Shown here piece by piece: positions 1 through 64,000 of a stretch of 64,000 nucleotides of DNA. The position numbers and the translations under genes are program-made. Positions within the stretch are counted from its first letter, which is position 1; every line of letters starts with the position of its first letter. The stretch lies in contig NZ_OX365700.1 of the NCBI RefSeq assembly GCF_947241125.1, positions 3,628,001-3,692,000 of the forward strand. The letters run 5' to 3'. This DNA is from Nitrospira tepida. Lineage in GTDB: Bacteria; Nitrospirota; Nitrospiria; Nitrospirales; Nitrospiraceae. Under the pieces are notes generated by a model. It saw only the letters and a program-made list of their open reading frames with translations. It ran no database searches and was not told where the DNA came from.

Positions 1-773
1 TTGATCTCGCCGTTGTGGCAGATGTAGCGGTACGGATGCGCCAGCGGCCAAGTCGGGAACGTGTTGGTGCTGAACCGCGAGTGCACGAGCGAGAGGGCGC
101 TCGTCACGTTCGGATCGCTCAAGTCCTGGTAATACTGCGACATCTGCTCCGGCAGCAACAAGCCTTTATAGACGATCGTATTCGCGGAGAGGCTGCAGAT
201 ATAGAAATAGTCGCGCTGCGGGATGGCGGATTCCCGCACCGCCCGCTCGACCTGCTTGCGGATGACGTAGAGCTTGCGTTCGAACTGGGCTTCGTTGAGG
301 ATATCGCGGGCGATGAAGACCTGCCGCATCACCGGCTCGGTCCTGCGGGCGACAACGCCGATGGCGTCGCTCTTCACCGGCACGTCTCGCCAGCCCAACA
401 GCCTGGCCCCCTCGGCGGCAATCACGCGCTCGAACAGGGTCTCGCACTGTTTCCGGGATTCTTGATCGGACGGCAGGAAGAGCATGCCGACGCCGTACTC
501 CCCGGCTCCCGGCAATTTCACCCGCACATCGGCGCAGGCGCGGCGGAAGAACTCGTGCGGGATTTGAAGGAGAATGCCGGCCCCGTCGCCGGTGCAGGGA
601 TCGCAGCCCTGCGCCCCTCGGTGCGTCAGATTCTCCAGGACCTGGAGGCCCTTCCGGACGATATCGTGCGATTTGTGCCCTTTGATGTTGACGACGAAAC
701 CGATGCCACAACCGTCTTTTTCGAAACCGGGATCGTAGAGGCCTTGTTTGGGCGGTAATCCGGGAATGTTCAT
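1..773 (-). CDS. gltB: Glutamate synthase large subunit, N-terminal part (runs off window)
   Basis: Reading from the ATG at 773 on the minus strand gives about 257 residues without a stop, leaving the window at base 1. The protein starts MNIPGLPPKQGLYDPGFEKD and continues with CGIGF, the catalytic cysteine motif of the class II glutamine amidotransferase domain of GltB, followed by THRGAQGCDPCTGDGAGIL, typical of that domain. The enzyme moves the amide nitrogen of glutamine to 2-oxoglutarate in ammonia assimilation. Only the amidotransferase part is visible; the FMN and Fe-S domains would lie to the left. The short peptide before the Cys looks like the usual propeptide. Confidence 0.9.
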   Translation of the reverse strand, partial: MNIPGLPPKQGLYDPGFEKDGCGIGFVVNIKGHKSHDIVRKGLQVLENLTHRGAQGCDPCTGDGAGILLQIPHEFFRRACADVRVKLPGAGEYGVGMLFLPSDQESRKQCETLFERVIAAEGARLLGWRDVPVKSDAIGVVARRTEPVMRQVFIARDILNEAQFERKLYVIRKQVERAVRESAIPQRDYFYICSLSANTIVYKGLLLPEQMSQYYQDLSDPNVTSALSLVHSRFSTNTFPTWPLAHPYRYICHNGEI

Positions 774-983
774 AGGCGGATGATCTATCCTCTTCAAAAG
801 GCGGGAGTTTTCTTCATGACCTTCGACCGAGACACGCCAACACGCCTCGTCCTCGGGCATCGTTTCTGAGGCGGACATGCCTGTCCAGGATGAGCAAGAA
901 CTTACTGGATGGCGCGCGAAGCTGTCAAGGGAACAGCCGACGACCGGGGCAGGAAGATTTCCCTTAAACCACCTGTCCCCATC

Positions 984-3900
984 TCATCGTCCCTCGTATC
1001 CCCGGCAACTCCGTCCGTTGCGCAGGAAAGGCGGCTCTCGCAGCCGGCCCAGCGGCTGCAGTTCTTCGATCGTCAAGGTCGCGACGCCGAACTGCTCCTC
1101 GACGACCCCGAACAATACATAGGGACGGTTGGGGAACAGCAGATGGCAACAGCGGCGGTACACCTTGGGAAACAGCGTGGCGTCATAGAGCGCCGTCTGA
1201 TCCTCGAACGTGGCAAACTCCATCGGCAGCCCGTCTTTGGTCTCGGCGAATTTTTCGGTGATCAGGCAACCCAGCATCCTCACGCGCCGCCCGGCATAGC
1301 GGGCCATCGCCGAACCGGGGATTGCGCCCAGCCGCTCGCCCTGCTCGCGATAGGGATCCAACGGATGCCTGCTTATGGGAAACCCCAGCGTCTCAACCTC
1401 ATGCGCCGCCTTCCGCGCCGGAGCGTACTCTTCCGGAATGGGCAAGGGCGCCGCGCCCGAGCCGTCCGCGTATAACCGCCACAACAAGGCGGGGCGCGTC
1501 AGTTCCCCGGCCAGAGAATCGCAGCAGCCGGCCCGGATCAACGCCCGCGCCTCGCCCTGCTCCGGCTTCACCCGGGAGAGGAACTCCTGGAAGGACCGGA
1601 ATGAGCCGCCGCTCGCCCGCTCCGCCACGATCCGTCGTCCCGTCGCCTCGGCCAGTGTCTTGACCTGCATCAACCCGATCCGGATCGTGCGTCCCAGGCC
1701 GGTATAGGCCCAATCGCTGGCGTTCACGTCCGGCGGCAGCACCGTCAGGCCCATTCGCCTGGCCTCCGAGAGGTATGCATAGGTGGAATAGAACCCGCCC
1801 TGATTGCTGATGACGGCCGCCATGAACTCGGCGGGATAATGCACGCGCAAGTAGGCCGACTTGAACGAGACCTGCGCGTAGCTGGCCGAATGGGGCTTGC
1901 AAAAGCTATAGCCCGCGAAGCTCATGATCATGCTCCAGAGCGCCGCGATCGTTTGGGCCGGCAGGCCGTTTCGCTCCGCGCCCGCGCAAAACTGCATGTA
2001 GTAGTCGTGGAGCTGTTTCTGCTTGTGTTTCTTGCTCAGGACCTTGCGAAGCTGGTCGGCGTCCTCGACCGAAAAATCCGCGACCGCCATCGCGACTTTC
2101 GTCACGTCTTCCTGATAGACCATGATGCCGTAGGTCTCGTCCAGGATGGATCCGAGCCGCGGATGCCAGGGCCGGTAAGACGCCCCCTGCGCGCGCCGGA
2201 TGAACGCTTCGATGAACGGATTCGCCGCCGGCCGCACGAGCGAAGAGACGATCACCAAATTGTCGAACACGTCGAGCTGCGCCAATCTAGAAGCGGGCAT
2301 GCCGCCCCAGAGTTTTCTCAACAAGAGCCTGGTCGCGGGCGATTCGATGTAAAAACAGCCGATCGTGTCGCCCCGTCGAATTGCCTCTTGCGTGGCGGCG
2401 TCCTGCAGCGGATCCCACGCCGCCTCGTCGATCGTGCGGCCGTGGTGCCTTTCAATCGATGCCAGCGCGTCACGGATGACCGCCAGCGAGCGGTTCCCCA
2501 ACAGGTCGATCTTGACCAGCCCGGCATCTTCCGTCTGGTCTTTTTCCCATTGGATGACCGGCACCCCTTTGGCCGCGATCTCCACCGGCACATATCGGCG
2601 GATGTCGTCCGGCACGATGACGATCCCGCCGCAATGCACCGACAGGTGCCGGAGATGCCCCTGGACCTGCCCCGCCAGCCGGAGAATCTCCGGCCAGGGG
2701 GGAGCGAGCCGCAGGTCCCGGCTGAGACGAGCCGTCCAATCCCGATCTTCGTCTCCGGCGGCCGCCCGATCCTCGGCATCGAGCACATCCTTTCGGCGCG
2801 ATACCAGCGAGGACACCCGTGTGATCTCCTCGGCCGGCATGCCGTAGACCTTCGCCACCTCGCGCAGCGACGCTCGCCATCCGAGCGTATTCTGGTTCGC
2901 GACCATCGCGGCCTGCCTGGCCCCGTATCGCTCGAACACCCCCTTCACGATAGGGTCGCGCTCATCCCAGGGAAAATCGATGTCGATGTCCGGCGGATCC
3001 CGGCGGCCCGGATTCAAGAACCGCTCGAAAAAGAGATTGTGCCGGATCGGATCCACGTGCGTGATCTGCAGACAGTATGAGACGATCGACGCCGCAACCG
3101 AGCCGCGCCCGCAGGTACGCGCCGCTTGCCTGACGATCTCTTCCACGATGAGAAAGTAATGCGAGAAACCCTTCCGCCGAATGATGTCGAGTTCCTTTTC
3201 GATGCGGGCGCGGACCTCGGAAGACAGCAGGCCGCCGTACCGGAGGCGCGCCCCGTCGTAGGTCTTCCGGCGCAACAGGGCGCAGGCCTCGTCATCCGAC
3301 AGAGAGCGAAACGTCGGGAAGATCGTGTCGCGGAAGGCCCAATCGCCATGACAGGCCTCAGCGATGCGCCGGCTGTTTTCCAACGCCTCGGGCACGTGCG
3401 GGAAGTGCCGGGCCATCGCCGCCGGCGGCATGAGCCACTGCGTCGGCGCGCAACAGGCGTCCGGCGCCAGTCGCGAAAGCGTGGTATTCAACGCGATGGC
3501 GCGCAACAGGCGATGCACGGCAAACTCCTCCGGCCTCACACAATACACCCGGTTCGTCGCGACCGGGAGAAGACCCAGGCGGCGGCTCACGAGCAGCGCC
3601 TGATGCATCCTGTGGCCCGGCGTCAGCTCAACATAGAGGTCCTCACAGGATTGCTCGGCCCAGGAAGTCAACACCTGCTCATGATCGGTCAGCAGGATCA
3701 GGCCGGTCCGGCGGGCGGCCACCGCCGCAATGAAATCAAACGACGGATCGCAATGGCGATCGGAGAGCAACCGGCAGAGGTTGGCGTAGCCCTCCGGCGT
3801 CTTCGCCAAGAGCACCGCCCGATGTTCGGCCGTCGTCAGTTCTGCGCCGAGGATCGGCCGCAGCCCCGCCTGGCTGGCCACTTCGATAAACCGCACGGCT

Positions 3901-4040
3901 CCATACAGCCCGTTGGTATCGGTCAGCGCCAGCATGTCCGCCCCCTGGGCGCGGGCCGCTCGGCAGAGCTCGGTGACCGGCGCGACCCCCAGCATGGGCG
4001 AATAGTCCGAATGCACGTGCAGATGAACGAACTCGGCCAC
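984..4040 (-). CDS. dnaE2: Error-prone DNA polymerase DnaE2 (ImuC)
   Basis: The 1018-aa protein opens with a PHP domain (HLHVHSDYS near residue 7, LALTDTNGLYG), then a C-family polymerase palm with the catalytic acidic motif PDIDIDF near residue 350, a helix-hairpin region and a C-terminal OB-fold region. The length is close to the ~1030-1080 aa usual for DnaE2 and shorter than replicative DnaE. It acts in translesion synthesis and damage-induced mutagenesis. It lies 56 bp downstream of an ImuB-like gene on the same strand, the classic order imuB-dnaE2. No imuA or lexA copy is present in the window. Regulation is probably through the palindrome at 5323-5343. Confidence 0.9.
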   Translation of the reverse strand: MAEFVHLHVHSDYSPMLGVAPVTELCRAARAQGADMLALTDTNGLYGAVRFIEVASQAGLRPILGAELTTAEHRAVLLAKTPEGYANLCRLLSDRHCDPSFDFIAAVAARRTGLILLTDHEQVLTSWAEQSCEDLYVELTPGHRMHQALLVSRRLGLLPVATNRVYCVRPEEFAVHRLLRAIALNTTLSRLAPDACCAPTQWLMPPAAMARHFPHVPEALENSRRIAEACHGDWAFRDTIFPTFRSLSDDEACALLRRKTYDGARLRYGGLLSSEVRARIEKELDIIRRKGFSHYFLIVEEIVRQAARTCGRGSVAASIVSYCLQITHVDPIRHNLFFERFLNPGRRDPPDIDIDFPWDERDPIVKGVFERYGARQAAMVANQNTLGWRASLREVAKVYGMPAEEITRVSSLVSRRKDVLDAEDRAAAGDEDRDWTARLSRDLRLAPPWPEILRLAGQVQGHLRHLSVHCGGIVIVPDDIRRYVPVEIAAKGVPVIQWEKDQTEDAGLVKIDLLGNRSLAVIRDALASIERHHGRTIDEAAWDPLQDAATQEAIRRGDTIGCFYIESPATRLLLRKLWGGMPASRLAQLDVFDNLVIVSSLVRPAANPFIEAFIRRAQGASYRPWHPRLGSILDETYGIMVYQEDVTKVAMAVADFSVEDADQLRKVLSKKHKQKQLHDYYMQFCAGAERNGLPAQTIAALWSMIMSFAGYSFCKPHSASYAQVSFKSAYLRVHYPAEFMAAVISNQGGFYSTYAYLSEARRMGLTVLPPDVNASDWAYTGLGRTIRIGLMQVKTLAEATGRRIVAERASGGSFRSFQEFLSRVKPEQGEARALIRAGCCDSLAGELTRPALLWRLYADGSGAAPLPIPEEYAPARKAAHEVETLGFPISRHPLDPYREQGERLGAIPGSAMARYAGRRVRMLGCLITEKFAETKDGLPMEFATFEDQTALYDATLFPKVYRRCCHLLFPNRPYVLFGVVEEQFGVATLTIEELQPLGRLREPPFLRNGRSCRGYEGR

Positions 4041-4096
4041 CTTGTCCCCGCGCGTGCCTCAATTGAGACGCCCCATGTCGTGCGTCATCCTCGGCT

Positions 4097-5281
4097 TCAC
4101 GTCGTGCGGCCCCACCAAATCGCCCGTTCGCCGAACCGGTCGCGAAGTACATCGAGCGCCGCGCAGAGCCGTTGCCACCTTATCCGCTGCGCGGCCTCCG
4201 AGATCGGCTCATGATCGAACAGTGCCAGTTGCTCCGCCGGCGGCCCCACCTGCTCCGCTCGCAGAATGATCCGTTGCACCCGCACCCGCCGGCGCACGCA
4301 CCGGAAAAACAGTGTCGTAAGGATTGGAAGCAGGTCCATTTCCCAGCAGGTCCCCTCCACCGTCCGATCGGCACGGACCTCCTGCTGATCGCAATACCGC
4401 ACGATCAGCGCCAGATGCCGGCAGACCCGCTGCTGCCGGCGCAACCTCCGGCACAGGTATTCAATGCCTGCGCAACAACGTCCCAACAGAACCTGGTCAT
4501 CGATCTGTTCCGGATCCAGCGTACAGGACCACTCAAGAGCCGGTTGCGTGGCCGGCGGATGCACCGGCGACAGGTCGATCCCCTGCGCCCACTCATACAG
4601 GAGCCTGGCGGCCGGCCCCATAACACCTTCCATCGCCGACAACGACACCTCGGCAATGGCGCCCAATGTGCGCAGGTTCAAGTCATCCAAGAGGGCGAGC
4701 ACCCGGGAGGCATGGAGGCGACGCAAGCCAGGCAGTAGGTCGGGCGAGAGCGGCGCCAGGAACGCCCGTTCCATATGGGGCTCGACGTGACGGAGCTGCG
4801 GCGGCCGTTCCAGCGTCGTGGCCGCGAGGTGCGCCACGAGCTTGCTCGAGCCGATTCCGATCACGCCGGCAAGATTGTGACGGCGCATCATTTCCCGCTC
4901 AAGGCGGGCACCAGCGTCCACCGCCGGACCATGGAGGCGGGCCGTGCCGGTCAAATCCAGGAACCACGACCCGGGCCGGACCGGTTCCCACAGAGGCGTC
5001 AAGTCAGCCAGGAGTCGTTGCAACTTTTCGTGCGCCACACGCACACGAAAGGGATGCGGCAGCACAATCCGCAGCGAGGGACAGAAGTGCCGCGCGAGAT
5101 CGGCCGGCATACCCGGCGACAGGCCCTCGGCGAACGCTTCATGAGACACTTCGCACAACCTGGCGCGCGGCGTATGCACGGAGACCAAGGCGACGGGCCG
5201 GCCGTTTAGCGACGCATCGTCCGCTCGCGCCAGCGCAATGCCGAACGAGGGCACGTGAAAACGCAGGATCTGCCGTTCCAT
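4097..5281 (-). CDS. imuB: ImuB-like inactive Y-family polymerase homologue
   Basis: This 394-aa protein is related to the Y-family (DinB/UmuC) fold, with the N-terminal palm, an HhH region (LRTLGAIAEVSLSAMEGVMG, residues ~220-245) and a little-finger-like C-terminus. The usual metal-binding motifs are missing: the N-terminus reads ILRFHVPSFGIALA where active enzymes have a DxDxF motif, and SWFLDLTGTARL stands where SxDE is expected. That is the pattern of ImuB, which acts as a beta-clamp-binding adaptor for DnaE2. The immediate downstream dnaE2 supports this. It is shorter than many ImuB proteins (~500 aa), so the C-terminal ImuA-binding part may be reduced; no imuA is seen nearby. Confidence 0.8.
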   Translation of the reverse strand: MERQILRFHVPSFGIALARADDASLNGRPVALVSVHTPRARLCEVSHEAFAEGLSPGMPADLARHFCPSLRIVLPHPFRVRVAHEKLQRLLADLTPLWEPVRPGSWFLDLTGTARLHGPAVDAGARLEREMMRRHNLAGVIGIGSSKLVAHLAATTLERPPQLRHVEPHMERAFLAPLSPDLLPGLRRLHASRVLALLDDLNLRTLGAIAEVSLSAMEGVMGPAARLLYEWAQGIDLSPVHPPATQPALEWSCTLDPEQIDDQVLLGRCCAGIEYLCRRLRRQQRVCRHLALIVRYCDQQEVRADRTVEGTCWEMDLLPILTTLFFRCVRRRVRVQRIILRAEQVGPPAEQLALFDHEPISEAAQRIRWQRLCAALDVLRDRFGERAIWWGRTT

Positions 5282-5322
5282 ACGCAGCGCACGCTTTCAG
5301 AGATGGGCTCGGCTCATTTTGG

Positions 5323-5343
5323 AATGTATCCAATGGTTACATT
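5323..5343. promoter_or_regulatory. Palindromic operator candidate upstream of imuB-dnaE2
   Basis: A 21-bp inverted repeat with arms AATGTA and TACATT and inner CCA/TGG matches itself at 9 of 10 symmetric base pairs. It lies 42 bp upstream of the imuB start, where a repressor would block transcription. In many bacteria imuB-dnaE2 operons are controlled by LexA, whose box differs between phyla, so this is a candidate damage-response (LexA-type) operator. The assignment to LexA is inference. Confidence 0.6.
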
Positions 5344-5542
5344 GCGAAGCAGCGACTGTCAAGAATGTGCACATCGCGGCTAGCCCTCAGCGAATACGTA
5401 AGGACCGCGGCACGGAAGCACGAGCACGGCCGCGCGATGCGTGCCTCGCGCATGAATCGGCAACAGAACCGCACTCGAAGAAGTCCTGAAACCGGCCTTC
5501 CCAGCTTGACTTGCCCTGCTCCCTGGCCTACTATCACGCGCC

Positions 5543-6547
5543 ATGTCGGATCAGCCGTCCATTTCCACGATCCAGACGATGGCCGATGTCTGGGACGCCT
5601 ACCGTTCCGAGCTCCAAGGCGTTGAAGAGCAGATCCAGAAAAACCTCAATTCCCCGGTCGCCCTCGTCAACACCGTCGCCGGCCATATCCTGAGCAGCGG
5701 CGGCAAACGGGTGCGTCCGTTGCTGCTCCTGCTCTGTGCCCGCCTCTGCGGCTATACCGGGGCGGATCACCACCTGCTCGGCTGTTTGGTGGAATATATC
5801 CACACCGCCACCCTGCTCCATGATGACGTGGTGGACGATGCCGACCTGCGCCGTGGGCGCCGGACAGCCCGCCGCGTCTGGGGCAATCAGATCAGCATCC
5901 TGGTCGGGGACTATCTCTATTCCAAGGCCATGCGCCAGATCGTGGATTTCCGCAGCCATATCGTGAACGAGGTGCTGGCGGACGCCTGCTGGAAAATGGC
6001 GGAGGGCGAGGTCCTTCAGTTGTATTACAACGGCAACCCCTCGATGCCCGAAGCGGACTATCTGCGGATCGTCGAGCACAAGACCGCCGGGCTCATCGCG
6101 GCCTCCTGCCGCATGGGCGCCATCATTGCAGACGCCTCCCCGGCCCAACAGACGGCCCTGTTCCGGTTCGGCCAACACCTGGGCATTGCCTTTCAGGTGG
6201 CGGACGACACGCTGGACTATACGGCCAATGGGGACTGTCTAGGCAAGGCGCTCGGACAGGACCTGCGGCAAGGCAAGGCCACGCTGCCGTTGCTGCATCT
6301 GTTGGGGCACTGTTCCGAATCCGACAAGAGCATGATCAAAGATCGCATGGAGACGCGCTCCCTGACGGACCAGGACCTCACTCGCATCATTGGGCTCATG
6401 CGCCAGTACGGCTCGATTGTCTACGCGGTGGATCGGGCCCGTCGTTTCGTGGACGCCGCCATCGCCGACCTCGACCAATTTGAAGACGGCACCCCCAAGC
6501 GCGCGCTGATGGTTGCGGCCGAGTACATGGTGACGCGCGACCGGTAA
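5543..6547 (+). CDS. Trans-polyprenyl diphosphate synthase (IspA/IspB family)
   Basis: The 334-aa protein carries both aspartate-rich motifs of the family: DDVVDDADLRRG near residue 95 and DDTLDY near residue 220. These bind Mg-diphosphate of the allylic substrate and isopentenyl diphosphate. SSGGKRVRPLLLLL near residue 55 is the conserved N-terminal segment. It condenses isopentenyl diphosphate units to a long-chain polyprenyl diphosphate, probably for the quinone side chain (octaprenyl/heptaprenyl type). Small residues before the first motif suggest a long-chain product, but chain length cannot be read with certainty. Confidence 0.88.
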   Translation: MSDQPSISTIQTMADVWDAYRSELQGVEEQIQKNLNSPVALVNTVAGHILSSGGKRVRPLLLLLCARLCGYTGADHHLLGCLVEYIHTATLLHDDVVDDADLRRGRRTARRVWGNQISILVGDYLYSKAMRQIVDFRSHIVNEVLADACWKMAEGEVLQLYYNGNPSMPEADYLRIVEHKTAGLIAASCRMGAIIADASPAQQTALFRFGQHLGIAFQVADDTLDYTANGDCLGKALGQDLRQGKATLPLLHLLGHCSESDKSMIKDRMETRSLTDQDLTRIIGLMRQYGSIVYAVDRARRFVDAAIADLDQFEDGTPKRALMVAAEYMVTRDR

Positions 6548-6596
6548 CCCTCCGCCCGCTCAGAGATCCGACAGAGAGACCCGACAAAGGAGTTCC

Positions 6597-7922
6597 ATGG
6601 CACACGTCGTCCCCTTTCGAGGTGTTTATTTCGACCAGGCACGTCTCGGGACCATCCGCGACCTGGTGGCGCCCCCCTATGATGTCATCGATGCGGCCGG
6701 CCAGAAAGCGTTGCACGACCGGCACCCCAACAACGTGATCCGGTTGGAACTGGGCTTCGAGCAGGCTTCCGATTCGGAGACGGACAACCGGTACAGCCGG
6801 GCCGCCCGATTCTTACAGGATTGGCTGGAACAGAGCGTGCTCAAGCGGGATGCCTCCCCTTGCATGTACCTGTACCGGATCACCTATCGGACGCCCGAAC
6901 GAGGCTCGTCCGCTACGAAGACACTGACCGGATTCCTGGCGAACTTCAAACTGGCCGAGCTCGATTCGGGGGAAATCTATCCGCATGAAAATACCAGGGC
7001 CGCCGCCAAGACGGACCGGCTTCGGCTGCTCGAGGCTTGCCGGGCCAATTTCAGCCCGATCTGGTCCCTGTATTCGGACCCGGAAGGGGCCGTGAGCGGC
7101 CTTTTTGAACGGGCCGTTTCCGGCAAAGCGCCGCGCGCCGCGTTCCGCGATGAAACGGGAGACGAGCACAGCCTGTGGGTCATTGACGACCCCGCCGTCT
7201 TGCGTCAGGCCGTGGAGTTGATGCAGCCGCGCCCGCTGTTCATCGCCGACGGGCATCATCGTTACGAAACGGCCTTGAACTACCAACGCCTGCGCCGCAA
7301 GCAGAACGGGGCCTCCCAGGAACTTCAGCCCTACGATCAGGTGCTCATGCTGTTCTCCCGGCTGGAAGATCCGGGGTTGACCGTGCTGCCCACCCATCGC
7401 GTCTTGACCAAGCCGGCGCCGCCGACATCGCAACTCAGGGCGTTATTGGAGCCGTGGTTCGAGACCGTGCCATTCCGCTTGCAGGGAACGGCGGAGGAAA
7501 CCGCGCGGACGACGTTTCTCCAGGCTCTCCGCGACAGAGGGAAGACCGATCCCTGCTTCGGCCTGGCCGTTCGAGGCAGCGGGGAATACTGGCTCTTGGT
7601 CCAGCGCCCGCAACATCGCCTTCCGGAGACGGCTTCGCCGCGCGACCGGCTGGACGTCTCGATCCTGCAACAACAGGTGATCGCGAAGCTCTGTCCGACT
7701 CAGCAGGACTTGGAATCCATCGTCTACACGAAGGACGAATCTGAAGCGCTCGATTGGGTCGCCAAGGGCACCGCGGAGGGGGCGCTGTTGCTGAATGCGA
7801 CCAAAGTCGATGAGGTCCGGGCCGTGGCCGTCGCCGGGGAGCGGATGCCGCACAAGTCCACCTATTTCTATCCCAAGCCCGTGACGGGCCTTGTCCTGCA
7901 CGTGATGGAGGATCGGGGGTGA
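6597..7922 (+). CDS. DUF1015 family protein
   Basis: The 441-aa protein begins with the DUF1015 signature (VVPFRGVYFD, VAPPYDVID) and contains LFIADGHHRYETALNYQ near residue 215, the most conserved block of this family. The start at 6597 is preceded by AAGGAG at a good distance. The family is widespread and poorly characterised; related proteins have been described as kinase-like, but no specific activity can be assigned here. It is 49 bp after the polyprenyl synthase and overlaps the next gene by four bases (GTGA), so the three genes are probably co-transcribed. Confidence 0.8.
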   Translation: MAHVVPFRGVYFDQARLGTIRDLVAPPYDVIDAAGQKALHDRHPNNVIRLELGFEQASDSETDNRYSRAARFLQDWLEQSVLKRDASPCMYLYRITYRTPERGSSATKTLTGFLANFKLAELDSGEIYPHENTRAAAKTDRLRLLEACRANFSPIWSLYSDPEGAVSGLFERAVSGKAPRAAFRDETGDEHSLWVIDDPAVLRQAVELMQPRPLFIADGHHRYETALNYQRLRRKQNGASQELQPYDQVLMLFSRLEDPGLTVLPTHRVLTKPAPPTSQLRALLEPWFETVPFRLQGTAEETARTTFLQALRDRGKTDPCFGLAVRGSGEYWLLVQRPQHRLPETASPRDRLDVSILQQQVIAKLCPTQQDLESIVYTKDESEALDWVAKGTAEGALLLNATKVDEVRAVAVAGERMPHKSTYFYPKPVTGLVLHVMEDRG

Positions 7923-9382
7923 AAGCCAAACTCCTCGTCGTCGACGACGATCCCGATATCCTGACGATGCTCCAGGATCGCCTGGAGGCCGGGGGCTATC
8001 AGGTCGTGACGGCGAAGGACGGCCGCCGCGCGCTCGAACTGATCGAGCAGGAGGCGCCGAATCTGGTGTTGCTCGACATCGAGCTGCCCTACCTGTCCGG
8101 GCTGGACGTGCTGCGACGCATGGGACAACCCAAGCCGGGCGTGACCTCCGTCGAATCCGCTCAATCGGATCGGCATCTGCCCGGCGACCTGGAACCGCCG
8201 GTCATCGTCATGACCGCCCACGGGACCATCTCCACCGCGGTCGAGGCGATGAAGCTCGGCGCCTACGACTTTCTCACCAAGCCGCTGGACAAGGACCATC
8301 TGGCGATCGTGATTCAGAAGGCCACCGAGCGGGAATCCCTGCGCCGCCAGGTCGCCGTGCTTCGCGGCGAGATTGACAGCCGGTACTCCACCATCGTCGG
8401 CAGCAGCCCCAAATTCACCACGATCATCGAGGGCGCGAAACGGGCGGCCAACTCGGACGCCAGCGTGTTGCTGTTGGGCGAAAGCGGGACGGGGAAGGAA
8501 CTCTTCGCGCGCTCCATTCACCAATGGAGCCCGCGCCGCCAGAATCCGCTGGTCGTCATCAACTGCGTGGCCTTGACGGAAACGCTCTTGGAAAACGAAT
8601 TATTCGGCCACGAACGCGGCGCCTTCACCGGGGCCGACCGGTTGTATAAGGGCAAGATCGAGATGGCGGACGGGGGCACCGTGTTTCTCGACGAGATCGG
8701 GGACATGTCCCTGCCGCTCCAGGCGAAACTGCTGCGCGTGCTGCAAGACCGGGAGTTTCAGCGGGTGGGCAGCACGAAAACAATCTCCGTCAACATCCGG
8801 GTCATTGCCGCAACCAACCGGGATCTGAAGCAGGCCGTCAAGGCCGGCCAATTCCGGGAGGACCTGTACTTCCGGTTGAACGTGATCAACTTTACCCTTC
8901 CACCCCTGCGCGAGCGCCCAGACGACATCCCGGCGCTCGCCGAGTTTTTCCTGAAGCGCCACAGCCTGGAATCGAAGCATGCGGGCATGAAGCTGAGCGC
9001 CTCGGCCAAAGCGGCCATGCTGAGCTACGCCTGGCCGGGAAACATCCGGGAACTCGACAACACGATCGCACGGGCTGTTGTCCTAAGTCCCTCCGAGGAG
9101 ATCGAGCCGGAATCATTGGGGCTGACGCCGACAGAGCCGGCCCATCCGCCGGCGCCCGTCCGCGAGCAGGCGGACCAGAGTTCCGCACAGACCTTTCCGT
9201 ATATGAATCTGCCGTACCACCAGTCGATGGAAGAACACAGCCGCATGTTGATCCTGCGGGCGCTGAAACAGTCGGGCGGCAACCAAACCAAGGCCGCCGA
9301 ACAACTCCACCTGCAGCGCACCTATCTCGCCCGCCTCATGAGACAGAAGAACCTCGACAAGGAACTGCCGGCCGACAGTTGA
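7919..9382 (+). CDS. Sigma-54-dependent response regulator (NtrC family)
   Basis: The 487-aa protein has a receiver domain (acidic pocket DDD at 9-11, phospho-acceptor Asp53, Lys121), an AAA+ domain with Walker A GESGTGKE (187-194) and the sigma-54 contact loop GAFTGA (234-239), and a Fis-type helix-turn-helix at the C-terminus (GGNQTKAAEQLHLQRTYL). It should activate sigma-54 promoters after phosphorylation. It starts with GTG overlapping the stop of the DUF1015 gene. No histidine kinase is adjacent. The receiver domain has a ~16-residue insertion between helix 3 and strand 4 (residues ~69-92), which is unusual. Confidence 0.92.
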   Translation: MKAKLLVVDDDPDILTMLQDRLEAGGYQVVTAKDGRRALELIEQEAPNLVLLDIELPYLSGLDVLRRMGQPKPGVTSVESAQSDRHLPGDLEPPVIVMTAHGTISTAVEAMKLGAYDFLTKPLDKDHLAIVIQKATERESLRRQVAVLRGEIDSRYSTIVGSSPKFTTIIEGAKRAANSDASVLLLGESGTGKELFARSIHQWSPRRQNPLVVINCVALTETLLENELFGHERGAFTGADRLYKGKIEMADGGTVFLDEIGDMSLPLQAKLLRVLQDREFQRVGSTKTISVNIRVIAATNRDLKQAVKAGQFREDLYFRLNVINFTLPPLRERPDDIPALAEFFLKRHSLESKHAGMKLSASAKAAMLSYAWPGNIRELDNTIARAVVLSPSEEIEPESLGLTPTEPAHPPAPVREQADQSSAQTFPYMNLPYHQSMEEHSRMLILRALKQSGGNQTKAAEQLHLQRTYLARLMRQKNLDKELPADS

Positions 9383-9444
9383 GTCCGGGTGGTTCTGACA
9401 AGCTTTTCAAGCGCTCCGGCCCCCTGCCCTCGCAACCGATTCGG

Positions 9445-10206
9445 TTATTGGCTTGGAGAATGGGCGAGCGAGGCATCGTTGCGCGCGGCAAGCGAAATCC
9501 GCCTGGTCGCGACGTCCCGCTCGGCCTGGGCGTAGCGTTCGGGCGTGCCGATATCGGACCAATAGCCGGTCAAATCAAATCCCAGCACGAGCTCGTCTCG
9601 CGCGATCGCCTCCAGATAGGCGTCGATGATCGAGGACGGTTGGCCGGCCGGCACGGAGCGGAGCAGGCGGGGATGCAGCACATGAATGCCGGCGAACATG
9701 CGCGGAAAGACCTCCTCCCGGCTTTCCTTTCCCTTGCCATTGATGCGAAGGATGCGCCGGTCGCCGTCGATTTCGACGAGGCCCCATTGCGCCGCGTCGG
9801 GATCTTCGCGCAACACCAGCGTGGCGGCGGCCTCCCGTGCATGGTGGAAATCCACCAGCTCGCTGAGATCCATCTCGAACAGGGTGTCCCCGTTGAGCAC
9901 CAGCGCCGGCTGGCCGTTGAAAAACGATTCCACCTGCTTGATGCCCCCGCCGGTTCCCAAAATCACCGGTTCGCGCGAGTAGGTGATCCGCATGCCGAAC
10001 CGCGCCCCGTCGCCCAGCGCGTGTTCGATGAGCGGCCCCAGATGATGCAAGTTGATGATCACGTCGCGGAACCCGTGGCGCCGGAGCAACAACAGGTTCC
10101 AGACGATGAGCGGCGTGCCCCCGACCGGCAGGAGCGGCTTCGGAATGCTGTTCGTCAGCGGCCGCAGGCGGGTCCCGAGACCGGCCGCCAGGATCATGGC
10201 TTTCAT
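9445..10206 (-). CDS. murU: Sugar-1-phosphate nucleotidyltransferase, MurU-like
   Basis: The 253-aa protein has the nucleotidyltransferase signature AAGLGTRLRPLT at residues 7-18, then PKPLLPVGG and LVLNGDTLF. Size and the lack of a C-terminal beta-helix match MurU (N-acetylmuramate-1-phosphate uridylyltransferase) or a mannose-1-phosphate guanylyltransferase. The gene before it in transcription order encodes an AmgK-like sugar kinase; the amgK-murU pair is the known anomeric route for recycling peptidoglycan MurNAc to UDP-MurNAc. The pairing supports MurU, but the nucleotide and sugar specificity is inference. Confidence 0.75.
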   Translation of the reverse strand: MKAMILAAGLGTRLRPLTNSIPKPLLPVGGTPLIVWNLLLLRRHGFRDVIINLHHLGPLIEHALGDGARFGMRITYSREPVILGTGGGIKQVESFFNGQPALVLNGDTLFEMDLSELVDFHHAREAAATLVLREDPDAAQWGLVEIDGDRRILRINGKGKESREEVFPRMFAGIHVLHPRLLRSVPAGQPSSIIDAYLEAIARDELVLGFDLTGYWSDIGTPERYAQAERDVATRRISLAARNDASLAHSPSQ

Positions 10207-10317
10207 GAAATCACGTCAATCGACAAGCGTCAGTCGTCAAGCGGAAGTCAACATCGAAAGGACAAGATTCGAATGATCGTCTTCCCGATTGACGAATGAC
10301 GGATGACCCATGACGAT
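10207..10317. repeat. Intergenic repeats of a degenerate CGTCA(N)T unit
   Basis: The 111-bp gap between amgK and murU is made largely of short units such as CGTCAAT, CGTCAGT and CGTCAAG on one side and ATTGACG, AATGACG, GATGACC and CATGACG on the other. The two halves are roughly inverted and can pair in a long imperfect hairpin. The same style of unit appears at 44221-44330, and a different unit (GTGCTGA) at 17951-18046. Confidence 0.6.
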
Positions 10318-11460
10318 TCATTGGAGTTCCGGCACGTAGGGCGCGAGGTGCTGCCGCAGCGCCGCCAGTTCAGGATACTTCTCGAGATTGCGCCGCACGT
10401 ACCCCAACACGCGCGGAATGTCCGCCAGAAATTTCGGATTGTGCTTCATCCGGTCGATGTAGACGAAGCGGCCGGCTGCTTTGAGATTGCGCTGGATGCT
10501 GGTCAGGTCGAAGACGCGCCGATACGCCGTCGGCTCCATGCGCAGTCCATGCCGGGCCAATCCGTCCAAGTAATAGGCGATCAGCTCGTCAACCAGCGAT
10601 TCGTCCAGGGCCAGATAGGCATCGCGCAGGAGAGACGCCAGGTCATAGGCCGCCGGTCCCATCAATGCGTCCTGAAAATCGATGATGCCGATCCGGTTCC
10701 CGTCCACCATCAAGTTGCGAGAGTGATAATCGCGATGGACAAGCACGTGAGGTTGCGCGGCCATCAGCTCGGCAATCTTGCGGAACTCGTTCTGGACGAG
10801 AACCGCATCCTCCGCCTTCATCGGAGCGGGCCGCCGGGCGTTCACCCCGTATTCGAGGAAGTGGTCGAACTCCCACATCAGGAGCGGGACGTCGAATTTC
10901 CGGTGGAACGCCACGCACGCGGGATTGGTCGGCGCCGTCGCCTTGACTTGGATGACCACCAGACTGTCGATCGCCTGCTTATAGAGCGAGGCGATGCGGG
11001 ACGCGTCCGCCTTGGCGCAAGCTTCCAGCAACGTCAGATCGCCGAAATCCTCCAGGTACAACAGCCCTGCTTCGCGGTCGTAGTAGTGCAGCGTGGGAAC
11101 CGGCAAGCGGAACGCGGACAGATGGGCGAGGATGTTCGTGAACGGCAGTTCGGCGATCTGAACGGTGCCGCTGACCGCCTCCTCGGAGGCTTTGAAGGCT
11201 TCCGGCTCGGCGAGCTGCATGAGGATGACCGAGGCCGTCCGGTCGTTGGGCTCGCCGGCGAGGTGAATGCGGAAGTACCGGCGGTTCGAGGCGTCGCCCG
11301 CGAGCGGCGTCAGGGTTCCGAACCGGGCGTGAAACGGCAGTTTCGTCCGAACGGTATCCGCGACTCGTTGATGATCGGGTGGAGCAAGCGGCGCCGCCGG
11401 AGCCGCGGGGTTGGTCGTGCCCATACGGACGCGCATTATACCTGAAGTGCGGTCGTTCAC
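10318..11460 (-). CDS. amgK: Aminoglycoside-phosphotransferase-fold sugar kinase, AmgK-like
   Basis: The 380-aa protein belongs to the APH kinase fold: HVLVHRDYHSRNLMV near residue 240 is the catalytic loop (HxDxxxxN) and IGIIDFQDALMGPAAYDLASLL holds the metal-binding Asp. This version, with DFQDALMGP, is typical of AmgK, which phosphorylates MurNAc/GlcNAc at the anomeric carbon. A MurU-like gene follows, completing a cell-wall sugar salvage route that bypasses de novo UDP-MurNAc synthesis. The first ~12 residues may not be translated: Met at residues 9 and 13 are alternative starts. Confidence 0.78.
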   Translation of the reverse strand: MNDRTSGIMRVRMGTTNPAAPAAPLAPPDHQRVADTVRTKLPFHARFGTLTPLAGDASNRRYFRIHLAGEPNDRTASVILMQLAEPEAFKASEEAVSGTVQIAELPFTNILAHLSAFRLPVPTLHYYDREAGLLYLEDFGDLTLLEACAKADASRIASLYKQAIDSLVVIQVKATAPTNPACVAFHRKFDVPLLMWEFDHFLEYGVNARRPAPMKAEDAVLVQNEFRKIAELMAAQPHVLVHRDYHSRNLMVDGNRIGIIDFQDALMGPAAYDLASLLRDAYLALDESLVDELIAYYLDGLARHGLRMEPTAYRRVFDLTSIQRNLKAAGRFVYIDRMKHNPKFLADIPRVLGYVRRNLEKYPELAALRQHLAPYVPELQ

Positions 11461-11550
11461 GAACAGGACTGCAAAATCCGGCAGAGGGTCGAACGGGACA
11501 AGGCGGTCGATGGGAGAAGCCGGCGGATGAGCCGGCCAGGAAGGAGAAGG

Positions 11551-11595
11551 GAACCGGTCTCCGGAGCGTCGGCTCGACGCCCCGGAGACCGGTTC
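11551..11595 (-). terminator. Long perfect-stem hairpin after rhlE
   Basis: Arms 11551-11564 and 11582-11595 pair perfectly over 14 bp (GAACCGGTCTCCGG with CCGGAGACCGGTTC). The loop itself forms an inner GCGTCG/CGACGC stem, so the element is an almost unbroken 45-base hairpin with a single A-C mismatch. It lies 12 bp beyond the rhlE stop and is followed on the minus strand by a pyrimidine-rich run (CCCTTCTCCTTCC). This fits a terminator, although the tail is not a pure U tract. Confidence 0.75.
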
Positions 11596-11607
11596 ATTTC
11601 CTCTGGT

Positions 11608-13146
11608 TCAGTTCCCGTTCTTCGGCTGCATGAACAGCCGGCGGGGCCGCCTGGCCTGATGGTTCAGATCTGCCGCATGCGCATGGGGCCGCGGCGCGTG
11701 ATCTTGATGCATCTGGCCCTGCTGCGGAAACCCCTTGTGCTGTGGCTGGCCCGTTCGACCGGCGTCGGCAAATCGGTTCCCCTCAACCGGCCGGCTGAAC
11801 TCGCGGCGATGCTGACCGTCACCGCGACGGTGCGATTCACCCGTCTGATGCCCGTCGTGCCTTCTCGATCCGCCGGCTCCATAACCGGGACGGCCGCCCC
11901 CTCGATGAGCGGGGCCACGGCCGGAACTGGGCCCGTGGGAGTGGGGCGCCGGACTTCCCGCCGCGCGGGGTACCGGTCTGCCGAGCAGCTTCTCGATCGC
12001 CCGAAGCTGGAAGTGGTCTTCACCGGTGACGAAGCTGGTGGCGCGCCCGATCGCCTTCATGCGGCCGGTCCGCCCGATCCGGTGAACATAGTCTTCCGGC
12101 GTATTCGGCAGGTCGAAATTGACCACATGGCCGATGTTCGCCACGTCGATCCCGCGCGCCGCGATATCGGTCGCCACGAGAATGCGATAGGTCCCGCGCC
12201 GGAAGCCTTCCAGCGCCGCGCGACGCTGCGAGAGACGCCGTCCCGCATGCAGCACCGCCACCCGGTGGCCCTTGTGCTCCAAGGCGGTTCCCAGCCGATC
12301 CGCCCGATGTTTGGTGCGCGTGAAGACGAGCACGCTGCCAGCCGGGTCCTGAATCAAGTTCAAGAGCAGGTTGATCTTGTCGTCGTGCGTCGTATGGTGC
12401 ACCTCGTGGGTGACCGTGTGCGCCGCCGTGGCCGGCGGATTGACCATCACCTGCACGGGATTCTTCAACCCCGCCCGCGCCAACCCGTCGAGATTGTCCG
12501 GCATGGTCGCGGAGAACAGCATTGTCTGCCGTTCCGGAGACAAGGCATCCAGAATCTGGTTGAGCTGCGGCGCGAAGCCCATGTCGAGCATGCGGTCCGC
12601 TTCATCCAGGACCACGATCGTGAAATAGGCCAGGTTCACCGTCCCGTTCCACATGTGATCGAGCAAGCGGCCGGGCGTCGCCACCACGATCGTCGGGCGT
12701 TGGTGCAGCCCGCGCACCTGAATGCGGAGGTCTTCGCCTCCGACCAAGGCCGTCGCGGAAACCCGGCGGCTGCGCCCGAGCAACCCGATCGCCCGTTGAA
12801 TTTGAAACGCCAGCTCCCGGGTCGGGGTCAGGATCAACCCGCGCGGCGGGCCGGCCGGCCCGCCGGCCAATCGTTCGATCATGGGAATCACGAACGCGGC
12901 CGTCTTGCCGGTTCCGGTCTGGGCACAGCCGAGCACGTCGCGGCCGGCCAGCCCAGGGGGAATGGCCTTGGCCTGAATGGGCGTCGGGTCCGTGAATTTC
13001 GCCTGGGCCAACTCCCGCAACAGGGCGTCGGAAAGTCCCAGCGAGCGGAACGTCACCGTTCCGTCCTGCGCCGGTTGGGCCGGCGCGATCGCTTCGTCAG
13101 AGGTGGAGGGCACAGGGGTAGAAACGGAAGAAGCAGAAGTCAACAC
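11608..13146 (-). CDS. rhlE: DEAD-box ATP-dependent RNA helicase, RhlE-like
   Basis: All DEAD-box motifs are present in the 512-aa protein: Q motif PTPIQAKAIP, motif I AQTGTGKT, Ia PTRELA, II DEAD, III SAT, and VI HRIGRTGR. The helicase core ends near residue 390; the rest is a low-complexity tail rich in His, Gly, Arg and Gln, as in RhlE-type proteins, likely for RNA contact. The N-terminal ~30 residues are Ser/Pro-rich and may be partly untranslated. It would act in ribosome assembly or RNA turnover. A strong hairpin follows the stop codon. Confidence 0.88.
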   Translation of the reverse strand: MLTSASSVSTPVPSTSDEAIAPAQPAQDGTVTFRSLGLSDALLRELAQAKFTDPTPIQAKAIPPGLAGRDVLGCAQTGTGKTAAFVIPMIERLAGGPAGPPRGLILTPTRELAFQIQRAIGLLGRSRRVSATALVGGEDLRIQVRGLHQRPTIVVATPGRLLDHMWNGTVNLAYFTIVVLDEADRMLDMGFAPQLNQILDALSPERQTMLFSATMPDNLDGLARAGLKNPVQVMVNPPATAAHTVTHEVHHTTHDDKINLLLNLIQDPAGSVLVFTRTKHRADRLGTALEHKGHRVAVLHAGRRLSQRRAALEGFRRGTYRILVATDIAARGIDVANIGHVVNFDLPNTPEDYVHRIGRTGRMKAIGRATSFVTGEDHFQLRAIEKLLGRPVPRAAGSPAPHSHGPSSGRGPAHRGGGRPGYGAGGSRRHDGHQTGESHRRGDGQHRREFSRPVEGNRFADAGRTGQPQHKGFPQQGQMHQDHAPRPHAHAADLNHQARRPRRLFMQPKNGN

Positions 13147-13445
13147 AGAACACTCCTTGGTGAAAGTGAGGCAGGATGCTACGCGGGCACAAGAGCGGAT
13201 CAGCGGATCGCTCGGAGGCGCACCCTTGAGAACCCTGCTATGAGCATCGCATGAGACGAGGTCAGAGAATCGAAGGAGGCAGAATCAGAAAGGAGTCCGC
13301 TCCGAGGAGGATCTGAACGCGCTGCGATGACGAGGCCCGGAATATTTATGGTTGCACGGTCGCCGGGCCGTCTCGACAGTGATGGGCACACCATACAGGA
13401 CAAATTCCTCCGTGTCAAATGGGACAGCATCAGTGATGAACCGGA
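13147..13445. other. Intergenic stretch without a recognised gene
   Basis: This 299-bp gap lies upstream of rhlE and beyond the stop of the NlpC/P60-like gene. A 76-codon minus-strand frame exists (13200-13430), but it has no recognisable features. The space probably holds the rhlE promoter and leader; no clear element could be picked out. Confidence 0.5.
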
Positions 13446-14117
13446 TCAGGACCCCACGCGCGTGCCGAAGGCGGCGAACAACTCGCCCGTGAGGTAAGGC
13501 GTGCCGTCCTGGTCACGCCACTTTTTGCGGCGGAGATAATCGTTGAGGATCCGGCCGTCGGCCGTCCTATGGACATGCGGATAGGCTAGGTTCATGCGAT
13601 ACCGCTCCACAGCGCCCGCCACGCGGCTGATGAACAGGACCGTACCGTCAGCTTCCACCCGCTCGACCACCCCCACATGCGTGAGCGGATCGTTGACCGC
13701 GCCGTCCCCGTTGTAGTCCCAGGTATTGTCGAAGAACACGAGATCGCCCGGCCGGACGACCGGCCCGTGATGGATGCGGCCGTGCCGCCGCACATGCTGA
13801 TAGATCAGGCGGACGCCGTTAGCCTGTTGGCTCTCATCCGTGTTTTCGTACAGGTCGATGCCGTGCCGGAGGTAGATGGCGCGCGTCACGCCTGCGCAGT
13901 CGTAGGCGATCCGGCGCCCATTCACCTCGACTGTGCGAACGCCGACAAGGGAGGCCGCGGTCCTCGCCACCGCCTGCTGCCTGGCCACCGTGTCGCCGGC
14001 CTTGCAACAGACGCGCGCCTGAACCGGCAGGTGGCCGGAGCGGTCTCCCGACGGGCCGGCACAGCCGACCGCCAGAATCAACAACGCCGAACCCAGATGC
14101 CAGCCAACGCGCGTCAT
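13446..14117 (-). CDS. Putative NlpC/P60-like lipoprotein
   Basis: The 223-aa protein starts with a signal peptide (MTRVGWHLGSALLILAVGC) ending in a cysteine that could be lipidated, although the -3 residue is Ala rather than Leu. The mature part has YDCAGVTRAIYL near residue 90 and THVGVVERV near residue 150, which align with the catalytic Cys and His blocks of NlpC/P60 cysteine peptidases (DCSG and HVGIY). RPGDLVFFDNT is the usual strand between them. It probably cuts cell-wall peptides at the envelope. The Cys-Ala-Gly form in place of Cys-Ser-Gly makes it a divergent member. Confidence 0.65.
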   Translation of the reverse strand: MTRVGWHLGSALLILAVGCAGPSGDRSGHLPVQARVCCKAGDTVARQQAVARTAASLVGVRTVEVNGRRIAYDCAGVTRAIYLRHGIDLYENTDESQQANGVRLIYQHVRRHGRIHHGPVVRPGDLVFFDNTWDYNGDGAVNDPLTHVGVVERVEADGTVLFISRVAGAVERYRMNLAYPHVHRTADGRILNDYLRRKKWRDQDGTPYLTGELFAAFGTRVGS

Positions 14118-14254
14118 GTGCCTCCGCTGTCATGACCGCCGCCCAGTATAGCTCAGCGGGCAAAAGATGCACGTCACTTGAGGAAAACATCCGGTTGGCC
14201 AGCCGCAGCGCCCGCCTCTCGACAACTCCGCCGCAAAGGCACTATAAGGAGCGC

Positions 14255-15226
14255 ATGGAGTACGTACATCTCGGTCGAGCCGGAGTCAAAGTCAGCCGGC
14301 TCTGTCTCGGCACCATGAACTTCGGCCCGCTCACGAGCGAGCAGGACAGCTTCGCCATCATGGATCGGGCGCTGGAGCTGGGGATCAATTTTTTCGATAC
14401 CGCCAACGTCTACGGGTGGAAGCTCGGCGAGGGGCTCACGGAGCAGATCGTCGGGCGGTGGCTATCTCAGGGACAGGGACGACGCGACAAGATCGTCCTC
14501 GCCACAAAAGTCTTTGGTCGCATGGGGGACTGGCCGAATCAGTCCCGACTCTCAGCGCTCCACATCAAACGAGCCTGCGAGGACAGTCTGCGCCGACTCA
14601 AGACCGACCATATTGATCTATATCAAATGCACCATGTCGATCGGGAATGCCCGTGGGAGGAAATCTGGCAGGCGATGGAGCAGCTCGTGCGCGAGGGGAA
14701 AATTCTTTACATAGGTAGCAGCAACTTCGCGGGATGGCATCTCGCGCGAGCGCAGGAACTCGCCGCGCAACGGCACTTTCTGGGCCTCGTGTCGGAACAG
14801 AGTCTCTACAACCTGCACGAACGGATGGTCGAGTTGGAAGTGATTCCGGCCTGCGAGGCCTACGGCATCGGCCTGATCCCTTGGAGCCCGTTAGCGAGAG
14901 GGCTGCTGGCCGGCGCCTTGCAACCTGTTTCGTCGGGACGGCGTGCCGACGAGGACCTGCGGAAGGAAGTGGAAACCAACCGCGCGAGGCTGGAAGGGTA
15001 TGACAGGCTCTGTGCGCAATTGGGCGAGCGCCCCGCCGACGTCGCTTTGGCTTGGCTCCTCCACCAGCCGGCCGTCACCGCGCCGATCATCGGTCCCCGC
15101 ACCCTTGACCAATTGAACGGGTCGATGCGGGCCTTGTCCCTGTCGCTCTCGCAGGACAGTCTCAAGCGGCTCGACGAACTCTTCCCTGGTCCGGGAGGAC
15201 GGGCTCCCGAGGCCTATGCCTGGTGA
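14255..15226 (+). CDS. Aldo/keto reductase
   Basis: The protein MEYVHLGRAGVKVSRLCLG... (323 aa) has the AKR tetrad: Asp and Tyr in FFDTANVYG, Lys in VLATKVFG, and His in YQMHHVD. The C-terminal part carries the NADPH-binding PIIGPRTLDQL. It would reduce a carbonyl compound with NADPH; the substrate is unknown. I chose the ATG at 14255 because AAGGAG stands just before it and the family begins here; an in-frame upstream ATG at 14132 would add 41 unrelated residues. Confidence 0.88.
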   Translation: MEYVHLGRAGVKVSRLCLGTMNFGPLTSEQDSFAIMDRALELGINFFDTANVYGWKLGEGLTEQIVGRWLSQGQGRRDKIVLATKVFGRMGDWPNQSRLSALHIKRACEDSLRRLKTDHIDLYQMHHVDRECPWEEIWQAMEQLVREGKILYIGSSNFAGWHLARAQELAAQRHFLGLVSEQSLYNLHERMVELEVIPACEAYGIGLIPWSPLARGLLAGALQPVSSGRRADEDLRKEVETNRARLEGYDRLCAQLGERPADVALAWLLHQPAVTAPIIGPRTLDQLNGSMRALSLSLSQDSLKRLDELFPGPGGRAPEAYAW

Positions 15227-15232
15227 GGTTCG

Positions 15233-15646
15233 CTACGGTTCCGTTATGCGCCGCCACCCCACCGCCCCGAGCAGGGCGCCCAGCGCATCGGCCGTCAGAT
15301 CCCACGGATCGGCTTCCCGGGGCGGCACAAAGACCTGATGGAGTTCATCGCTGGCTCCATACAGCGTGGCCGCCACGATGGCCAGCCACAGCGCGTGCTT
15401 CGCCCCCCATTCCCCTGCCGCCCACCGGAACGCACGGTAGCACAACAGGCTCAAGCCTGCATACTCGATCAGGTGCAGCACCTTGTCGCTGATCCCGCCA
15501 AGGAACGACGGCAGTTCCTCCTCCGGATGGGGCAAGGCCGAGAGCAGGAAGATCGCTCCGGCATACACCACCGGCGGCGCCCAATAGGCGAAAAGCCGGA
15601 CTGCGGCAAACGGCGAATACTGAGGCGACACCTGCTCATGATTCAT
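15233..15646 (-). CDS. VanZ-like membrane protein
   Basis: The 137-aa protein has about four hydrophobic segments and the VanZ-family pattern SDKVLHLIEYAGLSLLCYRAF near residue 53 and SDELHQVFVPPREADPWDLTADALGALLG near residue 100. VanZ-like proteins are integral membrane proteins; one gives low-level teicoplanin resistance, but most have no known role. It is convergent with the aldo/keto reductase gene and divergent from the GH57 gene. Confidence 0.8.
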   Translation of the reverse strand: MNHEQVSPQYSPFAAVRLFAYWAPPVVYAGAIFLLSALPHPEEELPSFLGGISDKVLHLIEYAGLSLLCYRAFRWAAGEWGAKHALWLAIVAATLYGASDELHQVFVPPREADPWDLTADALGALLGAVGWRRITEP

Positions 15647-15738
15647 CGGTCGCGCAGCCTTCCGTTGAACGTTTGCGAGCCTGTTACGTCCATGACATAC
15701 TCCACAGCAGCCGCTCGACCAATGACAAAGGCCTGGTC

Positions 15739-17946
15739 ATGAAACGCGCCGCGCTGTGCTTCCTGTGGCACATGCATCAACCCTACTATACCGACCCGGT
15801 CACGGGATCGGCCAGCATGCCTTGGGTGCGCCTCCACGCCACCAAGGCCTATTACGACATGGTCTACCTGCTTGATCAATTTCCCCGCATCTCCGCCACT
15901 TTCAACTTTACCCCGTCGCTGCTCAGACAATTGGAGGAACTGACGGCCGGCGCGATCACGGACGTCTTTCTGGAGCATGCCAGGAAACCGGCCGCAGAGT
16001 TGTCTCCGGAAGAGCGCGCCTTCGTGATCCGACATTTTTTTTCGGCTAACTGGGCGACCATGGTGCGTCCCTCGCCGCGCTATCAGGAACTCTTGGTCAA
16101 GCGCGGGCTGCATGTGGCCCCGCAGGATCTCGAACCGCTGGCCAAGCGGTTTACGACACAGGACCTGCTCGATTTGCAGGTCTGGCATAATCTCGCCTGG
16201 TTCGGCTACGGCGCGCGGCACCGTTTCCCCCACCTGGCCGAACTGCGGAAGAAGGGGCGCGGGTTTTCCGAACAGGATAAGGACGACGTGCTGGCCCTTC
16301 AGCTCGACGTCATGCGCGAGGTCGTGCCCTCCTATCGCAAACTGGCGGCGCGCGGCCAAATCGAACTCACGACGAGCCCGTTCTACCACCCGATCCTGCC
16401 GTTGCTGATCGATACCGAGATCGCGCGGCGCTCGCTGCCGCATCTCCCGGCTCTGCCGCAGATCAAGGCCCCGGCAGATGCGGAGGCCCAGATCCGGAAG
16501 GCGGTCGAATACCACCAGCTCGTCTTCGGGGAGCCTCCGAAAGGCCTGTGGCCGTCCGAGGGCTCGGTCTGCCCGGAGATGATCCCCCTTCTGCACCAGG
16601 CCGGCCTCCGCTGGTTCGCCACGGACGAAGGCATCCTCGCGCGGTCGATCGAGACGCAGCAGGGCCCCTGGCATCGTTCGGTCATGTTGTATCAACCGTA
16701 TGAGATCCAGCACCAGGGCCGAATCCTGCGCGCCGTCTTCCGCGACCGGGATTTTTCCGACGCCTTCGGCTTTCGCTACCATCGGACCCTGCCACAACTC
16801 GCGCTGGAAGACGTGGTCCGCCGGCTCCGCACGATCCCGCACGAGTCGCCCCGGGAAGACCTCCTGATCCCGGTCATCCTCGACGGCGAAAATCCCTGGG
16901 AGCATTACCATGACGGCGGCGAGGAGTTCCTCTCGCTGCTCTACCAGAAGCTGACCGCACAGGCCGCCGACGAGCCGGGCCACTTCGAAATCCACACCAA
17001 GACCCTGTCCGACGCGTTGACCTCCTGTCCCGCTCCGGCCAAGCTGCCTCATCTGCATTCCGGCTCATGGATCAATGCGGATTTCACGATTTGGATCGGC
17101 CATGAGGAGGATCAGCGCGGCTGGGAATTACTGCGGCACACCCGGCAGCGGCTCCTGGAGGTCTCGCCGTCGCTCGATCCCGACATCAGACAGGCGGCCT
17201 GGGAAGAGCTGTATGCCGCAGAAGGAAGCGATTGGTTCTGGTGGTACGGCGACGAGTTCGAGACGGACTATAAGCTTGAGTTCGACCGCCTGTTCCGCGC
17301 CCACTTGCGTAACGTGTGGACCAAGGCCGGCCTCATCGCCCCGGATCACCTGCACCAACCGATTGTCCCCCCTGCCCCGGCTCACGCCCAGCAGGACCTA
17401 GTCGCCTTGCCGACCGCCTTGATTTCGCCCAAGCTCGATGGCATGGTGACGGATTTCTTCGAATGGTACGGAGCCGGCACCCTGCGGGTCGCTCCGCCGC
17501 TCGGCGCCATGTGGAGCCCGGCCCGGTATTTCGCCCATATCGCCTTCGGCTTTAATTTGGAGACGTTGTTCCTTCGCTTGGATCCTGACCGCACCTTGAA
17601 GGATCAGGAGCCTCCGCTGTCCGTCGAGTGGGACATCCGCACTACTGATCGCGCCTACAAGGTCACGTTTCCGCTGATTCCTCCGACCGAAGGGACGTTC
17701 CTCCTGACCCGCGGCGTTCCGGGAGAGCCGTTCGAATATGCCAGGGAACTCCAGGGGTTGGCACGGCAGCGCATCATCGAAGTGGCCGTCCCATTCAGGG
17801 AATTCGAGTTGACGGCAGGTCAGTCGTTTGCGTTCAGCATTTTGGTGACGCGGGAAGGGCTGGAGGTTGCGCGCTATCCGCACCAGCACCCGGTGACATT
17901 GGAAGTGCCCACGTCGGATTTCGATGCTATGATGTGGCGCGTCTGA
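15739..17946 (+). CDS. Glycoside hydrolase family 57 protein
   Basis: The protein MKRAALCFLWHMHQPYY... (735 aa) has GH57 hallmarks: HMHQPYY at the N-terminus, KGLWPSEGSVCPEM near residue 270 with the probable nucleophile Glu, and ILDGENPWEHY near residue 382 with the probable acid/base Asp. The C-terminal ~250 residues form a beta-rich accessory region. GH57 enzymes act on alpha-glucans (alpha-amylase, amylopullulanase, glucanotransferase, branching enzyme), so a role in glycogen or maltodextrin turnover is likely. The start at 15739 is preferred because homology begins there; an in-frame upstream start would add 22 residues. Confidence 0.85.
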   Translation: MKRAALCFLWHMHQPYYTDPVTGSASMPWVRLHATKAYYDMVYLLDQFPRISATFNFTPSLLRQLEELTAGAITDVFLEHARKPAAELSPEERAFVIRHFFSANWATMVRPSPRYQELLVKRGLHVAPQDLEPLAKRFTTQDLLDLQVWHNLAWFGYGARHRFPHLAELRKKGRGFSEQDKDDVLALQLDVMREVVPSYRKLAARGQIELTTSPFYHPILPLLIDTEIARRSLPHLPALPQIKAPADAEAQIRKAVEYHQLVFGEPPKGLWPSEGSVCPEMIPLLHQAGLRWFATDEGILARSIETQQGPWHRSVMLYQPYEIQHQGRILRAVFRDRDFSDAFGFRYHRTLPQLALEDVVRRLRTIPHESPREDLLIPVILDGENPWEHYHDGGEEFLSLLYQKLTAQAADEPGHFEIHTKTLSDALTSCPAPAKLPHLHSGSWINADFTIWIGHEEDQRGWELLRHTRQRLLEVSPSLDPDIRQAAWEELYAAEGSDWFWWYGDEFETDYKLEFDRLFRAHLRNVWTKAGLIAPDHLHQPIVPPAPAHAQQDLVALPTALISPKLDGMVTDFFEWYGAGTLRVAPPLGAMWSPARYFAHIAFGFNLETLFLRLDPDRTLKDQEPPLSVEWDIRTTDRAYKVTFPLIPPTEGTFLLTRGVPGEPFEYARELQGLARQRIIEVAVPFREFELTAGQSFAFSILVTREGLEVARYPHQHPVTLEVPTSDFDAMMWRV

Positions 17947-17950
17947 GCAT

Positions 17951-18046
17951 AGTGCTGAGTGCTGAGAGTTGAGTGCTGAGTATTGATCGAAGAGAGGACA
18001 GACAACTCATCTGTTCCACTCAGCACAGCACTGAGCACTCAGCACT
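17951..18046. repeat. Inverted array of GTGCTGA units between GH57 gene and galT
   Basis: The left arm (17951-17981) is built of repeated AGTGCTG-AGTGCTG units; the right arm (18018-18046) is the reverse complement pattern, ACTCAGCAC and ACTGAGCAC. The arms can form a long imperfect hairpin with a ~36-nt loop in the gap before galT. It is not a CRISPR array: units are ~7 bp and there are no spacers. Confidence 0.75.
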
Positions 18047-18070
18047 TGCTGTTCATTGAGCGGAGGGAGA

Positions 18071-19075
18071 ATGCCCGAACTACGTCGTGATCCGATCGTC
18101 GGCCGGTGGGTGATCATTTCGACCGAGCGCGGCGTGCGGCCGCGCGACTTCATCATCACCCCGCCGCCCCAGACCTCGCCGGTGTCGTTGTGTCCCTTTT
18201 GCCCGGGGCAGGAATTGCTGACCCCGAAGGAGATCCTGGCCTATCGCCCGCAGGGCAGCGAGCCCAACAGTCCGGGATGGAGCGTCCGCGTCGTGCCGAA
18301 CAAGTTTCCGGCGCTCCACGTGGAAGGCGAACTGGGGCGCGAGGGACTCGGCATGTACGATCGCATGAACGGCGTCGGCGCGCATGAGGTCATCATCGAG
18401 ACGCCTCGCCATCAGGAGACGTTGGCGGAGATGCCCGTCAAGCAGATCGAAGACCTCTTGTGGACCTACCGAGACCGGCTGCTCGACCTGAAGAAGGACC
18501 CGCGGTTTCGCTATATCCTGATTTTCAAGAATCGCGGCGCCGCGGCGGGGGCTACGTTGGAGCACACCCATTCACAATTGATCGCGTTGCCGGTCGTCCC
18601 CACGGCCGCCGAGCAGGAGATGGAGGGCTGCCGCCAACATTACGAAGACAAGGAACGCTGTTTGTATTGCGACATCGTGCGGCAGGAGCTGGCCGACGGC
18701 GCTCGCATCGTGGCGGAGAATCCCGAGTTCGTCACGCTCACGCCCTACGCGCCGCGCTTCCCCTTCGAAATGTGGATCTTGCCCAAACGCCACGCGGCCT
18801 ACTATGAGGAGAGCCAGAAGGCGCAGTTCGAGTTCATGGCGCCGATCCTCTCCGAAACGCTGCGGCGGATGGATCGCGTGCTCGCCCGCCCCGCCTACAA
18901 TATGATGCTGCACACCTCGCCGCTCCACGAGAGCAGCGGTCCCTTCTACCATTGGCACGTGGAGATCATCCCGAAGCTGACCCAGGTGGCGGGATTCGAG
19001 TGGGGCACCGGCTTCTACATCAACCCCGTTTCGCCGGAGGAGTCGGCGAAGTTTCTGCGCGAAGCCGAGCTGTAG
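18071..19075 (+). CDS. galT: Galactose-1-phosphate uridylyltransferase
   Basis: The 334-aa protein has the zinc site CPFC at residues 41-44, the active-site histidine triad in LEHTHSQLIALP near residue 163, and HWHVEIIPKL near residue 294, all diagnostic of the GalT/HIT superfamily. It exchanges UMP between UDP-glucose and galactose-1-phosphate (Leloir pathway), or serves as a related hexose-1-phosphate nucleotidyltransferase. The ATG at 18071 follows GGAGG at 4 nt; an in-frame TTG at 18056 is less likely. Its neighbour is an alpha-glucan enzyme, which suggests sugar-phosphate traffic. Confidence 0.88.
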   Translation: MPELRRDPIVGRWVIISTERGVRPRDFIITPPPQTSPVSLCPFCPGQELLTPKEILAYRPQGSEPNSPGWSVRVVPNKFPALHVEGELGREGLGMYDRMNGVGAHEVIIETPRHQETLAEMPVKQIEDLLWTYRDRLLDLKKDPRFRYILIFKNRGAAAGATLEHTHSQLIALPVVPTAAEQEMEGCRQHYEDKERCLYCDIVRQELADGARIVAENPEFVTLTPYAPRFPFEMWILPKRHAAYYEESQKAQFEFMAPILSETLRRMDRVLARPAYNMMLHTSPLHESSGPFYHWHVEIIPKLTQVAGFEWGTGFYINPVSPEESAKFLREAEL

Positions 19076-19118
19076 CCCCTCTTGCCGCCATTCCAGGTTG
19101 CGGCATAAGATCGAGCCG

Positions 19119-19322
19119 ATGAAAGTCCATCTCAGCCATCCCGAAAGACAGATCGAGATCAAGGGGCCCAAGCGCGTCCAGGACCTGCTCCGGGATCTCA
19201 ATCTGCTCGTCGAAGCCCATCTTGTGATCCGCGGCAGCGACCTCATGACCGAAGACGAGGTCGTCGCCGACGGCGACAGTATCGAAATCCGCCCCGTGAT
19301 CTCGGGCGGAAGCCGCACGTAG
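19119..19322 (+). CDS. ThiS/MoaD-like sulfur-carrier protein
   Basis: The 67-aa protein has the small ubiquitin-like pattern ending VVADGDSIEIRPVISGG, as in ThiS, MoaD and TtuB. Such proteins carry sulfur as a C-terminal thiocarboxylate on Gly-Gly. Here three residues (Ser-Arg-Thr) follow the Gly-Gly, so the tail would have to be removed or the protein works differently. A TtuA-type tRNA thiolase is encoded at 43281, and TtuB-type carriers serve that enzyme, so a TtuB role is possible. A second 5'-truncated copy ending exactly at Gly-Gly lies at 21484-21616. Confidence 0.75.
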   Translation: MKVHLSHPERQIEIKGPKRVQDLLRDLNLLVEAHLVIRGSDLMTEDEVVADGDSIEIRPVISGGSRT

Positions 19323-19420
19323 CTGAAGTCTCCGGCAAGCCTTGCTCAACAATCGGGCAGAGGCCCACCGCTTGGTTCCGACCCTCTTTCTTGAAACTTC
19401 TTCGCAGTCCTTTTACCTTG

Positions 19421-20776
19421 TCAGGCGTACACTCCCGGCTTGTAGAAGCGGTCATAGAAGGTGTGATCTAGATGATGGGCCTGATAGGCCAGCACCGTTC
19501 GGAATGGACCACTATAAGCGGGGAATCGTCCATACCGGCTGTAGACATAGTCGCAGTAGGCAATCGTCGCCTCGATGGCCCGGTCCGAATAGCCCGGAAT
19601 GCCCTGTTGCACGCTCGCCCCATCCTGCCAGGCGCTCGTTGCGCCCCCATCGCGCAATGTCCCTCGGCCTGCCCCATACTTGTACTCCACGAAGGCGCGC
19701 ACCGCTTCTGCCATCGTTCGGTAATAGGGCGGGCAATAGGGCTTGAGCAGCGCCTGGCCGTTTCGCTCCAGCCCCACCCCCGTCGGGACAGGCAGGTCAT
19801 CATGGAGCATACGCAAGAGCCCCGTCCTCAACCAGCCGGCGCCGATCGTCCGCGAGAAGGGGATCTCCTCCATGCGAAAGTCCAATGCTTGGAACCAAGC
19901 GAACGGATGCGCGGCAAAATGGGAAAATCCGCCCAGGCCCAGCGCTTGAGCCATCAGCCCAAGGTTCTGCAGCATCCCTCCCTGCTCAATGGCGGCAAAC
20001 TCGTACAGCCAAGTTTCCAGACTGGTGATAGTCGCGACACGGCCTTGCTCAGGATCATCGGACAGATGGCCGCCCTTGCTCCCGGCAAATCGCGCCAGGC
20101 CGGCAGGCTGGAAACGATGTCGATCATCAACGACGAAATATCCGAAGTCCTCGCTGAAGGCCGAGAGGAGGATGTTGATGTAGAGAGCCGTCACGTCGTT
20201 GACCGGGAGAAAATAGGTGGTGCCGGGCCGATTCGCGGACCACTTGTTGAACGGCGGCACATAGGGCAGGGTCCGAGGCACGTCCGGCCGCCGGTCGCTG
20301 ATCCGCACTCGATGTCGTTCGTAGAGTTCGACCAATTGATGGTTCCGTCCGGCTTGAATCAGCTCAGGCAGGGCCTGGCGAGGATAATCCTGAGGACGTT
20401 TGAGCATCCAGGCGCCCTCGTCGTTCAACACGAACAACACCACGGCATGGGCCGCATCGCCGCTCGCCACGGGGCGACCGACGAAATGAATCAAGATATT
20501 CCCCCCTCCGGACTCCAGGACAGCCCCATCTTGATAAGGGAGATCAGCAAGCCCGTACCCCGTGATGCCGCACGCGGCAAACGCCAGCGCGGCTTCCTCT
20601 TCCACCTGTAAGGGCTGGGGCGGCAGGGCGCTCTGATAGGCCAGGGGTCCGCCGTTCAGATGCATCCCCCTGCCAAAACGTCGAGAGCGGCGCTCAATAA
20701 GGGCGTCCAGCAGCGGATAGGTTGCCGCCCGCTCCAGCGGGGATTGAGTGGCGAACGTCATAGAACTTCTCTCCAT
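19421..20776 (-). CDS. Nitroreductase-like hypothetical protein
   Basis: The protein is about 451 aa from the Met at 20776 (446 aa from the next Met at 20761; both have purine-rich ribosome sites; a longer frame opens at 20824). I do not recognise it as a named enzyme. ALIERRSRRFG near the start and MLQNLGLMAQALGLGGFSHF near residue 270 resemble the FMN-binding N-terminus and the core helix of nitroreductase-fold proteins. Other parts (KPYCPPYYRTM, YKYGAGRGTLRDGGA) are unfamiliar. There is no signal peptide. The gene stands alone on the minus strand between two ThiS-like reading frames. Confidence 0.5.
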   Translation of the reverse strand: MERSSMTFATQSPLERAATYPLLDALIERRSRRFGRGMHLNGGPLAYQSALPPQPLQVEEEAALAFAACGITGYGLADLPYQDGAVLESGGGNILIHFVGRPVASGDAAHAVVLFVLNDEGAWMLKRPQDYPRQALPELIQAGRNHQLVELYERHRVRISDRRPDVPRTLPYVPPFNKWSANRPGTTYFLPVNDVTALYINILLSAFSEDFGYFVVDDRHRFQPAGLARFAGSKGGHLSDDPEQGRVATITSLETWLYEFAAIEQGGMLQNLGLMAQALGLGGFSHFAAHPFAWFQALDFRMEEIPFSRTIGAGWLRTGLLRMLHDDLPVPTGVGLERNGQALLKPYCPPYYRTMAEAVRAFVEYKYGAGRGTLRDGGATSAWQDGASVQQGIPGYSDRAIEATIAYCDYVYSRYGRFPAYSGPFRTVLAYQAHHLDHTFYDRFYKPGVYA

Positions 20777-20824
20777 CTGGCTCTTCTCCCCTTCCGTTCG
20801 ATCTCGCAACCTACCGACAACCAT

Positions 20825-21483
20825 TCATCTGAACATTTACTCTCAATGATCAGTACGAGCGAGCGCCTAGTTTGGATCTCTCGCTCAGTCGCACGACGTC
20901 GCGGCAGACTTTGCCCCTCCTCCCCTCCCTACTCCCAAAAGAAACAGACCGATCGACCGGCATGCCCTGTGAACAAACGTCCAAGAACTGAACCAGGACG
21001 TAGATAGTGATGAAAGCCGAGAAGGTTTTGCCATTCCTCAAGGCAGGCGCGTCACCAAACTGAGCTGGGAGATTGTCCGTGATGAATCGCTGTATAGAAG
21101 AAACGAGCTTTGTGCAAATTTGTGGCGCTGGAGGAAGCAGAGTCGTTAGAAGATTGATGAATGCCACCAGGCAATCGTTTGGAGAAACTGACGGGAAGCC
21201 GCCACGGTCAAATGAGCATTCGGGTCAACGACTACAGTCCTTCGGTTATCCAGATACTTTGGGACGACAGATCGACTCTGGGTGAACATGCAAGCGAAGT
21301 ATGACCTGGAGGTCGAGAAGGATCGGTTGGAGACCGGGTTGAGAGAGAAGTCCCCGTCCTCGCCCGTGCGAGTTAGGTTGCAGCGAGGGAACGCACCAGG
21401 CCCCGCACAATCATTGCCGACATTGAACTATGTCTTTCTGCGCGAGGCGTCAATTCGCCGACACCGGGACGACATCATGCTCA
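20825..21483. other. Gene-poor stretch upstream of the nitroreductase-like gene
   Basis: About 660 bp without a convincing gene. A 105-codon minus-strand frame (20850-21167) and short plus-strand frames exist, but none shows a recognisable motif, and base composition is lower in GC than the neighbours. The region looks like decayed sequence next to the truncated ThiS-like copy. Confidence 0.5.
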
Positions 21484-21616
21484 GGACCTGCCGCGTGACC
21501 TCAACCTGCTCGCCGAAGTTCATCTGGTGATCGGAGAAAACGGCCGCATGACCGAATACGAGGTCGTGGCCGACGGCGATAGCATCGAGATTCGCCCCGT
21601 GATCTCCGGCGGCTAG
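21484..21616 (+). pseudogene. 5'-truncated second copy of the ThiS-like carrier gene
   Basis: In the frame ending with TAG at 21616 the translation reads QDLPRDLNLLAEVHLVIGEN and then MTEYEVVADGDSIEIRPVISGG, colinear with the protein at 19119-19322. Most base differences between the two copies are synonymous, so this copy was under selection until recently. Upstream of the QDL block the similarity fades and no good in-frame start is seen. Unlike the intact copy it ends precisely at Gly-Gly, the functional C-terminus of sulfur carriers. Confidence 0.7.
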
Positions 21617-21774
21617 CCGGGCCTAGCCAATCTCCCCCATCAAGTTTTGGATGGATCGCTTCGCCCGACCATGCGAGCGAGGCATGACCTGTGGAGGATG
21701 CCGCCTATTCACCCAGAGAAGACTGACTAAGTAGTGCTGTGTCCTCATTCTGCATACGAGATCGCCTCTGAGGC

Positions 21775-23206
21775 TTATGGCTCGCTCTCCCTCTCGCGCA
21801 GCCGCTCGAAGGCCATGGCAATCTGAACCTGGGTCTCCTGAGGCAACTGCGCCACGGCGACTTCTTTGCCTGATGTGGTGATGACCGAGAGCGACGAGGG
21901 TTCCCCCATGCCGGCGGCGACAACGAGCTGCTCGACCGGTTCCCCATCAATGAACGGCAGCAGGGCCGCGACCTGAGTATAGCCGACACACGCAGTGAGC
22001 ACATTGGTCTTGCCAGGCTTCAAATTGACACGGGCCGAGGCGGTGGAACTTGCAAAGGTGCCGGTGCTCGGCGTACTCAAGAAGGGGACCATCGGCTCGC
22101 CTTCGGGCAGCACCCGGATGGTAAAGATCGTGCCGACCGGAATGTTGGTCGCGGTGAGCGTGACCGTCACCGGATTCATGGTCGCAGCGGGGAGCGTGAG
22201 ATCGGCCGTCGCATAGGCGCCGGTCGGGCTTGCCGGCGCCGTCAGGCCGCCGACTGTGTTAATAGTCAGCGTGGGGAGGGTGGTAAGGGCCGGGGTGCCG
22301 GCGGCGGAGACAGGACCCAGTGTATTCGTGACGGACGCGGCGGGATTGATGGTGCCCGGGGTACTGCAGGTCGTACATTCCACCCGGATCCGCCCCGGAA
22401 TCCCGACGTGATACGGCGTACAGCTCGCAGTGCCCCCGAGGGCTTCCACCAGCCCTTGGTGCGTGAGCTGCGGCGCCACCAATCGGATGGCCCCGCCACT
22501 CCCCGCGCCGCCCGTGTACCGATCACAACTGCCACTGTAGCTGTAATTGCCCGCCCCGCCGTTGGCCCGGAGCATCCCCCAGGGAAATCGTAATTTGAGT
22601 GGTCGAGGCGATGACAATCGCGCCCCCGCCGCCGGCCCCGCCCGCGCCCCAGATCGTGGTATCGCCCGCCCCGCCACCCCCGCCGGATCCGCCGAATAAC
22701 GGGATGAGGCTCACAAACGTCGCGGCCGCGCCGTAGAACCCATCGCCGGTGGTCACGCTCCACCATTGGCCGCCGTTCCCGCCGCCCGGCCCCCGCCCCG
22801 CGGTCCCGTCCCGGGTCCCACGCCGCGCACGCCCCCTGGCCACCCGCGAACCCGCCCGGTCCCCGGGGCTGCTGCCGGCGATCGGTGTCGAGCCGCTGCC
22901 GGTGGCCGGCGCGGCATTCGTGCCGCTCACGTTGATCGTGCCCGCAATGGTGACATCCCCCTGCGCCAGCAGGGTGACCGGCGTATTGGCGCTGTTGGGC
23001 TGAAAGGTGACGGTAACCCCTGCGGGAATATTCACCGTCGTATAGTTCAAGATGCCGTCCGCCGGGAGCACCACGGTGGTATTGGACGCGGGGTTGAACG
23101 CGCCAAGCGCCCCGGTACTGCCACTGCTGAAGGTCTGGCCGAGAGCCGGGACCGTCCAGAAAATCGTCAACAGGAGTCCAACCCCGTGTCGCCAGTTCAG
23201 CCCCAT
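21775..23206 (-). pseudogene. Glycine-rich exported protein A (frameshifted)
   Basis: Starting at MGLNWRHGVGLLLTIFW (a signal peptide ending near ALGQ), the frame encodes a beta-rich repeat region (TTVVLPADGILNYTTVNIPAG, VTLLAQGDVTIAGTINVSG) and a Gly-rich segment (LFGGSGGGGGAG, GAGGGGAIVIASTTQ). The reading frame then breaks at a G5 run (C5 at 22576-22580), and the continuation (ANGGAG...GGAIRLVAP) lies in another frame up to 21775. In the Gly-rich part (about 22800-22880) the paralogue-like peptide GGPGGFAGGQGA is found in yet another frame. It could be a decayed surface protein, a phase-variable one, or a sequencing artefact at G/C runs. It follows paralogue B by 53 bp. Confidence 0.6.
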
Positions 23207-23259
23207 CGTCAGCCCTCCCCTCTTCGTTGAATCCTCCCTGATCAAGTCATCCTGTGCCA

Positions 23260-24500
23260 TCACGGCATCACAAAATTGCTGTAGACGTTCAGCACACTCG
23301 TCTGCCCGGCGGGGAGCGTGAGCGAGGCCGAGGCGGTCGAGCTGGCAAAGGTTCCGGTAGAATTGGCCGTGACCGAGGTGGCCGTCGTGAACGGGGCCAG
23401 CACCACGAACGTGAACGTGCTGGGGACCGGCGTGTTGGTCGCCTCAATCGTCACCGTCACGGGATTGGTGGTGCCCGGCGGCATCGTCACATCGGCGGTC
23501 GTATACGTGCCTCCGGGCACGGAGGGGGTGCTCACCCCGCCGATGGTGCTGATGCGCAAGGTCGGCAAACTGGTGAGCGCCGGCACGCTCGAGGCCGTCA
23601 CCGGCCCCGGCGTCGCGGCGATCGAGGCCGCGGGATTCGTCGCGTAGATGGCACCCAACGTGAAGGCTTCAATGCGAACCCGGCCCGGCCCGCCGCCGGT
23701 CGGACAGCCGGGGGTGCCGCCCAGGGCTTGAATCGTCCCGAGGTTGGTGACTAAGGGCGCGACCAGGCGAATCGCCCCGCCACTCCCGGCCCCGCCGGCT
23801 CGCCAGTCGCAGGCCACCCGGTAGCCGGCCCCGCCATTGGCGTTGATCACGCCGGTCGATTGCACGGTGATTTTGGTGGTGGAGGCGATCACGATGGCCC
23901 CGCCGCCGCCGGCGCCCGCCGCGGTCGAGGGATAGCTGGCAGTGCGCCCGCCGCCGCCCCCCGCCGGATCCGCCAAAGAGCGGCAGCAGACTCACGAAAT
24001 CCGCCGGCGCGCCGTAGGTCGCATCCGTCGTCGTTGTGTACCATGGATTAAAGATGCCTGGAGCGCCACCCCCGGCCCCCCTGCCCCGCCGCCCCATTAT
24101 TGTTCGAGGTCGATTTGGTCCCGCCCTGCCCACCGGCAAAGCCGCCTGGTCCGCCGAGCGAGGGCGGGCTGGGATTGTCGCCGGAGTAGGGCACCGCATC
24201 GTCGCCTTTGACGCTGATCGTGCCGGCAATACTCACATCCCCTTGGGCCAAGAGCGTCACGGGCGTGTTCGCGGCATTGCGTTGAAACGTGACGGTGACG
24301 CCGGCCGGAATCGTCACCGTCGTGTAGTGCAAGATCCCGTCGGCCGGGAGCACCACAGTGGTATTCGAGGCCGGGGCCAAGGCCCCGAGGCTGCCGGTAC
24401 TGCCACTGCTAAACTGCGCCGCCGGGGCCGGATCCATCGGGCCAGCGGTCAGGATCGCGAGAAGAACCGGGATGACCTTACGAAGACACGACCAGTTCAT
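23260..24500 (-). pseudogene. Glycine-rich exported protein B (frameshifted)
   Basis: This is a paralogue of protein A with the same plan: signal peptide (MNWSCLRKVIPVLLAILTAG), FSSGSTGSLGALAPASNTT, repeats VTLLAQGDVSIAGTISVKG, a Gly-rich region, GAIVIASTTKITVQSTGVIN, GGAGSGGAIRLVAP and a Thr/Val-rich C-terminus ending YSNFVMP. Reading requires three frames; the shifts fall in C/G runs near 24068-24100 and near 23956-23966. The gene lies 25 bp after the TIG-domain protein and 53 bp before protein A, so the three look like one operon. The repeats suggest a beta-helix cell-surface protein. The function is unknown. Confidence 0.6.
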
Positions 24501-24525
24501 AGACAACTCCTCTGTGTTCACATCG

Positions 24526-25467
24526 TTAGGGCATCGCTGCACTGACGGGCGGCCCAACGGTCATACTGCGCCCGGTGGGCGCACTGGTACTCGGCACATC
24601 GGGATAGACCATCCAGTCACTGGTCGGGGGCGCGACCGTCATCGCGCGCCCGGAGGGCGCGGCGGTGGCGGAGACCGACGGAAAGGGCATCGCCACGCTC
24701 ACATGGCTCCGGGTGAGGGCGAAGGATGGTGCCGGCGCCGCGATGCTGATCGTCACGGAGCCGCTGTTGGCGGTGCCCTCCGGCGTGGTGACCGTAAAGG
24801 CGTAGGTCCCCGGCGGCACGGTCGAGGCGACCACCAGCTTCACCGGCAAGGATGTGGCCGTGACCCCCGTCAGAATCGTGGCCGAGAGGCCCGCTTGCGT
24901 AAACGTCACTGCCGTCGCGTTCGAGAGCTGCGTCCCGGCGATGGTCAGCGTGCGTTGGGTTCCTTGTGCGACGCTGCTCGGCGTGACACTCGTGATGGTC
25001 GGCGCCCCAAGGACGGTGAACGCCTGCGGGCTATTCGCGCTCCCGTTCGTATTCGTGACGCTGACGGTCCCCGTTGTGGCACTGGCCGGGACTGTCACGA
25101 TAATGGCGTAGGCTGTCGAGGATACGACCGTCGCGTTCGTGCCGTTGAAGATCACCATGTTGTTGCTCGGCGTCGGATCAAAGCCATAGCCCTGAATCTT
25201 GACTTGCGCACCGACCGCGCCTTTCCCTGGCAGCAAGGTATAGATGCCGATTCCACTTGCACCCGGCGTAAAGCGATCGCTGCCGAGCAGGTTGCCGACG
25301 GCGTCATAGTTGTAGATGGCAGTGTTGCCCGCTTCGTCGACGACAGTGGTGAGCCTGCCGAGGTCGTCGTAGGCATATTGGGCCTCACCCGCCCGGACAA
25401 CTGAAAAAATGTTCGTGAGAACCGCAAATATCAAAATGCTCCCCATTCCTCGAATGATTCGCTTCAT
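24526..25467 (-). CDS. Exported mini-RHS protein with IPT/TIG domains
   Basis: The 313-aa protein has a signal peptide (MKRIIRGMGSILIFAVLTN...VVRA) and then two RHS/YD repeats (YAYDDLGRLTTVVD, YNYDAVGNLLGSD). Two IPT/TIG-like immunoglobulin-type domains follow at residues ~75-155 and ~158-240 (IQGYGFDP..., PTITSVTPSSVAQGT...). The C-terminal tail has the repeated pieces PSGRAMTVAPP and PTGRSMTVGPP. The RHS head is almost the same as that of the 803-aa RHS protein at 26537-28948, showing a shared export-plus-repeat head with different bodies. It heads an apparent operon with the two Gly-rich proteins. Likely located at the cell surface; the role is unknown. Confidence 0.75.
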   Translation of the reverse strand: MKRIIRGMGSILIFAVLTNIFSVVRAGEAQYAYDDLGRLTTVVDEAGNTAIYNYDAVGNLLGSDRFTPGASGIGIYTLLPGKGAVGAQVKIQGYGFDPTPSNNMVIFNGTNATVVSSTAYAIIVTVPASATTGTVSVTNTNGSANSPQAFTVLGAPTITSVTPSSVAQGTQRTLTIAGTQLSNATAVTFTQAGLSATILTGVTATSLPVKLVVASTVPPGTYAFTVTTPEGTANSGSVTISIAAPAPSFALTRSHVSVAMPFPSVSATAAPSGRAMTVAPPTSDWMVYPDVPSTSAPTGRSMTVGPPVSAAMP

Positions 25468-25637
25468 CAGCTTGCCTTGTGCTAAAGCCGTGTGTTCTCG
25501 AAATTATTTGTGAAAGACCGTAGCTTCGAAGTGCTCAATGCTTCTTCCCTACTGTCTTCCTGGGTGGCCAGAATTTGGTTTAGAATTATTGTGTTGACCT
25601 CTTCGCCCCTACGGTCTCGCCGCAATCCAGTCCAAAA

Positions 25638-25994
25638 CTAACGCCCATCCTTCTTGCCATGTCTCTTCTCTTTTCGTGAAGCGATCGACTCGTTGCTTTT
25701 TCCGCGAATCGCTCTGGCCGTTGTTCTCTCCACCTTTTCAAACGTCTCATAGATGGACTGGTCATCGTCCCAGGTATGCATCTGACCGTCTTGTTGGCGC
25801 AGCCAGACTATGCCTTTTGTACCCTGCAGCACAGCCCAAGTCTCTCCCTTGCGACAGATGATACCTGTTGGCTGACCTGACTGATCTGTAACCTCGATAT
25901 TTTTCCTTAATTTGACCGAATCGCCAGCTCGCAGACCACACCGATACCGCTTGACAGGATATTTGCTGACAAATCGAATTTTCTCACTAGTCAT
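25638..25994 (-). CDS. Small hypothetical protein, possible immunity gene
   Basis: From the Met at 25994 the protein is 118 aa (MTSEKIRFVSKYPVKRYRCG...); an upstream in-frame start at 26069 would add 25 Cys-containing residues. It has a strand-rich middle (DQSGQPTGIICRKGETWAVLQ, GIVWLRQQDGQMHTWDD) that could be a small SH3-like barrel, and a charged Lys/Arg C-terminus. I do not recognise the family. It lies in the small-gene zone after the 803-aa RHS gene and its close partner, has lower GC, and may be a leftover immunity or regulatory gene. Confidence 0.5.
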   Translation of the reverse strand: MTSEKIRFVSKYPVKRYRCGLRAGDSVKLRKNIEVTDQSGQPTGIICRKGETWAVLQGTKGIVWLRQQDGQMHTWDDDQSIYETFEKVERTTARAIRGKSNESIASRKEKRHGKKDGR

Positions 25995-26287
25995 GTCAGT
26001 CTGCTCCGTGGTGCTGATCCTTCGAGTCTCATTGGGGCACGAGGAAACGCAATCCGTCGGGCAACTCATTCTTTCTTCGGCTCAGGTCGATCGTATCGAG
26101 GTCAAGATCACCTGCTTCAGCAGGATCAACGAGCTCGAACAGTAGGCCAAGTGCAATCCCGCCAATCTTCCCTGCCTCCGTAGCAAACTTTAGCCATTGT
26201 TTGTACGCCTTGCTCTCCTTGAGGTTCCTTTTATCTGCTGCAGCATCGTTGCCTCACCACTTTACGTGGGTGCACAGATGGGAGAAC

Positions 26288-26527
26288 CTATATGTCTTCA
26301 CGTATAAGCTTCTTTGAACGCGCATCGAAACCCTCGAGATTGGCCTCGTCATAAATGCTGACAGTAATCTCCTTCCTATAATCTTCACTCATAACATGAG
26401 CATGATGTTCCTGCGGATTTGCAAGAAGCCGATCCAAATCATTTCTCAGCTCTCTTGCCTCATCAGCTGTGAGATAAATCGTCACGCTGTCGAGCTTACG
26501 GTCTCCTCTCTGGTCAAGTAGTCTCAT
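26288..26527 (-). CDS. Candidate immunity protein of the 803-aa RHS
   Basis: The 79-aa acidic protein (LDSVTIYLTADEARELRNDLDRLLANPQEHHAHVMSED...) starts 9 bp after the RHS stop codon on the same strand. That position, the small size and the low GC are those of immunity genes in RHS loci. Its pattern of one helix flanked by strands (TIYLTADEARELRNDLDRLL, EITVSIYDEANL) recurs in small proteins found beside polymorphic toxins, but I cannot name the family. The immunity role is inferred from position. Confidence 0.6.
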   Translation of the reverse strand: MRLLDQRGDRKLDSVTIYLTADEARELRNDLDRLLANPQEHHAHVMSEDYRKEITVSIYDEANLEGFDARSKKLIREDI

Positions 26528-26536
26528 AAGCCCTCT

Positions 26537-28948
26537 CTATCGACGTGGTACACCGCCAGGGTAGATAGGCCCTGATTTAACCCAGTCACCATTGATCTTT
26601 TCATCCATATGTACATGAGGACTCTCATGTGGATGCGTCTTATTAATGTGGAATTGCATTCGTTTAGTGCCATCCTCTGATAAGAATATTTTGTCTCCGT
26701 GCTGGTTCGTGATGACCCGTGGATTCTTACCCAAGAAATCTTCAGCCCTCTTTACCGCATCGTTGATTCTATCTGCAGATTTAGCCGCTCTAACGCCTAA
26801 GCCAAGCCCTGTCACACCTGGCGTCAAAGCTCCAGCGACATCTGCACCGAGGGCGAAAATGTTCTCTTCGCGGTTTTTTCGCCCATCGATTGCCAACTGG
26901 AATAAATCGTACGCAATAAATGAGAGATCAACATATGTGTCCGGGGTCAACAGTTGAATTGCTTCACCTCTCGGATCAATGCGATTCATAGGATTATTCG
27001 AAACGTACGTATAGAAGTTGGGATCACCTCCACGAAAACCAATCGGATCCTCACCCATGAACCTCTGAAATCCAGGATGGTAATACCGCGACCGATAGTA
27101 GGAGAGCCCAGTCCCATCATCCTCCCGCCCCGTGTACTGAAAGCTGTTGGTCGATGCACCGGTCTTGGTGGTCTTGCCGAACGGCTCATAGGTGTATGTG
27201 GTCTGCGCCGTCCCCGTTCCGTCGGTGAGGGCCAGCGTGCTGCCCAATACATCCGTTTGATAGAACTCATCCCCACCAGATTGCTTCCGGATAAACGGCT
27301 CATCGATGCTCAAGCTTCTGATGTAAGTGGCGGATGGCGTGGTACCAGCGAGCTCTGCTAACACGTCGGCTCCGTCGTACCAGAATCCAGTCGTCGCACT
27401 ATTGATTGTCTTGCTGGTTCTGCGTCCCAATCCGTCATACACGAAGCTCGCGGAGAGACTGGGCCCGCTGATCGCCGTGAGTCGATTGCGGGCATCCCAG
27501 GTATAGGTTTTCGTCCCATCGTTGGTAAGATTTCCATTGGCATCGAAGGTCTGTGTCACGCCATTAAACTGCGTTTGCTGGTTCGCAACATCGTAGCTGT
27601 TGGAAGACACAGCTATTGGGATGAGTGAGGCCGCCGCGTTGGCCCGGGTCAGCTTGATCCGATTGCCCGCCGCATCGTTTTGATAAGTCAATGCTTCAAT
27701 CGTGGTCGGCGTCTTGATGTGATCAATGCTGAGTAGCCGATTGGCGTTGTCGTAGCCGTAGCTCGTCACCACGCCGTTCGGATAGGTGAGTGACGTTCTT
27801 CTACCGGCATCGTCGTAGGCCAAGGTGACGGTCTGGGAACCTTGGGTGACGGTCTTGAGCCGTGAATTCTTATCGTACGTGTACGTGACATCCGTCTGAC
27901 CGGTGGCGCTCAATTTGAGCCGTCGGCCGATTTCATCGTATTCCACCGTCACCGTGCCGGGCGTCGTGGCTTCTTGCACCCGGGGATGATGCCCGTTGCT
28001 CACCGTGTCATACGTCCAGGTGATATTGCCGCCGACGGAATCGCTGACACTGGTGAGCCGTCCGATCGCATCGTAGCCAAAGGCCACGGAACTATCCGGA
28101 TAGGTGGCCCCCGTCCGGCGGTTCAAGGCATCGTAGGTGAACGTCGCTTGCTGACTCTTGCGATCCGTGAACGTGGTCAGATTGCCGTTCTTGTCATAGA
28201 CATAACTTTCCGTCCGGCTCAGCGCATCGGTCCGGGTCTTCAAGCGGTCCATCTCGTCATAGGTATAGGCCGTCGTCTGATTCTTCGCATCCGTCACAGT
28301 GAGCAGATTGCCATTGTAGTCGTAGGTGAACCGCGTGAGACCACCCATCGCATCTTGAATGGCGGTAACCCGGTTCACGTCATCGTAGCTGAAGCGGGTG
28401 AGGGCTCCCCGGGGATCGACGAGATGGGGCAGCCGCGACACCGTGTCATAGTACCGCGTCGTGACATTCCCCAGCGCATCGGTGGTCGTCGCGAGGTTGC
28501 CCACCGCGTCATAGCCGAAGCTCGTCACGTGCGTCAGCGGATCGGTGATGCTGGTCGGCTGGCCGGCCGTGTTGTATTGGATGACCGTCTGCTTATTCTC
28601 CGGATCCGTGATCGTGGTCGTCCTAGCCGTATCGTTATAGCTAAACGTCGTCACATTGGCCGGCGAGAGGGCATCCGTGATCGTGGCGAGGCGGTTATAG
28701 GTCGCTTCATAGGTGAACGTCGTGGTGTTGTTCTCAGGATCTTTAATGGTCGACACGTTCCCCATGCCGTCGTACGTAAACTCCGTCCGACGGGAGAGCG
28801 GATCCACCACGGCGGTGAGCTGGCCGAGGTCGTCGTAGGCGTAGTGGGCCTCGCTGCAATAAGACGAGTCTGTGGGTAAGATAATCCAAGCCATAGCAAA
28901 GACTGGCAGCCACCAGAGTTTAATCATATTCATATTCTTCGAGTTCAT
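26537..28948 (-). CDS. Exported RHS-repeat protein with C-terminal toxin-like tip (803 aa)
   Basis: The protein has a signal peptide (MIKLWWLPVFAMAWIILP...), about 20 RHS/YD repeats (YAYDDLGQLTAVVD, FTYDGMGN, YNTAGQPTSITDP and others) and the RHS core end FYTYVSNNPMNRIDPRGEA near residue 659. The last ~140 residues are unlike other copies: a shared linker (SFIAYDLFQLAIDGRKN...ALTPGVTGLGLGVRAAK), then a His-rich tip (ITNQHGDKIFLSEDG, QFHINKTHPHESPHVHMDE) that may be a nuclease or RNase domain. The family of the tip is not identified. The N-terminal ~660 residues nearly repeat the core of the 1393-aa RHS. A likely immunity gene follows. Confidence 0.85.
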   Translation of the reverse strand: MNSKNMNMIKLWWLPVFAMAWIILPTDSSYCSEAHYAYDDLGQLTAVVDPLSRRTEFTYDGMGNVSTIKDPENNTTTFTYEATYNRLATITDALSPANVTTFSYNDTARTTTITDPENKQTVIQYNTAGQPTSITDPLTHVTSFGYDAVGNLATTTDALGNVTTRYYDTVSRLPHLVDPRGALTRFSYDDVNRVTAIQDAMGGLTRFTYDYNGNLLTVTDAKNQTTAYTYDEMDRLKTRTDALSRTESYVYDKNGNLTTFTDRKSQQATFTYDALNRRTGATYPDSSVAFGYDAIGRLTSVSDSVGGNITWTYDTVSNGHHPRVQEATTPGTVTVEYDEIGRRLKLSATGQTDVTYTYDKNSRLKTVTQGSQTVTLAYDDAGRRTSLTYPNGVVTSYGYDNANRLLSIDHIKTPTTIEALTYQNDAAGNRIKLTRANAAASLIPIAVSSNSYDVANQQTQFNGVTQTFDANGNLTNDGTKTYTWDARNRLTAISGPSLSASFVYDGLGRRTSKTINSATTGFWYDGADVLAELAGTTPSATYIRSLSIDEPFIRKQSGGDEFYQTDVLGSTLALTDGTGTAQTTYTYEPFGKTTKTGASTNSFQYTGREDDGTGLSYYRSRYYHPGFQRFMGEDPIGFRGGDPNFYTYVSNNPMNRIDPRGEAIQLLTPDTYVDLSFIAYDLFQLAIDGRKNREENIFALGADVAGALTPGVTGLGLGVRAAKSADRINDAVKRAEDFLGKNPRVITNQHGDKIFLSEDGTKRMQFHINKTHPHESPHVHMDEKINGDWVKSGPIYPGGVPRR

Positions 28949-28956
28949 ATGATTTG

Positions 28957-29382
28957 CTATTCACCACGTATAACAATAAGTACTTCTCCGTCTCTCGCAT
29001 CAATGAGAACAGTCGCGCCTCCCCCTTTTGGTCTTCGACCTTCAATACGCTTAGGGAGATAAAAAATAGTCCAAAAGGTTCGGCCTTGCAGTTTGGCTTG
29101 GTGCTGCTTGTATTGCTCGCGCGATTCAGCTACTCCACTGTCCCTTAGAATTGACATGAACTCATCCCACCGCACGTTGCCCTTATCCACTTCCATATCA
29201 AGGTCCTGTGGGTCTAATCCCAACTTGTCGACCTCTTTGTTTGCGATCTTGATAGCTTGCTCCTTATTGACTCCGACGCAGCTCTCTGGGTCAGCATCAT
29301 AGGCCAACATCCTGACGGTGAGCAGACACGCCAGGGCGTGGGTCTGTGCAAACGTTCGTGGGATGTTCACGAATCTCTCCAT
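28957..29382 (-). CDS. Small protein, possible immunity gene (PepSY/NTF2-like pattern)
   Basis: The 141-aa protein contains NKEQAIKIANKEVDKLGLDPQDLD and ends FWTIFYLPKRIEGRRPKGGG then TVLIDARDGEVLIVIRGE. This pattern of helix, strand and a final GG-x-x-V-x-IDxxxGEV strand is seen in PepSY-like domains and in NTF2-fold immunity proteins of polymorphic toxin systems. It lies between the PH-like gene and the 803-aa RHS with gaps of 14 and 8 bp. No toxin directly upstream matches it, so it may be an immunity gene left by a lost tip. The family call is tentative. Confidence 0.5.
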   Translation of the reverse strand: MERFVNIPRTFAQTHALACLLTVRMLAYDADPESCVGVNKEQAIKIANKEVDKLGLDPQDLDMEVDKGNVRWDEFMSILRDSGVAESREQYKQHQAKLQGRTFWTIFYLPKRIEGRRPKGGGATVLIDARDGEVLIVIRGE

Positions 29383-29396
29383 CGAAACCTCTAACG

Positions 29397-29858
29397 CTAA
29401 GATGAGATTCGACCACTTTCATCTTTCCTCTTATTCCTGGTAGCGAAATTCTTTAGAACATTCCAAATGCCAAAGAACGGAGGTCCTTCCTCAATGTCCA
29501 ATGTCACGTCACCGAAATCCAACGTGCGAATGAGCAGACGACACATCTTTTGTTTATTTACCTCTCCAAATTGGGATGGCGAGACACTCAGGATAGCTGA
29601 AGATGGAATTGACTTAAGGTCCTCACGCTCGCACCAAATGACCCTATCTGTTGTGATCAGTAGCCAGTCATTCGCACTGCGAAAACTGCCAATCACTGGC
29701 ACTTCCTGATGAGTTAGACTAACCTTCTGTAAGATCACTTGCTGTTGCATGCCTTGCATTTGACTAAAAATCAGTGTGTATCTACCGATTCCGCCTTTCC
29801 GTTCAAATATGGATTTTAGTGATTTGGATCTGGATTCTTTTGTCATAACTGACCTCAC
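29397..29858 (-). CDS. Candidate immunity protein with PH-like domain
   Basis: The 153-aa protein overlaps the stop of the RHS tip at 29855 by four bases (GTGA); a Met at 29846 is the alternative start. Its middle, WLLITTDRVIWCEREDLKSI then SAILSVSPSQFGEVNK, ending in a helix (GIWNVLKNFA), looks like a bacterial pleckstrin-homology (YokE/bPH-like) domain. Such domains occur in immunity proteins. Its coupling to the tip ORF makes it the likely immunity partner of that tip. GC is low relative to the chromosome, as for the other small genes here. Confidence 0.6.
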   Translation of the reverse strand: MRSVMTKESRSKSLKSIFERKGGIGRYTLIFSQMQGMQQQVILQKVSLTHQEVPVIGSFRSANDWLLITTDRVIWCEREDLKSIPSSAILSVSPSQFGEVNKQKMCRLLIRTLDFGDVTLDIEEGPPFFGIWNVLKNFATRNKRKDESGRISS

Positions 29859-31345
29859 GGCAAGAAGGCTCTTAAGAGAATTATGTCAGCATTGATGTGA
29901 GTTAATTCGAAGCCAAGGCGCCGCGCTGCGGCCCCGCTCAAATTCGCAAGACTTTGGTTCACTATTGCACTCCCAGTGATACTTATCTGTGAAGCGCCTG
30001 TTGCGGCCGCTTCTGCTCTGAGCGCAGCAGATAGTGCCCGCAGGCCTTGCGCTCCTTCGGTTGCCCATAATCCTATTACATTTATATTGTAGGTATTCCC
30101 AACCAGTCCGGCGTTACCCCAAATCTCATAGCCAGCTACACTTCTGACTGCCCCGGTTGCTTGTGTGGCATCTGCAAGAGGGACCAAGGCCCTACTGGCC
30201 TCTGATATGGCGCCTATTCCGCGGAGAGAGTTTATTGCCGGCCCGAGGCCGCATAAAAGTCCGGCGGCAGCTCCTTTGCCACCTCCTCGGAGTGCAGCGC
30301 TGGCGGCACCGTATAGAACCTTTCTTCCACTAAGAACGTTGTCATAAATTTGCAATCCAAGGTCGAGGCCTGCTCCGAATAGAGTGGACCCAACTACACA
30401 TGCGACCGTGAAGTTACCGCTCGGATCAGTCGCGTTGATCGGATTATTTTGGACATACGCATATAGATTAGGGTCTCCACCCGAAAAACCTACTTGATCC
30501 TCCTGGATAAAGCGCTGCAATTGCGGTTGATAATATCGAGCCCTGTAGTACAGAGTCCCAGTGCCATCTTCCTCTCGCCCCGTATACTGAAACGAATTTG
30601 TTGACGCGCCATTCCTGGTGGTCTTACCAAACGGTTCTTGCGTGTAGGTCGTGCCGGATGTCCCGCTACCATCAGTCAAAGCTAGCGTACTTCCCAACGC
30701 ATCGGTCTGATAATACTCATCCCCGCTGGATTGTTTTCGAATAAATGGTTCGTCGATGGAAAGACTTCTGATATACGTGGCGGTTGGAGTACTTCCACTC
30801 AACTCGGCTAGGACGTCACCTCCGTCATACCAAAAGCCCGTTGTGCTGCTGTTGATGGTCTTGCTGGTCCTGCGTCCAAGTCCGTCGTACACGAAACTGG
30901 CGGAAAGACTTGGTCCACTGATGGCCGTCAACTGGTTCCGCGCATTCCAGGTGTAGGTCGTCGTGCCGGAGGCATCCGTGAACGACGTCAGATTGCCGTT
31001 ATTGTCGTAGACGAGGTTTGTCGAGGCGCTGTTAAAGCGCGTCTGTTCGTTGGCCGCATCGAAGGCGGTATTCGTCACTGCTTGGGGGATGAGTGACGCT
31101 GCCGCATTCGCGCGCGTGAGCTTGATGCGATTCCCCGCCGCATCGTTCTGGTACGTCAGCGCTTCGATGGTCGTCGGTGTCTTGACGTGGTTAATGCTGA
31201 GCAGTCGATTGGCGTTGTCATACCCGTAGCTGGTCACCACCCCATTCGGATAGGTCAGACCGGTTCGGCGTCCCGCATCGTCATAGGTCAAGGTCACGGT
31301 CTGCGTGCCTTGGGTCACGGTCTTGAGCCGGGAGTTCTTACTCAT
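29855..31345 (-). CDS. Orphan RHS tip with unidentified C-terminal domain (496 aa)
   Basis: The frame enters RHS core sequence at KNSRLKTVTQGTQTVTL with no signal peptide and runs through the core to YAYVQNNPINATDPSGN near residue 310. The C-terminal ~185 residues hold a Gly/Ala-rich hydrophobic stretch (GAASAALRGGGKGAAAGLLC), then a soluble tip (YEIWGNAGLVGNTYNINVIG, LSGAAARRLGFELTHI) that I do not recognise. It starts 48 bp after the stop of the preceding small gene, and its stop overlaps the next small gene (GTGA). It is a truncated head with an intact tip, so it is likely a donor or an accessory cassette rather than a complete secreted protein. Confidence 0.75.
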   Translation of the reverse strand: MSKNSRLKTVTQGTQTVTLTYDDAGRRTGLTYPNGVVTSYGYDNANRLLSINHVKTPTTIEALTYQNDAAGNRIKLTRANAAASLIPQAVTNTAFDAANEQTRFNSASTNLVYDNNGNLTSFTDASGTTTYTWNARNQLTAISGPSLSASFVYDGLGRRTSKTINSSTTGFWYDGGDVLAELSGSTPTATYIRSLSIDEPFIRKQSSGDEYYQTDALGSTLALTDGSGTSGTTYTQEPFGKTTRNGASTNSFQYTGREEDGTGTLYYRARYYQPQLQRFIQEDQVGFSGGDPNLYAYVQNNPINATDPSGNFTVACVVGSTLFGAGLDLGLQIYDNVLSGRKVLYGAASAALRGGGKGAAAGLLCGLGPAINSLRGIGAISEASRALVPLADATQATGAVRSVAGYEIWGNAGLVGNTYNINVIGLWATEGAQGLRALSAALRAEAAATGASQISITGSAIVNQSLANLSGAAARRLGFELTHINADIILLRAFLP

Positions 31346-31393
31346 ATCGATCCTTGTGCCGAGCGTTCGTTCGGATTACATCAATCTATTTCT

Positions 31394-31720
31394 TCATCCC
31401 TTACTGATTTCAGATTGAATGAGGGATTCGATGTTGTTTATTGCCTCACCAACGAGATTCCTTCCAATCTCGTCTAGATGGGTCTCGTCATGGTCCAGTA
31501 GCATGGCGTACACCTCTTCAAGGGTTGCCCATCTAGGATCAAACTGCTTTACGAACCACTCTGATTTCACAGCCAGACTCGATCGTAAAGCATCAAGATC
31601 TGCAATGACTTTCCGAAGGTCTTCAAGGTTGTTGTTTTGCATAACCTCTTTGTAACCGTTAATTGCTTGGAGCATCCGCTTGAACTGGCGTAGGTCATAT
31701 TCCTTGTCATGCTCATTCAC
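31394..31720 (-). CDS. Candidate immunity protein of the DUF4258-type RHS tip
   Basis: The 108-aa protein is acidic and almost entirely helical (LRQFKRMLQAINGYKEVMQN, LEDLRKVIADLDALRSSLA). It starts with GTG, overlapping the stop of the RHS tip gene by four bases, which implies translational coupling. Position, size and low GC mark it as the immunity partner of the DUF4258-like toxin tip. No database family is recognised. Confidence 0.6.
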   Translation of the reverse strand: MNEHDKEYDLRQFKRMLQAINGYKEVMQNNNLEDLRKVIADLDALRSSLAVKSEWFVKQFDPRWATLEEVYAMLLDHDETHLDEIGRNLVGEAINNIESLIQSEISKG

Positions 31721-33369
31721 GGTGAACCTCCTGACGGTGGCCCCGGATGTACAGTGACTACGTTCCCTGTTTTGGAATTGGTTACCGCCGTGATGTTGTT
31801 TACGGAGTCATAGTGAGTATTTGTCCCAGGATATTTCCCAGGCGAGGTAGTACCAGTGTGGATTGCATTATCAACAACCGACGGTGGTATCCCACGGCCC
31901 TGCATTTGATCCAGGGCATGGCCAGAGTAAGTGCGCCCGCCAATGGCTGCAGGAACGTTAAGGGGCTTTCCACCTGGCCCAACAACATTGATCGGGTTAC
32001 CACTCCGCCCTACTGGTATCGATGCAGGGAGATCTGGGAACTTCTTCGCCACTCGACTCGTAACACCCAATCCGGTAACAAATGGGGTAAATGCCCCGCC
32101 GATATCGAGTCCCAACGCCGCTAGGTTCGATCCGAGATGCTTTCTGCCATCGATAGCTAGCCTATAGATGTCGTAACCAATGAATCCCAAATCTGCTAGT
32201 GTATCCACGATGGCACCGGTGGAATCGGTAAGATTAGTGGGATTGTTTTTTACATAACCGTAGAGGTTTAGATCACCGCTAAAGAAATCAATAGGATCTT
32301 CACTCATGAACCGCTGCAACTTCGGATGGTAGTAGCGCGCCCTGTGATATTGGAGGCCCGTGCCATCATTTTCCCTGCCGGTAAACTGAAAGCTGTTGGT
32401 TGAGGCACCCGTTCTGGTAGTGTTCCCGAACGGTTCTTGTGTATACGTCGTGCTAGACGCCCCCGCGCCATCAGTCAATGCCAACGCTGTTCCGAGTCCA
32501 TCGGTCTGATAGAACTCATCCCCGCCCGTTTGTCTCCGAATAAACGGCTCGTCGATGCTTAAGCTTCTGATGTAGGTTGCCGTCGGTGTGCCACCGGAGA
32601 GTTCCGCAAGCACATCAGCTCCGTCATACCAAAACCCTGTCGTCGTGCTGTTGATCGTCTTGCTGGTCCTGCGTCCCAACCCGTCATAGACGAAGCTTGC
32701 TGACAGACTCGGACCACTGATCGCGGTGAGCTGGTTCCGTGCATTCCACGTGTACGTCGTGGTCCCGGAGGTATCGGTGAAGGAGGTCAGATTGCCATTG
32801 CTATCGTAGACCAGGTTTGTGGAGGCACTGTTGAAGCGCGTCTGTTCGTTGGCGGCGTCGAACGCCGTGTTGCTGACCGCCTGCGGAATCAGCGAGGCCG
32901 CGGCATTGGCGCGGGTGAGTTTGATACGGTTCCCGGCCGCATCGTTCTGGTACGTCAGCGCTTCGATGGTCGTCGGTGTCTTGACGTGGTTAATGCTGAG
33001 CAGTCGATTGGCGTTGTCATACCCGTAGCTGGTCACCACCCCATTCGGATAGGTCAGACCGGTTCGGCGTCCCGCATCGTCATACGCGAGTGTGACGGTC
33101 TGTGCTCCTTGCGCCACGGTCTTGAGCCGGGAGTTCTTGTCATAGGTGTACGTCACATCCGTCTGCCCAGTCGCGCTCAATTTCACCCGCCGCCCGATTT
33201 CATCGTATTCCACCGTCACCGTGCCGGGCGTGGTGGTTTCTTGCACGCGTGGGTGATGGCCGCTGCTCACGGTGTCATACGTCCAGGTAATATTACCGCC
33301 GACGGAAGCCACTCGGAACTCCATTTTTCCGCCGGTCAATTCACTGGATGTACGAATTCCGTTTATCAT
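31717..33369 (-). CDS. Orphan RHS tip with DUF4258-like toxin domain (550 aa)
   Basis: The start ATG at 33369 overlaps the stop of the preceding membrane-protein gene (ATGA). After ~25 unrelated residues the frame joins RHS core at VGGNITWTYDTVSSGHHPRV and runs to the core end near residue 385. A linker shared with the 803-aa RHS follows (IGYDIYRLAIDGRKH, FVTGLGVTSRVAK). The last ~75 residues, RTYSGHALDQMQGRGIPPSV then HYDSVNNITAVTNSKTGNVV, match the DUF4258 pattern (H-A-x-x-Q-M-x-x-R-G-I plus a strand pair), a domain placed with RelE/BECR-like RNases. It lacks a signal peptide and most of the RHS cage. Confidence 0.75.
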   Translation of the reverse strand: MINGIRTSSELTGGKMEFRVASVGGNITWTYDTVSSGHHPRVQETTTPGTVTVEYDEIGRRVKLSATGQTDVTYTYDKNSRLKTVAQGAQTVTLAYDDAGRRTGLTYPNGVVTSYGYDNANRLLSINHVKTPTTIEALTYQNDAAGNRIKLTRANAAASLIPQAVSNTAFDAANEQTRFNSASTNLVYDSNGNLTSFTDTSGTTTYTWNARNQLTAISGPSLSASFVYDGLGRRTSKTINSTTTGFWYDGADVLAELSGGTPTATYIRSLSIDEPFIRRQTGGDEFYQTDGLGTALALTDGAGASSTTYTQEPFGNTTRTGASTNSFQFTGRENDGTGLQYHRARYYHPKLQRFMSEDPIDFFSGDLNLYGYVKNNPTNLTDSTGAIVDTLADLGFIGYDIYRLAIDGRKHLGSNLAALGLDIGGAFTPFVTGLGVTSRVAKKFPDLPASIPVGRSGNPINVVGPGGKPLNVPAAIGGRTYSGHALDQMQGRGIPPSVVDNAIHTGTTSPGKYPGTNTHYDSVNNITAVTNSKTGNVVTVHPGPPSGGSP

Positions 33370-33596
33370 CGTGTGCGATCTCCCTTGCCATGAACAAAGA
33401 CCATGCAAATCCCGAGGCAGAAACCGATTACTATTGACACAGGAATTATGGCAGCCTTCTGTCTGTCGGTTAACCAAGGCATTAGAAATGACAGCGCGTA
33501 CGACAGCACTCCGATGATGCCACCGAATATGCCACCAAAGAACGCGCTGATAATGATATCGACTAACAAGCGACGCATTTTCTCCTTGACTTTCAT
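33366..33596 (-). CDS. Two-helix membrane protein, candidate immunity protein
   Basis: The 76-aa protein has two hydrophobic segments (IIISAFFGGIFGGIIGVLSY and AIIPVSIVIGFCLGICMVFV) flanked by basic residues. Its ATG overlaps the stop of the RHS tip at 33593 (ATGA), and its own stop overlaps the start of the next RHS tip (ATGA at 33366-33369). The RHS tip before it is a hydrophobic glycine-zipper protein, so an inner-membrane immunity protein against a membrane-damaging effector makes sense. This role is inference from position and topology. Confidence 0.65.
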   Translation of the reverse strand: MKVKEKMRRLLVDIIISAFFGGIFGGIIGVLSYALSFLMPWLTDRQKAAIIPVSIVIGFCLGICMVFVHGKGDRTR

Positions 33597-35125
33597 TGAT
33601 TAAGATTAGAGATAAAATTTGATATCAAGTTCCCCGAAAGCGTGCCTACGGTTGGCAAGCTTGCCAAATTGGGAGGCGCGAAAAAGGCTGTAGAAGTTAG
33701 GTAGGACGTAAGCAATCTCGTCGCTTGGGAAGCATTATTCAAAGCTGATGCGGCGAGTGTATTCCTCAGCGTGTTATATCCTCCTTGGATTAAGTTTCCA
33801 GCTGTGGCCCCGGCTCCTCCGAAGGCAGCACTCATGAGTGCACTATTAAGGACACTTGCCTGCTGTGCTCTGCATGAACGTAGAAGATTTTGAGTAGCGG
33901 TCATGCCAGCGCCGATGACTCCACTTCCGAGCGTATTGGCGACGATGTTGGCACCAACCGAAAGACCCTGGGTGATGGTTCCTAAGCCACCGCCCAAAAA
34001 TCCAGAAGCGGCCGCGAAGCCCACTTGCTCTATATCGATGGTAGCCCAATTCCCGCCATTCATTAAAAGTTGACTCGAGATGTTAAGCGCGGCACCCATT
34101 CCAGCACCAACCAAGCACCAAGGACAGTTTCCTGTTGGATCGGTGTATCTCGTAGGACTGTTCGCTGCGTAGGTATAAAGGTTGAGCCCTCCCGCCAGAC
34201 CATAAGGGTCTTCAGCAAGAAATCGGTTCTGATTTGCCAAATAATACCGTGCTCGGTAGTAATACAGACCCGTCCCATCATTCTCCCTGCCGGTAAACTG
34301 AAAAGCGTTGGTTGACGTGCCAGTCTTGGTCGTCTTGCCAAACGGCTCTTGGGTGTACGTCGTGTTCGAAGTTCCGGAGCCGTCCGTTAACGCTAACGTG
34401 CTGCCCAGCGCATCTAACTGATAGAACTCATCTCCTCCGGATTGCTTTCGAATGAATGGCTCATCGATGCTCAAGCTTCTGATGTAAGTGGCGGATGGCG
34501 TGGTACCAGCGAGCTCTGCTAACACGTCGGCTCCGTCGTACCAGAATCCAGTCGTCGCACTATTGATTGTCTTGCTGGTTCTGCGTCCCAATCCGTCATA
34601 CACGAAGCTGGCGGAGAGACTGGGCCCGCTGATCGCGGTGAGCTGGTTCCGCGCATTCCAGGTGTAGGTCGTCGTGCCGGAGGCATCCGTGAAGGAGGTG
34701 AGGTTCCCGTTGTTGTCATAGACAAGGTTCGTCGAGGCGCTGTTAAAGCGGGTCTGTTCGTTGGCCGCATCGAAGGCGGTATTCGTCACTGCTTGGGGGA
34801 TGAGTGACGCTGCCGCATTCGCGCGAGTGAGCTTGATTCGGTTCCCGGCGGCATCGTTTTGATAGGTCAAGGCTTCAATGGTGGTCGGCGTTTTGATGTG
34901 GTTAATGCTGAGCAGCCGATTGGCGTTGTCATACGCGTAGCTGGTCACCACCCCATTCGGATAGGTCAGGCCGGTTCGGCGTCCCGCATCGTCATAGGCC
35001 AAGGTCACGGTCTGCGTGCCTTGGGTCACGGTCTTGAGCCGGGAGTTCTTATCATAGGTGTACGTGACATCCGTTTGGCCCGTGGCGCTGAGCTTCACCC
35101 GTCGCCCGATCTCGTCGTATTCCAC
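33593..35125 (-). pseudogene. Orphan RHS tip with glycine-zipper domain, 3' part (split by IS21)
   Basis: The 510 codons from 35125 (EYDEIGRRVKLSATGQ...) continue the frame that ends at 37374 on the other side of the insertion sequence. The core ends at YTDPTGN near residue 328. The remaining ~180 residues (AGMGAALNISSQLLMNGG, FAAASGFLGGGLGTITQGLS, GSGVIGAGMTATQN) are Gly/Ala-rich with GxxxG spacing and no charged catalytic cluster, as in membrane-inserting or pore-forming tips. The insertion cut the gene inside the repeat region. The 3' part might still be translated from a chance start, but the intact product is lost. Confidence 0.75.
34643..35125. repeat. RHS core block identical to the main RHS gene
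   Basis: Read side by side, these 483 bp appear identical to 39283-39765 within the 1393-aa RHS gene. The identity resumes beyond the insertion sequence (37374-37795 against 39761-40182), so before the insertion about 900 bp were shared without a difference I could see. Flanking parts of the same genes differ at many third positions, which points to recent duplication or gene conversion. Confidence 0.8.
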
Positions 35126-35178
35126 TGTCAGCGGTCATCCAATAATCCCCAGGTGTGGTCATTGAATTTTCCCCACCC
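35126..35178. repeat. Left terminal inverted repeat of the IS21 element
   Basis: 53 bp that pair with 37321-37373; by eye 41 of 53 positions match. Shared blocks include TGTCA, GGTCA, TCCCCAG, TGGTCAT and CCCCACCC. Extended, internally repeated ends of this kind are usual in the IS21 family. Confidence 0.85.
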
Positions 35179-35200
35179 TCCTAACTGAAGGAGGAGGGAG

Positions 35201-36538
35201 ATGGGACTTGACGAGACGGGAGCGTCGGCGATCATGCGTGCCCAGGGGGACCAATCTGGGGAGGCATGCATGGTGGATCAGGAGCGATGGGCGGAGATTC
35301 GACGGTTGTTTCACGAGGAGCGGGTGTCCATTTCAGCGATTGGGCGGCGGTTGGATCTGGATCGCAAGACGGTCCGGCGCAGTCTGCGGCAGACGACGTG
35401 GCACCCCTATCGCCGGGCAGCGGTGGCGGAGACGCTGCTCACCGCCCATGCCGACTTTGTGCGGACCCGCGCCCCGCAGGTGGGGTACTCGGCGCGGATT
35501 CTCTACCAGGAACTGCGGGCGAGCCGGAGCTACACCGGCAGTTATGAGACGGTGAAGCGGTGTGTGGCGCCGCTGCGCGAGGTCCAGCTGCAAGCGGAGC
35601 GGGCCCTCCTCCGCTTTGAGACCCCGCCGGGGCAGCAAAGTCAGATTGATTGGGGCCAGGCCACCGTGCCCTTCCGCACCGGTCCCGTCGTGGTGCACGT
35701 GTTCGTGCTCACCTTAGGGTTCAGTCGCCGCGGCTTCTATCACGCGTGTGCCGATGAGCGCCTGGCGCAATTTCTGGAGGCCCATGAACGGGCCTTTGCC
35801 CATTTCGGCGGGCACACCCGCGAGCATCTCTATGATCGTCCGCGCACCGTGTGCTATGCGGATGAGACCGGCCGACGCCTCTGGAATCCCACGTTCAAAG
35901 CCTTTGCCGACTATTGGGGCTTTGAGCCCCGCGTGTGTCGGCCCTACCGGGCGCAGACCAAAGGCAAAGTGGAATCGGGCGTGAAGTATGTGAAGCGGAA
36001 CTTTCTGCCCGGGCGGACGTTTGTCGACGTGGTGGACTTCCAGGCCCAGCTCGACGAATGGAACGTGACGATCGCCGACCAGCGCCTGCACGGCACGACT
36101 CATGAGCGACCGATCGCGCGGTTTGAGCGAGAACGCGAGCACCTCGTGCCACTGGCGGGCCAGCGCGGCTTCCAGCAGGAGGCGCGGGTCTCGCGGATCG
36201 TGGCTGAAGACTATCTGGTCAGCTTCGACACGAATCGGTATTCCGTGCCCTTCCGCCTGATTGGGCAACGGGTTGAGGCGCAACGGCGGGGCGACACCAT
36301 CCATATCTTCCATCGCGACCGCGAGGTGGCCACCCATCCCGTGTTACCCGGCCGCCACCAATTCCGCATTCTGCCGGAGCACGGCCCCGGCGCCAGTGCC
36401 CGCATTGCGCGCCAGCGCCGGTCAACCCTGAGCGAACTGGCCACTCACCCCGGTGCGGTCCCGGAGGTCGAAGTGCGGGATCTGGCGTGCTACGAGGCGG
36501 TGTGCGGGAGCGCGGCGGCGCACGAGGTGCAGCCATGA
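35201..36538 (+). CDS. istA: IS21 transposase IstA
   Basis: The 445-aa protein has an N-terminal helix-turn-helix (SISAIGRRLDLDRKTVRRSL) and an RNase H-like DDE core: Asp in QSQIDWGQA near residue 150, Asp in HLYDRPRT, and Glu in TKGKVESGVKYVKRNF. It cuts and joins the element ends. The ATG at 35201 has a strong AAGGAGG site; Met at 35270 (MVDQERWAEI) is where family similarity begins and may be the true start. The stop overlaps istB by ATGA. Confidence 0.92.
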   Translation: MGLDETGASAIMRAQGDQSGEACMVDQERWAEIRRLFHEERVSISAIGRRLDLDRKTVRRSLRQTTWHPYRRAAVAETLLTAHADFVRTRAPQVGYSARILYQELRASRSYTGSYETVKRCVAPLREVQLQAERALLRFETPPGQQSQIDWGQATVPFRTGPVVVHVFVLTLGFSRRGFYHACADERLAQFLEAHERAFAHFGGHTREHLYDRPRTVCYADETGRRLWNPTFKAFADYWGFEPRVCRPYRAQTKGKVESGVKYVKRNFLPGRTFVDVVDFQAQLDEWNVTIADQRLHGTTHERPIARFEREREHLVPLAGQRGFQQEARVSRIVAEDYLVSFDTNRYSVPFRLIGQRVEAQRRGDTIHIFHRDREVATHPVLPGRHQFRILPEHGPGASARIARQRRSTLSELATHPGAVPEVEVRDLACYEAVCGSAAAHEVQP

Positions 36539-37317
36539 ACCCGGCGCAACTGGAACGGCTCCGTGAACAGCTGACGCGGCTGCGGCTCCTGAAGAGCCGC
36601 GAGCGGCTCGACGCCCTCTTACAGGAGGCGGCGGCCAAGGACCTGTCGTATGCGGACTTCCTCGATCAGGTCCTCAGTGAAGAAGTGACCGCCAAAGCGG
36701 AGAAGAACATTACGATGCGCACCAGTCTCGCGCGGTTTCCGTTTGTGAAGAGTCTGGAGGTCTTCGACTTCGCCTACCAGCCGTCGCTGGATAAGAAGCA
36801 GATCCAGCAAGTGGCCACCTGCCACTTCATCGAGCACGGCGAGAATCTCGTGATCTTGGGGCCGCCCGGGGTCGGCAAAAGCCACCTGGCCATCGGGCTG
36901 GGGCTCAAAGCGATCGAGCGAGGCTATCGGGTGTTGTTCACGACGGCCGCCGCCATGATCGCCACACTGACTCGAGCCCTGACGGAGAATCGGCTGGAGG
37001 ACAAGCTGAAGCTCTACACGATCCCGCGGTTACTGATCATCGATGAGATCGGCTATCTGCCCATTGACCGCACCGGGGCCAACTTGTTTTTCCAACTCAT
37101 CTCGCGTCGCTACGAGAAGGGGCCGATGATTCTCACCAGTAACCAGAGTTTCGGGGCCTGGGGGGAGGTCTTCGGGGACCGGGTGCTGGCGACCGCGATC
37201 CTGGATCGGGTCCTGCACCACGCCATCACCATCAATATCCGTGGTCATTCGTACCGGCTCAAGGAGAAACTTAAAGCCGGTTTGGTGCGCGTCGAAGAAG
37301 CCGCCACGACCACGTAA
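36535..37317 (+). CDS. istB: IS21 helper ATPase IstB
   Basis: From the ATG overlapping the istA stop, the protein is 260 aa. It has the AAA+ Walker A GPPGVGKS near residue 108, Walker B LLIIDEIGYLP and a sensor region ILTSNQSFGAW, all typical of IstB/DnaC-like ATPases. It forms an ATP-dependent complex that selects target DNA and stimulates IstA. An upstream in-frame ATG at 36487 inside istA is unlikely to be used. Confidence 0.93.
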   Translation: MNPAQLERLREQLTRLRLLKSRERLDALLQEAAAKDLSYADFLDQVLSEEVTAKAEKNITMRTSLARFPFVKSLEVFDFAYQPSLDKKQIQQVATCHFIEHGENLVILGPPGVGKSHLAIGLGLKAIERGYRVLFTTAAAMIATLTRALTENRLEDKLKLYTIPRLLIIDEIGYLPIDRTGANLFFQLISRRYEKGPMILTSNQSFGAWGEVFGDRVLATAILDRVLHHAITINIRGHSYRLKEKLKAGLVRVEEAATTT

Positions 37318-37320
37318 CCA

Positions 37321-37373
37321 GGGTGGGGAGTTTTCGATGACCATAACTGGGGAAATTTGGGTGACCCTTGACA
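37321..37373. repeat. Right terminal inverted repeat of the IS21 element
   Basis: Reverse complement partner of 35126-35178, starting four bases after the istB stop codon and ending with TTGACA against the duplicated TCCAC of the RHS target. Confidence 0.85.
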
Positions 37374-38032
37374 TCCACCGTCACCGTGCCGGGCGTCGTG
37401 GCTTCTTGCACCCGGGGATGATGCCCGTTGCTCACCGTGTCATACGTCCAGGTGATATTGCCGCCGACGGAATCGCTGACACTGGTGAGCCGTCCGATCG
37501 CATCGTAGCCAAAGGCCACGGAACTATCCGGATAGGTGGCCCCCGTCCGGCGGTTCAAGGCATCGTAGGTGAACGTCGCTTGCTGACTCTTGCGATCCGT
37601 GAACGTGGTCAGATTGCCGTTCTTGTCATAGACATAACTTTCCGTCCGGCTCAGCGCATCGGTCCGGGTCTTCAAGCGGTCCATCTCGTCATAGGTGTAG
37701 GTCGTCGTCTGATTCTTCGCATCGGTGACCGTGAGGAGATTGCCGTTGTAATCGTAGGTGAACCGCGTGAGACCACCCATCGCATCCTGAATGGTAGTGA
37801 CCCGGTTCACGTCATCGTAGCTGAAGCGGGTGAGGGCTCCGCGGGGATCGACGAGGTGGGTGAGCCGCGACACCGTGTCATAGTACCGGGTCGTGACATT
37901 GCCAACGGCATTAGTCGTCGTGGAAAGGTTGCCCAGGGCGTCATAGCCGAAGCTCGTCGCGTAGGAGAGCGGACGGATGATGCTACTGGACCGGTTGGCC
38001 TCCCGTAACACGTATTCTTTACTCTCACACAT
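37374..38032 (-). pseudogene. Orphan RHS tip gene, 5' part (split by IS21)
   Basis: The probable start MCESKEYVLREANRSSSIIR lies 13 bp after the stop of the immunity gene at 38046. The RHS core begins abruptly at LSYATSFGYDALGN, corresponding to LTHVTSFGYDAVGN in the full-length protein, and continues to TTPGTVTV where the insertion sequence cuts it. The frame resumes as EYDEIGRRVKL at 35125. There is no signal peptide, so this was already an orphan cassette before the insertion. Confidence 0.75.
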
Positions 38033-38045
38033 TAGTTGGGCTCGG

Positions 38046-38351
38046 CTATCTAAAAGATGATAGTTCTTCATTAGTGAGATCGCGGCGTTCATTCCGGTTA
38101 TCGATCGCAAAACCCTCGGCATGAAACCGCCACGACGCAAGCATTCCGGGCTTTCCGGCTTGAACGACTATTCTGTGTTCACCGGACTCCAAGATATCGT
38201 GCCAGATTGAAATCATTAGCGTATATCCTTCACGGAGAACCTCCTGCCAGGAATAATCGGGAAGTTCAGACAACTCATCGAATGATTTGTCTGACAACTC
38301 AGCTAAACGTTCACTGGCAGCCGCACTTAGTACCGCCGAGAGGGGGCGCAT
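38046..38351 (-). CDS. Candidate immunity protein of the main RHS
   Basis: From MRPLSAVLSAAASERLAELS the protein is 101 aa, overlapping the RHS 3' end by 41 nt; Met at 38375 is an alternative. It has an amphipathic N-terminus and a strand-rich end (GYTLMISIWHDILES, EHRIVVQAGKPG, ASWRFHAEGFAID). The family is not recognised. Position directly after a complete RHS gene and small size make it the likely immunity protein for that tip. Confidence 0.6.
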   Translation of the reverse strand: MRPLSAVLSAAASERLAELSDKSFDELSELPDYSWQEVLREGYTLMISIWHDILESGEHRIVVQAGKPGMLASWRFHAEGFAIDNRNERRDLTNEELSSFR

Positions 38352-41300
38352 AGGGAATCCTCGATCGCAAGTCATAATGAAAGGGGTTTCTAATACCTGG
38401 ATTCTCTGGTCCAAATACTACCCGAGGCACCTGCGGTCCTGGACCGAGACGCGCACCTTTGTAACCGGGCATTCTGCCAGGACCGATCCGCCAATACCGT
38501 CCGTGGTTCAACCAATGCCCAATGCGAGTCTGAGTAGTGGCTACCGCAGCAGCACCTCGGAGTGCGAACGGCACGCTGCCTTCAATGAATCCAATGATCT
38601 TTCCGGCCTTGTACTCAGTTGAACACGTATTCACAAAACCTTGGAGGCCCTGATAGTCTCTAACTAATTCCGGTAGTAGGAAGGCATCACCAAACCCAAC
38701 CACGGAGTCCACTAAACCTTGAGGTAGTGTTGGTAGATCACCCACGAACTCATCCATGCTGTACAGTCCAGACGGATCCACATAGTTGATCGGGCTATCA
38801 AAGACATAAGCATAGAAATTTGTGTCTCCACCTGCGAGCTCTAGGGGATCTTCGCCTATAAAGCGATTCAGGCTTGTTGAATAGAACCGCGCCCGGTAGT
38901 AGTAGAGACCGGTCGCGTCGTTGTCTCTACCGGTGAATTGAAAGCTATTGGTCGAGGCACCCGTCTTGGTGGTCTTTCCAAATGGTTCGTAGGTATACGA
39001 TGTGTTCGAGGCCCCGCTGCCATCGGTCAACGCTAGCGTGGTGCCTAGCGCATCCGTCTGATAGAACTCATCCCCCCCGGACTGCTTCCGAATAAACGGC
39101 TCATCGATGCTCAAGCTTCTGATGTACGTTGCGGTTGGAGTACTGCCAGAAAGCTCGGCCAGCACGTCAGCTCCGTCATACCAAAAGCCCGTTGTGCTGC
39201 TGTTGATGGTCTTGCTGGTCCTGCGTCCAAGTCCGTCGTACACGAAACTGACGGAAAGACTTGGTCCACTGATGGCCGTCAACTGGTTCCGCGCATTCCA
39301 GGTGTAGGTCGTCGTGCCGGAGGCATCCGTGAAGGAGGTGAGGTTCCCGTTGTTGTCATAGACAAGGTTCGTCGAGGCGCTGTTAAAGCGGGTCTGTTCG
39401 TTGGCCGCATCGAAGGCGGTATTCGTCACTGCTTGGGGGATGAGTGACGCTGCCGCATTCGCGCGAGTGAGCTTGATTCGGTTCCCGGCGGCATCGTTTT
39501 GATAGGTCAAGGCTTCAATGGTGGTCGGCGTTTTGATGTGGTTAATGCTGAGCAGCCGATTGGCGTTGTCATACGCGTAGCTGGTCACCACCCCATTCGG
39601 ATAGGTCAGGCCGGTTCGGCGTCCCGCATCGTCATAGGCCAAGGTCACGGTCTGCGTGCCTTGGGTCACGGTCTTGAGCCGGGAGTTCTTATCATAGGTG
39701 TACGTGACATCCGTTTGGCCCGTGGCGCTGAGCTTCACCCGTCGCCCGATCTCGTCGTATTCCACCGTCACCGTGCCGGGCGTCGTGGCTTCTTGCACCC
39801 GGGGATGATGCCCGTTGCTCACCGTGTCATACGTCCAGGTGATATTGCCGCCGACGGAATCGCTGACACTGGTGAGCCGTCCGATCGCATCGTAGCCAAA
39901 GGCCACGGAACTATCCGGATAGGTGGCCCCCGTCCGGCGGTTCAAGGCATCGTAGGTGAACGTCGCTTGCTGACTCTTGCGATCCGTGAACGTGGTCAGA
40001 TTGCCGTTCTTGTCATAGACATAACTTTCCGTCCGGCTCAGCGCATCGGTCCGGGTCTTCAAGCGGTCCATCTCGTCATAGGTGTAGGTCGTCGTCTGAT
40101 TCTTCGCATCGGTGACCGTGAGGAGATTGCCGTTGTAATCGTAGGTGAACCGCGTGAGACCACCCATCGCATCCTGAATGGCCGTCACCCGGTTCACGTC
40201 GTCGTAGCTGAAGCGGGTGAGGGCTCCGCGGGGATCGACGAGATGGGTCAGCCGCGACACCGTGTCATAGTACCGCGTCGTGACATTCCCCAGCGCATCG
40301 GTGGTCGTCGCGAGGTTGCCCACCGCGTCATAGCCGAAGCTCGTCACGTGCGTCAGCGGATCGGTGATGCTGGTCGGCTGGCCGGCCGTGTTGTATTGGA
40401 TGACCGTCTGCTTATTCTCCGGATCCGTGATCGTGGTCGTCCTAGCCGTATCGTTATAGCTAAACGTCGTCACATTGGCCGGCGAGAGGGCATCCGTGAT
40501 CGTCGCGAGGCGGTTATAGGTCGCTTCATACGTGAACGTCGTGGTGTTGTTCTCGGGATCTTGAATGGTCAACACGTTCCCCATGCTGTCGTACGTAAAC
40601 TCGGTCCGCCGGGAGAGCGGATCCACCACGGCGGTGAGCTTGTTCGTCCCCGTTTCCCGCTCATAGGTGGTCACGTTTGATCCCGGCCGCTCGACTTCAG
40701 TCACGTATTGGGAGCCGTTCATCCGATAGATCGTGGCGTTGCCGCGCGGGTCCGTCACGGTGGTCTGGGTCACCGTCTGGCCGGCCAAGGTATAGGCGAA
40801 GGTATAGGCGCCCCCATCGGCCAGGATCTGCTTCGCCACGCGGCCGTTGGCATCGTACTGATTCTGGAGATAGGTGATCCCCCGCGCATCGGTGATCGAG
40901 AGCATCCCCTCGTTCCAGTAATAGGTCTGTGCCTGCTCGCCGTAGGTGTAGCGGGTCACCCCGCCGGCCGGGTCCATCACGGACGCCAAGCGGCCATTGT
41001 GGAACTCGTGGTAGGCATACCGGACCGTGCGGCCCACCGGGTCGGTGATCGACGCAATCACGGGAAAATAGTTATGCCCACGCCGCACCGTGGTGTAGGT
41101 GAAGGTCAAGGCTTGGCCGGCCGGGTTCTTAATTTCCGTAATGAGGTTGGACGCATCGCGAAGGATTTGTATCTTATTGTTGTACCGATCGCGCTGTTCG
41201 ATGAGCCAGCCCGCCGAGTTAAAGACATACACCATGCCATCGCGCCACCGGAGTTCATCGGTCGTCCCCAGCCGCGTAATCGCGGCCCCTTTTAAGAACG

Positions 41301-42492
41301 GATAGCTCGTATTGCGATACTTGCCGTCGGGGTCCTGGGAAAACAAATACCGGCTTTGATCCGCCAGTTGCAGGCGGAGCGCCGTGCCCACGACGGACAG
41401 GTGCAGGTGATAGGTGAAGCTGCCGCCTTGGCCGAATGGCCCGATGCCTTCCGACTTGCTGCGGTAGGTCCGCGTAATGTGGACCGGCAGGACCCCTGGG
41501 AGCACCAGGTCCGTTTTCTCCATCGAGAAGACGCCCGACGTGACATCCACCGGGTCAGCCTTCTTGCAGTCGGCATCGGGTGGACAGGTCTGCGTATTCA
41601 CGGCATTCACATCGGTCGCATAGGCATAGCAGAAGCGCGGCATGCCGACGTTGGGATCCGGGACGAGCGACCGCCCATCTTGGCTCACTTTGCCATAGCC
41701 AGCGAGTTTCCACTGGTGCGAGGTCGGATCCGGCGTCGGCACCTTGTCGTAATACCAAAAGGCAATCGGGCTGCCCGGATCGGCATTCAGGTCGTTCGGC
41801 ATGATGACCGGCACCGGTTTGTTGGAGACGCCGCCGCCGTGCTTGTCGAAACTGATGAGATAGACCGTCCGCGGCGCGGCCGACTCGGGCAAGCGGGGGA
41901 CCCGATCCGGTGGCACGGCCGTGACGCTGATGCGTGTGTGGGGTCGTCCATCTGCTCCCATGATCGTCGTGCCGCTCGGAATGGCGACCGTGAAGCCGGG
42001 GAGATGGGTGGGCCGCACATCCGTCTGCTGGCCGGGAGTAATGGGAGACGTCGCCGGCTGGGTTTGCACGACCCAGATCGGATCAGGAAGTTCGATGGCC
42101 GTTTCGCTGGAGACGTTCACCAAGACGGGATCCGCGTGCATGAGGCCGCCGGGCGAGCCGTCCTTGAGCGGCCGTCGGAAGCCATCGAGCGACGCATGGT
42201 CGATCTGAATGAGCTGATACCCGCTGGGCGGCTGCGCGAAGGTAAAGCGTCCGCTGGCATCGGTCCGTGAAGATTGGCCTGCCAAACTCACCAACACACC
42301 GGCCAGGGGCTTGCCATCCCGGACCGACAAGACCCGCCCACTCACCGGCCGACCTGGGGTCCCGACCGTCTCGGCCCAGGTCTGGGGCACGAGACTGGTG
42401 ATCCCTGCAAGGACCACGGAGACCAATAGCAAAAAGACCCGGCATCGCGAGGCATGCGGGGAATCCGAAACAGCATTCTGAAGTGTGGTCAT
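38311..42492 (-). CDS. Full-length exported RHS protein (1393 aa)
   Basis: The chosen start MTTLQNAVSDSPHASR (ATG at 42492) follows AAGGAC and gives a signal peptide (FLLLVSVVLAGITSLVP...TWAE). Next come a carboxypeptidase-regulatory-like beta-sandwich (GRVLSVRDGKPLAGVLVSLAG, residues ~48-120), a DUF6531-type segment (DPVDVTSGVFSMEKTDLVLP) and some 30 RHS/YD repeats. The core ends at YVDPSGL near residue 1240. The ~150-residue tip has a hydrophobic stretch and then HWLNHGRYWRIGPGRMPGYK and NPFHYDLRSRIPY; its family is unknown. RHS proteins form a cage that holds a toxic tip. No T6SS genes are nearby, and the signal peptide suggests Sec export to the surface. Confidence 0.88.
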   Translation of the reverse strand: MTTLQNAVSDSPHASRCRVFLLLVSVVLAGITSLVPQTWAETVGTPGRPVSGRVLSVRDGKPLAGVLVSLAGQSSRTDASGRFTFAQPPSGYQLIQIDHASLDGFRRPLKDGSPGGLMHADPVLVNVSSETAIELPDPIWVVQTQPATSPITPGQQTDVRPTHLPGFTVAIPSGTTIMGADGRPHTRISVTAVPPDRVPRLPESAAPRTVYLISFDKHGGGVSNKPVPVIMPNDLNADPGSPIAFWYYDKVPTPDPTSHQWKLAGYGKVSQDGRSLVPDPNVGMPRFCYAYATDVNAVNTQTCPPDADCKKADPVDVTSGVFSMEKTDLVLPGVLPVHITRTYRSKSEGIGPFGQGGSFTYHLHLSVVGTALRLQLADQSRYLFSQDPDGKYRNTSYPFLKGAAITRLGTTDELRWRDGMVYVFNSAGWLIEQRDRYNNKIQILRDASNLITEIKNPAGQALTFTYTTVRRGHNYFPVIASITDPVGRTVRYAYHEFHNGRLASVMDPAGGVTRYTYGEQAQTYYWNEGMLSITDARGITYLQNQYDANGRVAKQILADGGAYTFAYTLAGQTVTQTTVTDPRGNATIYRMNGSQYVTEVERPGSNVTTYERETGTNKLTAVVDPLSRRTEFTYDSMGNVLTIQDPENNTTTFTYEATYNRLATITDALSPANVTTFSYNDTARTTTITDPENKQTVIQYNTAGQPTSITDPLTHVTSFGYDAVGNLATTTDALGNVTTRYYDTVSRLTHLVDPRGALTRFSYDDVNRVTAIQDAMGGLTRFTYDYNGNLLTVTDAKNQTTTYTYDEMDRLKTRTDALSRTESYVYDKNGNLTTFTDRKSQQATFTYDALNRRTGATYPDSSVAFGYDAIGRLTSVSDSVGGNITWTYDTVSNGHHPRVQEATTPGTVTVEYDEIGRRVKLSATGQTDVTYTYDKNSRLKTVTQGTQTVTLAYDDAGRRTGLTYPNGVVTSYAYDNANRLLSINHIKTPTTIEALTYQNDAAGNRIKLTRANAAASLIPQAVTNTAFDAANEQTRFNSASTNLVYDNNGNLTSFTDASGTTTYTWNARNQLTAISGPSLSVSFVYDGLGRRTSKTINSSTTGFWYDGADVLAELSGSTPTATYIRSLSIDEPFIRKQSGGDEFYQTDALGTTLALTDGSGASNTSYTYEPFGKTTKTGASTNSFQFTGRDNDATGLYYYRARFYSTSLNRFIGEDPLELAGGDTNFYAYVFDSPINYVDPSGLYSMDEFVGDLPTLPQGLVDSVVGFGDAFLLPELVRDYQGLQGFVNTCSTEYKAGKIIGFIEGSVPFALRGAAAVATTQTRIGHWLNHGRYWRIGPGRMPGYKGARLGPGPQVPRVVFGPENPGIRNPFHYDLRSRIPYAPPLGGTKCGCQ

Positions 42493-42724
42493 GATGTCCT
42501 TCAATGAACTCAGATCACGTCGTGAAGCGGACTGGAATAGGACAACTGTAGCAGAGGATTTCCCACGCGCAAGTGTGTCGCATGAATCGTGACACCATAC
42601 CATCATATAGGACCTATAGCTAGGTATTTTGTACCTTATCATGGAGACAGGCCAGTGTGACCTATCGCGGGGAGAGACAGGGCTCACGGTCTCAGGGGGC
42701 GGATCCGTCCCCATTCTCTTGGGA

Positions 42725-43148
42725 TCAAGGTGTCGTCGTCTGTTGCTGGGTCCCAGAGAACGGCGGGACATTATCGGTCACGATACTGTCGCCGGCCGGA
42801 ACCGGTTTTTGTTTGACTTGCGTCGGCATCTCGGGCGGCGAGGCCGGCTGGGACTCCACCGTGTCGGCCAATTGCAGGGTCTGCCGGACACCCACGCCCG
42901 TGCTATGGGAGTTCATCGACTGCGAAGGACTGTAATAGACCTGGGCGATGACGAGACCGGCGGACACGCCGAGCGCGGCCCAGCCGAACGGACTATGCGA
43001 ATCGCGGTCGAGGTAGGATTGGCGGTCACCGCGGAGCCGCCGCGACCTTCGCCGCGAGGTCGCTCTTCTTGGCCGCCAGACAGGCGATCCGTTTGGCTTT
43101 GGCCACGACCCGGACATATTGCGTGGTCTGGAGGACCAGTGCTTCCAT
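42725..43148 (-). pseudogene. Small membrane protein, apparently frameshifted
   Basis: A 40-codon frame from ATG 43148 (MEALVLQTTQYVRVVAKAKR...) ends at TGA near 43026. In the overlapping frame, DRDSHSPFGWAALGVSAGLV gives a transmembrane helix followed by a Gln/Pro/Thr-rich tail (QLADTVESQPASPPEMPTQ...SGTQQQTTTP) to 42725. The second frame has no convincing start of its own, so the two parts look like one ~140-aa membrane protein broken by a one-base shift near the CCGCGGTGACC stretch. A reading as two separate small genes is possible. The function is unknown. Confidence 0.45.
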
Positions 43149-43280
43149 CGGCAGCAAGAAGGAAGACGCAAACTTTCAGAAAAGAAGCATGCATCGCGCA
43201 GCATCTCGCCCAATCATGTCATTGAGGCTTGGCGGCATTTGCTTTCGTTCGCCGGATGACCGTATGATTTCCGGTCACCT

Positions 43281-44219
43281 ATGAAATGCGCGAAGTGCAA
43301 GACCAAAGCCGTCATCGGACTGCCGCGGCATAATGCCGCCTTCTGCAAGCCCTGCTTTATCGGTTATGCCCATGAGCAGGTGGCCCGCGCGATCAAACAC
43401 GAGCGGATGTTCGGCCCAGACGACCGTATCCTCGTGGCGGTGTCGGGGGGCAAGGACAGTCTGGCCCTCTGGCACATGCTCCTTGCGATGGGCTACCGGG
43501 CGGACGCGCTCTATGTCGATCTCGGCATTCCTGGCTATTCGACCCGCTCGCGGGAAAAGGTCGAGGGCTACCATCAGACACATGCGGCCTCTCTGGGCGC
43601 CAAGCTCCTCATCCACCAAACCCAGGAAGAAGAAGGTGCCGGAATCCGCGAGTTGTCCCAGTTGATCAACCGTCCGACCTGCTCGACCTGCGGGACGATC
43701 AAACGTTATCAATTCAACCGGGCCGCGGTGGAGCACGACTACGATGTCATGGCGACCGGCCATAACCTCGACGACGAAGCCGCCCGGCTGCTCGGCAACG
43801 TCTTGCACTGGCAGGAGGAGTATCTGGACAAACAAGGCCCGACGCTTCCCGCGTCGGTCGAAGGGTTTGCCAAGAAGGTGAAGCCGCTGTACCGGTTGAC
43901 CGAGCGCGAGGTGGCTGCCTATGCCCTGCTCAACGGGATTGACTACGTGGTGGAAGAATGTCCGATGGCCAAGGGCTCCAAGATGCTCCTTTATAAAGAG
44001 GTCCTCAACCGGTTGGAGACCGAATCCCCAGGCACCAAGCAATCCTTCTATTGGAAATTCCTCGAACGGCAAGCCAAGCTCCAGCCGAGCGGCCTGTTCA
44101 TGACAGAGAAAGATCAGGCCACCCTGCATCCCTGCCCGACCTGCGGCCAACCTACCACGGCCGAAACCTGTTCCTACTGCAAGATGATGGCCCGCGCCAA
44201 GGCCGCCGCGCCTCGCTGA
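43281..44219 (+). CDS. ttuA: tRNA 2-thiolation enzyme, TtuA family
   Basis: The 312-aa protein has an N-terminal zinc ribbon (Cys3, Cys6, Cys22, Cys25), the PP-loop SGGKDS at residues 55-60, the Fe-S-binding Cys134 and Cys137 (CSTCG) and Cys227 (ECPMA), and a C-terminal zinc ribbon (CPTCGQ...CSYC). This is the layout of TtuA/Ncs6 rather than TtcA. It activates tRNA uridine with ATP and inserts sulfur delivered by a ubiquitin-like carrier (TtuB), giving 2-thiouridine or 5-methyl-2-thiouridine. A ThiS-like carrier gene lies at 19119 in the same window. It begins 132 bp beyond the divergent membrane-protein remnant. Confidence 0.85.
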   Translation: MKCAKCKTKAVIGLPRHNAAFCKPCFIGYAHEQVARAIKHERMFGPDDRILVAVSGGKDSLALWHMLLAMGYRADALYVDLGIPGYSTRSREKVEGYHQTHAASLGAKLLIHQTQEEEGAGIRELSQLINRPTCSTCGTIKRYQFNRAAVEHDYDVMATGHNLDDEAARLLGNVLHWQEEYLDKQGPTLPASVEGFAKKVKPLYRLTEREVAAYALLNGIDYVVEECPMAKGSKMLLYKEVLNRLETESPGTKQSFYWKFLERQAKLQPSGLFMTEKDQATLHPCPTCGQPTTAETCSYCKMMARAKAAAPR

Positions 44220-44220
44220 C

Positions 44221-44330
44221 ATCAACCGGAAGGCCGTCAGCCGTCATTCGCCAAACGTCAAACGAGACAAGTCGGCAGGAGGAGGCAGTTCCGCGATTCA
44301 CGCGCGATTGACGGTTGACGCCATTACACC
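44221..44330. repeat. CGTCA-type heptamer repeats after ttuA
   Basis: The gap contains CCGTCAGC, CCGTCATTCG, ACGTCAAACG and, in reverse, GATTGACGGTTGACG. This is the same unit family as at 10207-10317 and again can fold into an imperfect hairpin. It lies at the end of the ttuA gene and may act as its transcript end. Confidence 0.5.
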
Positions 44331-44468
44331 ACCGGGGATCGTGGACCCATTGCCATTTGCAGAGCAATGGGTGCCCTCCAGGATTGCAATGACTGCCCCA
44401 ATAAAGCCTTGGCGAATAATCCGGGGGCGGGCTGGCATAAGCCGGCTGACAGTGTTACAGGACATGAT

Positions 44469-45839
44469 ATGGCTCCTGTGGCGCGACGATCCTTGATCGC
44501 CGGCTGGTCGGCGATCAATGCACTGCGCCGGCGACCGCCTTTGTTCCCGGTCGCCCTGTGCGCTGTGGCCTTTGCCGCCTGGCTCTCGGCTACGGACTTC
44601 GGCTTGGGCGCGCCGCAACCGGATTCCCGGATCACCCTGCGGTTTGTCTCCTGGAAACCGGACCACCCTCGGGCTTGGGACGAGGCGATCGCGCGGTTCC
44701 AAGAAGCACATCCCGGCATTTCGATCGTCCGCGAGATCGCGCCCCATTCCTCCACCGCCTATCACGACCTGCTCACCCAGAAACTGAAGAACCGCGATCG
44801 CACCGTCGATCTCTTTTTCATGGATGTGATCTGGGTGCCGGAATTTGCCGCGGCGGGGTGGGTCTTGCCCTTGGATGATCTCTTTCCCGAATCGGAACAA
44901 GCTGATTTTCTGCCGGCCACGATCGTGACCGGGCTTTATCAGGATCACGTCTATGGGGTCCCGAGCCGGATCGACGCGGGCATGCTCTACTATCGCGCCG
45001 ACCTATTGAACAAGTACGGTTACGAACCTCCACGCACCTGGACCGAGTTGGTCGAGCAGGCGGAGGCCATCGTGCGGGGAGAAGCGGCGGTCCAGCCGAC
45101 CCTGCGCGGCTATTCGGCGCAGTTCAAACAGTACGAAGGTCTCGTCTGCAACATGCTGGAACTGGTCGGGAGCCACGGCGGGTCGCTGCTCCGCGAACGG
45201 GACGGGAGCTCGACGTTGGCCGCTCCCGAGACGCTCGCCGCCTTACGCTTCGCCCGAGACCAACTCATGGGCCGCGTGGCGCCGCGCGCCCTGCTCACCT
45301 ATCAAGAGCCGGAATCGCTGGCGGCCTTCGTCCAGGGCCAGATGGTCTTTCACCGCAACTGGCCCTACGCTTGGGAAGTGGTGAACAGCCGGGAGCGATC
45401 CAAAATTGCCGGGCTCGTGGGCGTGGCGCCCCTTCCCAGCACCGCCAACCACCGCGGCATCGCCACGCTCGGCGGATGGCTGTTCGGGATCAGCGCGCTG
45501 TCGGCGCATCAACGGGAAGCCTGGGCGTTCATCTCGTTCTTGTCGAGCGAGGCCATCCAGAAACATTTCGCGCTCGCGGCCGGCATTGCGCCCTCGCGGC
45601 GAGCGCTCTACGACGATCCGACCCTGCTCGACGCCCATCCCCATTGGCGCAACCAATTGACCGTCCTACAGTCCGCGACGCCGCGGCCCAGGACGCCCGT
45701 CTATCCAGCCCTGTCCCACATCCTGCAGCGGTTCTTCAGCCGGGCCCTCGCCTACCCGGCCATCGACCTAGCCGCCGAGGCCGCCATGGCCGACGAACAG
45801 ATCACCCGACTACTCGAACTCACAAGGAGCACGACGTGA
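44469..45839 (+). CDS. Sugar ABC transporter substrate-binding protein
   Basis: From MAPVARRSLIAGWSAINALR the protein is 456 aa, with an N-terminal hydrophobic segment (LFPVALCAVAFAAWLSATDF) as signal or anchor. The rest matches family 1 extracellular solute-binding proteins: TLRFVSWKPDHPRAWDEAIA, FMDVIWVPEFAAAGWVLPLD, GVPSRIDAGMLYYRADLLNK and GGWLFGISA. Proteins of this type bind maltose, trehalose or similar oligosaccharides. It is first in a four-gene operon with two permeases and an ATPase and overlaps the next gene by GTGA. An upstream in-frame ATG at 44367 lies within the intergenic repeat tail and is less likely. Confidence 0.88.
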   Translation: MAPVARRSLIAGWSAINALRRRPPLFPVALCAVAFAAWLSATDFGLGAPQPDSRITLRFVSWKPDHPRAWDEAIARFQEAHPGISIVREIAPHSSTAYHDLLTQKLKNRDRTVDLFFMDVIWVPEFAAAGWVLPLDDLFPESEQADFLPATIVTGLYQDHVYGVPSRIDAGMLYYRADLLNKYGYEPPRTWTELVEQAEAIVRGEAAVQPTLRGYSAQFKQYEGLVCNMLELVGSHGGSLLRERDGSSTLAAPETLAALRFARDQLMGRVAPRALLTYQEPESLAAFVQGQMVFHRNWPYAWEVVNSRERSKIAGLVGVAPLPSTANHRGIATLGGWLFGISALSAHQREAWAFISFLSSEAIQKHFALAAGIAPSRRALYDDPTLLDAHPHWRNQLTVLQSATPRPRTPVYPALSHILQRFFSRALAYPAIDLAAEAAMADEQITRLLELTRSTT

Positions 45840-46783
45840 GCCTGCCGGCTATCGACTCGGCCACCGATCAGATCACCGGCCCTCGGGCTCGTGCGCGATG
45901 GCGCGATCAACTCCAGGCCTGGTGGATGATCGCGCCGGCCTTGGCCTTCACCCTGGTGTTCGCGCTCTATCCGGTGATCGAATCATTCTTGCTGAGCCTC
46001 CAGCGGGTGTTTCTGGCCGTGCCGTCTCTAGGCCAACAGTGGGTGGGGCTTGACAACTTTCGCCTGCTCGTCCAGGACCCGGTTGTCCGCCAGGCCCTCG
46101 GCGTCACATTGGGATTCGTGCTGCTCTCGACGGCCTTGGAGGTCGCGCTCGGTCTCGTCATCGCCCTGGTGATTCACGAGCGGTTCTGGGGCCGGGCCTG
46201 GGTGCGGGCGGCCGCGCTGATTCCCTGGGCCATTCCCACGGTCGTGGCCTCCCAAATGTGGCGCTACATCTTCAACGACCAATACGGCTTCGCCAATCTG
46301 CTCCTATTCGGCGACGAGGTCGCCCATTACGTACCCTGGCTCGCCTACCCAGGTTTCGCGTTCGTGATCATCGTCCTGGCCGACGTCTGGAAGACTTCGT
46401 CATTCGCCGGGCTTCTGCTGCTGGCCGGCCTCCAGGTCATCCCGGACGAGCTGTACGAGGCCGCGAAGATCGACGGGGCGACCCTCTGGCAACGGTTCTG
46501 GCACATCACCCTGCCGCTGTTGCGGCCCGCCATCTTATTGGCTCTGCTGTTTCGGACGATGGATGCCTTCCGCGTCTTCGATCTGGTCTTCGTGATGACC
46601 CAAGGAGGCCCCGGCGACGCCACACAGGTGCTGCAATTCTACGGGTACAAGACCCTGTTCACGGAGGGCCGGATGGGCTATGGCGCCGCCATTTCCGTCC
46701 TGGTGTTTCTGACGATTCTGTCGCTCTCGCTGATCTACATCCGCGCGGTCGGCTCGCGGCTGTTGGAACGGGAGGCCCGATGA
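45836..46783 (+). CDS. Sugar ABC transporter permease (MalF/UgpA type)
   Basis: The 315-aa protein starts at GTG 45836, overlapping the previous stop, with AAGGAG six bases upstream. It has six hydrophobic segments and the EAA loop EAAKIDGATLWQRFWHITLP near residue 210, which contacts the ATPase. It forms the translocation pore with the next permease. The open frame extends upstream to 45371, but that part overlaps the binding-protein gene in another frame and is not coding. Confidence 0.9.
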   Translation: MSLPAIDSATDQITGPRARARWRDQLQAWWMIAPALAFTLVFALYPVIESFLLSLQRVFLAVPSLGQQWVGLDNFRLLVQDPVVRQALGVTLGFVLLSTALEVALGLVIALVIHERFWGRAWVRAAALIPWAIPTVVASQMWRYIFNDQYGFANLLLFGDEVAHYVPWLAYPGFAFVIIVLADVWKTSSFAGLLLLAGLQVIPDELYEAAKIDGATLWQRFWHITLPLLRPAILLALLFRTMDAFRVFDLVFVMTQGGPGDATQVLQFYGYKTLFTEGRMGYGAAISVLVFLTILSLSLIYIRAVGSRLLEREAR

Positions 46784-47595
46784 CGAAACGGATTCTCCTC
46801 GCGATCGGTATCGTCGGCATCGTGGCGGGGAGCCTGTTCCCGTTCGTCTGGTTCCTGCTGACGTCGCTGAAATCCCAACATGACATCGAGGCGGTCCCGC
46901 CGACGTGGTGGCCGAGCGGCGGATGGCATTTTTACCGCTCGGCTCTGATCGACCATCGCCTCACGGATTACATGCTGAACAGCGTCGTCGTCGCGGGCTC
47001 CACGACCCTTGTGGCGCTGGCCGTCGGCATCCCAGCCGCCTATGCGCTGGCGCGCCTCAAGCTGCCGGGCCGGTCCTGGATCATGGGCGGGCTGCTCTGC
47101 ATCTCGATGTTTCCGCAAATCGCCATCGCGGGTCCCGTGTGGCAGGTCCTGGAACGGATCGGCGGCCTGAATACCCATTGGGGCCTCGTCTTGCCCTACG
47201 TCACGCTCACGCTGCCGCTGGCTATCTGGATTCTGGCCAGTTTCTTTAAGGAGCTGCCGACGGAGCTGGAAGAGGCCGCGCGGGTGGACGGCTGCGGGGT
47301 CTGGGGCGCCTTGCTGCGCATCATGCTGCCGCTCGCGGCGCCGGGCATCTTCACCGCCGCCATCCTGATTTTCGTCTATGCCTGGAACGAGTTCTTCTTC
47401 GCCCTGCTCATCCTGACGCAGCCGGAACAGCAAACGCTGCCGGTCGGGATCGCCCTGTTCCAAGGCGAGTTTACGATGCCCTGGGGGGAACTCGCCGCCG
47501 CATCGGTGCTGGCGACGTTGCCGCTGGTTCTGCTCGTGATCCTGTTCCAGCGCTGGATCATCAGCGGACTCTCCGCGGGAGCCGTGAAAGGCTAA
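46780..47595 (+). CDS. Sugar ABC transporter permease (MalG/UgpE type)
   Basis: The 271-aa protein starts at ATG 46780 (MTKRILLAIGIVGIVAGSLF), overlapping the preceding stop by ATGA. It has six transmembrane segments and the EAA motif EAARVDGCGVWGALLRIMLP near residue 160. It is the second half of the sugar permease. The frame open upstream to 46258 is a shadow of the first permease gene. Confidence 0.92.
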   Translation: MTKRILLAIGIVGIVAGSLFPFVWFLLTSLKSQHDIEAVPPTWWPSGGWHFYRSALIDHRLTDYMLNSVVVAGSTTLVALAVGIPAAYALARLKLPGRSWIMGGLLCISMFPQIAIAGPVWQVLERIGGLNTHWGLVLPYVTLTLPLAIWILASFFKELPTELEEAARVDGCGVWGALLRIMLPLAAPGIFTAAILIFVYAWNEFFFALLILTQPEQQTLPVGIALFQGEFTMPWGELAAASVLATLPLVLLVILFQRWIISGLSAGAVKG

Positions 47596-47609
47596 GGGAC
47601 GGTCTTGCC

Positions 47610-48698
47610 ATGGCTGATCTGGAGTTGCGCAACCTGACGAAACAATTCGGCGAGCAGACGATCCTGCAGGACATCTCGCTGCACGTGCCGGACGGCAGCT
47701 TCACGATCCTGTTGGGGCCGTCGGGCTGCGGGAAGTCCACCGTGCTCCGGATCATCGCGGGATTGGAGCCCCAGACCGAGGGGCAGGTCTTCATCGGCGA
47801 TCGTTTGGTTGACGGCCTTTCGCCCAAGGACCGGGACATCGCGATGGTCTTTCAGCACTATGCCCTCTATCCCCACCTGACGGTGCGCGAGAACCTGGCC
47901 TTCGGGCTCAAGATGCGCGGCGAGCCGCGCCGTGTGATCGATCCCCGCATCGAGGAAGTCGCGCAGCTCTTAGAAATCCACTCCCTGCTGGACCGCAAGC
48001 CCAAAGATCTGTCAGGAGGCCAGCGGCAACGGGTGGCGATGGGCCGGGCGATCGTCCGCCAGCCGAAGCTCTTTCTTTTCGACGAGCCGTTGTCCAATCT
48101 CGACGCCAAACTCCGCAGTTCGATGCGGATCGAGCTCAAGCGGTTGCACCAACGGTTGGGCGCCACGATGATCTACGTCACGCATGACCAGGTCGAAGCC
48201 ATGACCCTGGGCGATACCATCGTCGTGATGGAAGGGGGCCGCATCCGGCAGGTCGATCCGCCCGGCCGCATCTATGACACACCGGCCGATCCCTTTGTCG
48301 CGGGGTTCATCGGCACGCCGCCGATGAACCTGTTGGAGGGCTCGCTCCAGCATCAAGGCTCGCACTGGACCCTTCAGACCGGCACCATCGCGATTGCCAT
48401 TCCACCGGTGAAAGGGCCGACGCCGATCGAGCCGATTTCTCACGTGGCCTTGGGCATTCGCCCCGAGGACCTGCGGCTCGAGAAGAGCGGCGAGCCGGTC
48501 ACCGAGATCGAAGTCCGTGTTGAGGTGGTGGAGAACTTGGGCTCCGATTTCATTCTGCACCTATCGATCGGTCCCCACCGGCTGATCATGCGCGCGCACC
48601 CGGGCAGCTCCCTAGTCGAAGGCACGACGATTCCGCTCTATCTGCCCCATGACAAACTCCACCTCTTTATCGACGACCGCCGGGCCGATTGGGCCTAA
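47610..48698 (+). CDS. Sugar ABC transporter ATP-binding protein (MalK/UgpC type)
   Basis: The 362-aa protein has Walker A GPSGCGKST near residue 38, the signature LSGGQRQRVAMGRAI near residue 135, Walker B LFLFDEPLSNLD, the H-loop YVTHDQVEAMTLGD and a C-terminal TOBE/MOP region (ALGIRPEDLRL). It drives the importer encoded just upstream (14-bp gap). The full length with the regulatory C-terminal domain matches MalK/UgpC/ThuK proteins; substrate specificity cannot be read from the ATPase. Confidence 0.92.
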   Translation: MADLELRNLTKQFGEQTILQDISLHVPDGSFTILLGPSGCGKSTVLRIIAGLEPQTEGQVFIGDRLVDGLSPKDRDIAMVFQHYALYPHLTVRENLAFGLKMRGEPRRVIDPRIEEVAQLLEIHSLLDRKPKDLSGGQRQRVAMGRAIVRQPKLFLFDEPLSNLDAKLRSSMRIELKRLHQRLGATMIYVTHDQVEAMTLGDTIVVMEGGRIRQVDPPGRIYDTPADPFVAGFIGTPPMNLLEGSLQHQGSHWTLQTGTIAIAIPPVKGPTPIEPISHVALGIRPEDLRLEKSGEPVTEIEVRVEVVENLGSDFILHLSIGPHRLIMRAHPGSSLVEGTTIPLYLPHDKLHLFIDDRRADWA

Positions 48699-48833
48699 TT
48701 CCCGCTGATCCGGCAAGGACGGACGGCTTGTGCCTCCCCTCCCCGCCTTGCTTGCAAAGCGCGAACAGAGTTCGTACATTGAGATCGGATTGCGTCCCCC
48801 GGCGAGGGGATTATCCGAGCTCGGAAACCGCTA

Positions 48834-49820
48834 ATGGCCACGACCCAACGAGATTTCTACGACATCCTGGGCGTCCCGCGCGGCGCGAGCGCCGACGAGA
48901 TCAAGAAGGCCTACCGCCGCCTGGCCCGGCAGTACCATCCCGATCTGCACACGGGCACGAAGAAAACCGACATGGAGCGCAAGTTCAAGGAGCTGAACGA
49001 AGCGCATGAAGTGTTGAGCGACCCGGACAAGCGCAAGAAGTACGATCAGTACGGCCATCGGTGGCAGGAGGCTGAGGCCTATGAGAAGGCCCGGCAACAG
49101 GCCCGCGAATCCGGCTTCGGCGGCACACGCCAGGACGAAGGTTTCGAATACCAATTCGGCGGCGGCGACTTCAGCGATCTGTTCGAGTCGTTCTTCGGTC
49201 GAGGCGGGCGGACGAGTCGCCAAGGCGGCCCGCGCGGCTCGGCGCCTGGGCAGGATACCGAAACCGTCGTCCAGCTCACGCTGCAGGAGGTCCTCAACGG
49301 CACGACCAAGCGCGTCCAGATGATGGAGCAGGGTGTCAACGGACGGCTGGAGGCGAAGACGATCGATGTCCGAATTCCGGCCGGCGTACAAGACGGCACG
49401 CGGGTCCGGGTGCCGGGGAAGGGCCAGCCCGGTTTCAACGGCGGGAAGCGCGGCGATCTGTACCTGCATGTCCATATTCAGGACGATCCGGTGTTTCGCC
49501 GGCAGGGCAGCGACATCCACGTGACTTTGCCCGTCTGGCCCTGGGAAGCCGTGCTCGGAGCCGAGGTCACGGCGCCGACTTTGGCCGATCCGGTCAAGGT
49601 CCGGGTGCCGGCCGGCAGCAGGGCCGACAGCAAGCTCCGGCTCAAAGGCAAAGGCCTGCCCACCGCCTCCGGCGGGCACGGCGACCTCTTTTACACGTTG
49701 CAGATCGTCGTGCCGTCATCACCGTCGGATGACGAACGGAAACTGTACGAACAGCTCAACCGCATCTCCCATCCTGACCCCAGAGCGGAGTTGATCCGCC
49801 TCACGCGCCGCCACGCATGA
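48834..49820 (+). CDS. cbpA: DnaJ-class chaperone, CbpA-like
   Basis: The 328-aa protein begins with a J domain ([23 protein letters not shown] in [10 protein letters not shown]) and a G/F-rich linker ([19 protein letters not shown]). The C-terminal peptide-binding domains follow ([40 protein letters not shown]). The four-repeat zinc domain of DnaJ is absent, which makes it CbpA-like. It stimulates DnaK ATPase and delivers clients. Confidence 0.88.
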
Positions 49821-49875
49821 CGGTCGAATCGTCCGCGCCCTCTCTCCGGACTTCCTCTCACCCGCAGGCGCCCCG

Positions 49876-50514
49876 ATGGACCTGACGGAATATGCCCTGT
49901 TCTGTTTCGGCACACTGTTCGTCATCGTCGATCCCGTCGCTGCGGTGCCGGCCTTCATCGCGATGACGGCCAGCCACAGCATTCCCGATCGGGTGCGGAC
50001 CGCGCGTATGGCCTGTCTGGTGACGGCCGGTTTGTTGGGCCTCTTTGCGTTTATCGGCCAGCCGCTGTTCCGCACTCTCGGCGTCAGCCTCCCGGCGCTC
50101 CAGGTCGCGGGCGGCCTGCTGTTGCTCCTCGTCTCTCTGGACATGCTGCGCGCGCAACGGTCTCCCGTGCAGGAAACGGCCGAAGAGACTGCCGCCGGCG
50201 TGGATAAGCATGACGTCGCCATCACGCCATTGGCGATTCCGATGATGGCCGGGCCCGCCGCCATTTCCAGCGCGATCCTGCTCGGCTCCCAGGCTCAGTC
50301 CTGGCTCCAGCGGGCCGTGTTGCTCGCCTGCATTGGCGCGGTGGGTCTGGCCAGTTATCTGATTCTGGCGCTGGCCGGCCGGGGCACGCGCTGGCTCAGC
50401 CCGATTGCGGAAAAAATCATCACGCGTCTGATGGGCCTGTTGCTGGCCGCGCTCGCGGTGCAGTTCATCATCAACGCGCTTCGCGACATCGGATTGCTGG
50501 CCGGCCGATCGTGA
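49876..50514 (+). CDS. MarC family integral membrane protein
   Basis: The 212-aa protein has six predicted membrane helices and the family motifs FVIVDPVAAVPAFIAMT near the start and ITPLAIPMMAGPAAISSAIL near residue 115. MarC proteins (UPF0056) are inner-membrane proteins of unclear function; the early link with multidrug resistance is not supported. It stands 55 bp after the CbpA-like gene and may be co-transcribed. Confidence 0.85.
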   Translation: MDLTEYALFCFGTLFVIVDPVAAVPAFIAMTASHSIPDRVRTARMACLVTAGLLGLFAFIGQPLFRTLGVSLPALQVAGGLLLLLVSLDMLRAQRSPVQETAEETAAGVDKHDVAITPLAIPMMAGPAAISSAILLGSQAQSWLQRAVLLACIGAVGLASYLILALAGRGTRWLSPIAEKIITRLMGLLLAALAVQFIINALRDIGLLAGRS

Positions 50515-50601
50515 CCGCCGATTTTTCCGACCCAGGTTTCTTCACAAGACCGGAGCCCATGGTAAGATGAATAATCGATCTTCACCACAGAGGAGGACAT
50601 T

Positions 50602-51177
50602 ATGGCTCGATTGATGCTTTCCGGCGCGCTCGCACTGATCATGGCGTTCGGCTTCTCCCTCACGCCCGTCTTCGCCGATCCCGGAGGGAAAGACTACGAA
50701 CACGGGAAGAAGGACGGGTACAGCCGCGAAGGCCATGGCTACGGAGGCGGCATGGGCGGCCACGGCATGGGCATGATGCACAGCAGCACCGGCCATCTCA
50801 TCCGCCACCTGCTCAAGCACGAGAAGGACATCGGCTTGACGGAGGAGCAGGTCACGAAGCTCAAGGCCATGCAACTCGACCTCGACAAGCTGCGGATCAA
50901 GAGCGAGGCGGATATTCAAGTCGCCGAGCGCGAATTGAAGGCGCTGGTGGAGGATGAGAAGTCGGACCTCGGCGCCATCGAGGCCAAACTGAAGCAGAGC
51001 GAGGATTCGCAGGTGGCGCTGCGCCTCGCCTCGATCAAGACCCGCCGCGAGGTGCTGGCCCTGCTGACCCCGGAACAGCGGGGAAAAGAGAAGGCCGAAC
51101 ACGAGAAGATGATGCAGGAGCACCGCGCCAAGGGTCGCGAGCACGGCGATCCGCACAAGGGCGGAGGGGCAAAGTGA
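50602..51177 (+). CDS. Spy/CpxP-like periplasmic protein
   Basis: The 191-aa protein has a signal peptide (MARLMLSGALALIMAFGFSL...VFA), a His/Gly/Met-rich segment (GGGMGGHGMGMMHSSTGH) and then long helices with IGLTEEQVTKLKAMQLDLDK and a second LLTPEQRGK, the paired LTxxQ motifs of the Spy/CpxP/ZraP group. These proteins are periplasmic chaperones or metal-linked stress sensors. The His/Met stretch suggests metal binding. AGGAGG lies about 8 bp before the ATG. Confidence 0.75.
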   Translation: MARLMLSGALALIMAFGFSLTPVFADPGGKDYEHGKKDGYSREGHGYGGGMGGHGMGMMHSSTGHLIRHLLKHEKDIGLTEEQVTKLKAMQLDLDKLRIKSEADIQVAERELKALVEDEKSDLGAIEAKLKQSEDSQVALRLASIKTRREVLALLTPEQRGKEKAEHEKMMQEHRAKGREHGDPHKGGGAK

Positions 51178-51234
51178 GGACAATAGCCGGATGTGCGCGC
51201 AGAGCCTGATAGGACTCCCCTTCGATTGGGAGCG

Positions 51235-51276
51235 GAGCGGGACGGGAAAAAAGCATGAAATGTGCCCGTCCCGCTC
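51235..51276. terminator. 12-bp perfect-stem hairpin between convergent genes
   Basis: GAGCGGGACGGG (51235-51246) pairs perfectly with CCCGTCCCGCTC (51265-51276) around an 18-nt loop containing A6. It lies between the Spy-like gene (plus) and the 51-aa gene (minus), so it could end transcription from both sides. It lacks a U-rich tail, which lowers confidence. Confidence 0.5.
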
Positions 51277-51344
51277 GCCATGCTCGAAGGTGGTGTCACC
51301 CCTCTTCTCCTCGCTGCAAGGGAATGCGGATGATTACCGGCCAA

Positions 51345-51500
51345 TTAAGCCGCCTTGCGCAGAGGTTCCTCCTGCACCGGCTTGTTCTCGGTGAATCTGC
51401 GCCAGAGTCCGATGGTGCCAGCACAGATCGCCGAGAACCCGAGGATCACCGCCATCGCGTCCATCCAATCCAAGGAAAAGAAGCTGTTTATCCACTCCAT
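51345..51500 (-). CDS. 51-aa single-pass membrane protein
   Basis: The minus-strand frame gives MEWINSFFSLDWMDAMAVIL, then GFSAICAGTIGLWRRFTENK and the tail PVQEEPLRKAA. There is one transmembrane helix followed by a basic stop-transfer (WRRF), so the C-terminus is probably cytoplasmic. A perfect AAGGAGGTGA ribosome site (51507-51516) lies six bases before the ATG, strong evidence that it is translated. No family is recognised. Small one-helix proteins of this type often attach to larger membrane complexes. Confidence 0.7.
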   Translation of the reverse strand: MEWINSFFSLDWMDAMAVILGFSAICAGTIGLWRRFTENKPVQEEPLRKAA

Positions 51501-51650
51501 CGCGATTCACCTCCTTTCCCACCGACATGATGCGCAGGCATAACCTACAGTAATCACCACTCTATTCCTGTCAAGTCTCGGATTGACCCCTCGCCGGCGG
51601 CTATGCGAAAGTGGCGTCCCTACAGGACAAATCAGACACAAGGAGCGTCC

Positions 51651-53324
51651 ATGACCCCCTCTCTGAAGCACAAAAGCCACGACCTTACCGACGGTCCGGG
51701 CCGCGCGCCGGCACGGGCCATGCTCAAGGCGGTGGGATTTTCCGACGACGACCTCGCCAAGCCTCTCGTAGGGGTGGCCAACACCTGGATCGAAGTCATG
51801 CCCTGCAACTACCACCTGCGCCGGCTTTCGGAACGGGTCAAGGCCGGCATTCGGGCGGCGGGCGGCACCCCCATCGAATACAACACGATCGCGGTTTCCG
51901 ACGGCATTGCGATGGGCACCGAGGGCATGAAGGCCTCGCTGATCAGCCGGGAAGTGATCGCTGATTCGATCGAGCTAGTCGCCCGGGGCCATCTGTTCGA
52001 CGCGGTCGTGGCCCTGTCCGGCTGCGACAAGACGATTCCCGGCACCGTGATGGCCCTGGCCCGCCTCAATGTGCCCTCTCTCATGCTGTACGGCGGATCA
52101 ATCATGCCCGGGACGTTTCAGGGACATGACGTGACTATTCAGGATGTCTTTGAAGCCGTCGGGAAACACGCGACCGGCAGGATGACGAACGCCGAACTCA
52201 AGGATCTGGAGGACCATGCCTGCCCCGGTCCCGGCGCCTGCGGAGGACAATTCACGGCCAACACGATGGCCATTGCCTTCGAGTTTCTCGGGATCTCCCC
52301 GATGGGACGCAACGGGGTGCCGGCGATGGACGCGCGGAAGGACGACGTGGCCTTCGAATGCGGCCAGCTCGTGATGGAGTTGCTCAAGCGCGATCTCCGC
52401 CCGCGCACGATCATCACGCGCAAATCGCTGGAAAACGCGATCGCCGCCGTCGCCACCACCGGCGGGTCCACCAATGCGGTGCTGCATCTGCTGGCCATCG
52501 CGCGCGAATCCGGCGTGCGGTTGACCATCGACGACTTCGACCGGATCAATCGCAAAGTCCCGCTGCTCGCGGACCTGAAGCCGGGCGGCCGGTTCACGGC
52601 CTCGGATCTCTATGCCGCGGGCGGCACGACGCTGGTGGCCAAACGCCTGTTGGATGCCGGGCTGCTGCACAAGGATCAACCCACGGTGAGCGGCCGAACG
52701 ATCGGCGAGGAAGCGCAACGGGCGAAGGAGACGGCCGGGCAGCAGGTCCTCCGTCCGTTGAACAACCCGATCAAGCCGTCTGGCGGGCTCGTCATCCTCA
52801 AGGGCAACCTGGCTCCGGAAGGCTGCGTGGTCAAGGTCGCCGGCCATTCCATGATGAAATTCAGCGGGCCGGCCAGGGTGTTCGACCGGGAAGAGGACGC
52901 GTTCGCGGCGGTGCAAGCCAATCAGATCAAGGCGGGCGAGGTGGTCGTGATTCGCTATGAGGGGCCTTCAGGCGGCCCGGGGATGCGCGAGATGTTGGGC
53001 GTGACGGCCGCGATCGTCGGCGCCGGTCTCGGCGATAAGGTGGCTCTTCTGACCGACGGCCGCTTTTCAGGAGCCACGCATGGCCTGATGGCGGGACACG
53101 TGGCGCCGGAAGCCGTCAAGGGCGGCCCGATCGCCGCCGTCAAGAACGGCGACATGATCGTGTTCGACATCAAGGCCAGGACCCTCACCGTCGAGCTGAG
53201 CCAGCGTGAAATCGCGGCCCGGCTCAAGAAGGTGAAGCCGTTCGTGCCCCGCTACACGACCGGCGTCATGGGCAAATACGCCCGCCACGTCTCCTCGGCT
53301 TCGGAAGGAGCCGTGACAAGTTGA
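51651..53324 (+). CDS. ilvD: Dihydroxy-acid dehydratase
   Basis: The 557-aa protein [20 protein letters not shown]... has the IlvD/Edd signatures: [20 protein letters not shown] with an Fe-S Cys near residue 123, [17 protein letters not shown] with a second Fe-S Cys near residue 196, and [23 protein letters not shown] at the C-terminus. It removes water from dihydroxy-isovalerate and dihydroxy-methylvalerate in branched-chain amino-acid synthesis. AAGGAG precedes the ATG at 51651; the frame open from 51603 adds 16 unlikely residues. Confidence 0.95.
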
Positions 53325-53454
53325 GCTGGTTCGGCGTGGCCGGGAACAAGGTGTCGCGATGTGAAGGAGCACAGAGCCGAGGTGATGGGCGGCAGGGCTC
53401 TGCGAGGAACAGCGCACAGGGCCCGGCCTCTCGATAGAGTTGTCTGTTTCCGGC

Positions 53455-54693
53455 CTACTCTGCTTCAACCATCCGTGTATGGGGCGGCTCGGCGGCGACT
53501 TTTTCCAACAGGCCCCTGGCCTTGGCTTCGAGCTGCTCCGCTTCATCGGGCCGCTGCTTCCGCTTGAGCAGCACGGCATAGTTCTTCAGTGCGTCCGCGT
53601 AGGACGCCTTGTACTGGCCCTTCCCGTTTTCGTAGATCCGGATCGCCTGGCGGTACAGGTCATCGGCTTCCGCCAGCCGCCCTTCGTTTTGACACAACTT
53701 GGCGATCTGCGTGAGCGTTGTCGCCACCTGCGGATGTTTGGGCCCCAGATTGGCTTCCCGAATCCCAAGCGCCTGCCGGTGCAACAGCTCGGCCTTGCCG
53801 TTCCGCCCCTGCGTTTCATAGAGCTTCGCCAACTGCGTGAGGTTCGAGGCAACCGCAAGGTCTTCTGCGCCCTTGTTGCGCTCGACGATCGCCAAGGCCC
53901 GCTCGAACACGGATTCCGCGCTTTCAAACTGCCCCTCCCCGACATAGGCGCGGGCCAGCAGGCTCAAGGTCGTCGCCACCAGTAGGTGGTCCGGGCCGAA
54001 CGCCTTCTCCCTGATCGCCAAGGCCCGTTGCAGAATCGGTTTCGCCACGTTTGATTGGCCCTGGAGCAGATGGGCCTCTCCGATCACCGTCAGCAAACTC
54101 CCGACCCGAGGATGGTCTTTCCCGAGGCTCTGCTCGAGCCCCGGCAACGCCTGCTGGTACAGCCCCAGCGCCTCTTCCGTTCGTCCTTGCGCCCGATAGA
54201 CGTCCCCCAATTGGCTCAGCGCGTTGGCGGTCTCCGGATGTTGCGGACCCAGCACTTTGCGGCGGATGGCATGGGCCCGCCGGAGCAACGGTTCGGCCTT
54301 GGCGTATTTCTGCTGGGCCTGATAGACCTCCGCCAGATGGGTGAGGCTTGCCACGGTTTCAAGATGATCCGGCCCCAGGGCCTGTTCCCGGATCGTCGCG
54401 GCCCGCTGGCAGAGAGTTTCCGCCTCCTGATACTGGCCCTGCATAAAATGCCACTCGCAGAATTTATCCAGCGTCGCCGCAGTGAAGTAGCCGTCGTGGG
54501 GCTCCAACTTCTCGGCGTACTGCTGCGCCTTGAGCAACGAGTCGTGGGCCTTCTCGTATTGATGCGCGTTCAGCGCGAGGGTCCCCTCCTCCATCGCGTT
54601 CCGCCACCGCTGATCCAGGGCACAGCCGCCGAGGAGGATGCCGACCAGTCCGCCGATGAGAATTCGGATCCGCCAAACCGTTTGCTTATTCAT
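53455..54693 (-). CDS. TPR-repeat lipoprotein
   Basis: The 412-aa protein starts with a lipoprotein signal (MNKQTVWRIRILIGGLVGIL then LGGC, a good lipobox). The remainder is made of about eight to nine ~42-residue tetratricopeptide repeats of the kinesin-light-chain type (AEPLLRRAHAIRRKVLGPQH, HPETANALSQLGDVYRAQGR). It is anchored to a membrane and probably scaffolds protein contacts. It lies 148 bp beyond the sugar-transferase cluster on the same strand, so it may be linked to surface polysaccharide assembly. The partner is unknown. Confidence 0.8.
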   Translation of the reverse strand: MNKQTVWRIRILIGGLVGILLGGCALDQRWRNAMEEGTLALNAHQYEKAHDSLLKAQQYAEKLEPHDGYFTAATLDKFCEWHFMQGQYQEAETLCQRAATIREQALGPDHLETVASLTHLAEVYQAQQKYAKAEPLLRRAHAIRRKVLGPQHPETANALSQLGDVYRAQGRTEEALGLYQQALPGLEQSLGKDHPRVGSLLTVIGEAHLLQGQSNVAKPILQRALAIREKAFGPDHLLVATTLSLLARAYVGEGQFESAESVFERALAIVERNKGAEDLAVASNLTQLAKLYETQGRNGKAELLHRQALGIREANLGPKHPQVATTLTQIAKLCQNEGRLAEADDLYRQAIRIYENGKGQYKASYADALKNYAVLLKRKQRPDEAEQLEAKARGLLEKVAAEPPHTRMVEAE

Positions 54694-54841
54694 TTCGCAC
54701 CACCTTCGTCAGACGGATGGAATCGAATTGTTCAGACTTAGCGCAGATCTCTGCCGGAAGGCAACAGTTTTTTCGAGACGCCGGGAACGGCGGCCTGCTT
54801 CGCCTTCTGCTGAGCGGTTCGGATGCGTGTTCGACGACGGG

Positions 54842-56020
54842 CTAGGCGGCGCGAGGATAGGGCTGTTGGTGCAGGTCGGCGAGCAGTTGCTCGTATATCT
54901 GCTCCTGCCGGCGGACCATTTCATGGCAGTCAAACTGGATGGGAAGATGAGTCCCCCTGAGCCCCATTTGCTTGGCATGAACCGGGTGACTCAGGAGCCA
55001 GAGGACCCGCTCTGCAAGCCTCGACACATCTCCAGGCTCGACCAGAAAGCCGTTCACGCCGTCGTGAACGGCGTCCGGTGCCCCGTCCACCTTGGTCCCG
55101 ACCACGGGGACCCCGCTGGTCAAGGCCTCTAAATAGACCCGGGGCAATCCTTCCCACCGCGAGGTCAACACGAACACATCGAGGCAACGGAGGAGGTCCA
55201 GCACGTCACGACGCCATCCCGTGAGCAGCACCCTGTCGGTCAACCCGGTCCGATGAATCTCATCCGTGACGGCCTGGCGAAGCTCGCCGTCGCCGACGAG
55301 CAGGAACCGGACGTCGGGTCGCTGTCGGTGGATCGCCACCGCCATGCGAATAAAATCCACCGGCGCCTTTTGCGGCTTGAAGGGCGCCACCATGCCGACA
55401 AGCGGGCACGGGGATTCAAGGCCAAGTTCCCGTCGTTTGCGCGCGACATCGACACGTCGTCTCCGGATCGCTTCCAGATCCACGCCGGGGGGCAACCACA
55501 TCGCCTGATCGTCGGTGAAGAGTCCCAGATCGACGCCTTGCCGAAGATTCACGGAAGAGGCGGTCAAGATCTTGGTCGTGATGCGGCCGGTCCGCCGCTC
55601 GGCCCAGATGAGCAGCCGGCGCATCCAGGGCGGTTGAGCGGGCGTAAACCCATAGCCGTGCACGTAGTGGAGAATGATCGGCACGCCGGCCAACCGCGCC
55701 GCCCATCTTCCCAACAGGCCGGCTTTCGAACTGTGTGTTTGGACGATGGCGGGACGGAGCCGGCTCAGAAGCCGCGTCAACTGATATAGCGCGATCACAT
55801 CGGACCAGGGACGGATGGGGCGAACCAGCGACGGAATCCGGTACCGCCCCAGATCGGCAATGGTTTGCGCCTCCTCGTCCAAGAGTCCCGGTTCGCCCGT
55901 GATCAGAATCGGCGCAAACTTGGCCCGGTTGAGTTGCGCGACCGTGAAGAGCGCGACCTGTTGCGCGCCTCCGAGTTCGAGCTTGGTGATGATATGGGCG
56001 ACTCGGACGGGGTGAGGCAC
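54842..56020 (-). CDS. Glycosyltransferase family 4 protein
   Basis: The 392-aa protein has a GT-B fold: N-terminal domain HIITKLELGGAQQVALFTVA, then the linker GMVAPFKPQKAPVDF, and the donor-site motif DVFVLTSRWEGLPRVYLEAL near residue 290 (ExxxxxxxE region), followed by VPVVGTKVDGAPD. It transfers a nucleotide sugar in polysaccharide synthesis. It is the last gene of the cluster in transcription order. Confidence 0.85.
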   Translation of the reverse strand: MPHPVRVAHIITKLELGGAQQVALFTVAQLNRAKFAPILITGEPGLLDEEAQTIADLGRYRIPSLVRPIRPWSDVIALYQLTRLLSRLRPAIVQTHSSKAGLLGRWAARLAGVPIILHYVHGYGFTPAQPPWMRRLLIWAERRTGRITTKILTASSVNLRQGVDLGLFTDDQAMWLPPGVDLEAIRRRRVDVARKRRELGLESPCPLVGMVAPFKPQKAPVDFIRMAVAIHRQRPDVRFLLVGDGELRQAVTDEIHRTGLTDRVLLTGWRRDVLDLLRCLDVFVLTSRWEGLPRVYLEALTSGVPVVGTKVDGAPDAVHDGVNGFLVEPGDVSRLAERVLWLLSHPVHAKQMGLRGTHLPIQFDCHEMVRRQEQIYEQLLADLHQQPYPRAA

Positions 56021-56032
56021 CGTATACTCTCG

Positions 56033-57343
56033 TCAGGCGGCGCGTGACCACCGTTCCATAAGGCGCGCGGCAATCTGCCGGCCTTGACTGATGGCGTCTT
56101 CCATGGACGTATGCTCCCAGCGCCCGTACCGACCGATCGAGTGGATGCCGCGCCGTTCCAGCTCCCGCAGAATCTCGGGCAGCGCGCGGGCTCGATGCCG
56201 ATCGAACAGGACATAGGCGTAATGAATGTCCTTCACGTCTTGCACAATACAGGTATCCGTCGCACGCAGGATTCCCGCCCGTTCCAGCCCGAGCCGGACT
56301 TGCCCCAGCAATTCGGCTTCGGGTATCCGAACGGCTGGTTGATGCGAGATCTCGACATACAAGGAGCTGCAGCCAGGCAGGCCGAGTTCCGGCGAAAAGT
56401 TCATAGGGAAGCCGGCTCGATAGAAGGGATACTCGGGTTCGGGAAAATAGATCCAATGTTTGTCCGTGATGCCGGCGCGGTCGATGCCCAAGTTCACGCT
56501 GTAGACCGAGACCCATCGGAGCGCGGCCGCCGCGTCCTTGACGGCCGGCGGAAGATCGATGCAGCGCTTGACCAGCTCGGTCACGGGCATGGTGGAGACG
56601 AGGCTTTCGTATGACTCTTCCCGGCAGCCTTGCCTGTTGCGGAAGAGGGCCCGGCGTCGCCCGGTGTGAATCTCGACCAATTCCTCGCCCAACGCAAGAT
56701 TCTCGACAAAGGGCAGAAACGCGTCGGGAAGCGCCTTGATCCCTCCCTGCACGGGATAGAGGAACGACGGGTTATAGCCGAAGGCCTTGTCTTTGATCCC
56801 AAGCGCGCCGTTGACGATATCCTTGATATCCGGTTTCGGCACGAGCCAGGATACCCAATCGGCCGTCAATTCATCCAGTCGGACCTGCCAGAGCTTCTCG
56901 TTGAACGGCACCATGAAGTGCTTCGCAATCCCCTCGCCGAGATTGTCGAGAATCCACTGTTGCAGGGACCGCTCGCCGGCGGCATCCTGTTTTGCGGTCA
57001 GCGTCGCAATGAACCCCAACAGGCAATCTCGCACGACCTCGGGGGGCAGGCCGTGAGTGTTCACCTGGAACGGATATTCGGTATAGGTCCGGTGTGAATA
57101 GATGAAGGAACGCCGCCCGTGCTTGGTCAAACGTCCCGCAAGCAGCGCCTCCACCAGGGCCTTGATGTCCGGCTGCCTGAAGTGAAGCAGGTGGCCGGTC
57201 ATGTCGAAGGTGAACCCGTCCTTTGTATAGGAGCGGCAAAGCCCGCCGACTTCCGTCTCCTTTTCGTGCAAGCGATAGGGCAGGCCCTTCAAATGATAGG
57301 CCGTGCTCAACCCGGCTAATCCTGCGCCGACAATGTGGATCAT
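56033..57343 (-). CDS. FAD-dependent oxidoreductase, UDP-galactopyranose-mutase-like
   Basis: The 436-aa protein begins IHIVGAGLAGLSTAYHLKGL, an FAD Rossmann motif, with EKETEVGGLCRSYTKDGFTF, FDMTGHLLHF and FMVPFNEKLWQVRLDELTAD. This layout is shared by UDP-galactopyranose mutase and the protoporphyrinogen-oxidase-like flavoproteins of polysaccharide loci. The context among glycosyltransferases favours a nucleotide-sugar modifying role. It overlaps the WecA-like gene by four bases. Confidence 0.7.
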   Translation of the reverse strand: MIHIVGAGLAGLSTAYHLKGLPYRLHEKETEVGGLCRSYTKDGFTFDMTGHLLHFRQPDIKALVEALLAGRLTKHGRRSFIYSHRTYTEYPFQVNTHGLPPEVVRDCLLGFIATLTAKQDAAGERSLQQWILDNLGEGIAKHFMVPFNEKLWQVRLDELTADWVSWLVPKPDIKDIVNGALGIKDKAFGYNPSFLYPVQGGIKALPDAFLPFVENLALGEELVEIHTGRRRALFRNRQGCREESYESLVSTMPVTELVKRCIDLPPAVKDAAAALRWVSVYSVNLGIDRAGITDKHWIYFPEPEYPFYRAGFPMNFSPELGLPGCSSLYVEISHQPAVRIPEAELLGQVRLGLERAGILRATDTCIVQDVKDIHYAYVLFDRHRARALPEILRELERRGIHSIGRYGRWEHTSMEDAISQGRQIAARLMERWSRAA

Positions 57344-58398
57344 GCGGATCCCGCCTTCCGTGTGACCGTCACCGCGGGGGCCGGATCCGACGCAACGGCC
57401 TGCGGCGCTCTGGTATCGACCTTAAGCAAGCCATAGGCGGCGGCCAGTGCGGCCGCTCCCGAGAAGATGCAAATGGCAAACGCCGCCTGGCGATCGGCAT
57501 AGATCAACAGGATGCCGAGTCCGCCGAAGACAGCCGACGCGGCATAGCTCAGGGTCACGACTTGCGTCACGCTGAGCCCCCACCGGCGAAGGCGGAGCGG
57601 CATGTGGTCGGGACTTCCCAGAAACATTGGCAACCCGCGTCGGTATCGAACATACATGACGAACATGGTGTCGAAAATTGGAACCCCCAGAATGAAGACC
57701 GGAGACAGGAGCGCCAAGTCTTGCCGAGCGGCGTATTGCCCAATCATGGAGAGGGCCCCCAGCATGAGGCCGATGAACATGGCTCCCGTGTCGCCCATGT
57801 AGATCGTGGCGGGATGCCAGTTGTAGCGAAGAAACCCGAGCAGGCTGCCGACCAGCGCCGCCAACATGACGGCGGTGCCCTGGTCGCCGTTCAACAGCGA
57901 CACGATCATGAGACAGGACGCGCTGACAACGCCGACCCCCGCCGCCAAACCATCCATGATGTCGAGGAGATTAAAGGCATTGATAAGCCCGACCATCCAC
58001 CACACGGTCAGGACCAGATCAAGCCAATCCGGCAGGGCGGCAATGCTGATCCGAATGCCGCTTTTGATGAGAATAAAGACCGTGAGCACCTGGCCGATCA
58101 GCTTGGTCATGGGCGAGAGGACTCCGAAATCATCAATGAGTCCCAGCATGACGACGATGGTCCCCCCGAGAATAACCCCCAGCACGTCATGCCGGAACTC
58201 GAACGTGAAGGCCAGGCTCATGAGAAACGCTAAGTAGATCGCCAGGCCGCCCAAATAGGGGACCGGCTCCCGCTGATGCTTCAATTTGCCGTCCGGTTTG
58301 TCGACGATGTTGTAGAGCAACGCCGCCCGCCGCGCCAGCGGCACGCCATAGAGGGACAGCAGGCATGCGAAGAGAAAAGTCAGAATGAGAACAAACAT
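57340..58398 (-). CDS. Undecaprenyl-phosphate sugar-1-phosphate transferase, WecA-like
   Basis: The 352-aa integral membrane protein has about ten helices and the catalytic motifs of the polyprenyl-phosphate sugar-1-phosphate transferase superfamily: LGLIDDFGVLSPMTKL, NAFNLLDIMDGLAAG and HPATIYMGDTGAMFIGLMLG. It starts lipid-linked glycan synthesis by loading a HexNAc-1-phosphate onto undecaprenyl phosphate. It is central to the surrounding polysaccharide cluster and overlaps the next gene (ATGA), indicating an operon. Confidence 0.88.
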   Translation of the reverse strand: MFVLILTFLFACLLSLYGVPLARRAALLYNIVDKPDGKLKHQREPVPYLGGLAIYLAFLMSLAFTFEFRHDVLGVILGGTIVVMLGLIDDFGVLSPMTKLIGQVLTVFILIKSGIRISIAALPDWLDLVLTVWWMVGLINAFNLLDIMDGLAAGVGVVSASCLMIVSLLNGDQGTAVMLAALVGSLLGFLRYNWHPATIYMGDTGAMFIGLMLGALSMIGQYAARQDLALLSPVFILGVPIFDTMFVMYVRYRRGLPMFLGSPDHMPLRLRRWGLSVTQVVTLSYAASAVFGGLGILLIYADRQAAFAICIFSGAAALAAAYGLLKVDTRAPQAVASDPAPAVTVTRKAGSA

Positions 58399-58422
58399 GG
58401 CACCTTGTGTGTGACCCCAAGC

Positions 58423-59622
58423 TCACGCTGCAGGCAACACATCACTTTCCTGCATGGCTCCTTGGCCGGACATGGCGAAGAGCGTTTCGTAAAGTTCTTC
58501 GTGTCGTTTCACGGCCACCTCGATCGAAAATCGTTTCCGCACCCGCCTCAAGCCAGCGGCCCCATACGCGTTCGCGCGCTCGGGATGATTCAAGACACTG
58601 GACATGGCTTCGGCCAACCCCGCTATATCACCTGGAGGGACAAGCAGTCCCGTCTCGCCCTGGACGACAATTTCGGGGATTCCCCCCACAGCGGTAGCCA
58701 CAACAGGACGGCTGGCGGCCATCGCTTCGATGATGGCAATGCCGAAGCCCTCATACTGAGATGGCAACACGAAGAGATCGATGAGGGGAAGGACTTTCTC
58801 TACATCCCGCCGCATTCCCGCAAACACCACCTGCTTTGAAATACCGAGGGCCAGGGCAAGCCCTTCCAGGCTGGCGCGCGACCGCCCATCTCCGATCATC
58901 AATAGTCGGCATCCGTCCATCTCCGGCTCTTTGAGCAAGAGAGCGAAGGCGTGGAGCAAACTCGTGAGGCCTTTCACCGGTTCGTCGAGACGACAGACGG
59001 TTCCGATAACCGGCATGCCATCCGATAATCCAACATCGGCTCGCGTGAGGGACGTTCGTCCTCCAAAACGCACGACATCAATGCCGTTGTAAATCGCCAC
59101 GTATTTCTCGGGTGCCCCACCGACTCGCGACAACATGGACTGCCGAACCGCAAGCGAACAGCAGGTCATGGTATGGACCCAGCGGGCGGTCAGGCGATCA
59201 AGAAGCACACAGGGCCAACTCATCCAGATTTCCACCCCCCTGTATGACCCGATCACCACGGGAATCTTTAAGAATCGCCCCACGATCCGGCCTAGGATAT
59301 TTGCAAGGTACAGGAAGGTATGGATGATGTCAGGTTGCTCATTGCGGAGTATCTGCCACAACTTGAAGGACACCCGAACGTCCCATTTGCCCCTACCACC
59401 TAACGCGAGGACCCTGATTCCGCGGTCACGACATTCATTTCCAATCGTGCCCATTCCCTTCAAGGCACAGACGATGACTTCAAAGCGCCGGCGATCAAGA
59501 CGCGAGGCGATGTCGAGGATCTGTTTCTCAGTGCCGCCAACCTCAAGTCCCACCGCCACCATCATCACCTTCAGTCGTCGGGAAGGATTGATGCGTTCAC
59601 TCCACACGATCACAGTCTCCAC
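58423..59622 (-). CDS. Glycosyltransferase family 4 protein
   Basis: The 399-aa protein has GT4 features: VAVGLEVGGTEKQILDIASR at the N-terminus, the central GTVCRLDEPVKGLTSLLHAF and LFVLPSQYEGFGIAIIEAMA near residue 285, with the conserved glutamates of the donor site, then RPVVATAVGGIPEIV. It probably adds a sugar to the lipid-linked glycan. It is 24 bp upstream of the WecA-like gene. Confidence 0.87.
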   Translation of the reverse strand: METVIVWSERINPSRRLKVMMVAVGLEVGGTEKQILDIASRLDRRRFEVIVCALKGMGTIGNECRDRGIRVLALGGRGKWDVRVSFKLWQILRNEQPDIIHTFLYLANILGRIVGRFLKIPVVIGSYRGVEIWMSWPCVLLDRLTARWVHTMTCCSLAVRQSMLSRVGGAPEKYVAIYNGIDVVRFGGRTSLTRADVGLSDGMPVIGTVCRLDEPVKGLTSLLHAFALLLKEPEMDGCRLLMIGDGRSRASLEGLALALGISKQVVFAGMRRDVEKVLPLIDLFVLPSQYEGFGIAIIEAMAASRPVVATAVGGIPEIVVQGETGLLVPPGDIAGLAEAMSSVLNHPERANAYGAAGLRRVRKRFSIEVAVKRHEELYETLFAMSGQGAMQESDVLPAA

Positions 59623-59664
59623 TTACTCCACGGTGTCCACCCGGGAGCACCCCGCACCCCGATA

Positions 59665-61602
59665 TCAGGAGAAGAAGCGTTGGTGCCACAATTCCAGACA
59701 GACCCACCGCCAGACGCTCGACCCGATCTCTATCTCTCCCCGACAATAGCGCTCATATGCCTTCCGCAACTGCTTCGGATCCCAATATCCCCGCTGCTCA
59801 AACGATGGCGAACTAAATAGGATCTCGAGTTCCGGGCGCCATGTCTCTCGGAGCCATCGGTCCTGCGGGGTGGAGAACCCCATCTTGTCAACTCTGCCGG
59901 CCACCTCGGGAGGGAGTACCCCTGCAAGCGCATCTCGAAGGATTGCCTTGCTCCGACCCCGGCTCAATTTTAGTTCAGGCGGCGCTCCCAGCAAAAACTC
60001 CACCACATTTGAGTCCAGGAACGGCAGCCTGGCTTCGACAGAAAATGCCATGGAGCTTCGGTCTTCGTGATGCAACAATGCGGGCAAGCTATGCGTTCGA
60101 AGGTATGAGGCAATGTGATTGTCCAGCGCGGTCCCGCACTCGCGGCTATATGACAATCCCGCATGATCGCGACTTCTATGCGCGGCGCAGAAATCCGGAT
60201 CCAGCCAAAGCGCGTGACGCTTGAGGCCAAACCGTACATCCGATACTAAGTGAGCCGGGAGCACAGCGCGTGCCAAATTGCTGACGACCGTGGGATGCAG
60301 CCGCCCTTGTTGCCGGATATATGCGCTTCCTTCGCTGCAAGCCTTCCGCCAGAAGCCCGATCGAATCAGATCGCCCACATAGGACCCCCAATATCCAGGG
60401 TACCCGCAGAGGAGTTCATCGCCGCCTTGGCCATCGAGAAGTACCTTGACGCCTTGTTGGGACGCCGCCCGCATGATCTCCCATTGGGCCAAATAGCTTG
60501 TCCCAGCAAAGGGCTCTTCCTGAGCCCGAAGAATCGCCGGCATTTCTGCAAGCAACCGGCGTTCATCCGGCATGATTTCCACACACTTCGTACGAGCCTT
60601 GGAGGCAACCGCCCGGATATATGGACGTTCATCGCAGCCCCGATCCTTGAAATAGGCCGAAAAGGTTTGTATCTCGCTGGAAGGAAGACACTGCCGCAGC
60701 GTGCAAACGATCGACGACGAGTCCAGTCCGCCACTCAAGCAACTTCCTACGGGGACATCGCTTCTCAGATGAATGCGGACGGCATCCCGAAAGAGGTCGG
60801 TGAACGCCGCTGTCGGTGTGCATTCCCCTGACCACCGTTGAGAAGGTCGGGGGCGAACATTCCACCATTCTTCAACATGCACCTTGTCCCTTTCGGCCAG
60901 CAGGAAATGTCCCGGGCTGAGCTGCCTGATACCTTCAAAAAAGGTCTCGTCTGTGTGATCCTGAAGATTGAGCACAAGAAAATCATAAATGATATGGACA
61001 TTAGGTGATGACTTGAGCAAAGGATCTTCGAGTAGCGCCTTGATTTCGGATGCAAAGATCAAGCGATTGCTGCCCACCCGATAATAAAACGGTTTCATGC
61101 CCAGGCGATCCCTGGCACAGAACAGTCGATTGCGGCCCCCATCCCAGACGGCAAAGGCGAACATTCCATTGAGACGCTCCAGACAGGGGATTCCCCATTC
61201 CTCGTACGCCTGCAACACCACTTCCGTATCGGTCACGGAGCGGAACCGCCTCCCAAGCGCCATCAGCTCGCGACGGATTTCGAGATAGTTGTAGACCTCT
61301 CCGTTGTAAGTAATCCATATCAGGCCGTCCTCGCTCGCCATCGGTTGCCGGCCCAATGGGGAAAGATCGAGCACCGCAAGGCGGCGATGACCGAGGCCGA
61401 CGCCATATTCCGGAGGAATCTCCCGTACGGAGTTCGACAAACTATTGACCACGGCAACCGGCTTGCTCTTCCCATCACTAGCCAGCAGCACATACCCTTC
61501 CTCGTCCGGACCGCGATGCGCCAGTGAACGAGTCATGGCCTCCAGGAGTTTCACATCCAGAGGCGTTCTATCGAACCGGAACATGCCAGCAATACCGCAC
61601 AT
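59665..61602 (-). CDS. asnB: Asparagine synthase (glutamine-hydrolysing), AsnB type
   Basis: From MCGIAGMFRF (ATG at 61602) the protein is 645 aa, with the class II amidotransferase Cys2 directly after Met. It also has RSLAHRGPDEEG, GHRRLAVLDLSPLGRQPM and the synthase PP-loop CLSGGLDSSSIVC near residue 260. AsnB proteins in polysaccharide loci often amidate a sugar acid or act in exopolysaccharide synthesis rather than making asparagine. The upstream 26 codons (from 61680) would move Cys away from the N-terminus and are rejected. Confidence 0.88.
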   Translation of the reverse strand: MCGIAGMFRFDRTPLDVKLLEAMTRSLAHRGPDEEGYVLLASDGKSKPVAVVNSLSNSVREIPPEYGVGLGHRRLAVLDLSPLGRQPMASEDGLIWITYNGEVYNYLEIRRELMALGRRFRSVTDTEVVLQAYEEWGIPCLERLNGMFAFAVWDGGRNRLFCARDRLGMKPFYYRVGSNRLIFASEIKALLEDPLLKSSPNVHIIYDFLVLNLQDHTDETFFEGIRQLSPGHFLLAERDKVHVEEWWNVRPRPSQRWSGECTPTAAFTDLFRDAVRIHLRSDVPVGSCLSGGLDSSSIVCTLRQCLPSSEIQTFSAYFKDRGCDERPYIRAVASKARTKCVEIMPDERRLLAEMPAILRAQEEPFAGTSYLAQWEIMRAASQQGVKVLLDGQGGDELLCGYPGYWGSYVGDLIRSGFWRKACSEGSAYIRQQGRLHPTVVSNLARAVLPAHLVSDVRFGLKRHALWLDPDFCAAHRSRDHAGLSYSRECGTALDNHIASYLRTHSLPALLHHEDRSSMAFSVEARLPFLDSNVVEFLLGAPPELKLSRGRSKAILRDALAGVLPPEVAGRVDKMGFSTPQDRWLRETWRPELEILFSSPSFEQRGYWDPKQLRKAYERYCRGEIEIGSSVWRWVCLELWHQRFFS

Positions 61603-61624
61603 GGCCGTGTCTCGCTGATCTCCG

Positions 61625-62746
61625 TTATGCCGCCTTTTCGAGGAGCTGATCGTACCATTGCTCCATCCGCAGCATTTCACAATCTTGATTTCCGATCGCT
61701 TCGACTAGATCACGGTTTCGTCGCGCCGCCTCCTGTCTCAGCTTCACATTAGCGAGCGCTTTCAGCAGGGCTTTGGAGATCGCTTCCGGGAACGAATCCG
61801 TCAATAGACCATTTCGCTCTTGTTCGATAATTTCCTCATACTGAGGAAGTCTGTTCAGCACAGGGAACGTACCGCACGCCATCGCTTCCAACAGCGTATT
61901 CGGCATGCCATCTGATCGGGGAACCATAATCACGATCTGGGCCAGATTGAGCCACAGGGGCATGGCGTTATAGGAAATAGGGCCGACGAATCGTACACAT
62001 GGACTCAGATCAAGGGCTTCGACCAATGCGCGCAATCGTCGATCATAGCCCTGGTCGGCGAACTGTCCGGTCATCACGAGCACAGCGCTCGGAGCTTTGC
62101 GACGCACCTCTTGGAACGCCTCAATGATTAACTCGTGCCGGTAAAAGGGTTGTGCAAGCCGAGGACTGAAGACCACTTGTTGATCGGCGCTGATGTTCCA
62201 GTCCCGACGCAACGCCGCCGTATCCAGCCCCGGGCGGAACATGGCCAGATCGACACCCCATCCGATACGCGCGATCGGCGTGACGGCCGACACCAATCCT
62301 TTAACTTGCTTTTCCAGGTATTGTGAGTGAGCCGTCACAAGATCCGCCTCTTCAAGAACTCGCCTGGTCAGGACACGGCCCGCCCAATCTCGAAATGCCC
62401 CCTGTTCGTCCAATACATCGCTTCCCCAAGGCGTGGCGACATAGGGATGGTATCGACTTAGCAGGACGCCCCATGCCAACCCCCTGAGATAATGGACATG
62501 GACAATATCCGGAGCAAACCGTCTGATATTCACAGCCAACCGGGCAGCGGAAATCAATCGTCCCACCTTGTGCGACATCGCCCGTGTTGATAAATCAATC
62601 TGGTAAAAGTTCTGAACGTCACATGGATCGGCTGGTTCTACCGTGAGGAGTATTGCCTCATGTCCACGTCTTGAAAACCATTGAACCCAGCGTCTGGTCG
62701 TGATGTTCTGCGCCGGCCCTACAAAACACAGACGTAGTCGCCTCAT
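61625..62746 (-). CDS. Glycosyltransferase family 4 protein
   Basis: From MRRLRLCFVGPAQNITTRRW the protein is 373 aa (a longer start at 62788 adds 14 residues). It has DIVHVHYLRGLAWGVLLSRY and TPWGSDVLDEQ in the acceptor domain and IVMVPRSDGMPNTLLEAMAC in the donor domain, a GT-B/GT4 pattern. It belongs to the same polysaccharide operon, 22 bp before the AsnB gene. Confidence 0.85.
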   Translation of the reverse strand: MRRLRLCFVGPAQNITTRRWVQWFSRRGHEAILLTVEPADPCDVQNFYQIDLSTRAMSHKVGRLISAARLAVNIRRFAPDIVHVHYLRGLAWGVLLSRYHPYVATPWGSDVLDEQGAFRDWAGRVLTRRVLEEADLVTAHSQYLEKQVKGLVSAVTPIARIGWGVDLAMFRPGLDTAALRRDWNISADQQVVFSPRLAQPFYRHELIIEAFQEVRRKAPSAVLVMTGQFADQGYDRRLRALVEALDLSPCVRFVGPISYNAMPLWLNLAQIVIMVPRSDGMPNTLLEAMACGTFPVLNRLPQYEEIIEQERNGLLTDSFPEAISKALLKALANVKLRQEAARRNRDLVEAIGNQDCEMLRMEQWYDQLLEKAA

Positions 62747-62885
62747 AGCCCTTTCCAAGCCGACCGCGGCTACCCCGCAGCCCTTCACAATCGAGCGCCT
62801 GATGCCGTGACACCAATGCCGGTTGGCTTTCAGTCTCGATTCCCTCCAAATACATTCTTCAATCGATAGGCAAAGGCCCTGCTCA

Positions 62886-64000
62886 TCAGTGTTCGACAGG
62901 ATAGCTCCATCGATGTTCCAGACAGATGAGCCCTCCGTCGCGTCTCGTGCTCAATACCTCGAATTTGCACACGCGTTCCCGCAGATCATATGGGACGGAC
63001 CAATCATTGTCCGATGTGGCTCCTACCGTCAACCAATATGGACCAGGGACCATTGGGAGGTTTGGATAGAACAACTCAATCGTCCCGAATTCCCTGGTCA
63101 AATCCAATATCATCCCGTGAATGAACGTGTTCGTCCCATGCACAAAGACTCCATCATGAGACATGATGTTTATCCCAAATCCCGGATCGTAGCAGGGCTT
63201 ATGGACACGGTATTTGATCCGGACCAACAGCACTTCGTCTCCCCTAAACGCCATCCGCGGTGCCCCTGTTCCATCGCAGGTCGCAACCTCAACAATCTCC
63301 ACTTCACCCGTTCCTCGACGACGTTCCTCTGGTGCATGATCTCGATTTTTGTCGGCCCTCAGATGGTGATCACGGTCTCGCTGAACGGCTTGCAAATACG
63401 CCTCGATCACTTTTTCTGATTCCCCCTCGCCGTGAAGTCGTCCCTGCTTTATCCAGAGCACTCGCGAACACACTTCTTTGACCCTGACCAAGTCGTGTGA
63501 CACAAAAATGATCGTGGAGACAGCTTGGAGCTCCTTGAACTTCCGCAAACATTGCCGTTGAAATGCCGTGTCTCCAACCGCCAGAATCTCATCTGTCAGA
63601 ATGACATCGGCCTTTACATGTACCGCAATGGCAAACCCCAATCTCGCATACATACCAGACGAATAGTACTTGACTGGCACATCTAAAAAACTGCCCAATC
63701 CCGAGAAGGTAACGATCTGTCCCAGACAGCCGTCGATCTCTCGCCTGGTCAATCCCAAGACCGCCCCGTTGAGATAGATGTTCTCATACCCGGTAAGATC
63801 TGGGTTGAAGCCCGCCCCTAATTCGATGAGGCTGCTGATGCGTCCCTTGATATTCACTCGTCCATGAGTCGGCACCGTGATTCCGGCTATGAGCTTAAGA
63901 ATCGTGCTTTTCCCCGCTCCGTTGTCTCCAATGATTCCCAGGGTTTCTCCCCGTCTGACCTCAAAGCTCACATCCTTCACCGCCCAGAATCCCGCTTCCC
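62886..64000 (-). CDS. Polysaccharide ABC export ATPase, Wzt-like (5' end outside window)
   Basis: The frame stays open to the window edge: before KDVSFEVRRGETLGIIG the codons read EAGFWAV, typical of this family, so the true start lies beyond 64000. Walker A GDNGAGKST, the signature YYSSGMYARLGFAIAVHV and Walker B VILTDEILAVGD are present. The C-terminal ~150 residues form a carbohydrate-binding-like domain as in Wzt (VEIVEVATCDGTG, YRVHKPCYDPGFGINIMSHD). It powers export of a lipid-linked glycan. The permease gene (Wzm) is expected just outside the window. Confidence 0.87.
   Translation of the reverse strand, partial: EAGFWAVKDVSFEVRRGETLGIIGDNGAGKSTILKLIAGITVPTHGRVNIKGRISSLIELGAGFNPDLTGYENIYLNGAVLGLTRREIDGCLGQIVTFSGLGSFLDVPVKYYSSGMYARLGFAIAVHVKADVILTDEILAVGDTAFQRQCLRKFKELQAVSTIIFVSHDLVRVKEVCSRVLWIKQGRLHGEGESEKVIEAYLQAVQRDRDHHLRADKNRDHAPEERRRGTGEVEIVEVATCDGTGAPRMAFRGDEVLLVRIKYRVHKPCYDPGFGINIMSHDGVFVHGTNTFIHGMILDLTREFGTIELFYPNLPMVPGPYWLTVGATSDNDWSVPYDLRERVCKFEVLSTRRDGGLICLEHRWSYPVEH

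Follow-up and report, generated by a model that had tools for sequence, protein, structure and literature searches.

A palindromic operator shared by the imuB-dnaE2 cassette and a distant XRE-S24 regulator gene in Nitrospira: a candidate LexA-independent mutasome switch

The imuB-dnaE2 cassette and its upstream palindrome

In the window (the whole stretch of 64,000 nucleotides of Nitrospira tepida DNA analyzed here), an imuB-like gene and dnaE2 form a minus-strand cassette, and the 261-bp gap between imuB and a divergent polyprenyl synthetase gene contains a near-perfect 21-bp palindrome (Table 1). The initial annotation gave its sequence, coordinates, and pairing exactly, the single mismatch being a T-T at positions 7/15, and was right about its close spacing to imuB, although the distance to the start codon on the minus strand is 41 bp rather than 42 bp. 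A bare 21-bp palindrome is unexceptional by symmetry alone, as three of such quality occur in the window, where Markov simulations predict ~4, and the chance of finding one within the 261-bp gap is ~0.013. It is comparison that lifts this element far beyond chance: the palindrome is regarded as real because its core recurs before a regulator gene and is conserved at orthologous promoters (see below). The AATGTA-N9-TACATT pattern is unique in the 4,731,961-base single-contig genome, and exactly two identical copies of the core TGTAACCATTGGATACA exist in these 4.73 Mb, one at imuB-dnaE2 and one at the distant regulator gene. Genome-wide, no other core site was found with up to two mismatches to the consensus, and a reversed control pattern gave 0 matches.

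Table 1. Location of the features discussed in the text (C1, contig of the window's genome; other positions refer to the window or, for L numbers, to loci of related genomes)
Feature	Position	Strand	Remarks
Operator palindrome (21 bp), AATGTATCCAATGGTTACATT	5323-5343	minus	Pairing at 9/10 symmetric positions
Conserved core (17 bp), TGTAACCATTGGATACA	5325-5341	minus	Inside the 21-bp palindrome
TTGACA -35 element	5357-5362	minus	15 bp upstream of the core
imuB-like gene (iPolY)	4097-5281	minus	Dead Y-family polymerase, QLALF clamp motif, RecA-NT-like tail, no ImuB-C
dnaE2	984-4040	minus	Error-prone C-family polymerase, second gene of the cassette
Polyprenyl synthetase gene	5543-6547	plus	Divergent
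Second core copy	C1:2036549-2036565		1 bp before the start codon of the regulator gene
Regulator gene (180 aa)	C1:2036567-2037106		XRE/HTH_3 N-domain and LexA-type S24 C-domain; 1.6 Mb from imuB-dnaE2
Small clamp-motif gene (relatives)	L067-L074, L147-L162, e.g., L071 2093-2446		Operator at the start codon in at least 8 cases

The ImuB-like protein has lost the catalytic Asp and Asp-Glu positions found in the genome's own DinB. Its C-terminus, RLCAALDVLRDRFGERAIWWGRTT, carries a tail pattern (RLxxALDxxRxRFGExAIxWG) that is kept in relatives and fits the RecA-NT motif, the pairwise match of this tail to the genome's own RecA being weak when taken alone (shuffle 0.07). The ImuB-C domain is absent from this protein and its relatives, whose chains end a few residues past the RecA-NT motif. 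Judging from these features, a Y-family polymerase that is inactive and has no ImuB-C domain is a better description than "ImuB". As the initial annotation had pointed out, the cassette lacks ImuA, and no ImuA scores above the cut-off in this genome or in any of the 98 genomes surveyed; the main weak matches (up to ~50 bits) resemble RecA itself, and that of the window's genome was confirmed by sequence to be RecA. The lack of ImuA is attributable to the missing ImuB-C domain, and ImuA was probably never part of such cassettes, rather than lost from them.

Mutasomes composed of DnaE2, iPolY, and RecA, with RecA presumably taking the place of ImuA, have been described (PMC6511836, PMC12926913). 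Like the cassette studied here, they comprise an inactive Y-family polymerase with a RecA-NT motif, encoded in an operon with dnaE2 and without imuA; they are often accompanied by lexA (PMC6511836, PMC12926913). A word search found no mention of Nitrospira in the main texts of these papers, nor was a description of the XRE-S24 regulator or its operator found there.

The second core copy precedes a gene for an XRE-S24 regulator

The protein encoded next to the second core copy shows in profile searches an HTH_3/XRE domain (PF01381, 5.4e-8) followed by a Peptidase_S24 domain (PF00717, 1.1e-28). The LexA winged-helix domain (PF01726) is absent, the DNA-binding half being HTH_3. The NCBI lexA model scores the protein at 119.3 bits (cut-off 110.95), with the match confined to residues 45-179, and the closest solved structures are LexA C-domains. 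An AlphaFold model (mean pLDDT 85) places helices at residues 3-12, 17-24, 28-36, and 43-54, followed by an S24 fold, whose structural matches show ~40% identity to LexA and ~18% to lambda CI. The S24 half is thus LexA-like by profile, sequence, and fold. In a tree with long branches and few rows, it groups with a gamma-proteobacterial LexA (95/90), apart from the phage repressors sampled; the protein may be either a LexA with an exchanged DNA-binding half or of phage origin. The residues for self-cleavage (A66-G67, S100, and K137) are invariant across 17 diverse regulators. By its domain make-up, the regulator differs from canonical LexA as a fusion of an XRE/CI-type HTH to a LexA-type protease, and automatic annotation would label it LexA, masking the changed DNA-binding domain.

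An intact canonical LexA was not found in the genome, in which the sole PF01726 match is a remnant at C1:430104. This winged-helix remnant (L002 1500-1760) contains an in-frame TAG and has no protease domain. Most of the 98 genomes of the family likewise have either no canonical LexA or a decayed one. Five genomes (G008, G018, G030, G038, and G043) encode a LexA of full length and strong score, yet have neither the box nor the XRE-S24 regulator. A second S24 protein of the window's genome (L284 1189-1851, C1:2842151) was rejected as the binder of the palindrome, given that no such box lies near its gene (best match, 6 mismatches) and that its N-domain and HTH are different; it also shows an apparent Lys-to-Arg change at the catalytic position.

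The box is conserved across the family and confined to few genes

The survey covered 98 genomes from the GTDB family to which the window's genome belongs; among them, this genome is the sole representative of its genus. The box, allowing up to one mismatch, is present in 70/98 genomes with one to three sites each, and the reversed control pattern yielded a single match in the 98 genomes. All 93 distinct sites listed are gene-adjacent. As assigned by eye against gene coordinates, the regulator accounts for 70 of them, the imuB-like gene for 15, and a small gene encoding a clamp-motif protein for 8. The cassette occurs in two arrangements, stand-alone or regulator-linked. At 15 loci, including that of the window, imuB-dnaE2 stands alone and TGTAACCATTGGWTACA or a close variant lies 12-65 bp upstream of imuB; at the remaining loci examined, an XRE-S24 gene is located directly upstream of imuB and the palindrome abuts its start codon. 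Such conservation at orthologous imuB promoters supports the initial proposal that the palindrome is the operator of imuB-dnaE2. dnaE2 lies downstream of imuB in nearly all loci with enough sequence (L013 ends too early to tell). In L015 (G089) dnaE2 is broken up, and in G058 an imuB-like gene is split over frames (C1:281281-282287), both being apparently extra cassette copies undergoing decay.

Rare variants recur among the operators of a single genome, examples being ATCGG in G094 and GGCTACA in G032. In G022 (L027; 99% complete) the imuB-like gene has a box decayed at one end (TGTAACCATTGGTTACG) and no regulator is detectable, which may reflect loss or an assembly gap, the two being indistinguishable. 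G052 likewise has no regulator, this genome being only 81% complete. Within the phylum, the regulator is also present in one further family of this order, again accompanied by the box, and an imuB-like gene is linked to it in 2/3 loci. A protein search of named genomes with imuB found no relative. Among the best 80 of 366 matches to the regulator, nearly all are named Nitrospira, Nitrospiraceae, Nitrospirae, or Nitrospirota, and N. moscoviensis and N. defluvii are among the carriers.

Operator half-sites covary with the regulator helix

The palindrome is situated at, or a few bases from, the regulator's own start codon in 102/106 regulators (classes of helix and operator in Table 2). Both half-sites change together with the protein helix: RRS accompanies TGTGAC, [MV][ST] accompanies TGTAAC, and KRLA accompanies TGTATC. 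Across the whole protein, the inner C/G pair (positions 7 and 11) depends most strongly on residues 43, 39, and 40, located just behind the recognition helix, with normalised mutual information of 0.87, 0.86, and 0.75, respectively, from counts uncorrected for ancestry. Operator position 4 covaries less cleanly, and some members have an asymmetric TGTTACC box under an unchanged helix. Some genomes, among them G044, encode two regulator paralogues with different helices and different operators. These ~100 natural helix-operator pairs, several of them paralogous within one genome, constitute a data set on specificity change.

Table 2. Helix motifs of the regulators and the operators found with them
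Helix motif	Operator
TTR[MV][ST]..RRIPG	TGTAACC-ATT-GGTTACA
TTRRSI..RRIPG	TGTGACC-ATT-GGTCACA
RRSI..PIP	TGTGACATTATGTCACA
KRLA	TGTATCC-ATT-GGATACA
TTRQTI..HKIPF	TGTAACGATTCGTTACA
TRQTI..PIP	TGTAACATTTTGTTACA
SRMTI..WEVP	TGTAACATTTTGTGACA

Promoter geometry and a proposed mechanism

In 102/102 regulators, the box is preceded by a hexamer resembling TTGACA at a distance of 14-16 bp (shuffled maximum 6). Such a hexamer is also found in 13/15 unlinked imuB promoters, here over a tested range of 13-16 bp (shuffled maximum 2). With this spacing, the box would cover the -10 region and the start point. A TG-extended -10 is one possible reading of TGT-AACCAT, and the regulator transcripts would be leaderless. 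Such a promoter layout is that of simple repression.

The palindrome is thus very probably the operator of a self-regulated, trans-encoded S24 repressor, the RecA-stimulated cleavage of which, upon damage, would free the promoters of imuB(iPolY)-dnaE2 and of the repressor itself. The sequence itself shows the operator, the geometry of the promoters, the architecture and catalytic residues of the regulator, and their conservation and covariation, whereas binding to the operator, repression, cleavage dependent on RecA, and the make-up of the polymerase complex are inferred. For repression and cleavage, we draw on the geometry, the residues, and the examples of HdiR, UmuDAb, Bacteroidetes LexA, and FddR (PMC8565304, PMC11332147, PMC13148647). 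In undamaged cells, a repressor dimer sitting on the -10/start region behind TTGACA would block transcription of imuB(iPolY)-dnaE2, and the identical box abutting the repressor start codon would provide autoregulation. Upon DNA damage, RecA filaments would stimulate self-cleavage of the repressor at Ala66-Gly67 by the Ser100/Lys137 dyad, both promoters would be released, and renewed expression of the repressor would reset the switch. The induced products could then assemble into an error-prone DnaE2-iPolY complex with RecA in place of ImuA.

It is unlikely that the XRE-S24 protein binds the palindrome but activates, or answers a signal other than DNA damage. The direction of control is not readable from sequence, and XRE proteins can activate, as DdiA of Myxococcus does with dnaE2 (PMC12288472), but a box over the -10/start region behind a consensus -35 occupies the classic position of repression, the cleavage residues are fully conserved, and the precedents for repression are clear.

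More improbable still is an ordinary LexA box belonging to a general SOS regulon under canonical LexA, even though the imuB-dnaE2 cassette is a classic LexA target (PMC3919608) and the regulator narrowly passes the cut-off of the NCBI lexA model. As the initial annotation had noted, the palindrome differs from known LexA boxes (the enterobacterial CTGT-type and the Gram-positive GAAC-type) and neither lexA nor imuA is found nearby, and its suggestion of a damage-response operator of this lineage is borne out as to lineage specificity. It does not extend to a general LexA/SOS box: in the genome-wide search the motif was absent from recA (best match, 6 mismatches) and from everything else except the gene of its own presumed repressor, leaving two sites in total. 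This absence from other repair promoters, together with the lack of an intact canonical LexA, refutes a general SOS box in this genome and leaves the imuB operator untouched. Moreover, the DNA-binding half of the regulator is HTH_3, and the five genomes with an intact LexA have neither box nor regulator. Given that recA here has no box and that few members of the family retain an undecayed canonical LexA, we read the palindrome as the operator of a mutasome switch that is dedicated and self-regulated, rather than as a general SOS box.

The position of the palindrome between divergent genes could also suggest an RNA hairpin or terminator, or control of the polyprenyl synthetase gene, both of which are scarcely credible, as the same box lies beside unrelated neighbours in relatives, where the gene upstream of the imuB-like gene varies, it overlaps or abuts the regulator start codon, and its half-sites change jointly with the protein helix. 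Chance symmetry without a role, which the three palindromes of the window would by themselves allow, has a negligible probability, given that the box is conserved at the promoters of 15 unlinked imuB genes and 102 regulator genes and occurs a second time in the genome.

Relation to known LexA-independent repressors

The proposed S24 repressor has several counterparts. As in CI-type S24 repressors of minimal SOS systems, it joins an XRE/CI HTH and an S24 domain in one chain, and the sequence places its operator both in the promoter of the regulator gene and at the gene of an error-prone polymerase. The non-canonical LexA of Bacteroidetes (PMC8565304) similarly replaces canonical LexA with a CI-type HTH (PF01381) and an S24 autoprotease acting on palindromic operators. 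However, that protein controls a full SOS regulon, whereas the regulator described here would control itself, the polymerase cassette and, in some relatives, a small gene. The family of the Bacteroidetes protein is described as restricted to that group (PMC8565304), and the S24 half found here is clearly LexA-like. HdiR of Streptococcaceae, a group that lacks LexA, is likewise an S24 repressor whose minimal regulon comprises its own gene and that of an error-prone polymerase, but it is of phage origin, targets umuC-type polymerases, and belongs to a different lineage (PMC8565304). UmuDAb of Acinetobacter is a LexA-independent S24 repressor of itself and of error-prone polymerases, which differs in having evolved from UmuD, in its co-repressor DdrR, and in acting on umuDC instead of dnaE2 (PMC11332147, PMC7273328, PMC8565304). 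Lastly, FddR of Francisella is an S24 repressor whose promoter contains a palindromic operator (PMC13148647). It is autoregulated and damage-induced, both of which are predicted for the regulator here, and it is a co-opted phage repressor with a GTG-N11-CAC operator and divergently transcribed targets (PMC13148647).

Although these related systems are known, the lineage, operator, and target appear to be new: no description of such a system in Nitrospira was found in the open-licence literature searched. A LexA-independent damage switch, apparently undescribed, would operate in a group central to nitrification, with a regulon consisting of a mutagenic polymerase and almost nothing else. Tentatively, and with slightly less than even confidence, we suggest that in Nitrospira-type bacteria LexA was replaced by a fusion of the LexA protease to a CI-type DNA-binding domain, and that the SOS response was cut down to one mutasome switch, which was then split into insulated paralogous repressor/operator copies, one of them also driving an undescribed clamp-binding small protein.

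Small genes associated with the box and the regulator

The third box-bearing gene encodes a ~120-aa protein. It was detected in 12 genomes, all belonging to one genus, with one further match that is marginal, and it is absent from the window's genome. Its C-terminus (QLRLFEDF or similar) is a beta-clamp motif of textbook form. Searches of Pfam, NCBIfam, PHROGs, and PDB sequences gave no match to the protein, and its predicted structure is poor (pLDDT 60). The gene also occurs in genomes without an imuB-like gene, and its product is a candidate for a new damage-induced clamp-binding factor.

Many genomes have the regulator and no imuB-like gene, and other roles of the regulator must therefore exist. 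Conserved coiled-coil (SlyX-like) ORFs lie directly 3' of stand-alone regulators (L039-L066, L034), and Cys-rich ORFs also follow them in many relatives, the window's genome having the coiled-coil ORF only. Both kinds of small genes probably share the operon of the regulator.

Follow-up and report, generated by a model that had tools for sequence, protein, structure and literature searches.

A TtuB-type sulfur carrier of Nitrospira tepida is encoded with a short, variable tail after Gly-Gly and may be matured by an E1-linked JAMM protease

In the QbsE/QbsD and HcyS/HcyD systems, the carrier extends one or two residues beyond Gly-Gly and is trimmed by a JAMM-type protease; these are dedicated pairs, with genes side by side and a fixed tail. 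Proteases of the JAMM/MPN+ type carry the metal-binding motif HxHx7SxxD with an upstream Glu. Further roles of JAMM proteases have been described. In Thermus thermophilus, where the carrier TtuB works with TtuA (tRNA s2T54), deletion of the JAMM protease led to aberrant TtuB conjugates and left thiouridine at about half (PMC3980101). The Deinococcus radiodurans protease DRJAMM cuts a MoaD-MoaE fusion, exposing a C-terminal Gly, and the Pyrococcus JAMM protease recognises SAMP2 regardless of what is joined to the SAMP2 Gly (PMC8832034). A 2006 analysis had already proposed that JAB proteins possibly free the C-terminus of ThiS or of MoaD fusions (PMC1779556). A literature search, covering mostly titles and the openings of abstracts, found no account of variable carrier tails and no paper treating Nitrospira and TtuA together.

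Here, we analysed a 64,000-nucleotide stretch (the window) of the single-contig 4.73-Mb genome of Nitrospira tepida (genome G000, contig C1). The initial annotation had described an intact carrier gene encoding SGG followed by Ser-Arg-Thr, and translation of positions 19119–19322 (forward strand) bore this out, giving a protein of 67 amino acids that ends in RPVISGGSRT. The ATG at 19119 is supported as the start by orthologues, which align from the same methionine and none from an earlier one. Its 64-codon core (19119–19310) ends in Ile-Ser-Gly-Gly, and the Ser-Arg-Thr tail with the stop codon occupies 19311–19322, orthologue tails ranging from 0 to 37 residues. The protein matched Pfam ThiS at 26.6 bits (cut-off 22.5); its best solved-structure match was Thermus TtuB (5ztb, E 2.1e-07) and its second SAMP2 of 5lda (E 2.4e-06), with both alignments reaching Gly-Gly. 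The core thus has a ThiS/MoaD beta-grasp sequence with TtuB as its nearest solved relative, and the encoded C-terminus, Gly-Gly-Ser-Arg-Thr, does not leave Gly-Gly free. Judged from its sequence, the product is a TtuB-type pro-carrier rather than a plain TtuB, and would present a free Gly-Gly only if processed. It was rejected as a canonical thiamine ThiS (TIGR01683, 12.8 bits, below the cut-off of 37.45), and a separate ThiS-type gene lies at C1:3228495. Directly upstream is a GalT-like nucleotidyltransferase gene (18056–19075, forward strand), a neighbour outside the proposed mechanism; members of this neighbour cluster were found in 89 of 134 carrier loci, the window counted in.

The resemblance to the Thermus system extends to the carrier sequence, the ISGG motif, the TtuA partner, an E1-type activator and the presence of a JAMM protease, which there is known to affect TtuB (PMC3980101). 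The difference lies at the end of the protein: the Thermus chain in 5ztb stops at ISGG, whereas in N. tepida and many of its relatives a variable tail follows. The TtuA-type gene that had been noted in the same window was confirmed at 43281–44219 (forward strand), with an N-terminal LIM/zinc finger (TtuA_LIM_N, PF22082, 37.9 bits, cut-off 27), CxxC zinc fingers and a PP-loop ATPase domain with SGGKDS (ATP_bind_3, PF01171, 43.6 bits, cut-off 27). Orthologous carriers were counted as distinct nucleotide sequences, 133 from 167 loci with G000 included and one locus (L060) dropped where the contig end cuts the carrier. At 100 of these 133 distinct loci ttuA lay 3' of the carrier, at most 264 bases away in 97 of them, and was not found within 2.5 kb at the other 33, G000 among them; at some of the 33 the contig or fetched stretch ends, and outside G000 the search covered only the 2.5 kb around the carrier. 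This gene order, together with the Thermus TtuB match, supports the link between carrier and TtuA that had been suggested, and on these grounds we regard the carrier as a TtuB-type sulfur donor with a TtuA gene partner. In the window itself ttuA is downstream of the carrier at a distance of ~24 kb, the interval holding RHS-repeat genes, a decayed carrier copy and a frame that weakly matches nitroreductases. Because in G020, the closest row in the TtuA tree (support 95), the two genes are 57 bases apart, the split looks peculiar to this lineage.

The decayed copy occupies 21482–21616 (forward strand). As had been claimed, it ends in SGG and a stop codon and lacks its 5' part: codons 21–64 span 21482–21613 and close with ISGG, followed by TAG at 21614–21616, and the first 20 codons are absent. 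With 81% DNA identity to the intact gene over 146 bases (E 6e-35), the match is not due to chance; since, among the carriers read, the intact copy is also its closest relative (82% over 132 bases, the next reaching 73%), the frame is probably a decayed duplicate. The statement that differences between the copies are largely synonymous held in part. By hand count from the alignment, 20 of 44 codons had changed, 11 synonymously and 9 non-synonymously; after codon 46 all 7 changes were synonymous, and up to codon 46 non-synonymous changes made up 9 of 13. When the ends of both copies are aligned, a gap of a single base falls at the stop codon (GGCGG-AAGCC versus GGCGGCTAGCC), and a one-base shift is sufficient to open a short tail after Gly-Gly.

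The initial annotation had allowed that this truncated copy might be the functional one, or might still be expressed from a start that was not seen. Its Gly-Gly-stop end and the purely synonymous changes in its last 18 codons fit that reading, to which we nevertheless give almost no credence: the N-terminal third is gone, the open frame holds no ATG, GTG or TTG before 21527 that would take in the remainder, the non-synonymous changes fall in the middle of the fragment, and a single match is the norm in relatives. The fragment was therefore rejected as a functional gene. The carrier had matches in 54 of 61 relatives and, within the family, in 150 of 175 genomes; all 53 other matching genomes in the first search had one match, as did 145 of 149 in the second, the remaining 4 having two. 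A third, Gly-Gly-ending copy that might serve TtuA instead was also sought, and across the whole N. tepida contig only the two known matches appeared at E ≤ 0.001. More distant ThiS-family genes are present in this genome.

Comparison of C-termini across related genomes, which had been proposed as a check, gave 75 distinct carriers that stop right after Gly-Gly and 58 with tails of 1–37 amino acids. The tails share no common sequence (in 'Ca. Nitrospira defluvii' the tail reads SV), and the core is conserved through Ser-Gly-Gly, which was kept in all 167 carrier readings. Among pairs limited to 78–95% identity, core dN/dS was 0.071 for tailed carriers (215 pairs) and 0.065 for untailed carriers (264 pairs), whereas pN/pS within the tails of three alignable groups was 0.36, 0.61 and 0.91 (0.09–0.16 in the cores of the same groups). 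These ratios indicate that purifying selection is equally strong on cores with and without a tail and that the tails are relaxed. On a tree of 100 TtuA genes, built quickly and with many weakly supported forks, tails were gained or lost at least 24 times. Long tails resemble translated spacer DNA.

Full selection on the core, combined with a highly variable end, means that the carrier either must lose its tail or does not need a free end. The second option is unlikely because the chemistry of the family adenylates and thiocarboxylates the terminal glycine (PMC3980101, PMC6225789). A carrier that keeps its tail, being inactive in N. tepida or having a job that needs no free Gly-Gly while TtuA draws on free sulfide or another carrier, would agree with the separation of the carrier gene from ttuA in this genome and with the report that free sulfide may serve TtuA-type enzymes where the organism has no TtuB homologue (PMC6225789). 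The equally strong purifying selection on tailed cores and the invariant Ser-Gly-Gly argue against it, and we regard it as improbable. On this comparative evidence the tail appears to be removed or irrelevant, and of the three options originally offered for the two copies, processing of the intact product by a peptidase fits best, cleavage being what we infer from it.

The tail might alternatively be kept for the sake of translation, with read-through of the spacer coupling the carrier to ttuA and the peptide arising as a by-product, cut or not. Among 53 tailed genes with a mapped ttuA, whose starts were placed by motif, the stop codon of the tail overlapped or abutted the ttuA start in 23 (gap −10, −4 or 0), as coupling would predict. 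However, the other 30 stop short of ttuA, the partner gene is far away in N. tepida, and an ATGA overlap arises unaided when an open frame runs into a ttuA that starts with ATGAA. We consider coupling very improbable as the explanation of the tails; it is in any case no competitor to cleavage, as Gly-Gly must be freed anyway.

The position directly after Gly-Gly differed from the rest of the tail. The first residue was Ser, Ala or Thr in 46 of 58 TtuB-type tails (90 of 363 at later positions) and in 30 of 40 ThiS tails (70 of 302), although Fisher p-values for these counts are inflated, the sequences being related. By parsimony on one quick tree, with events tallied by hand, 21 of 32 inferred events led to Ser, Ala or Thr, against 24.8% (p 1.3e-6), and 16 of 27 did so once AGY-to-TCN serine switches were removed (p 1.5e-4). 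We take this enrichment as suggestive only. It bears on the idea that housekeeping carboxypeptidases or tail-specific proteases nibble off the tail until the folded beta-grasp domain halts them, with no need of a JAMM protease for this carrier: tails unrelated in sequence and length would be expected from such trimming, but a preferred first residue would not.

Tails or fusions also occur on other sulfur carriers. ThiS of N. tepida ends in FIGGG-SL, and in all 40 genomes read, which were picked from a longer list of second matches, ThiS carried 1–25 variable residues after GGG. In a ThiS-like carrier encoded in the JAMM cluster described below, GGG was followed by a single variable residue in each of 30 genomes. 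For the CysO/MoaD-like carrier of the same cluster, one of 30 rows (L244) was excluded as misread; of the 29 readable carriers, 14 end at Gly-Gly, 14 have one additional residue and one has five. MoaD is fused to MoaE in N. tepida, with Ala after Gly-Gly, and MoaD and MoaE were spanned by one match in 39 of 57 matching genomes, N. tepida being one of them; two of the 39 matches contain one internal stop. By hand count, 14 of the 57 had two separate matches and 4 the MoaE end alone; in 'Ca. Nitrospira defluvii' (G029), both matches lie inside one 312-codon open frame. Such fusions need an internal cut, which is impossible for exopeptidases and speaks against gradual trimming. Altogether, N. tepida has five Gly-Gly carriers, all but the CysO-like one encoded with further residues after Gly-Gly; another ThiS-family match, the sixth (C1:2939419), has no visible Gly-Gly end. 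The residue after Gly-Gly was mostly Ser, Ala or Thr in the TtuB-type carriers and ThiS and mostly Arg, Asn or Gln in both carriers of the JAMM cluster, a split in preference that could reflect two proteases, or at any rate more than one.

The search for JAMM-type protease genes, likewise proposed as a check, yielded one in N. tepida, outside the window at C1:2306044–2306391. The protein has a Prok-JAB domain (PF14464, 73.3 bits, cut-off 25) and contains HSHPHDPARPSVTD, with the JAMM/MPN+ residues H-S-H-x7-S-x2-D and an upstream Glu. It is the only Prok-JAB protein over the cut-off in this genome; a second match is RadC. It is one of the weak Prok-JAB matches, in frames of 240–300 amino acids, that were considered as further JAMM candidates across the genomes. 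The gene belongs to a cluster (L185, about C1:2305.9–2311.1 kb) that runs in the order ThiS-like carrier, CysM-type synthase, E1, threonine-synthase-like protein, CysO/MoaD-like carrier, NIL-type protein, E1 and JAMM, where the CysM-type, threonine-synthase-like and NIL-type members are what we take them to be from their sequences; the same order occurs in 'Ca. Nitrospira defluvii' (L309). The JAMM gene is not adjacent to the TtuB-type gene.

Both ThiF (E1) matches above 250 bits in N. tepida fall within this cluster; two weak ones (33.4 bits against a cut-off of 28.1 with half of the model covered, and 23.5 bits) were left aside. In all 14 single-contig genomes examined (G000, G001, G029, G032, G041, G054, G063, G074, G079, G080, G092, G094, G129 and G153), the JAMM match lay less than 3 kb from two E1 matches above 250 bits. 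Twelve of the 14 had exactly two such E1 matches; G032 and G074 had three. Given this constant linkage, the E1 proteins encoded with JAMM are the ones most likely to activate TtuB, ThiS and MoaD.

A Prok-JAB match at E ≤ 1e-8 was present, by table reading, in 154 of 175 family genomes and in 110 of 114 good genomes, and absent from 21 of the 175. Our breakdown covers 14 of these 21, the other seven being G033, G116, G163, G173, G178, G188 and G190; a repeat JAMM search of G173 found nothing. In six genomes (G061, G090, G126, G149, G177 and G184) a contig ends inside the cluster ahead of JAMM; in G008, 1 kb separates the contig start from the neighbouring carrier. Because contigs end in or near the cluster, JAMM was probably lost in assembly in these seven. 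In six others (G007, G017, G068, G125, G196 and G197) no strong E1 was found either. Three of these, G017 (99% complete), G068 (94%) and G007 (76%), have a tailed ThiS, as would be expected if tails were nibbled away without JAMM; however, with no strong E1 either, the JAMM/E1 cluster may simply be missing from these drafts. Outside the family, G045 (tail V) also has no JAMM, and its cluster lies 262 bases from the contig start.

The remaining genome, G172 (70% complete), likewise favours trimming by housekeeping enzymes: a single E1, the CysO-like carrier and a TtuB-type carrier with a tail are retained, but no part of the genome gave a JAMM match, and its cluster is interrupted within a long contig. 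Read by eye, the interruption shows a remnant of the CysM end running into other sequence, and deletions in the assembly are possible. For most of the JAMM-less drafts examined, either the contig breaks within the cluster or E1 is missing too; neither accounts for G172. Among the JAMM-less family genomes in which the TtuB-type carrier was read, it was tailed in G008, G061, G090, G149, G172, G184, G196 and G197 and untailed in G007, G017, G125 and G126. Weighing these drafts against the fusions and the first-residue enrichment, we regard JAMM-independent nibbling as unlikely, if worth keeping in mind.

We therefore favour, as reasonably probable, a model in which the carrier is a pro-protein with a short tail, matured by the JAMM protease of the cluster and feeding TtuA. 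In this model, the intact gene would be translated as a pro-form whose tail has no function as a peptide, and a protease would cut after the second glycine. The most likely candidate is the JAMM protein clustered with both strong E1 genes and two further carriers. One of the E1 proteins (MoeB/ThiF type) would then adenylate the freed glycine, sulfur would be loaded on the carrier as a thiocarboxylate, and TtuA would hand it to tRNA. Since the tail would be removed, its length and sequence could drift freely. The support, drawn from sequence comparison, consists of the tail pattern, selection on the core, gene order and the JAMM/E1 linkage; the logic of the tail is well supported, and the protease we infer, with JAMM cleavage after the carrier Gly-Gly proposed by analogy with the precedents in Thermus, Deinococcus and Pyrococcus. 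Counting against the model are G172, the tailed ThiS of the JAMM-less G017, G068 and G007, the TtuB-type carriers read in JAMM-less family genomes (eight tailed, four untailed), the residue split after Gly-Gly, the distance between the JAMM and carrier genes, and the loci at which ttuA was not found near the carrier (33 of 133).

Unlike in QbsE/QbsD and HcyS/HcyD, the proposed protease is encoded away from the carrier, whose tail is hypervariable. In the Deinococcus system, as in our model, JAMM frees a Gly-Gly carrier from within a longer chain (PMC8832034), and N. tepida has the same MoaD-MoaE fusion; the difference is that the extra part there is a domain, whereas on the Nitrospira TtuB-type carrier it is a short drifting tail. 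SAMP2 of Pyrococcus furiosus is a related carrier that is recognised by a JAMM protease; that system is archaeal, and the consulted part of the source makes no mention of drifting tails (PMC8832034). The individual parts are already known; what seems new is the occurrence of hypervariable tails on several carriers within one order, together with the tie to a JAMM/E1 cluster. A carrier with residues past Gly-Gly looks broken, but here the tail amounts to a natural experiment, in which conservation ending sharply at Gly-Gly marks a likely processing site. More tentatively, and with somewhat less than even confidence, we suggest that in the order to which the Nitrospira family belongs, most ubiquitin-like carriers (TtuB-type, ThiS, ThiS-like, CysO-like and MoaD) may be pro-proteins with drifting tails or fused domains, all passing through one E1-linked JAMM gate. 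If so, a single JAMM protease would gate tRNA thiolation, thiamine, molybdopterin and cysteine-type sulfur transfer, and would correspond to the processing deubiquitinases that mature eukaryotic ubiquitin precursors, providing a simple bacterial parallel to ubiquitin-precursor processing.

In the window, an island (22000-31500) containing RHS-repeat proteins (26537-28948 and 29855-31345) and glycine-rich frames, all on the minus strand, lay between the TtuB-type carrier gene (19119-19322) and its partner gene ttuA. A long frame of ~450 aa (19421-20824, minus strand) was situated between both carrier copies; its nitroreductase/SagB-type matches were weak (13.4 and 16.4 bits, under the cut-offs), and it was absent from every conserved cluster in the comparison of carrier neighbourhoods. 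Many relatives had, in the carrier-ttuA spacer, a hairpin made from short degenerate repeats, the repeated word of which varied from species to species. Folding of eight spacers picked by eye (L064, L102, L127, L149, L068, L063, L015 and L034) gave z < -2 in seven (lowest -7.0) and -1.55 in the remaining one. In some carriers, the tail after Gly-Gly was the translated beginning of this spacer repeat.

Extra sequence past Gly-Gly was also encoded by other carriers of N. tepida. These included ThiS (C1:3228495-3228692, L002), which terminated in GGG-Ser-Leu and carried a tail in all 40 relatives read (1-25 aa in length), and a MoaD-MoaE fusion with Gly-Gly within the chain (C1:1973664-1974395, L310). 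A single match covered both MoaD and MoaE in 39 of the 57 genomes with a match, and 14 of the 57 had two matches.

Inside a long contig of G172 (C51:193600-196600, L340), the cluster for JAMM, the candidate protease for tail removal, retained only one E1 and the genes for the threonine-synthase-like, CysO-like and NIL proteins. Missing from it were JAMM itself, the other E1, the ThiS-like carrier and the greater part of CysM. In G032, a third strong E1 was grouped with another ThiS-like carrier (C1:135223-137100), distant from the main JAMM cluster; this pair is possibly a partial second copy.

The carrier tail of one relative, G011 (L008/L062), started with Ser-Arg-Thr, like that of N. tepida, encoded by TCA AGA ACG in the former vs. 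AGC CGC ACG in the latter. The shared Ser-Arg-Thr may reflect either chance or constraint at the amino-acid level.
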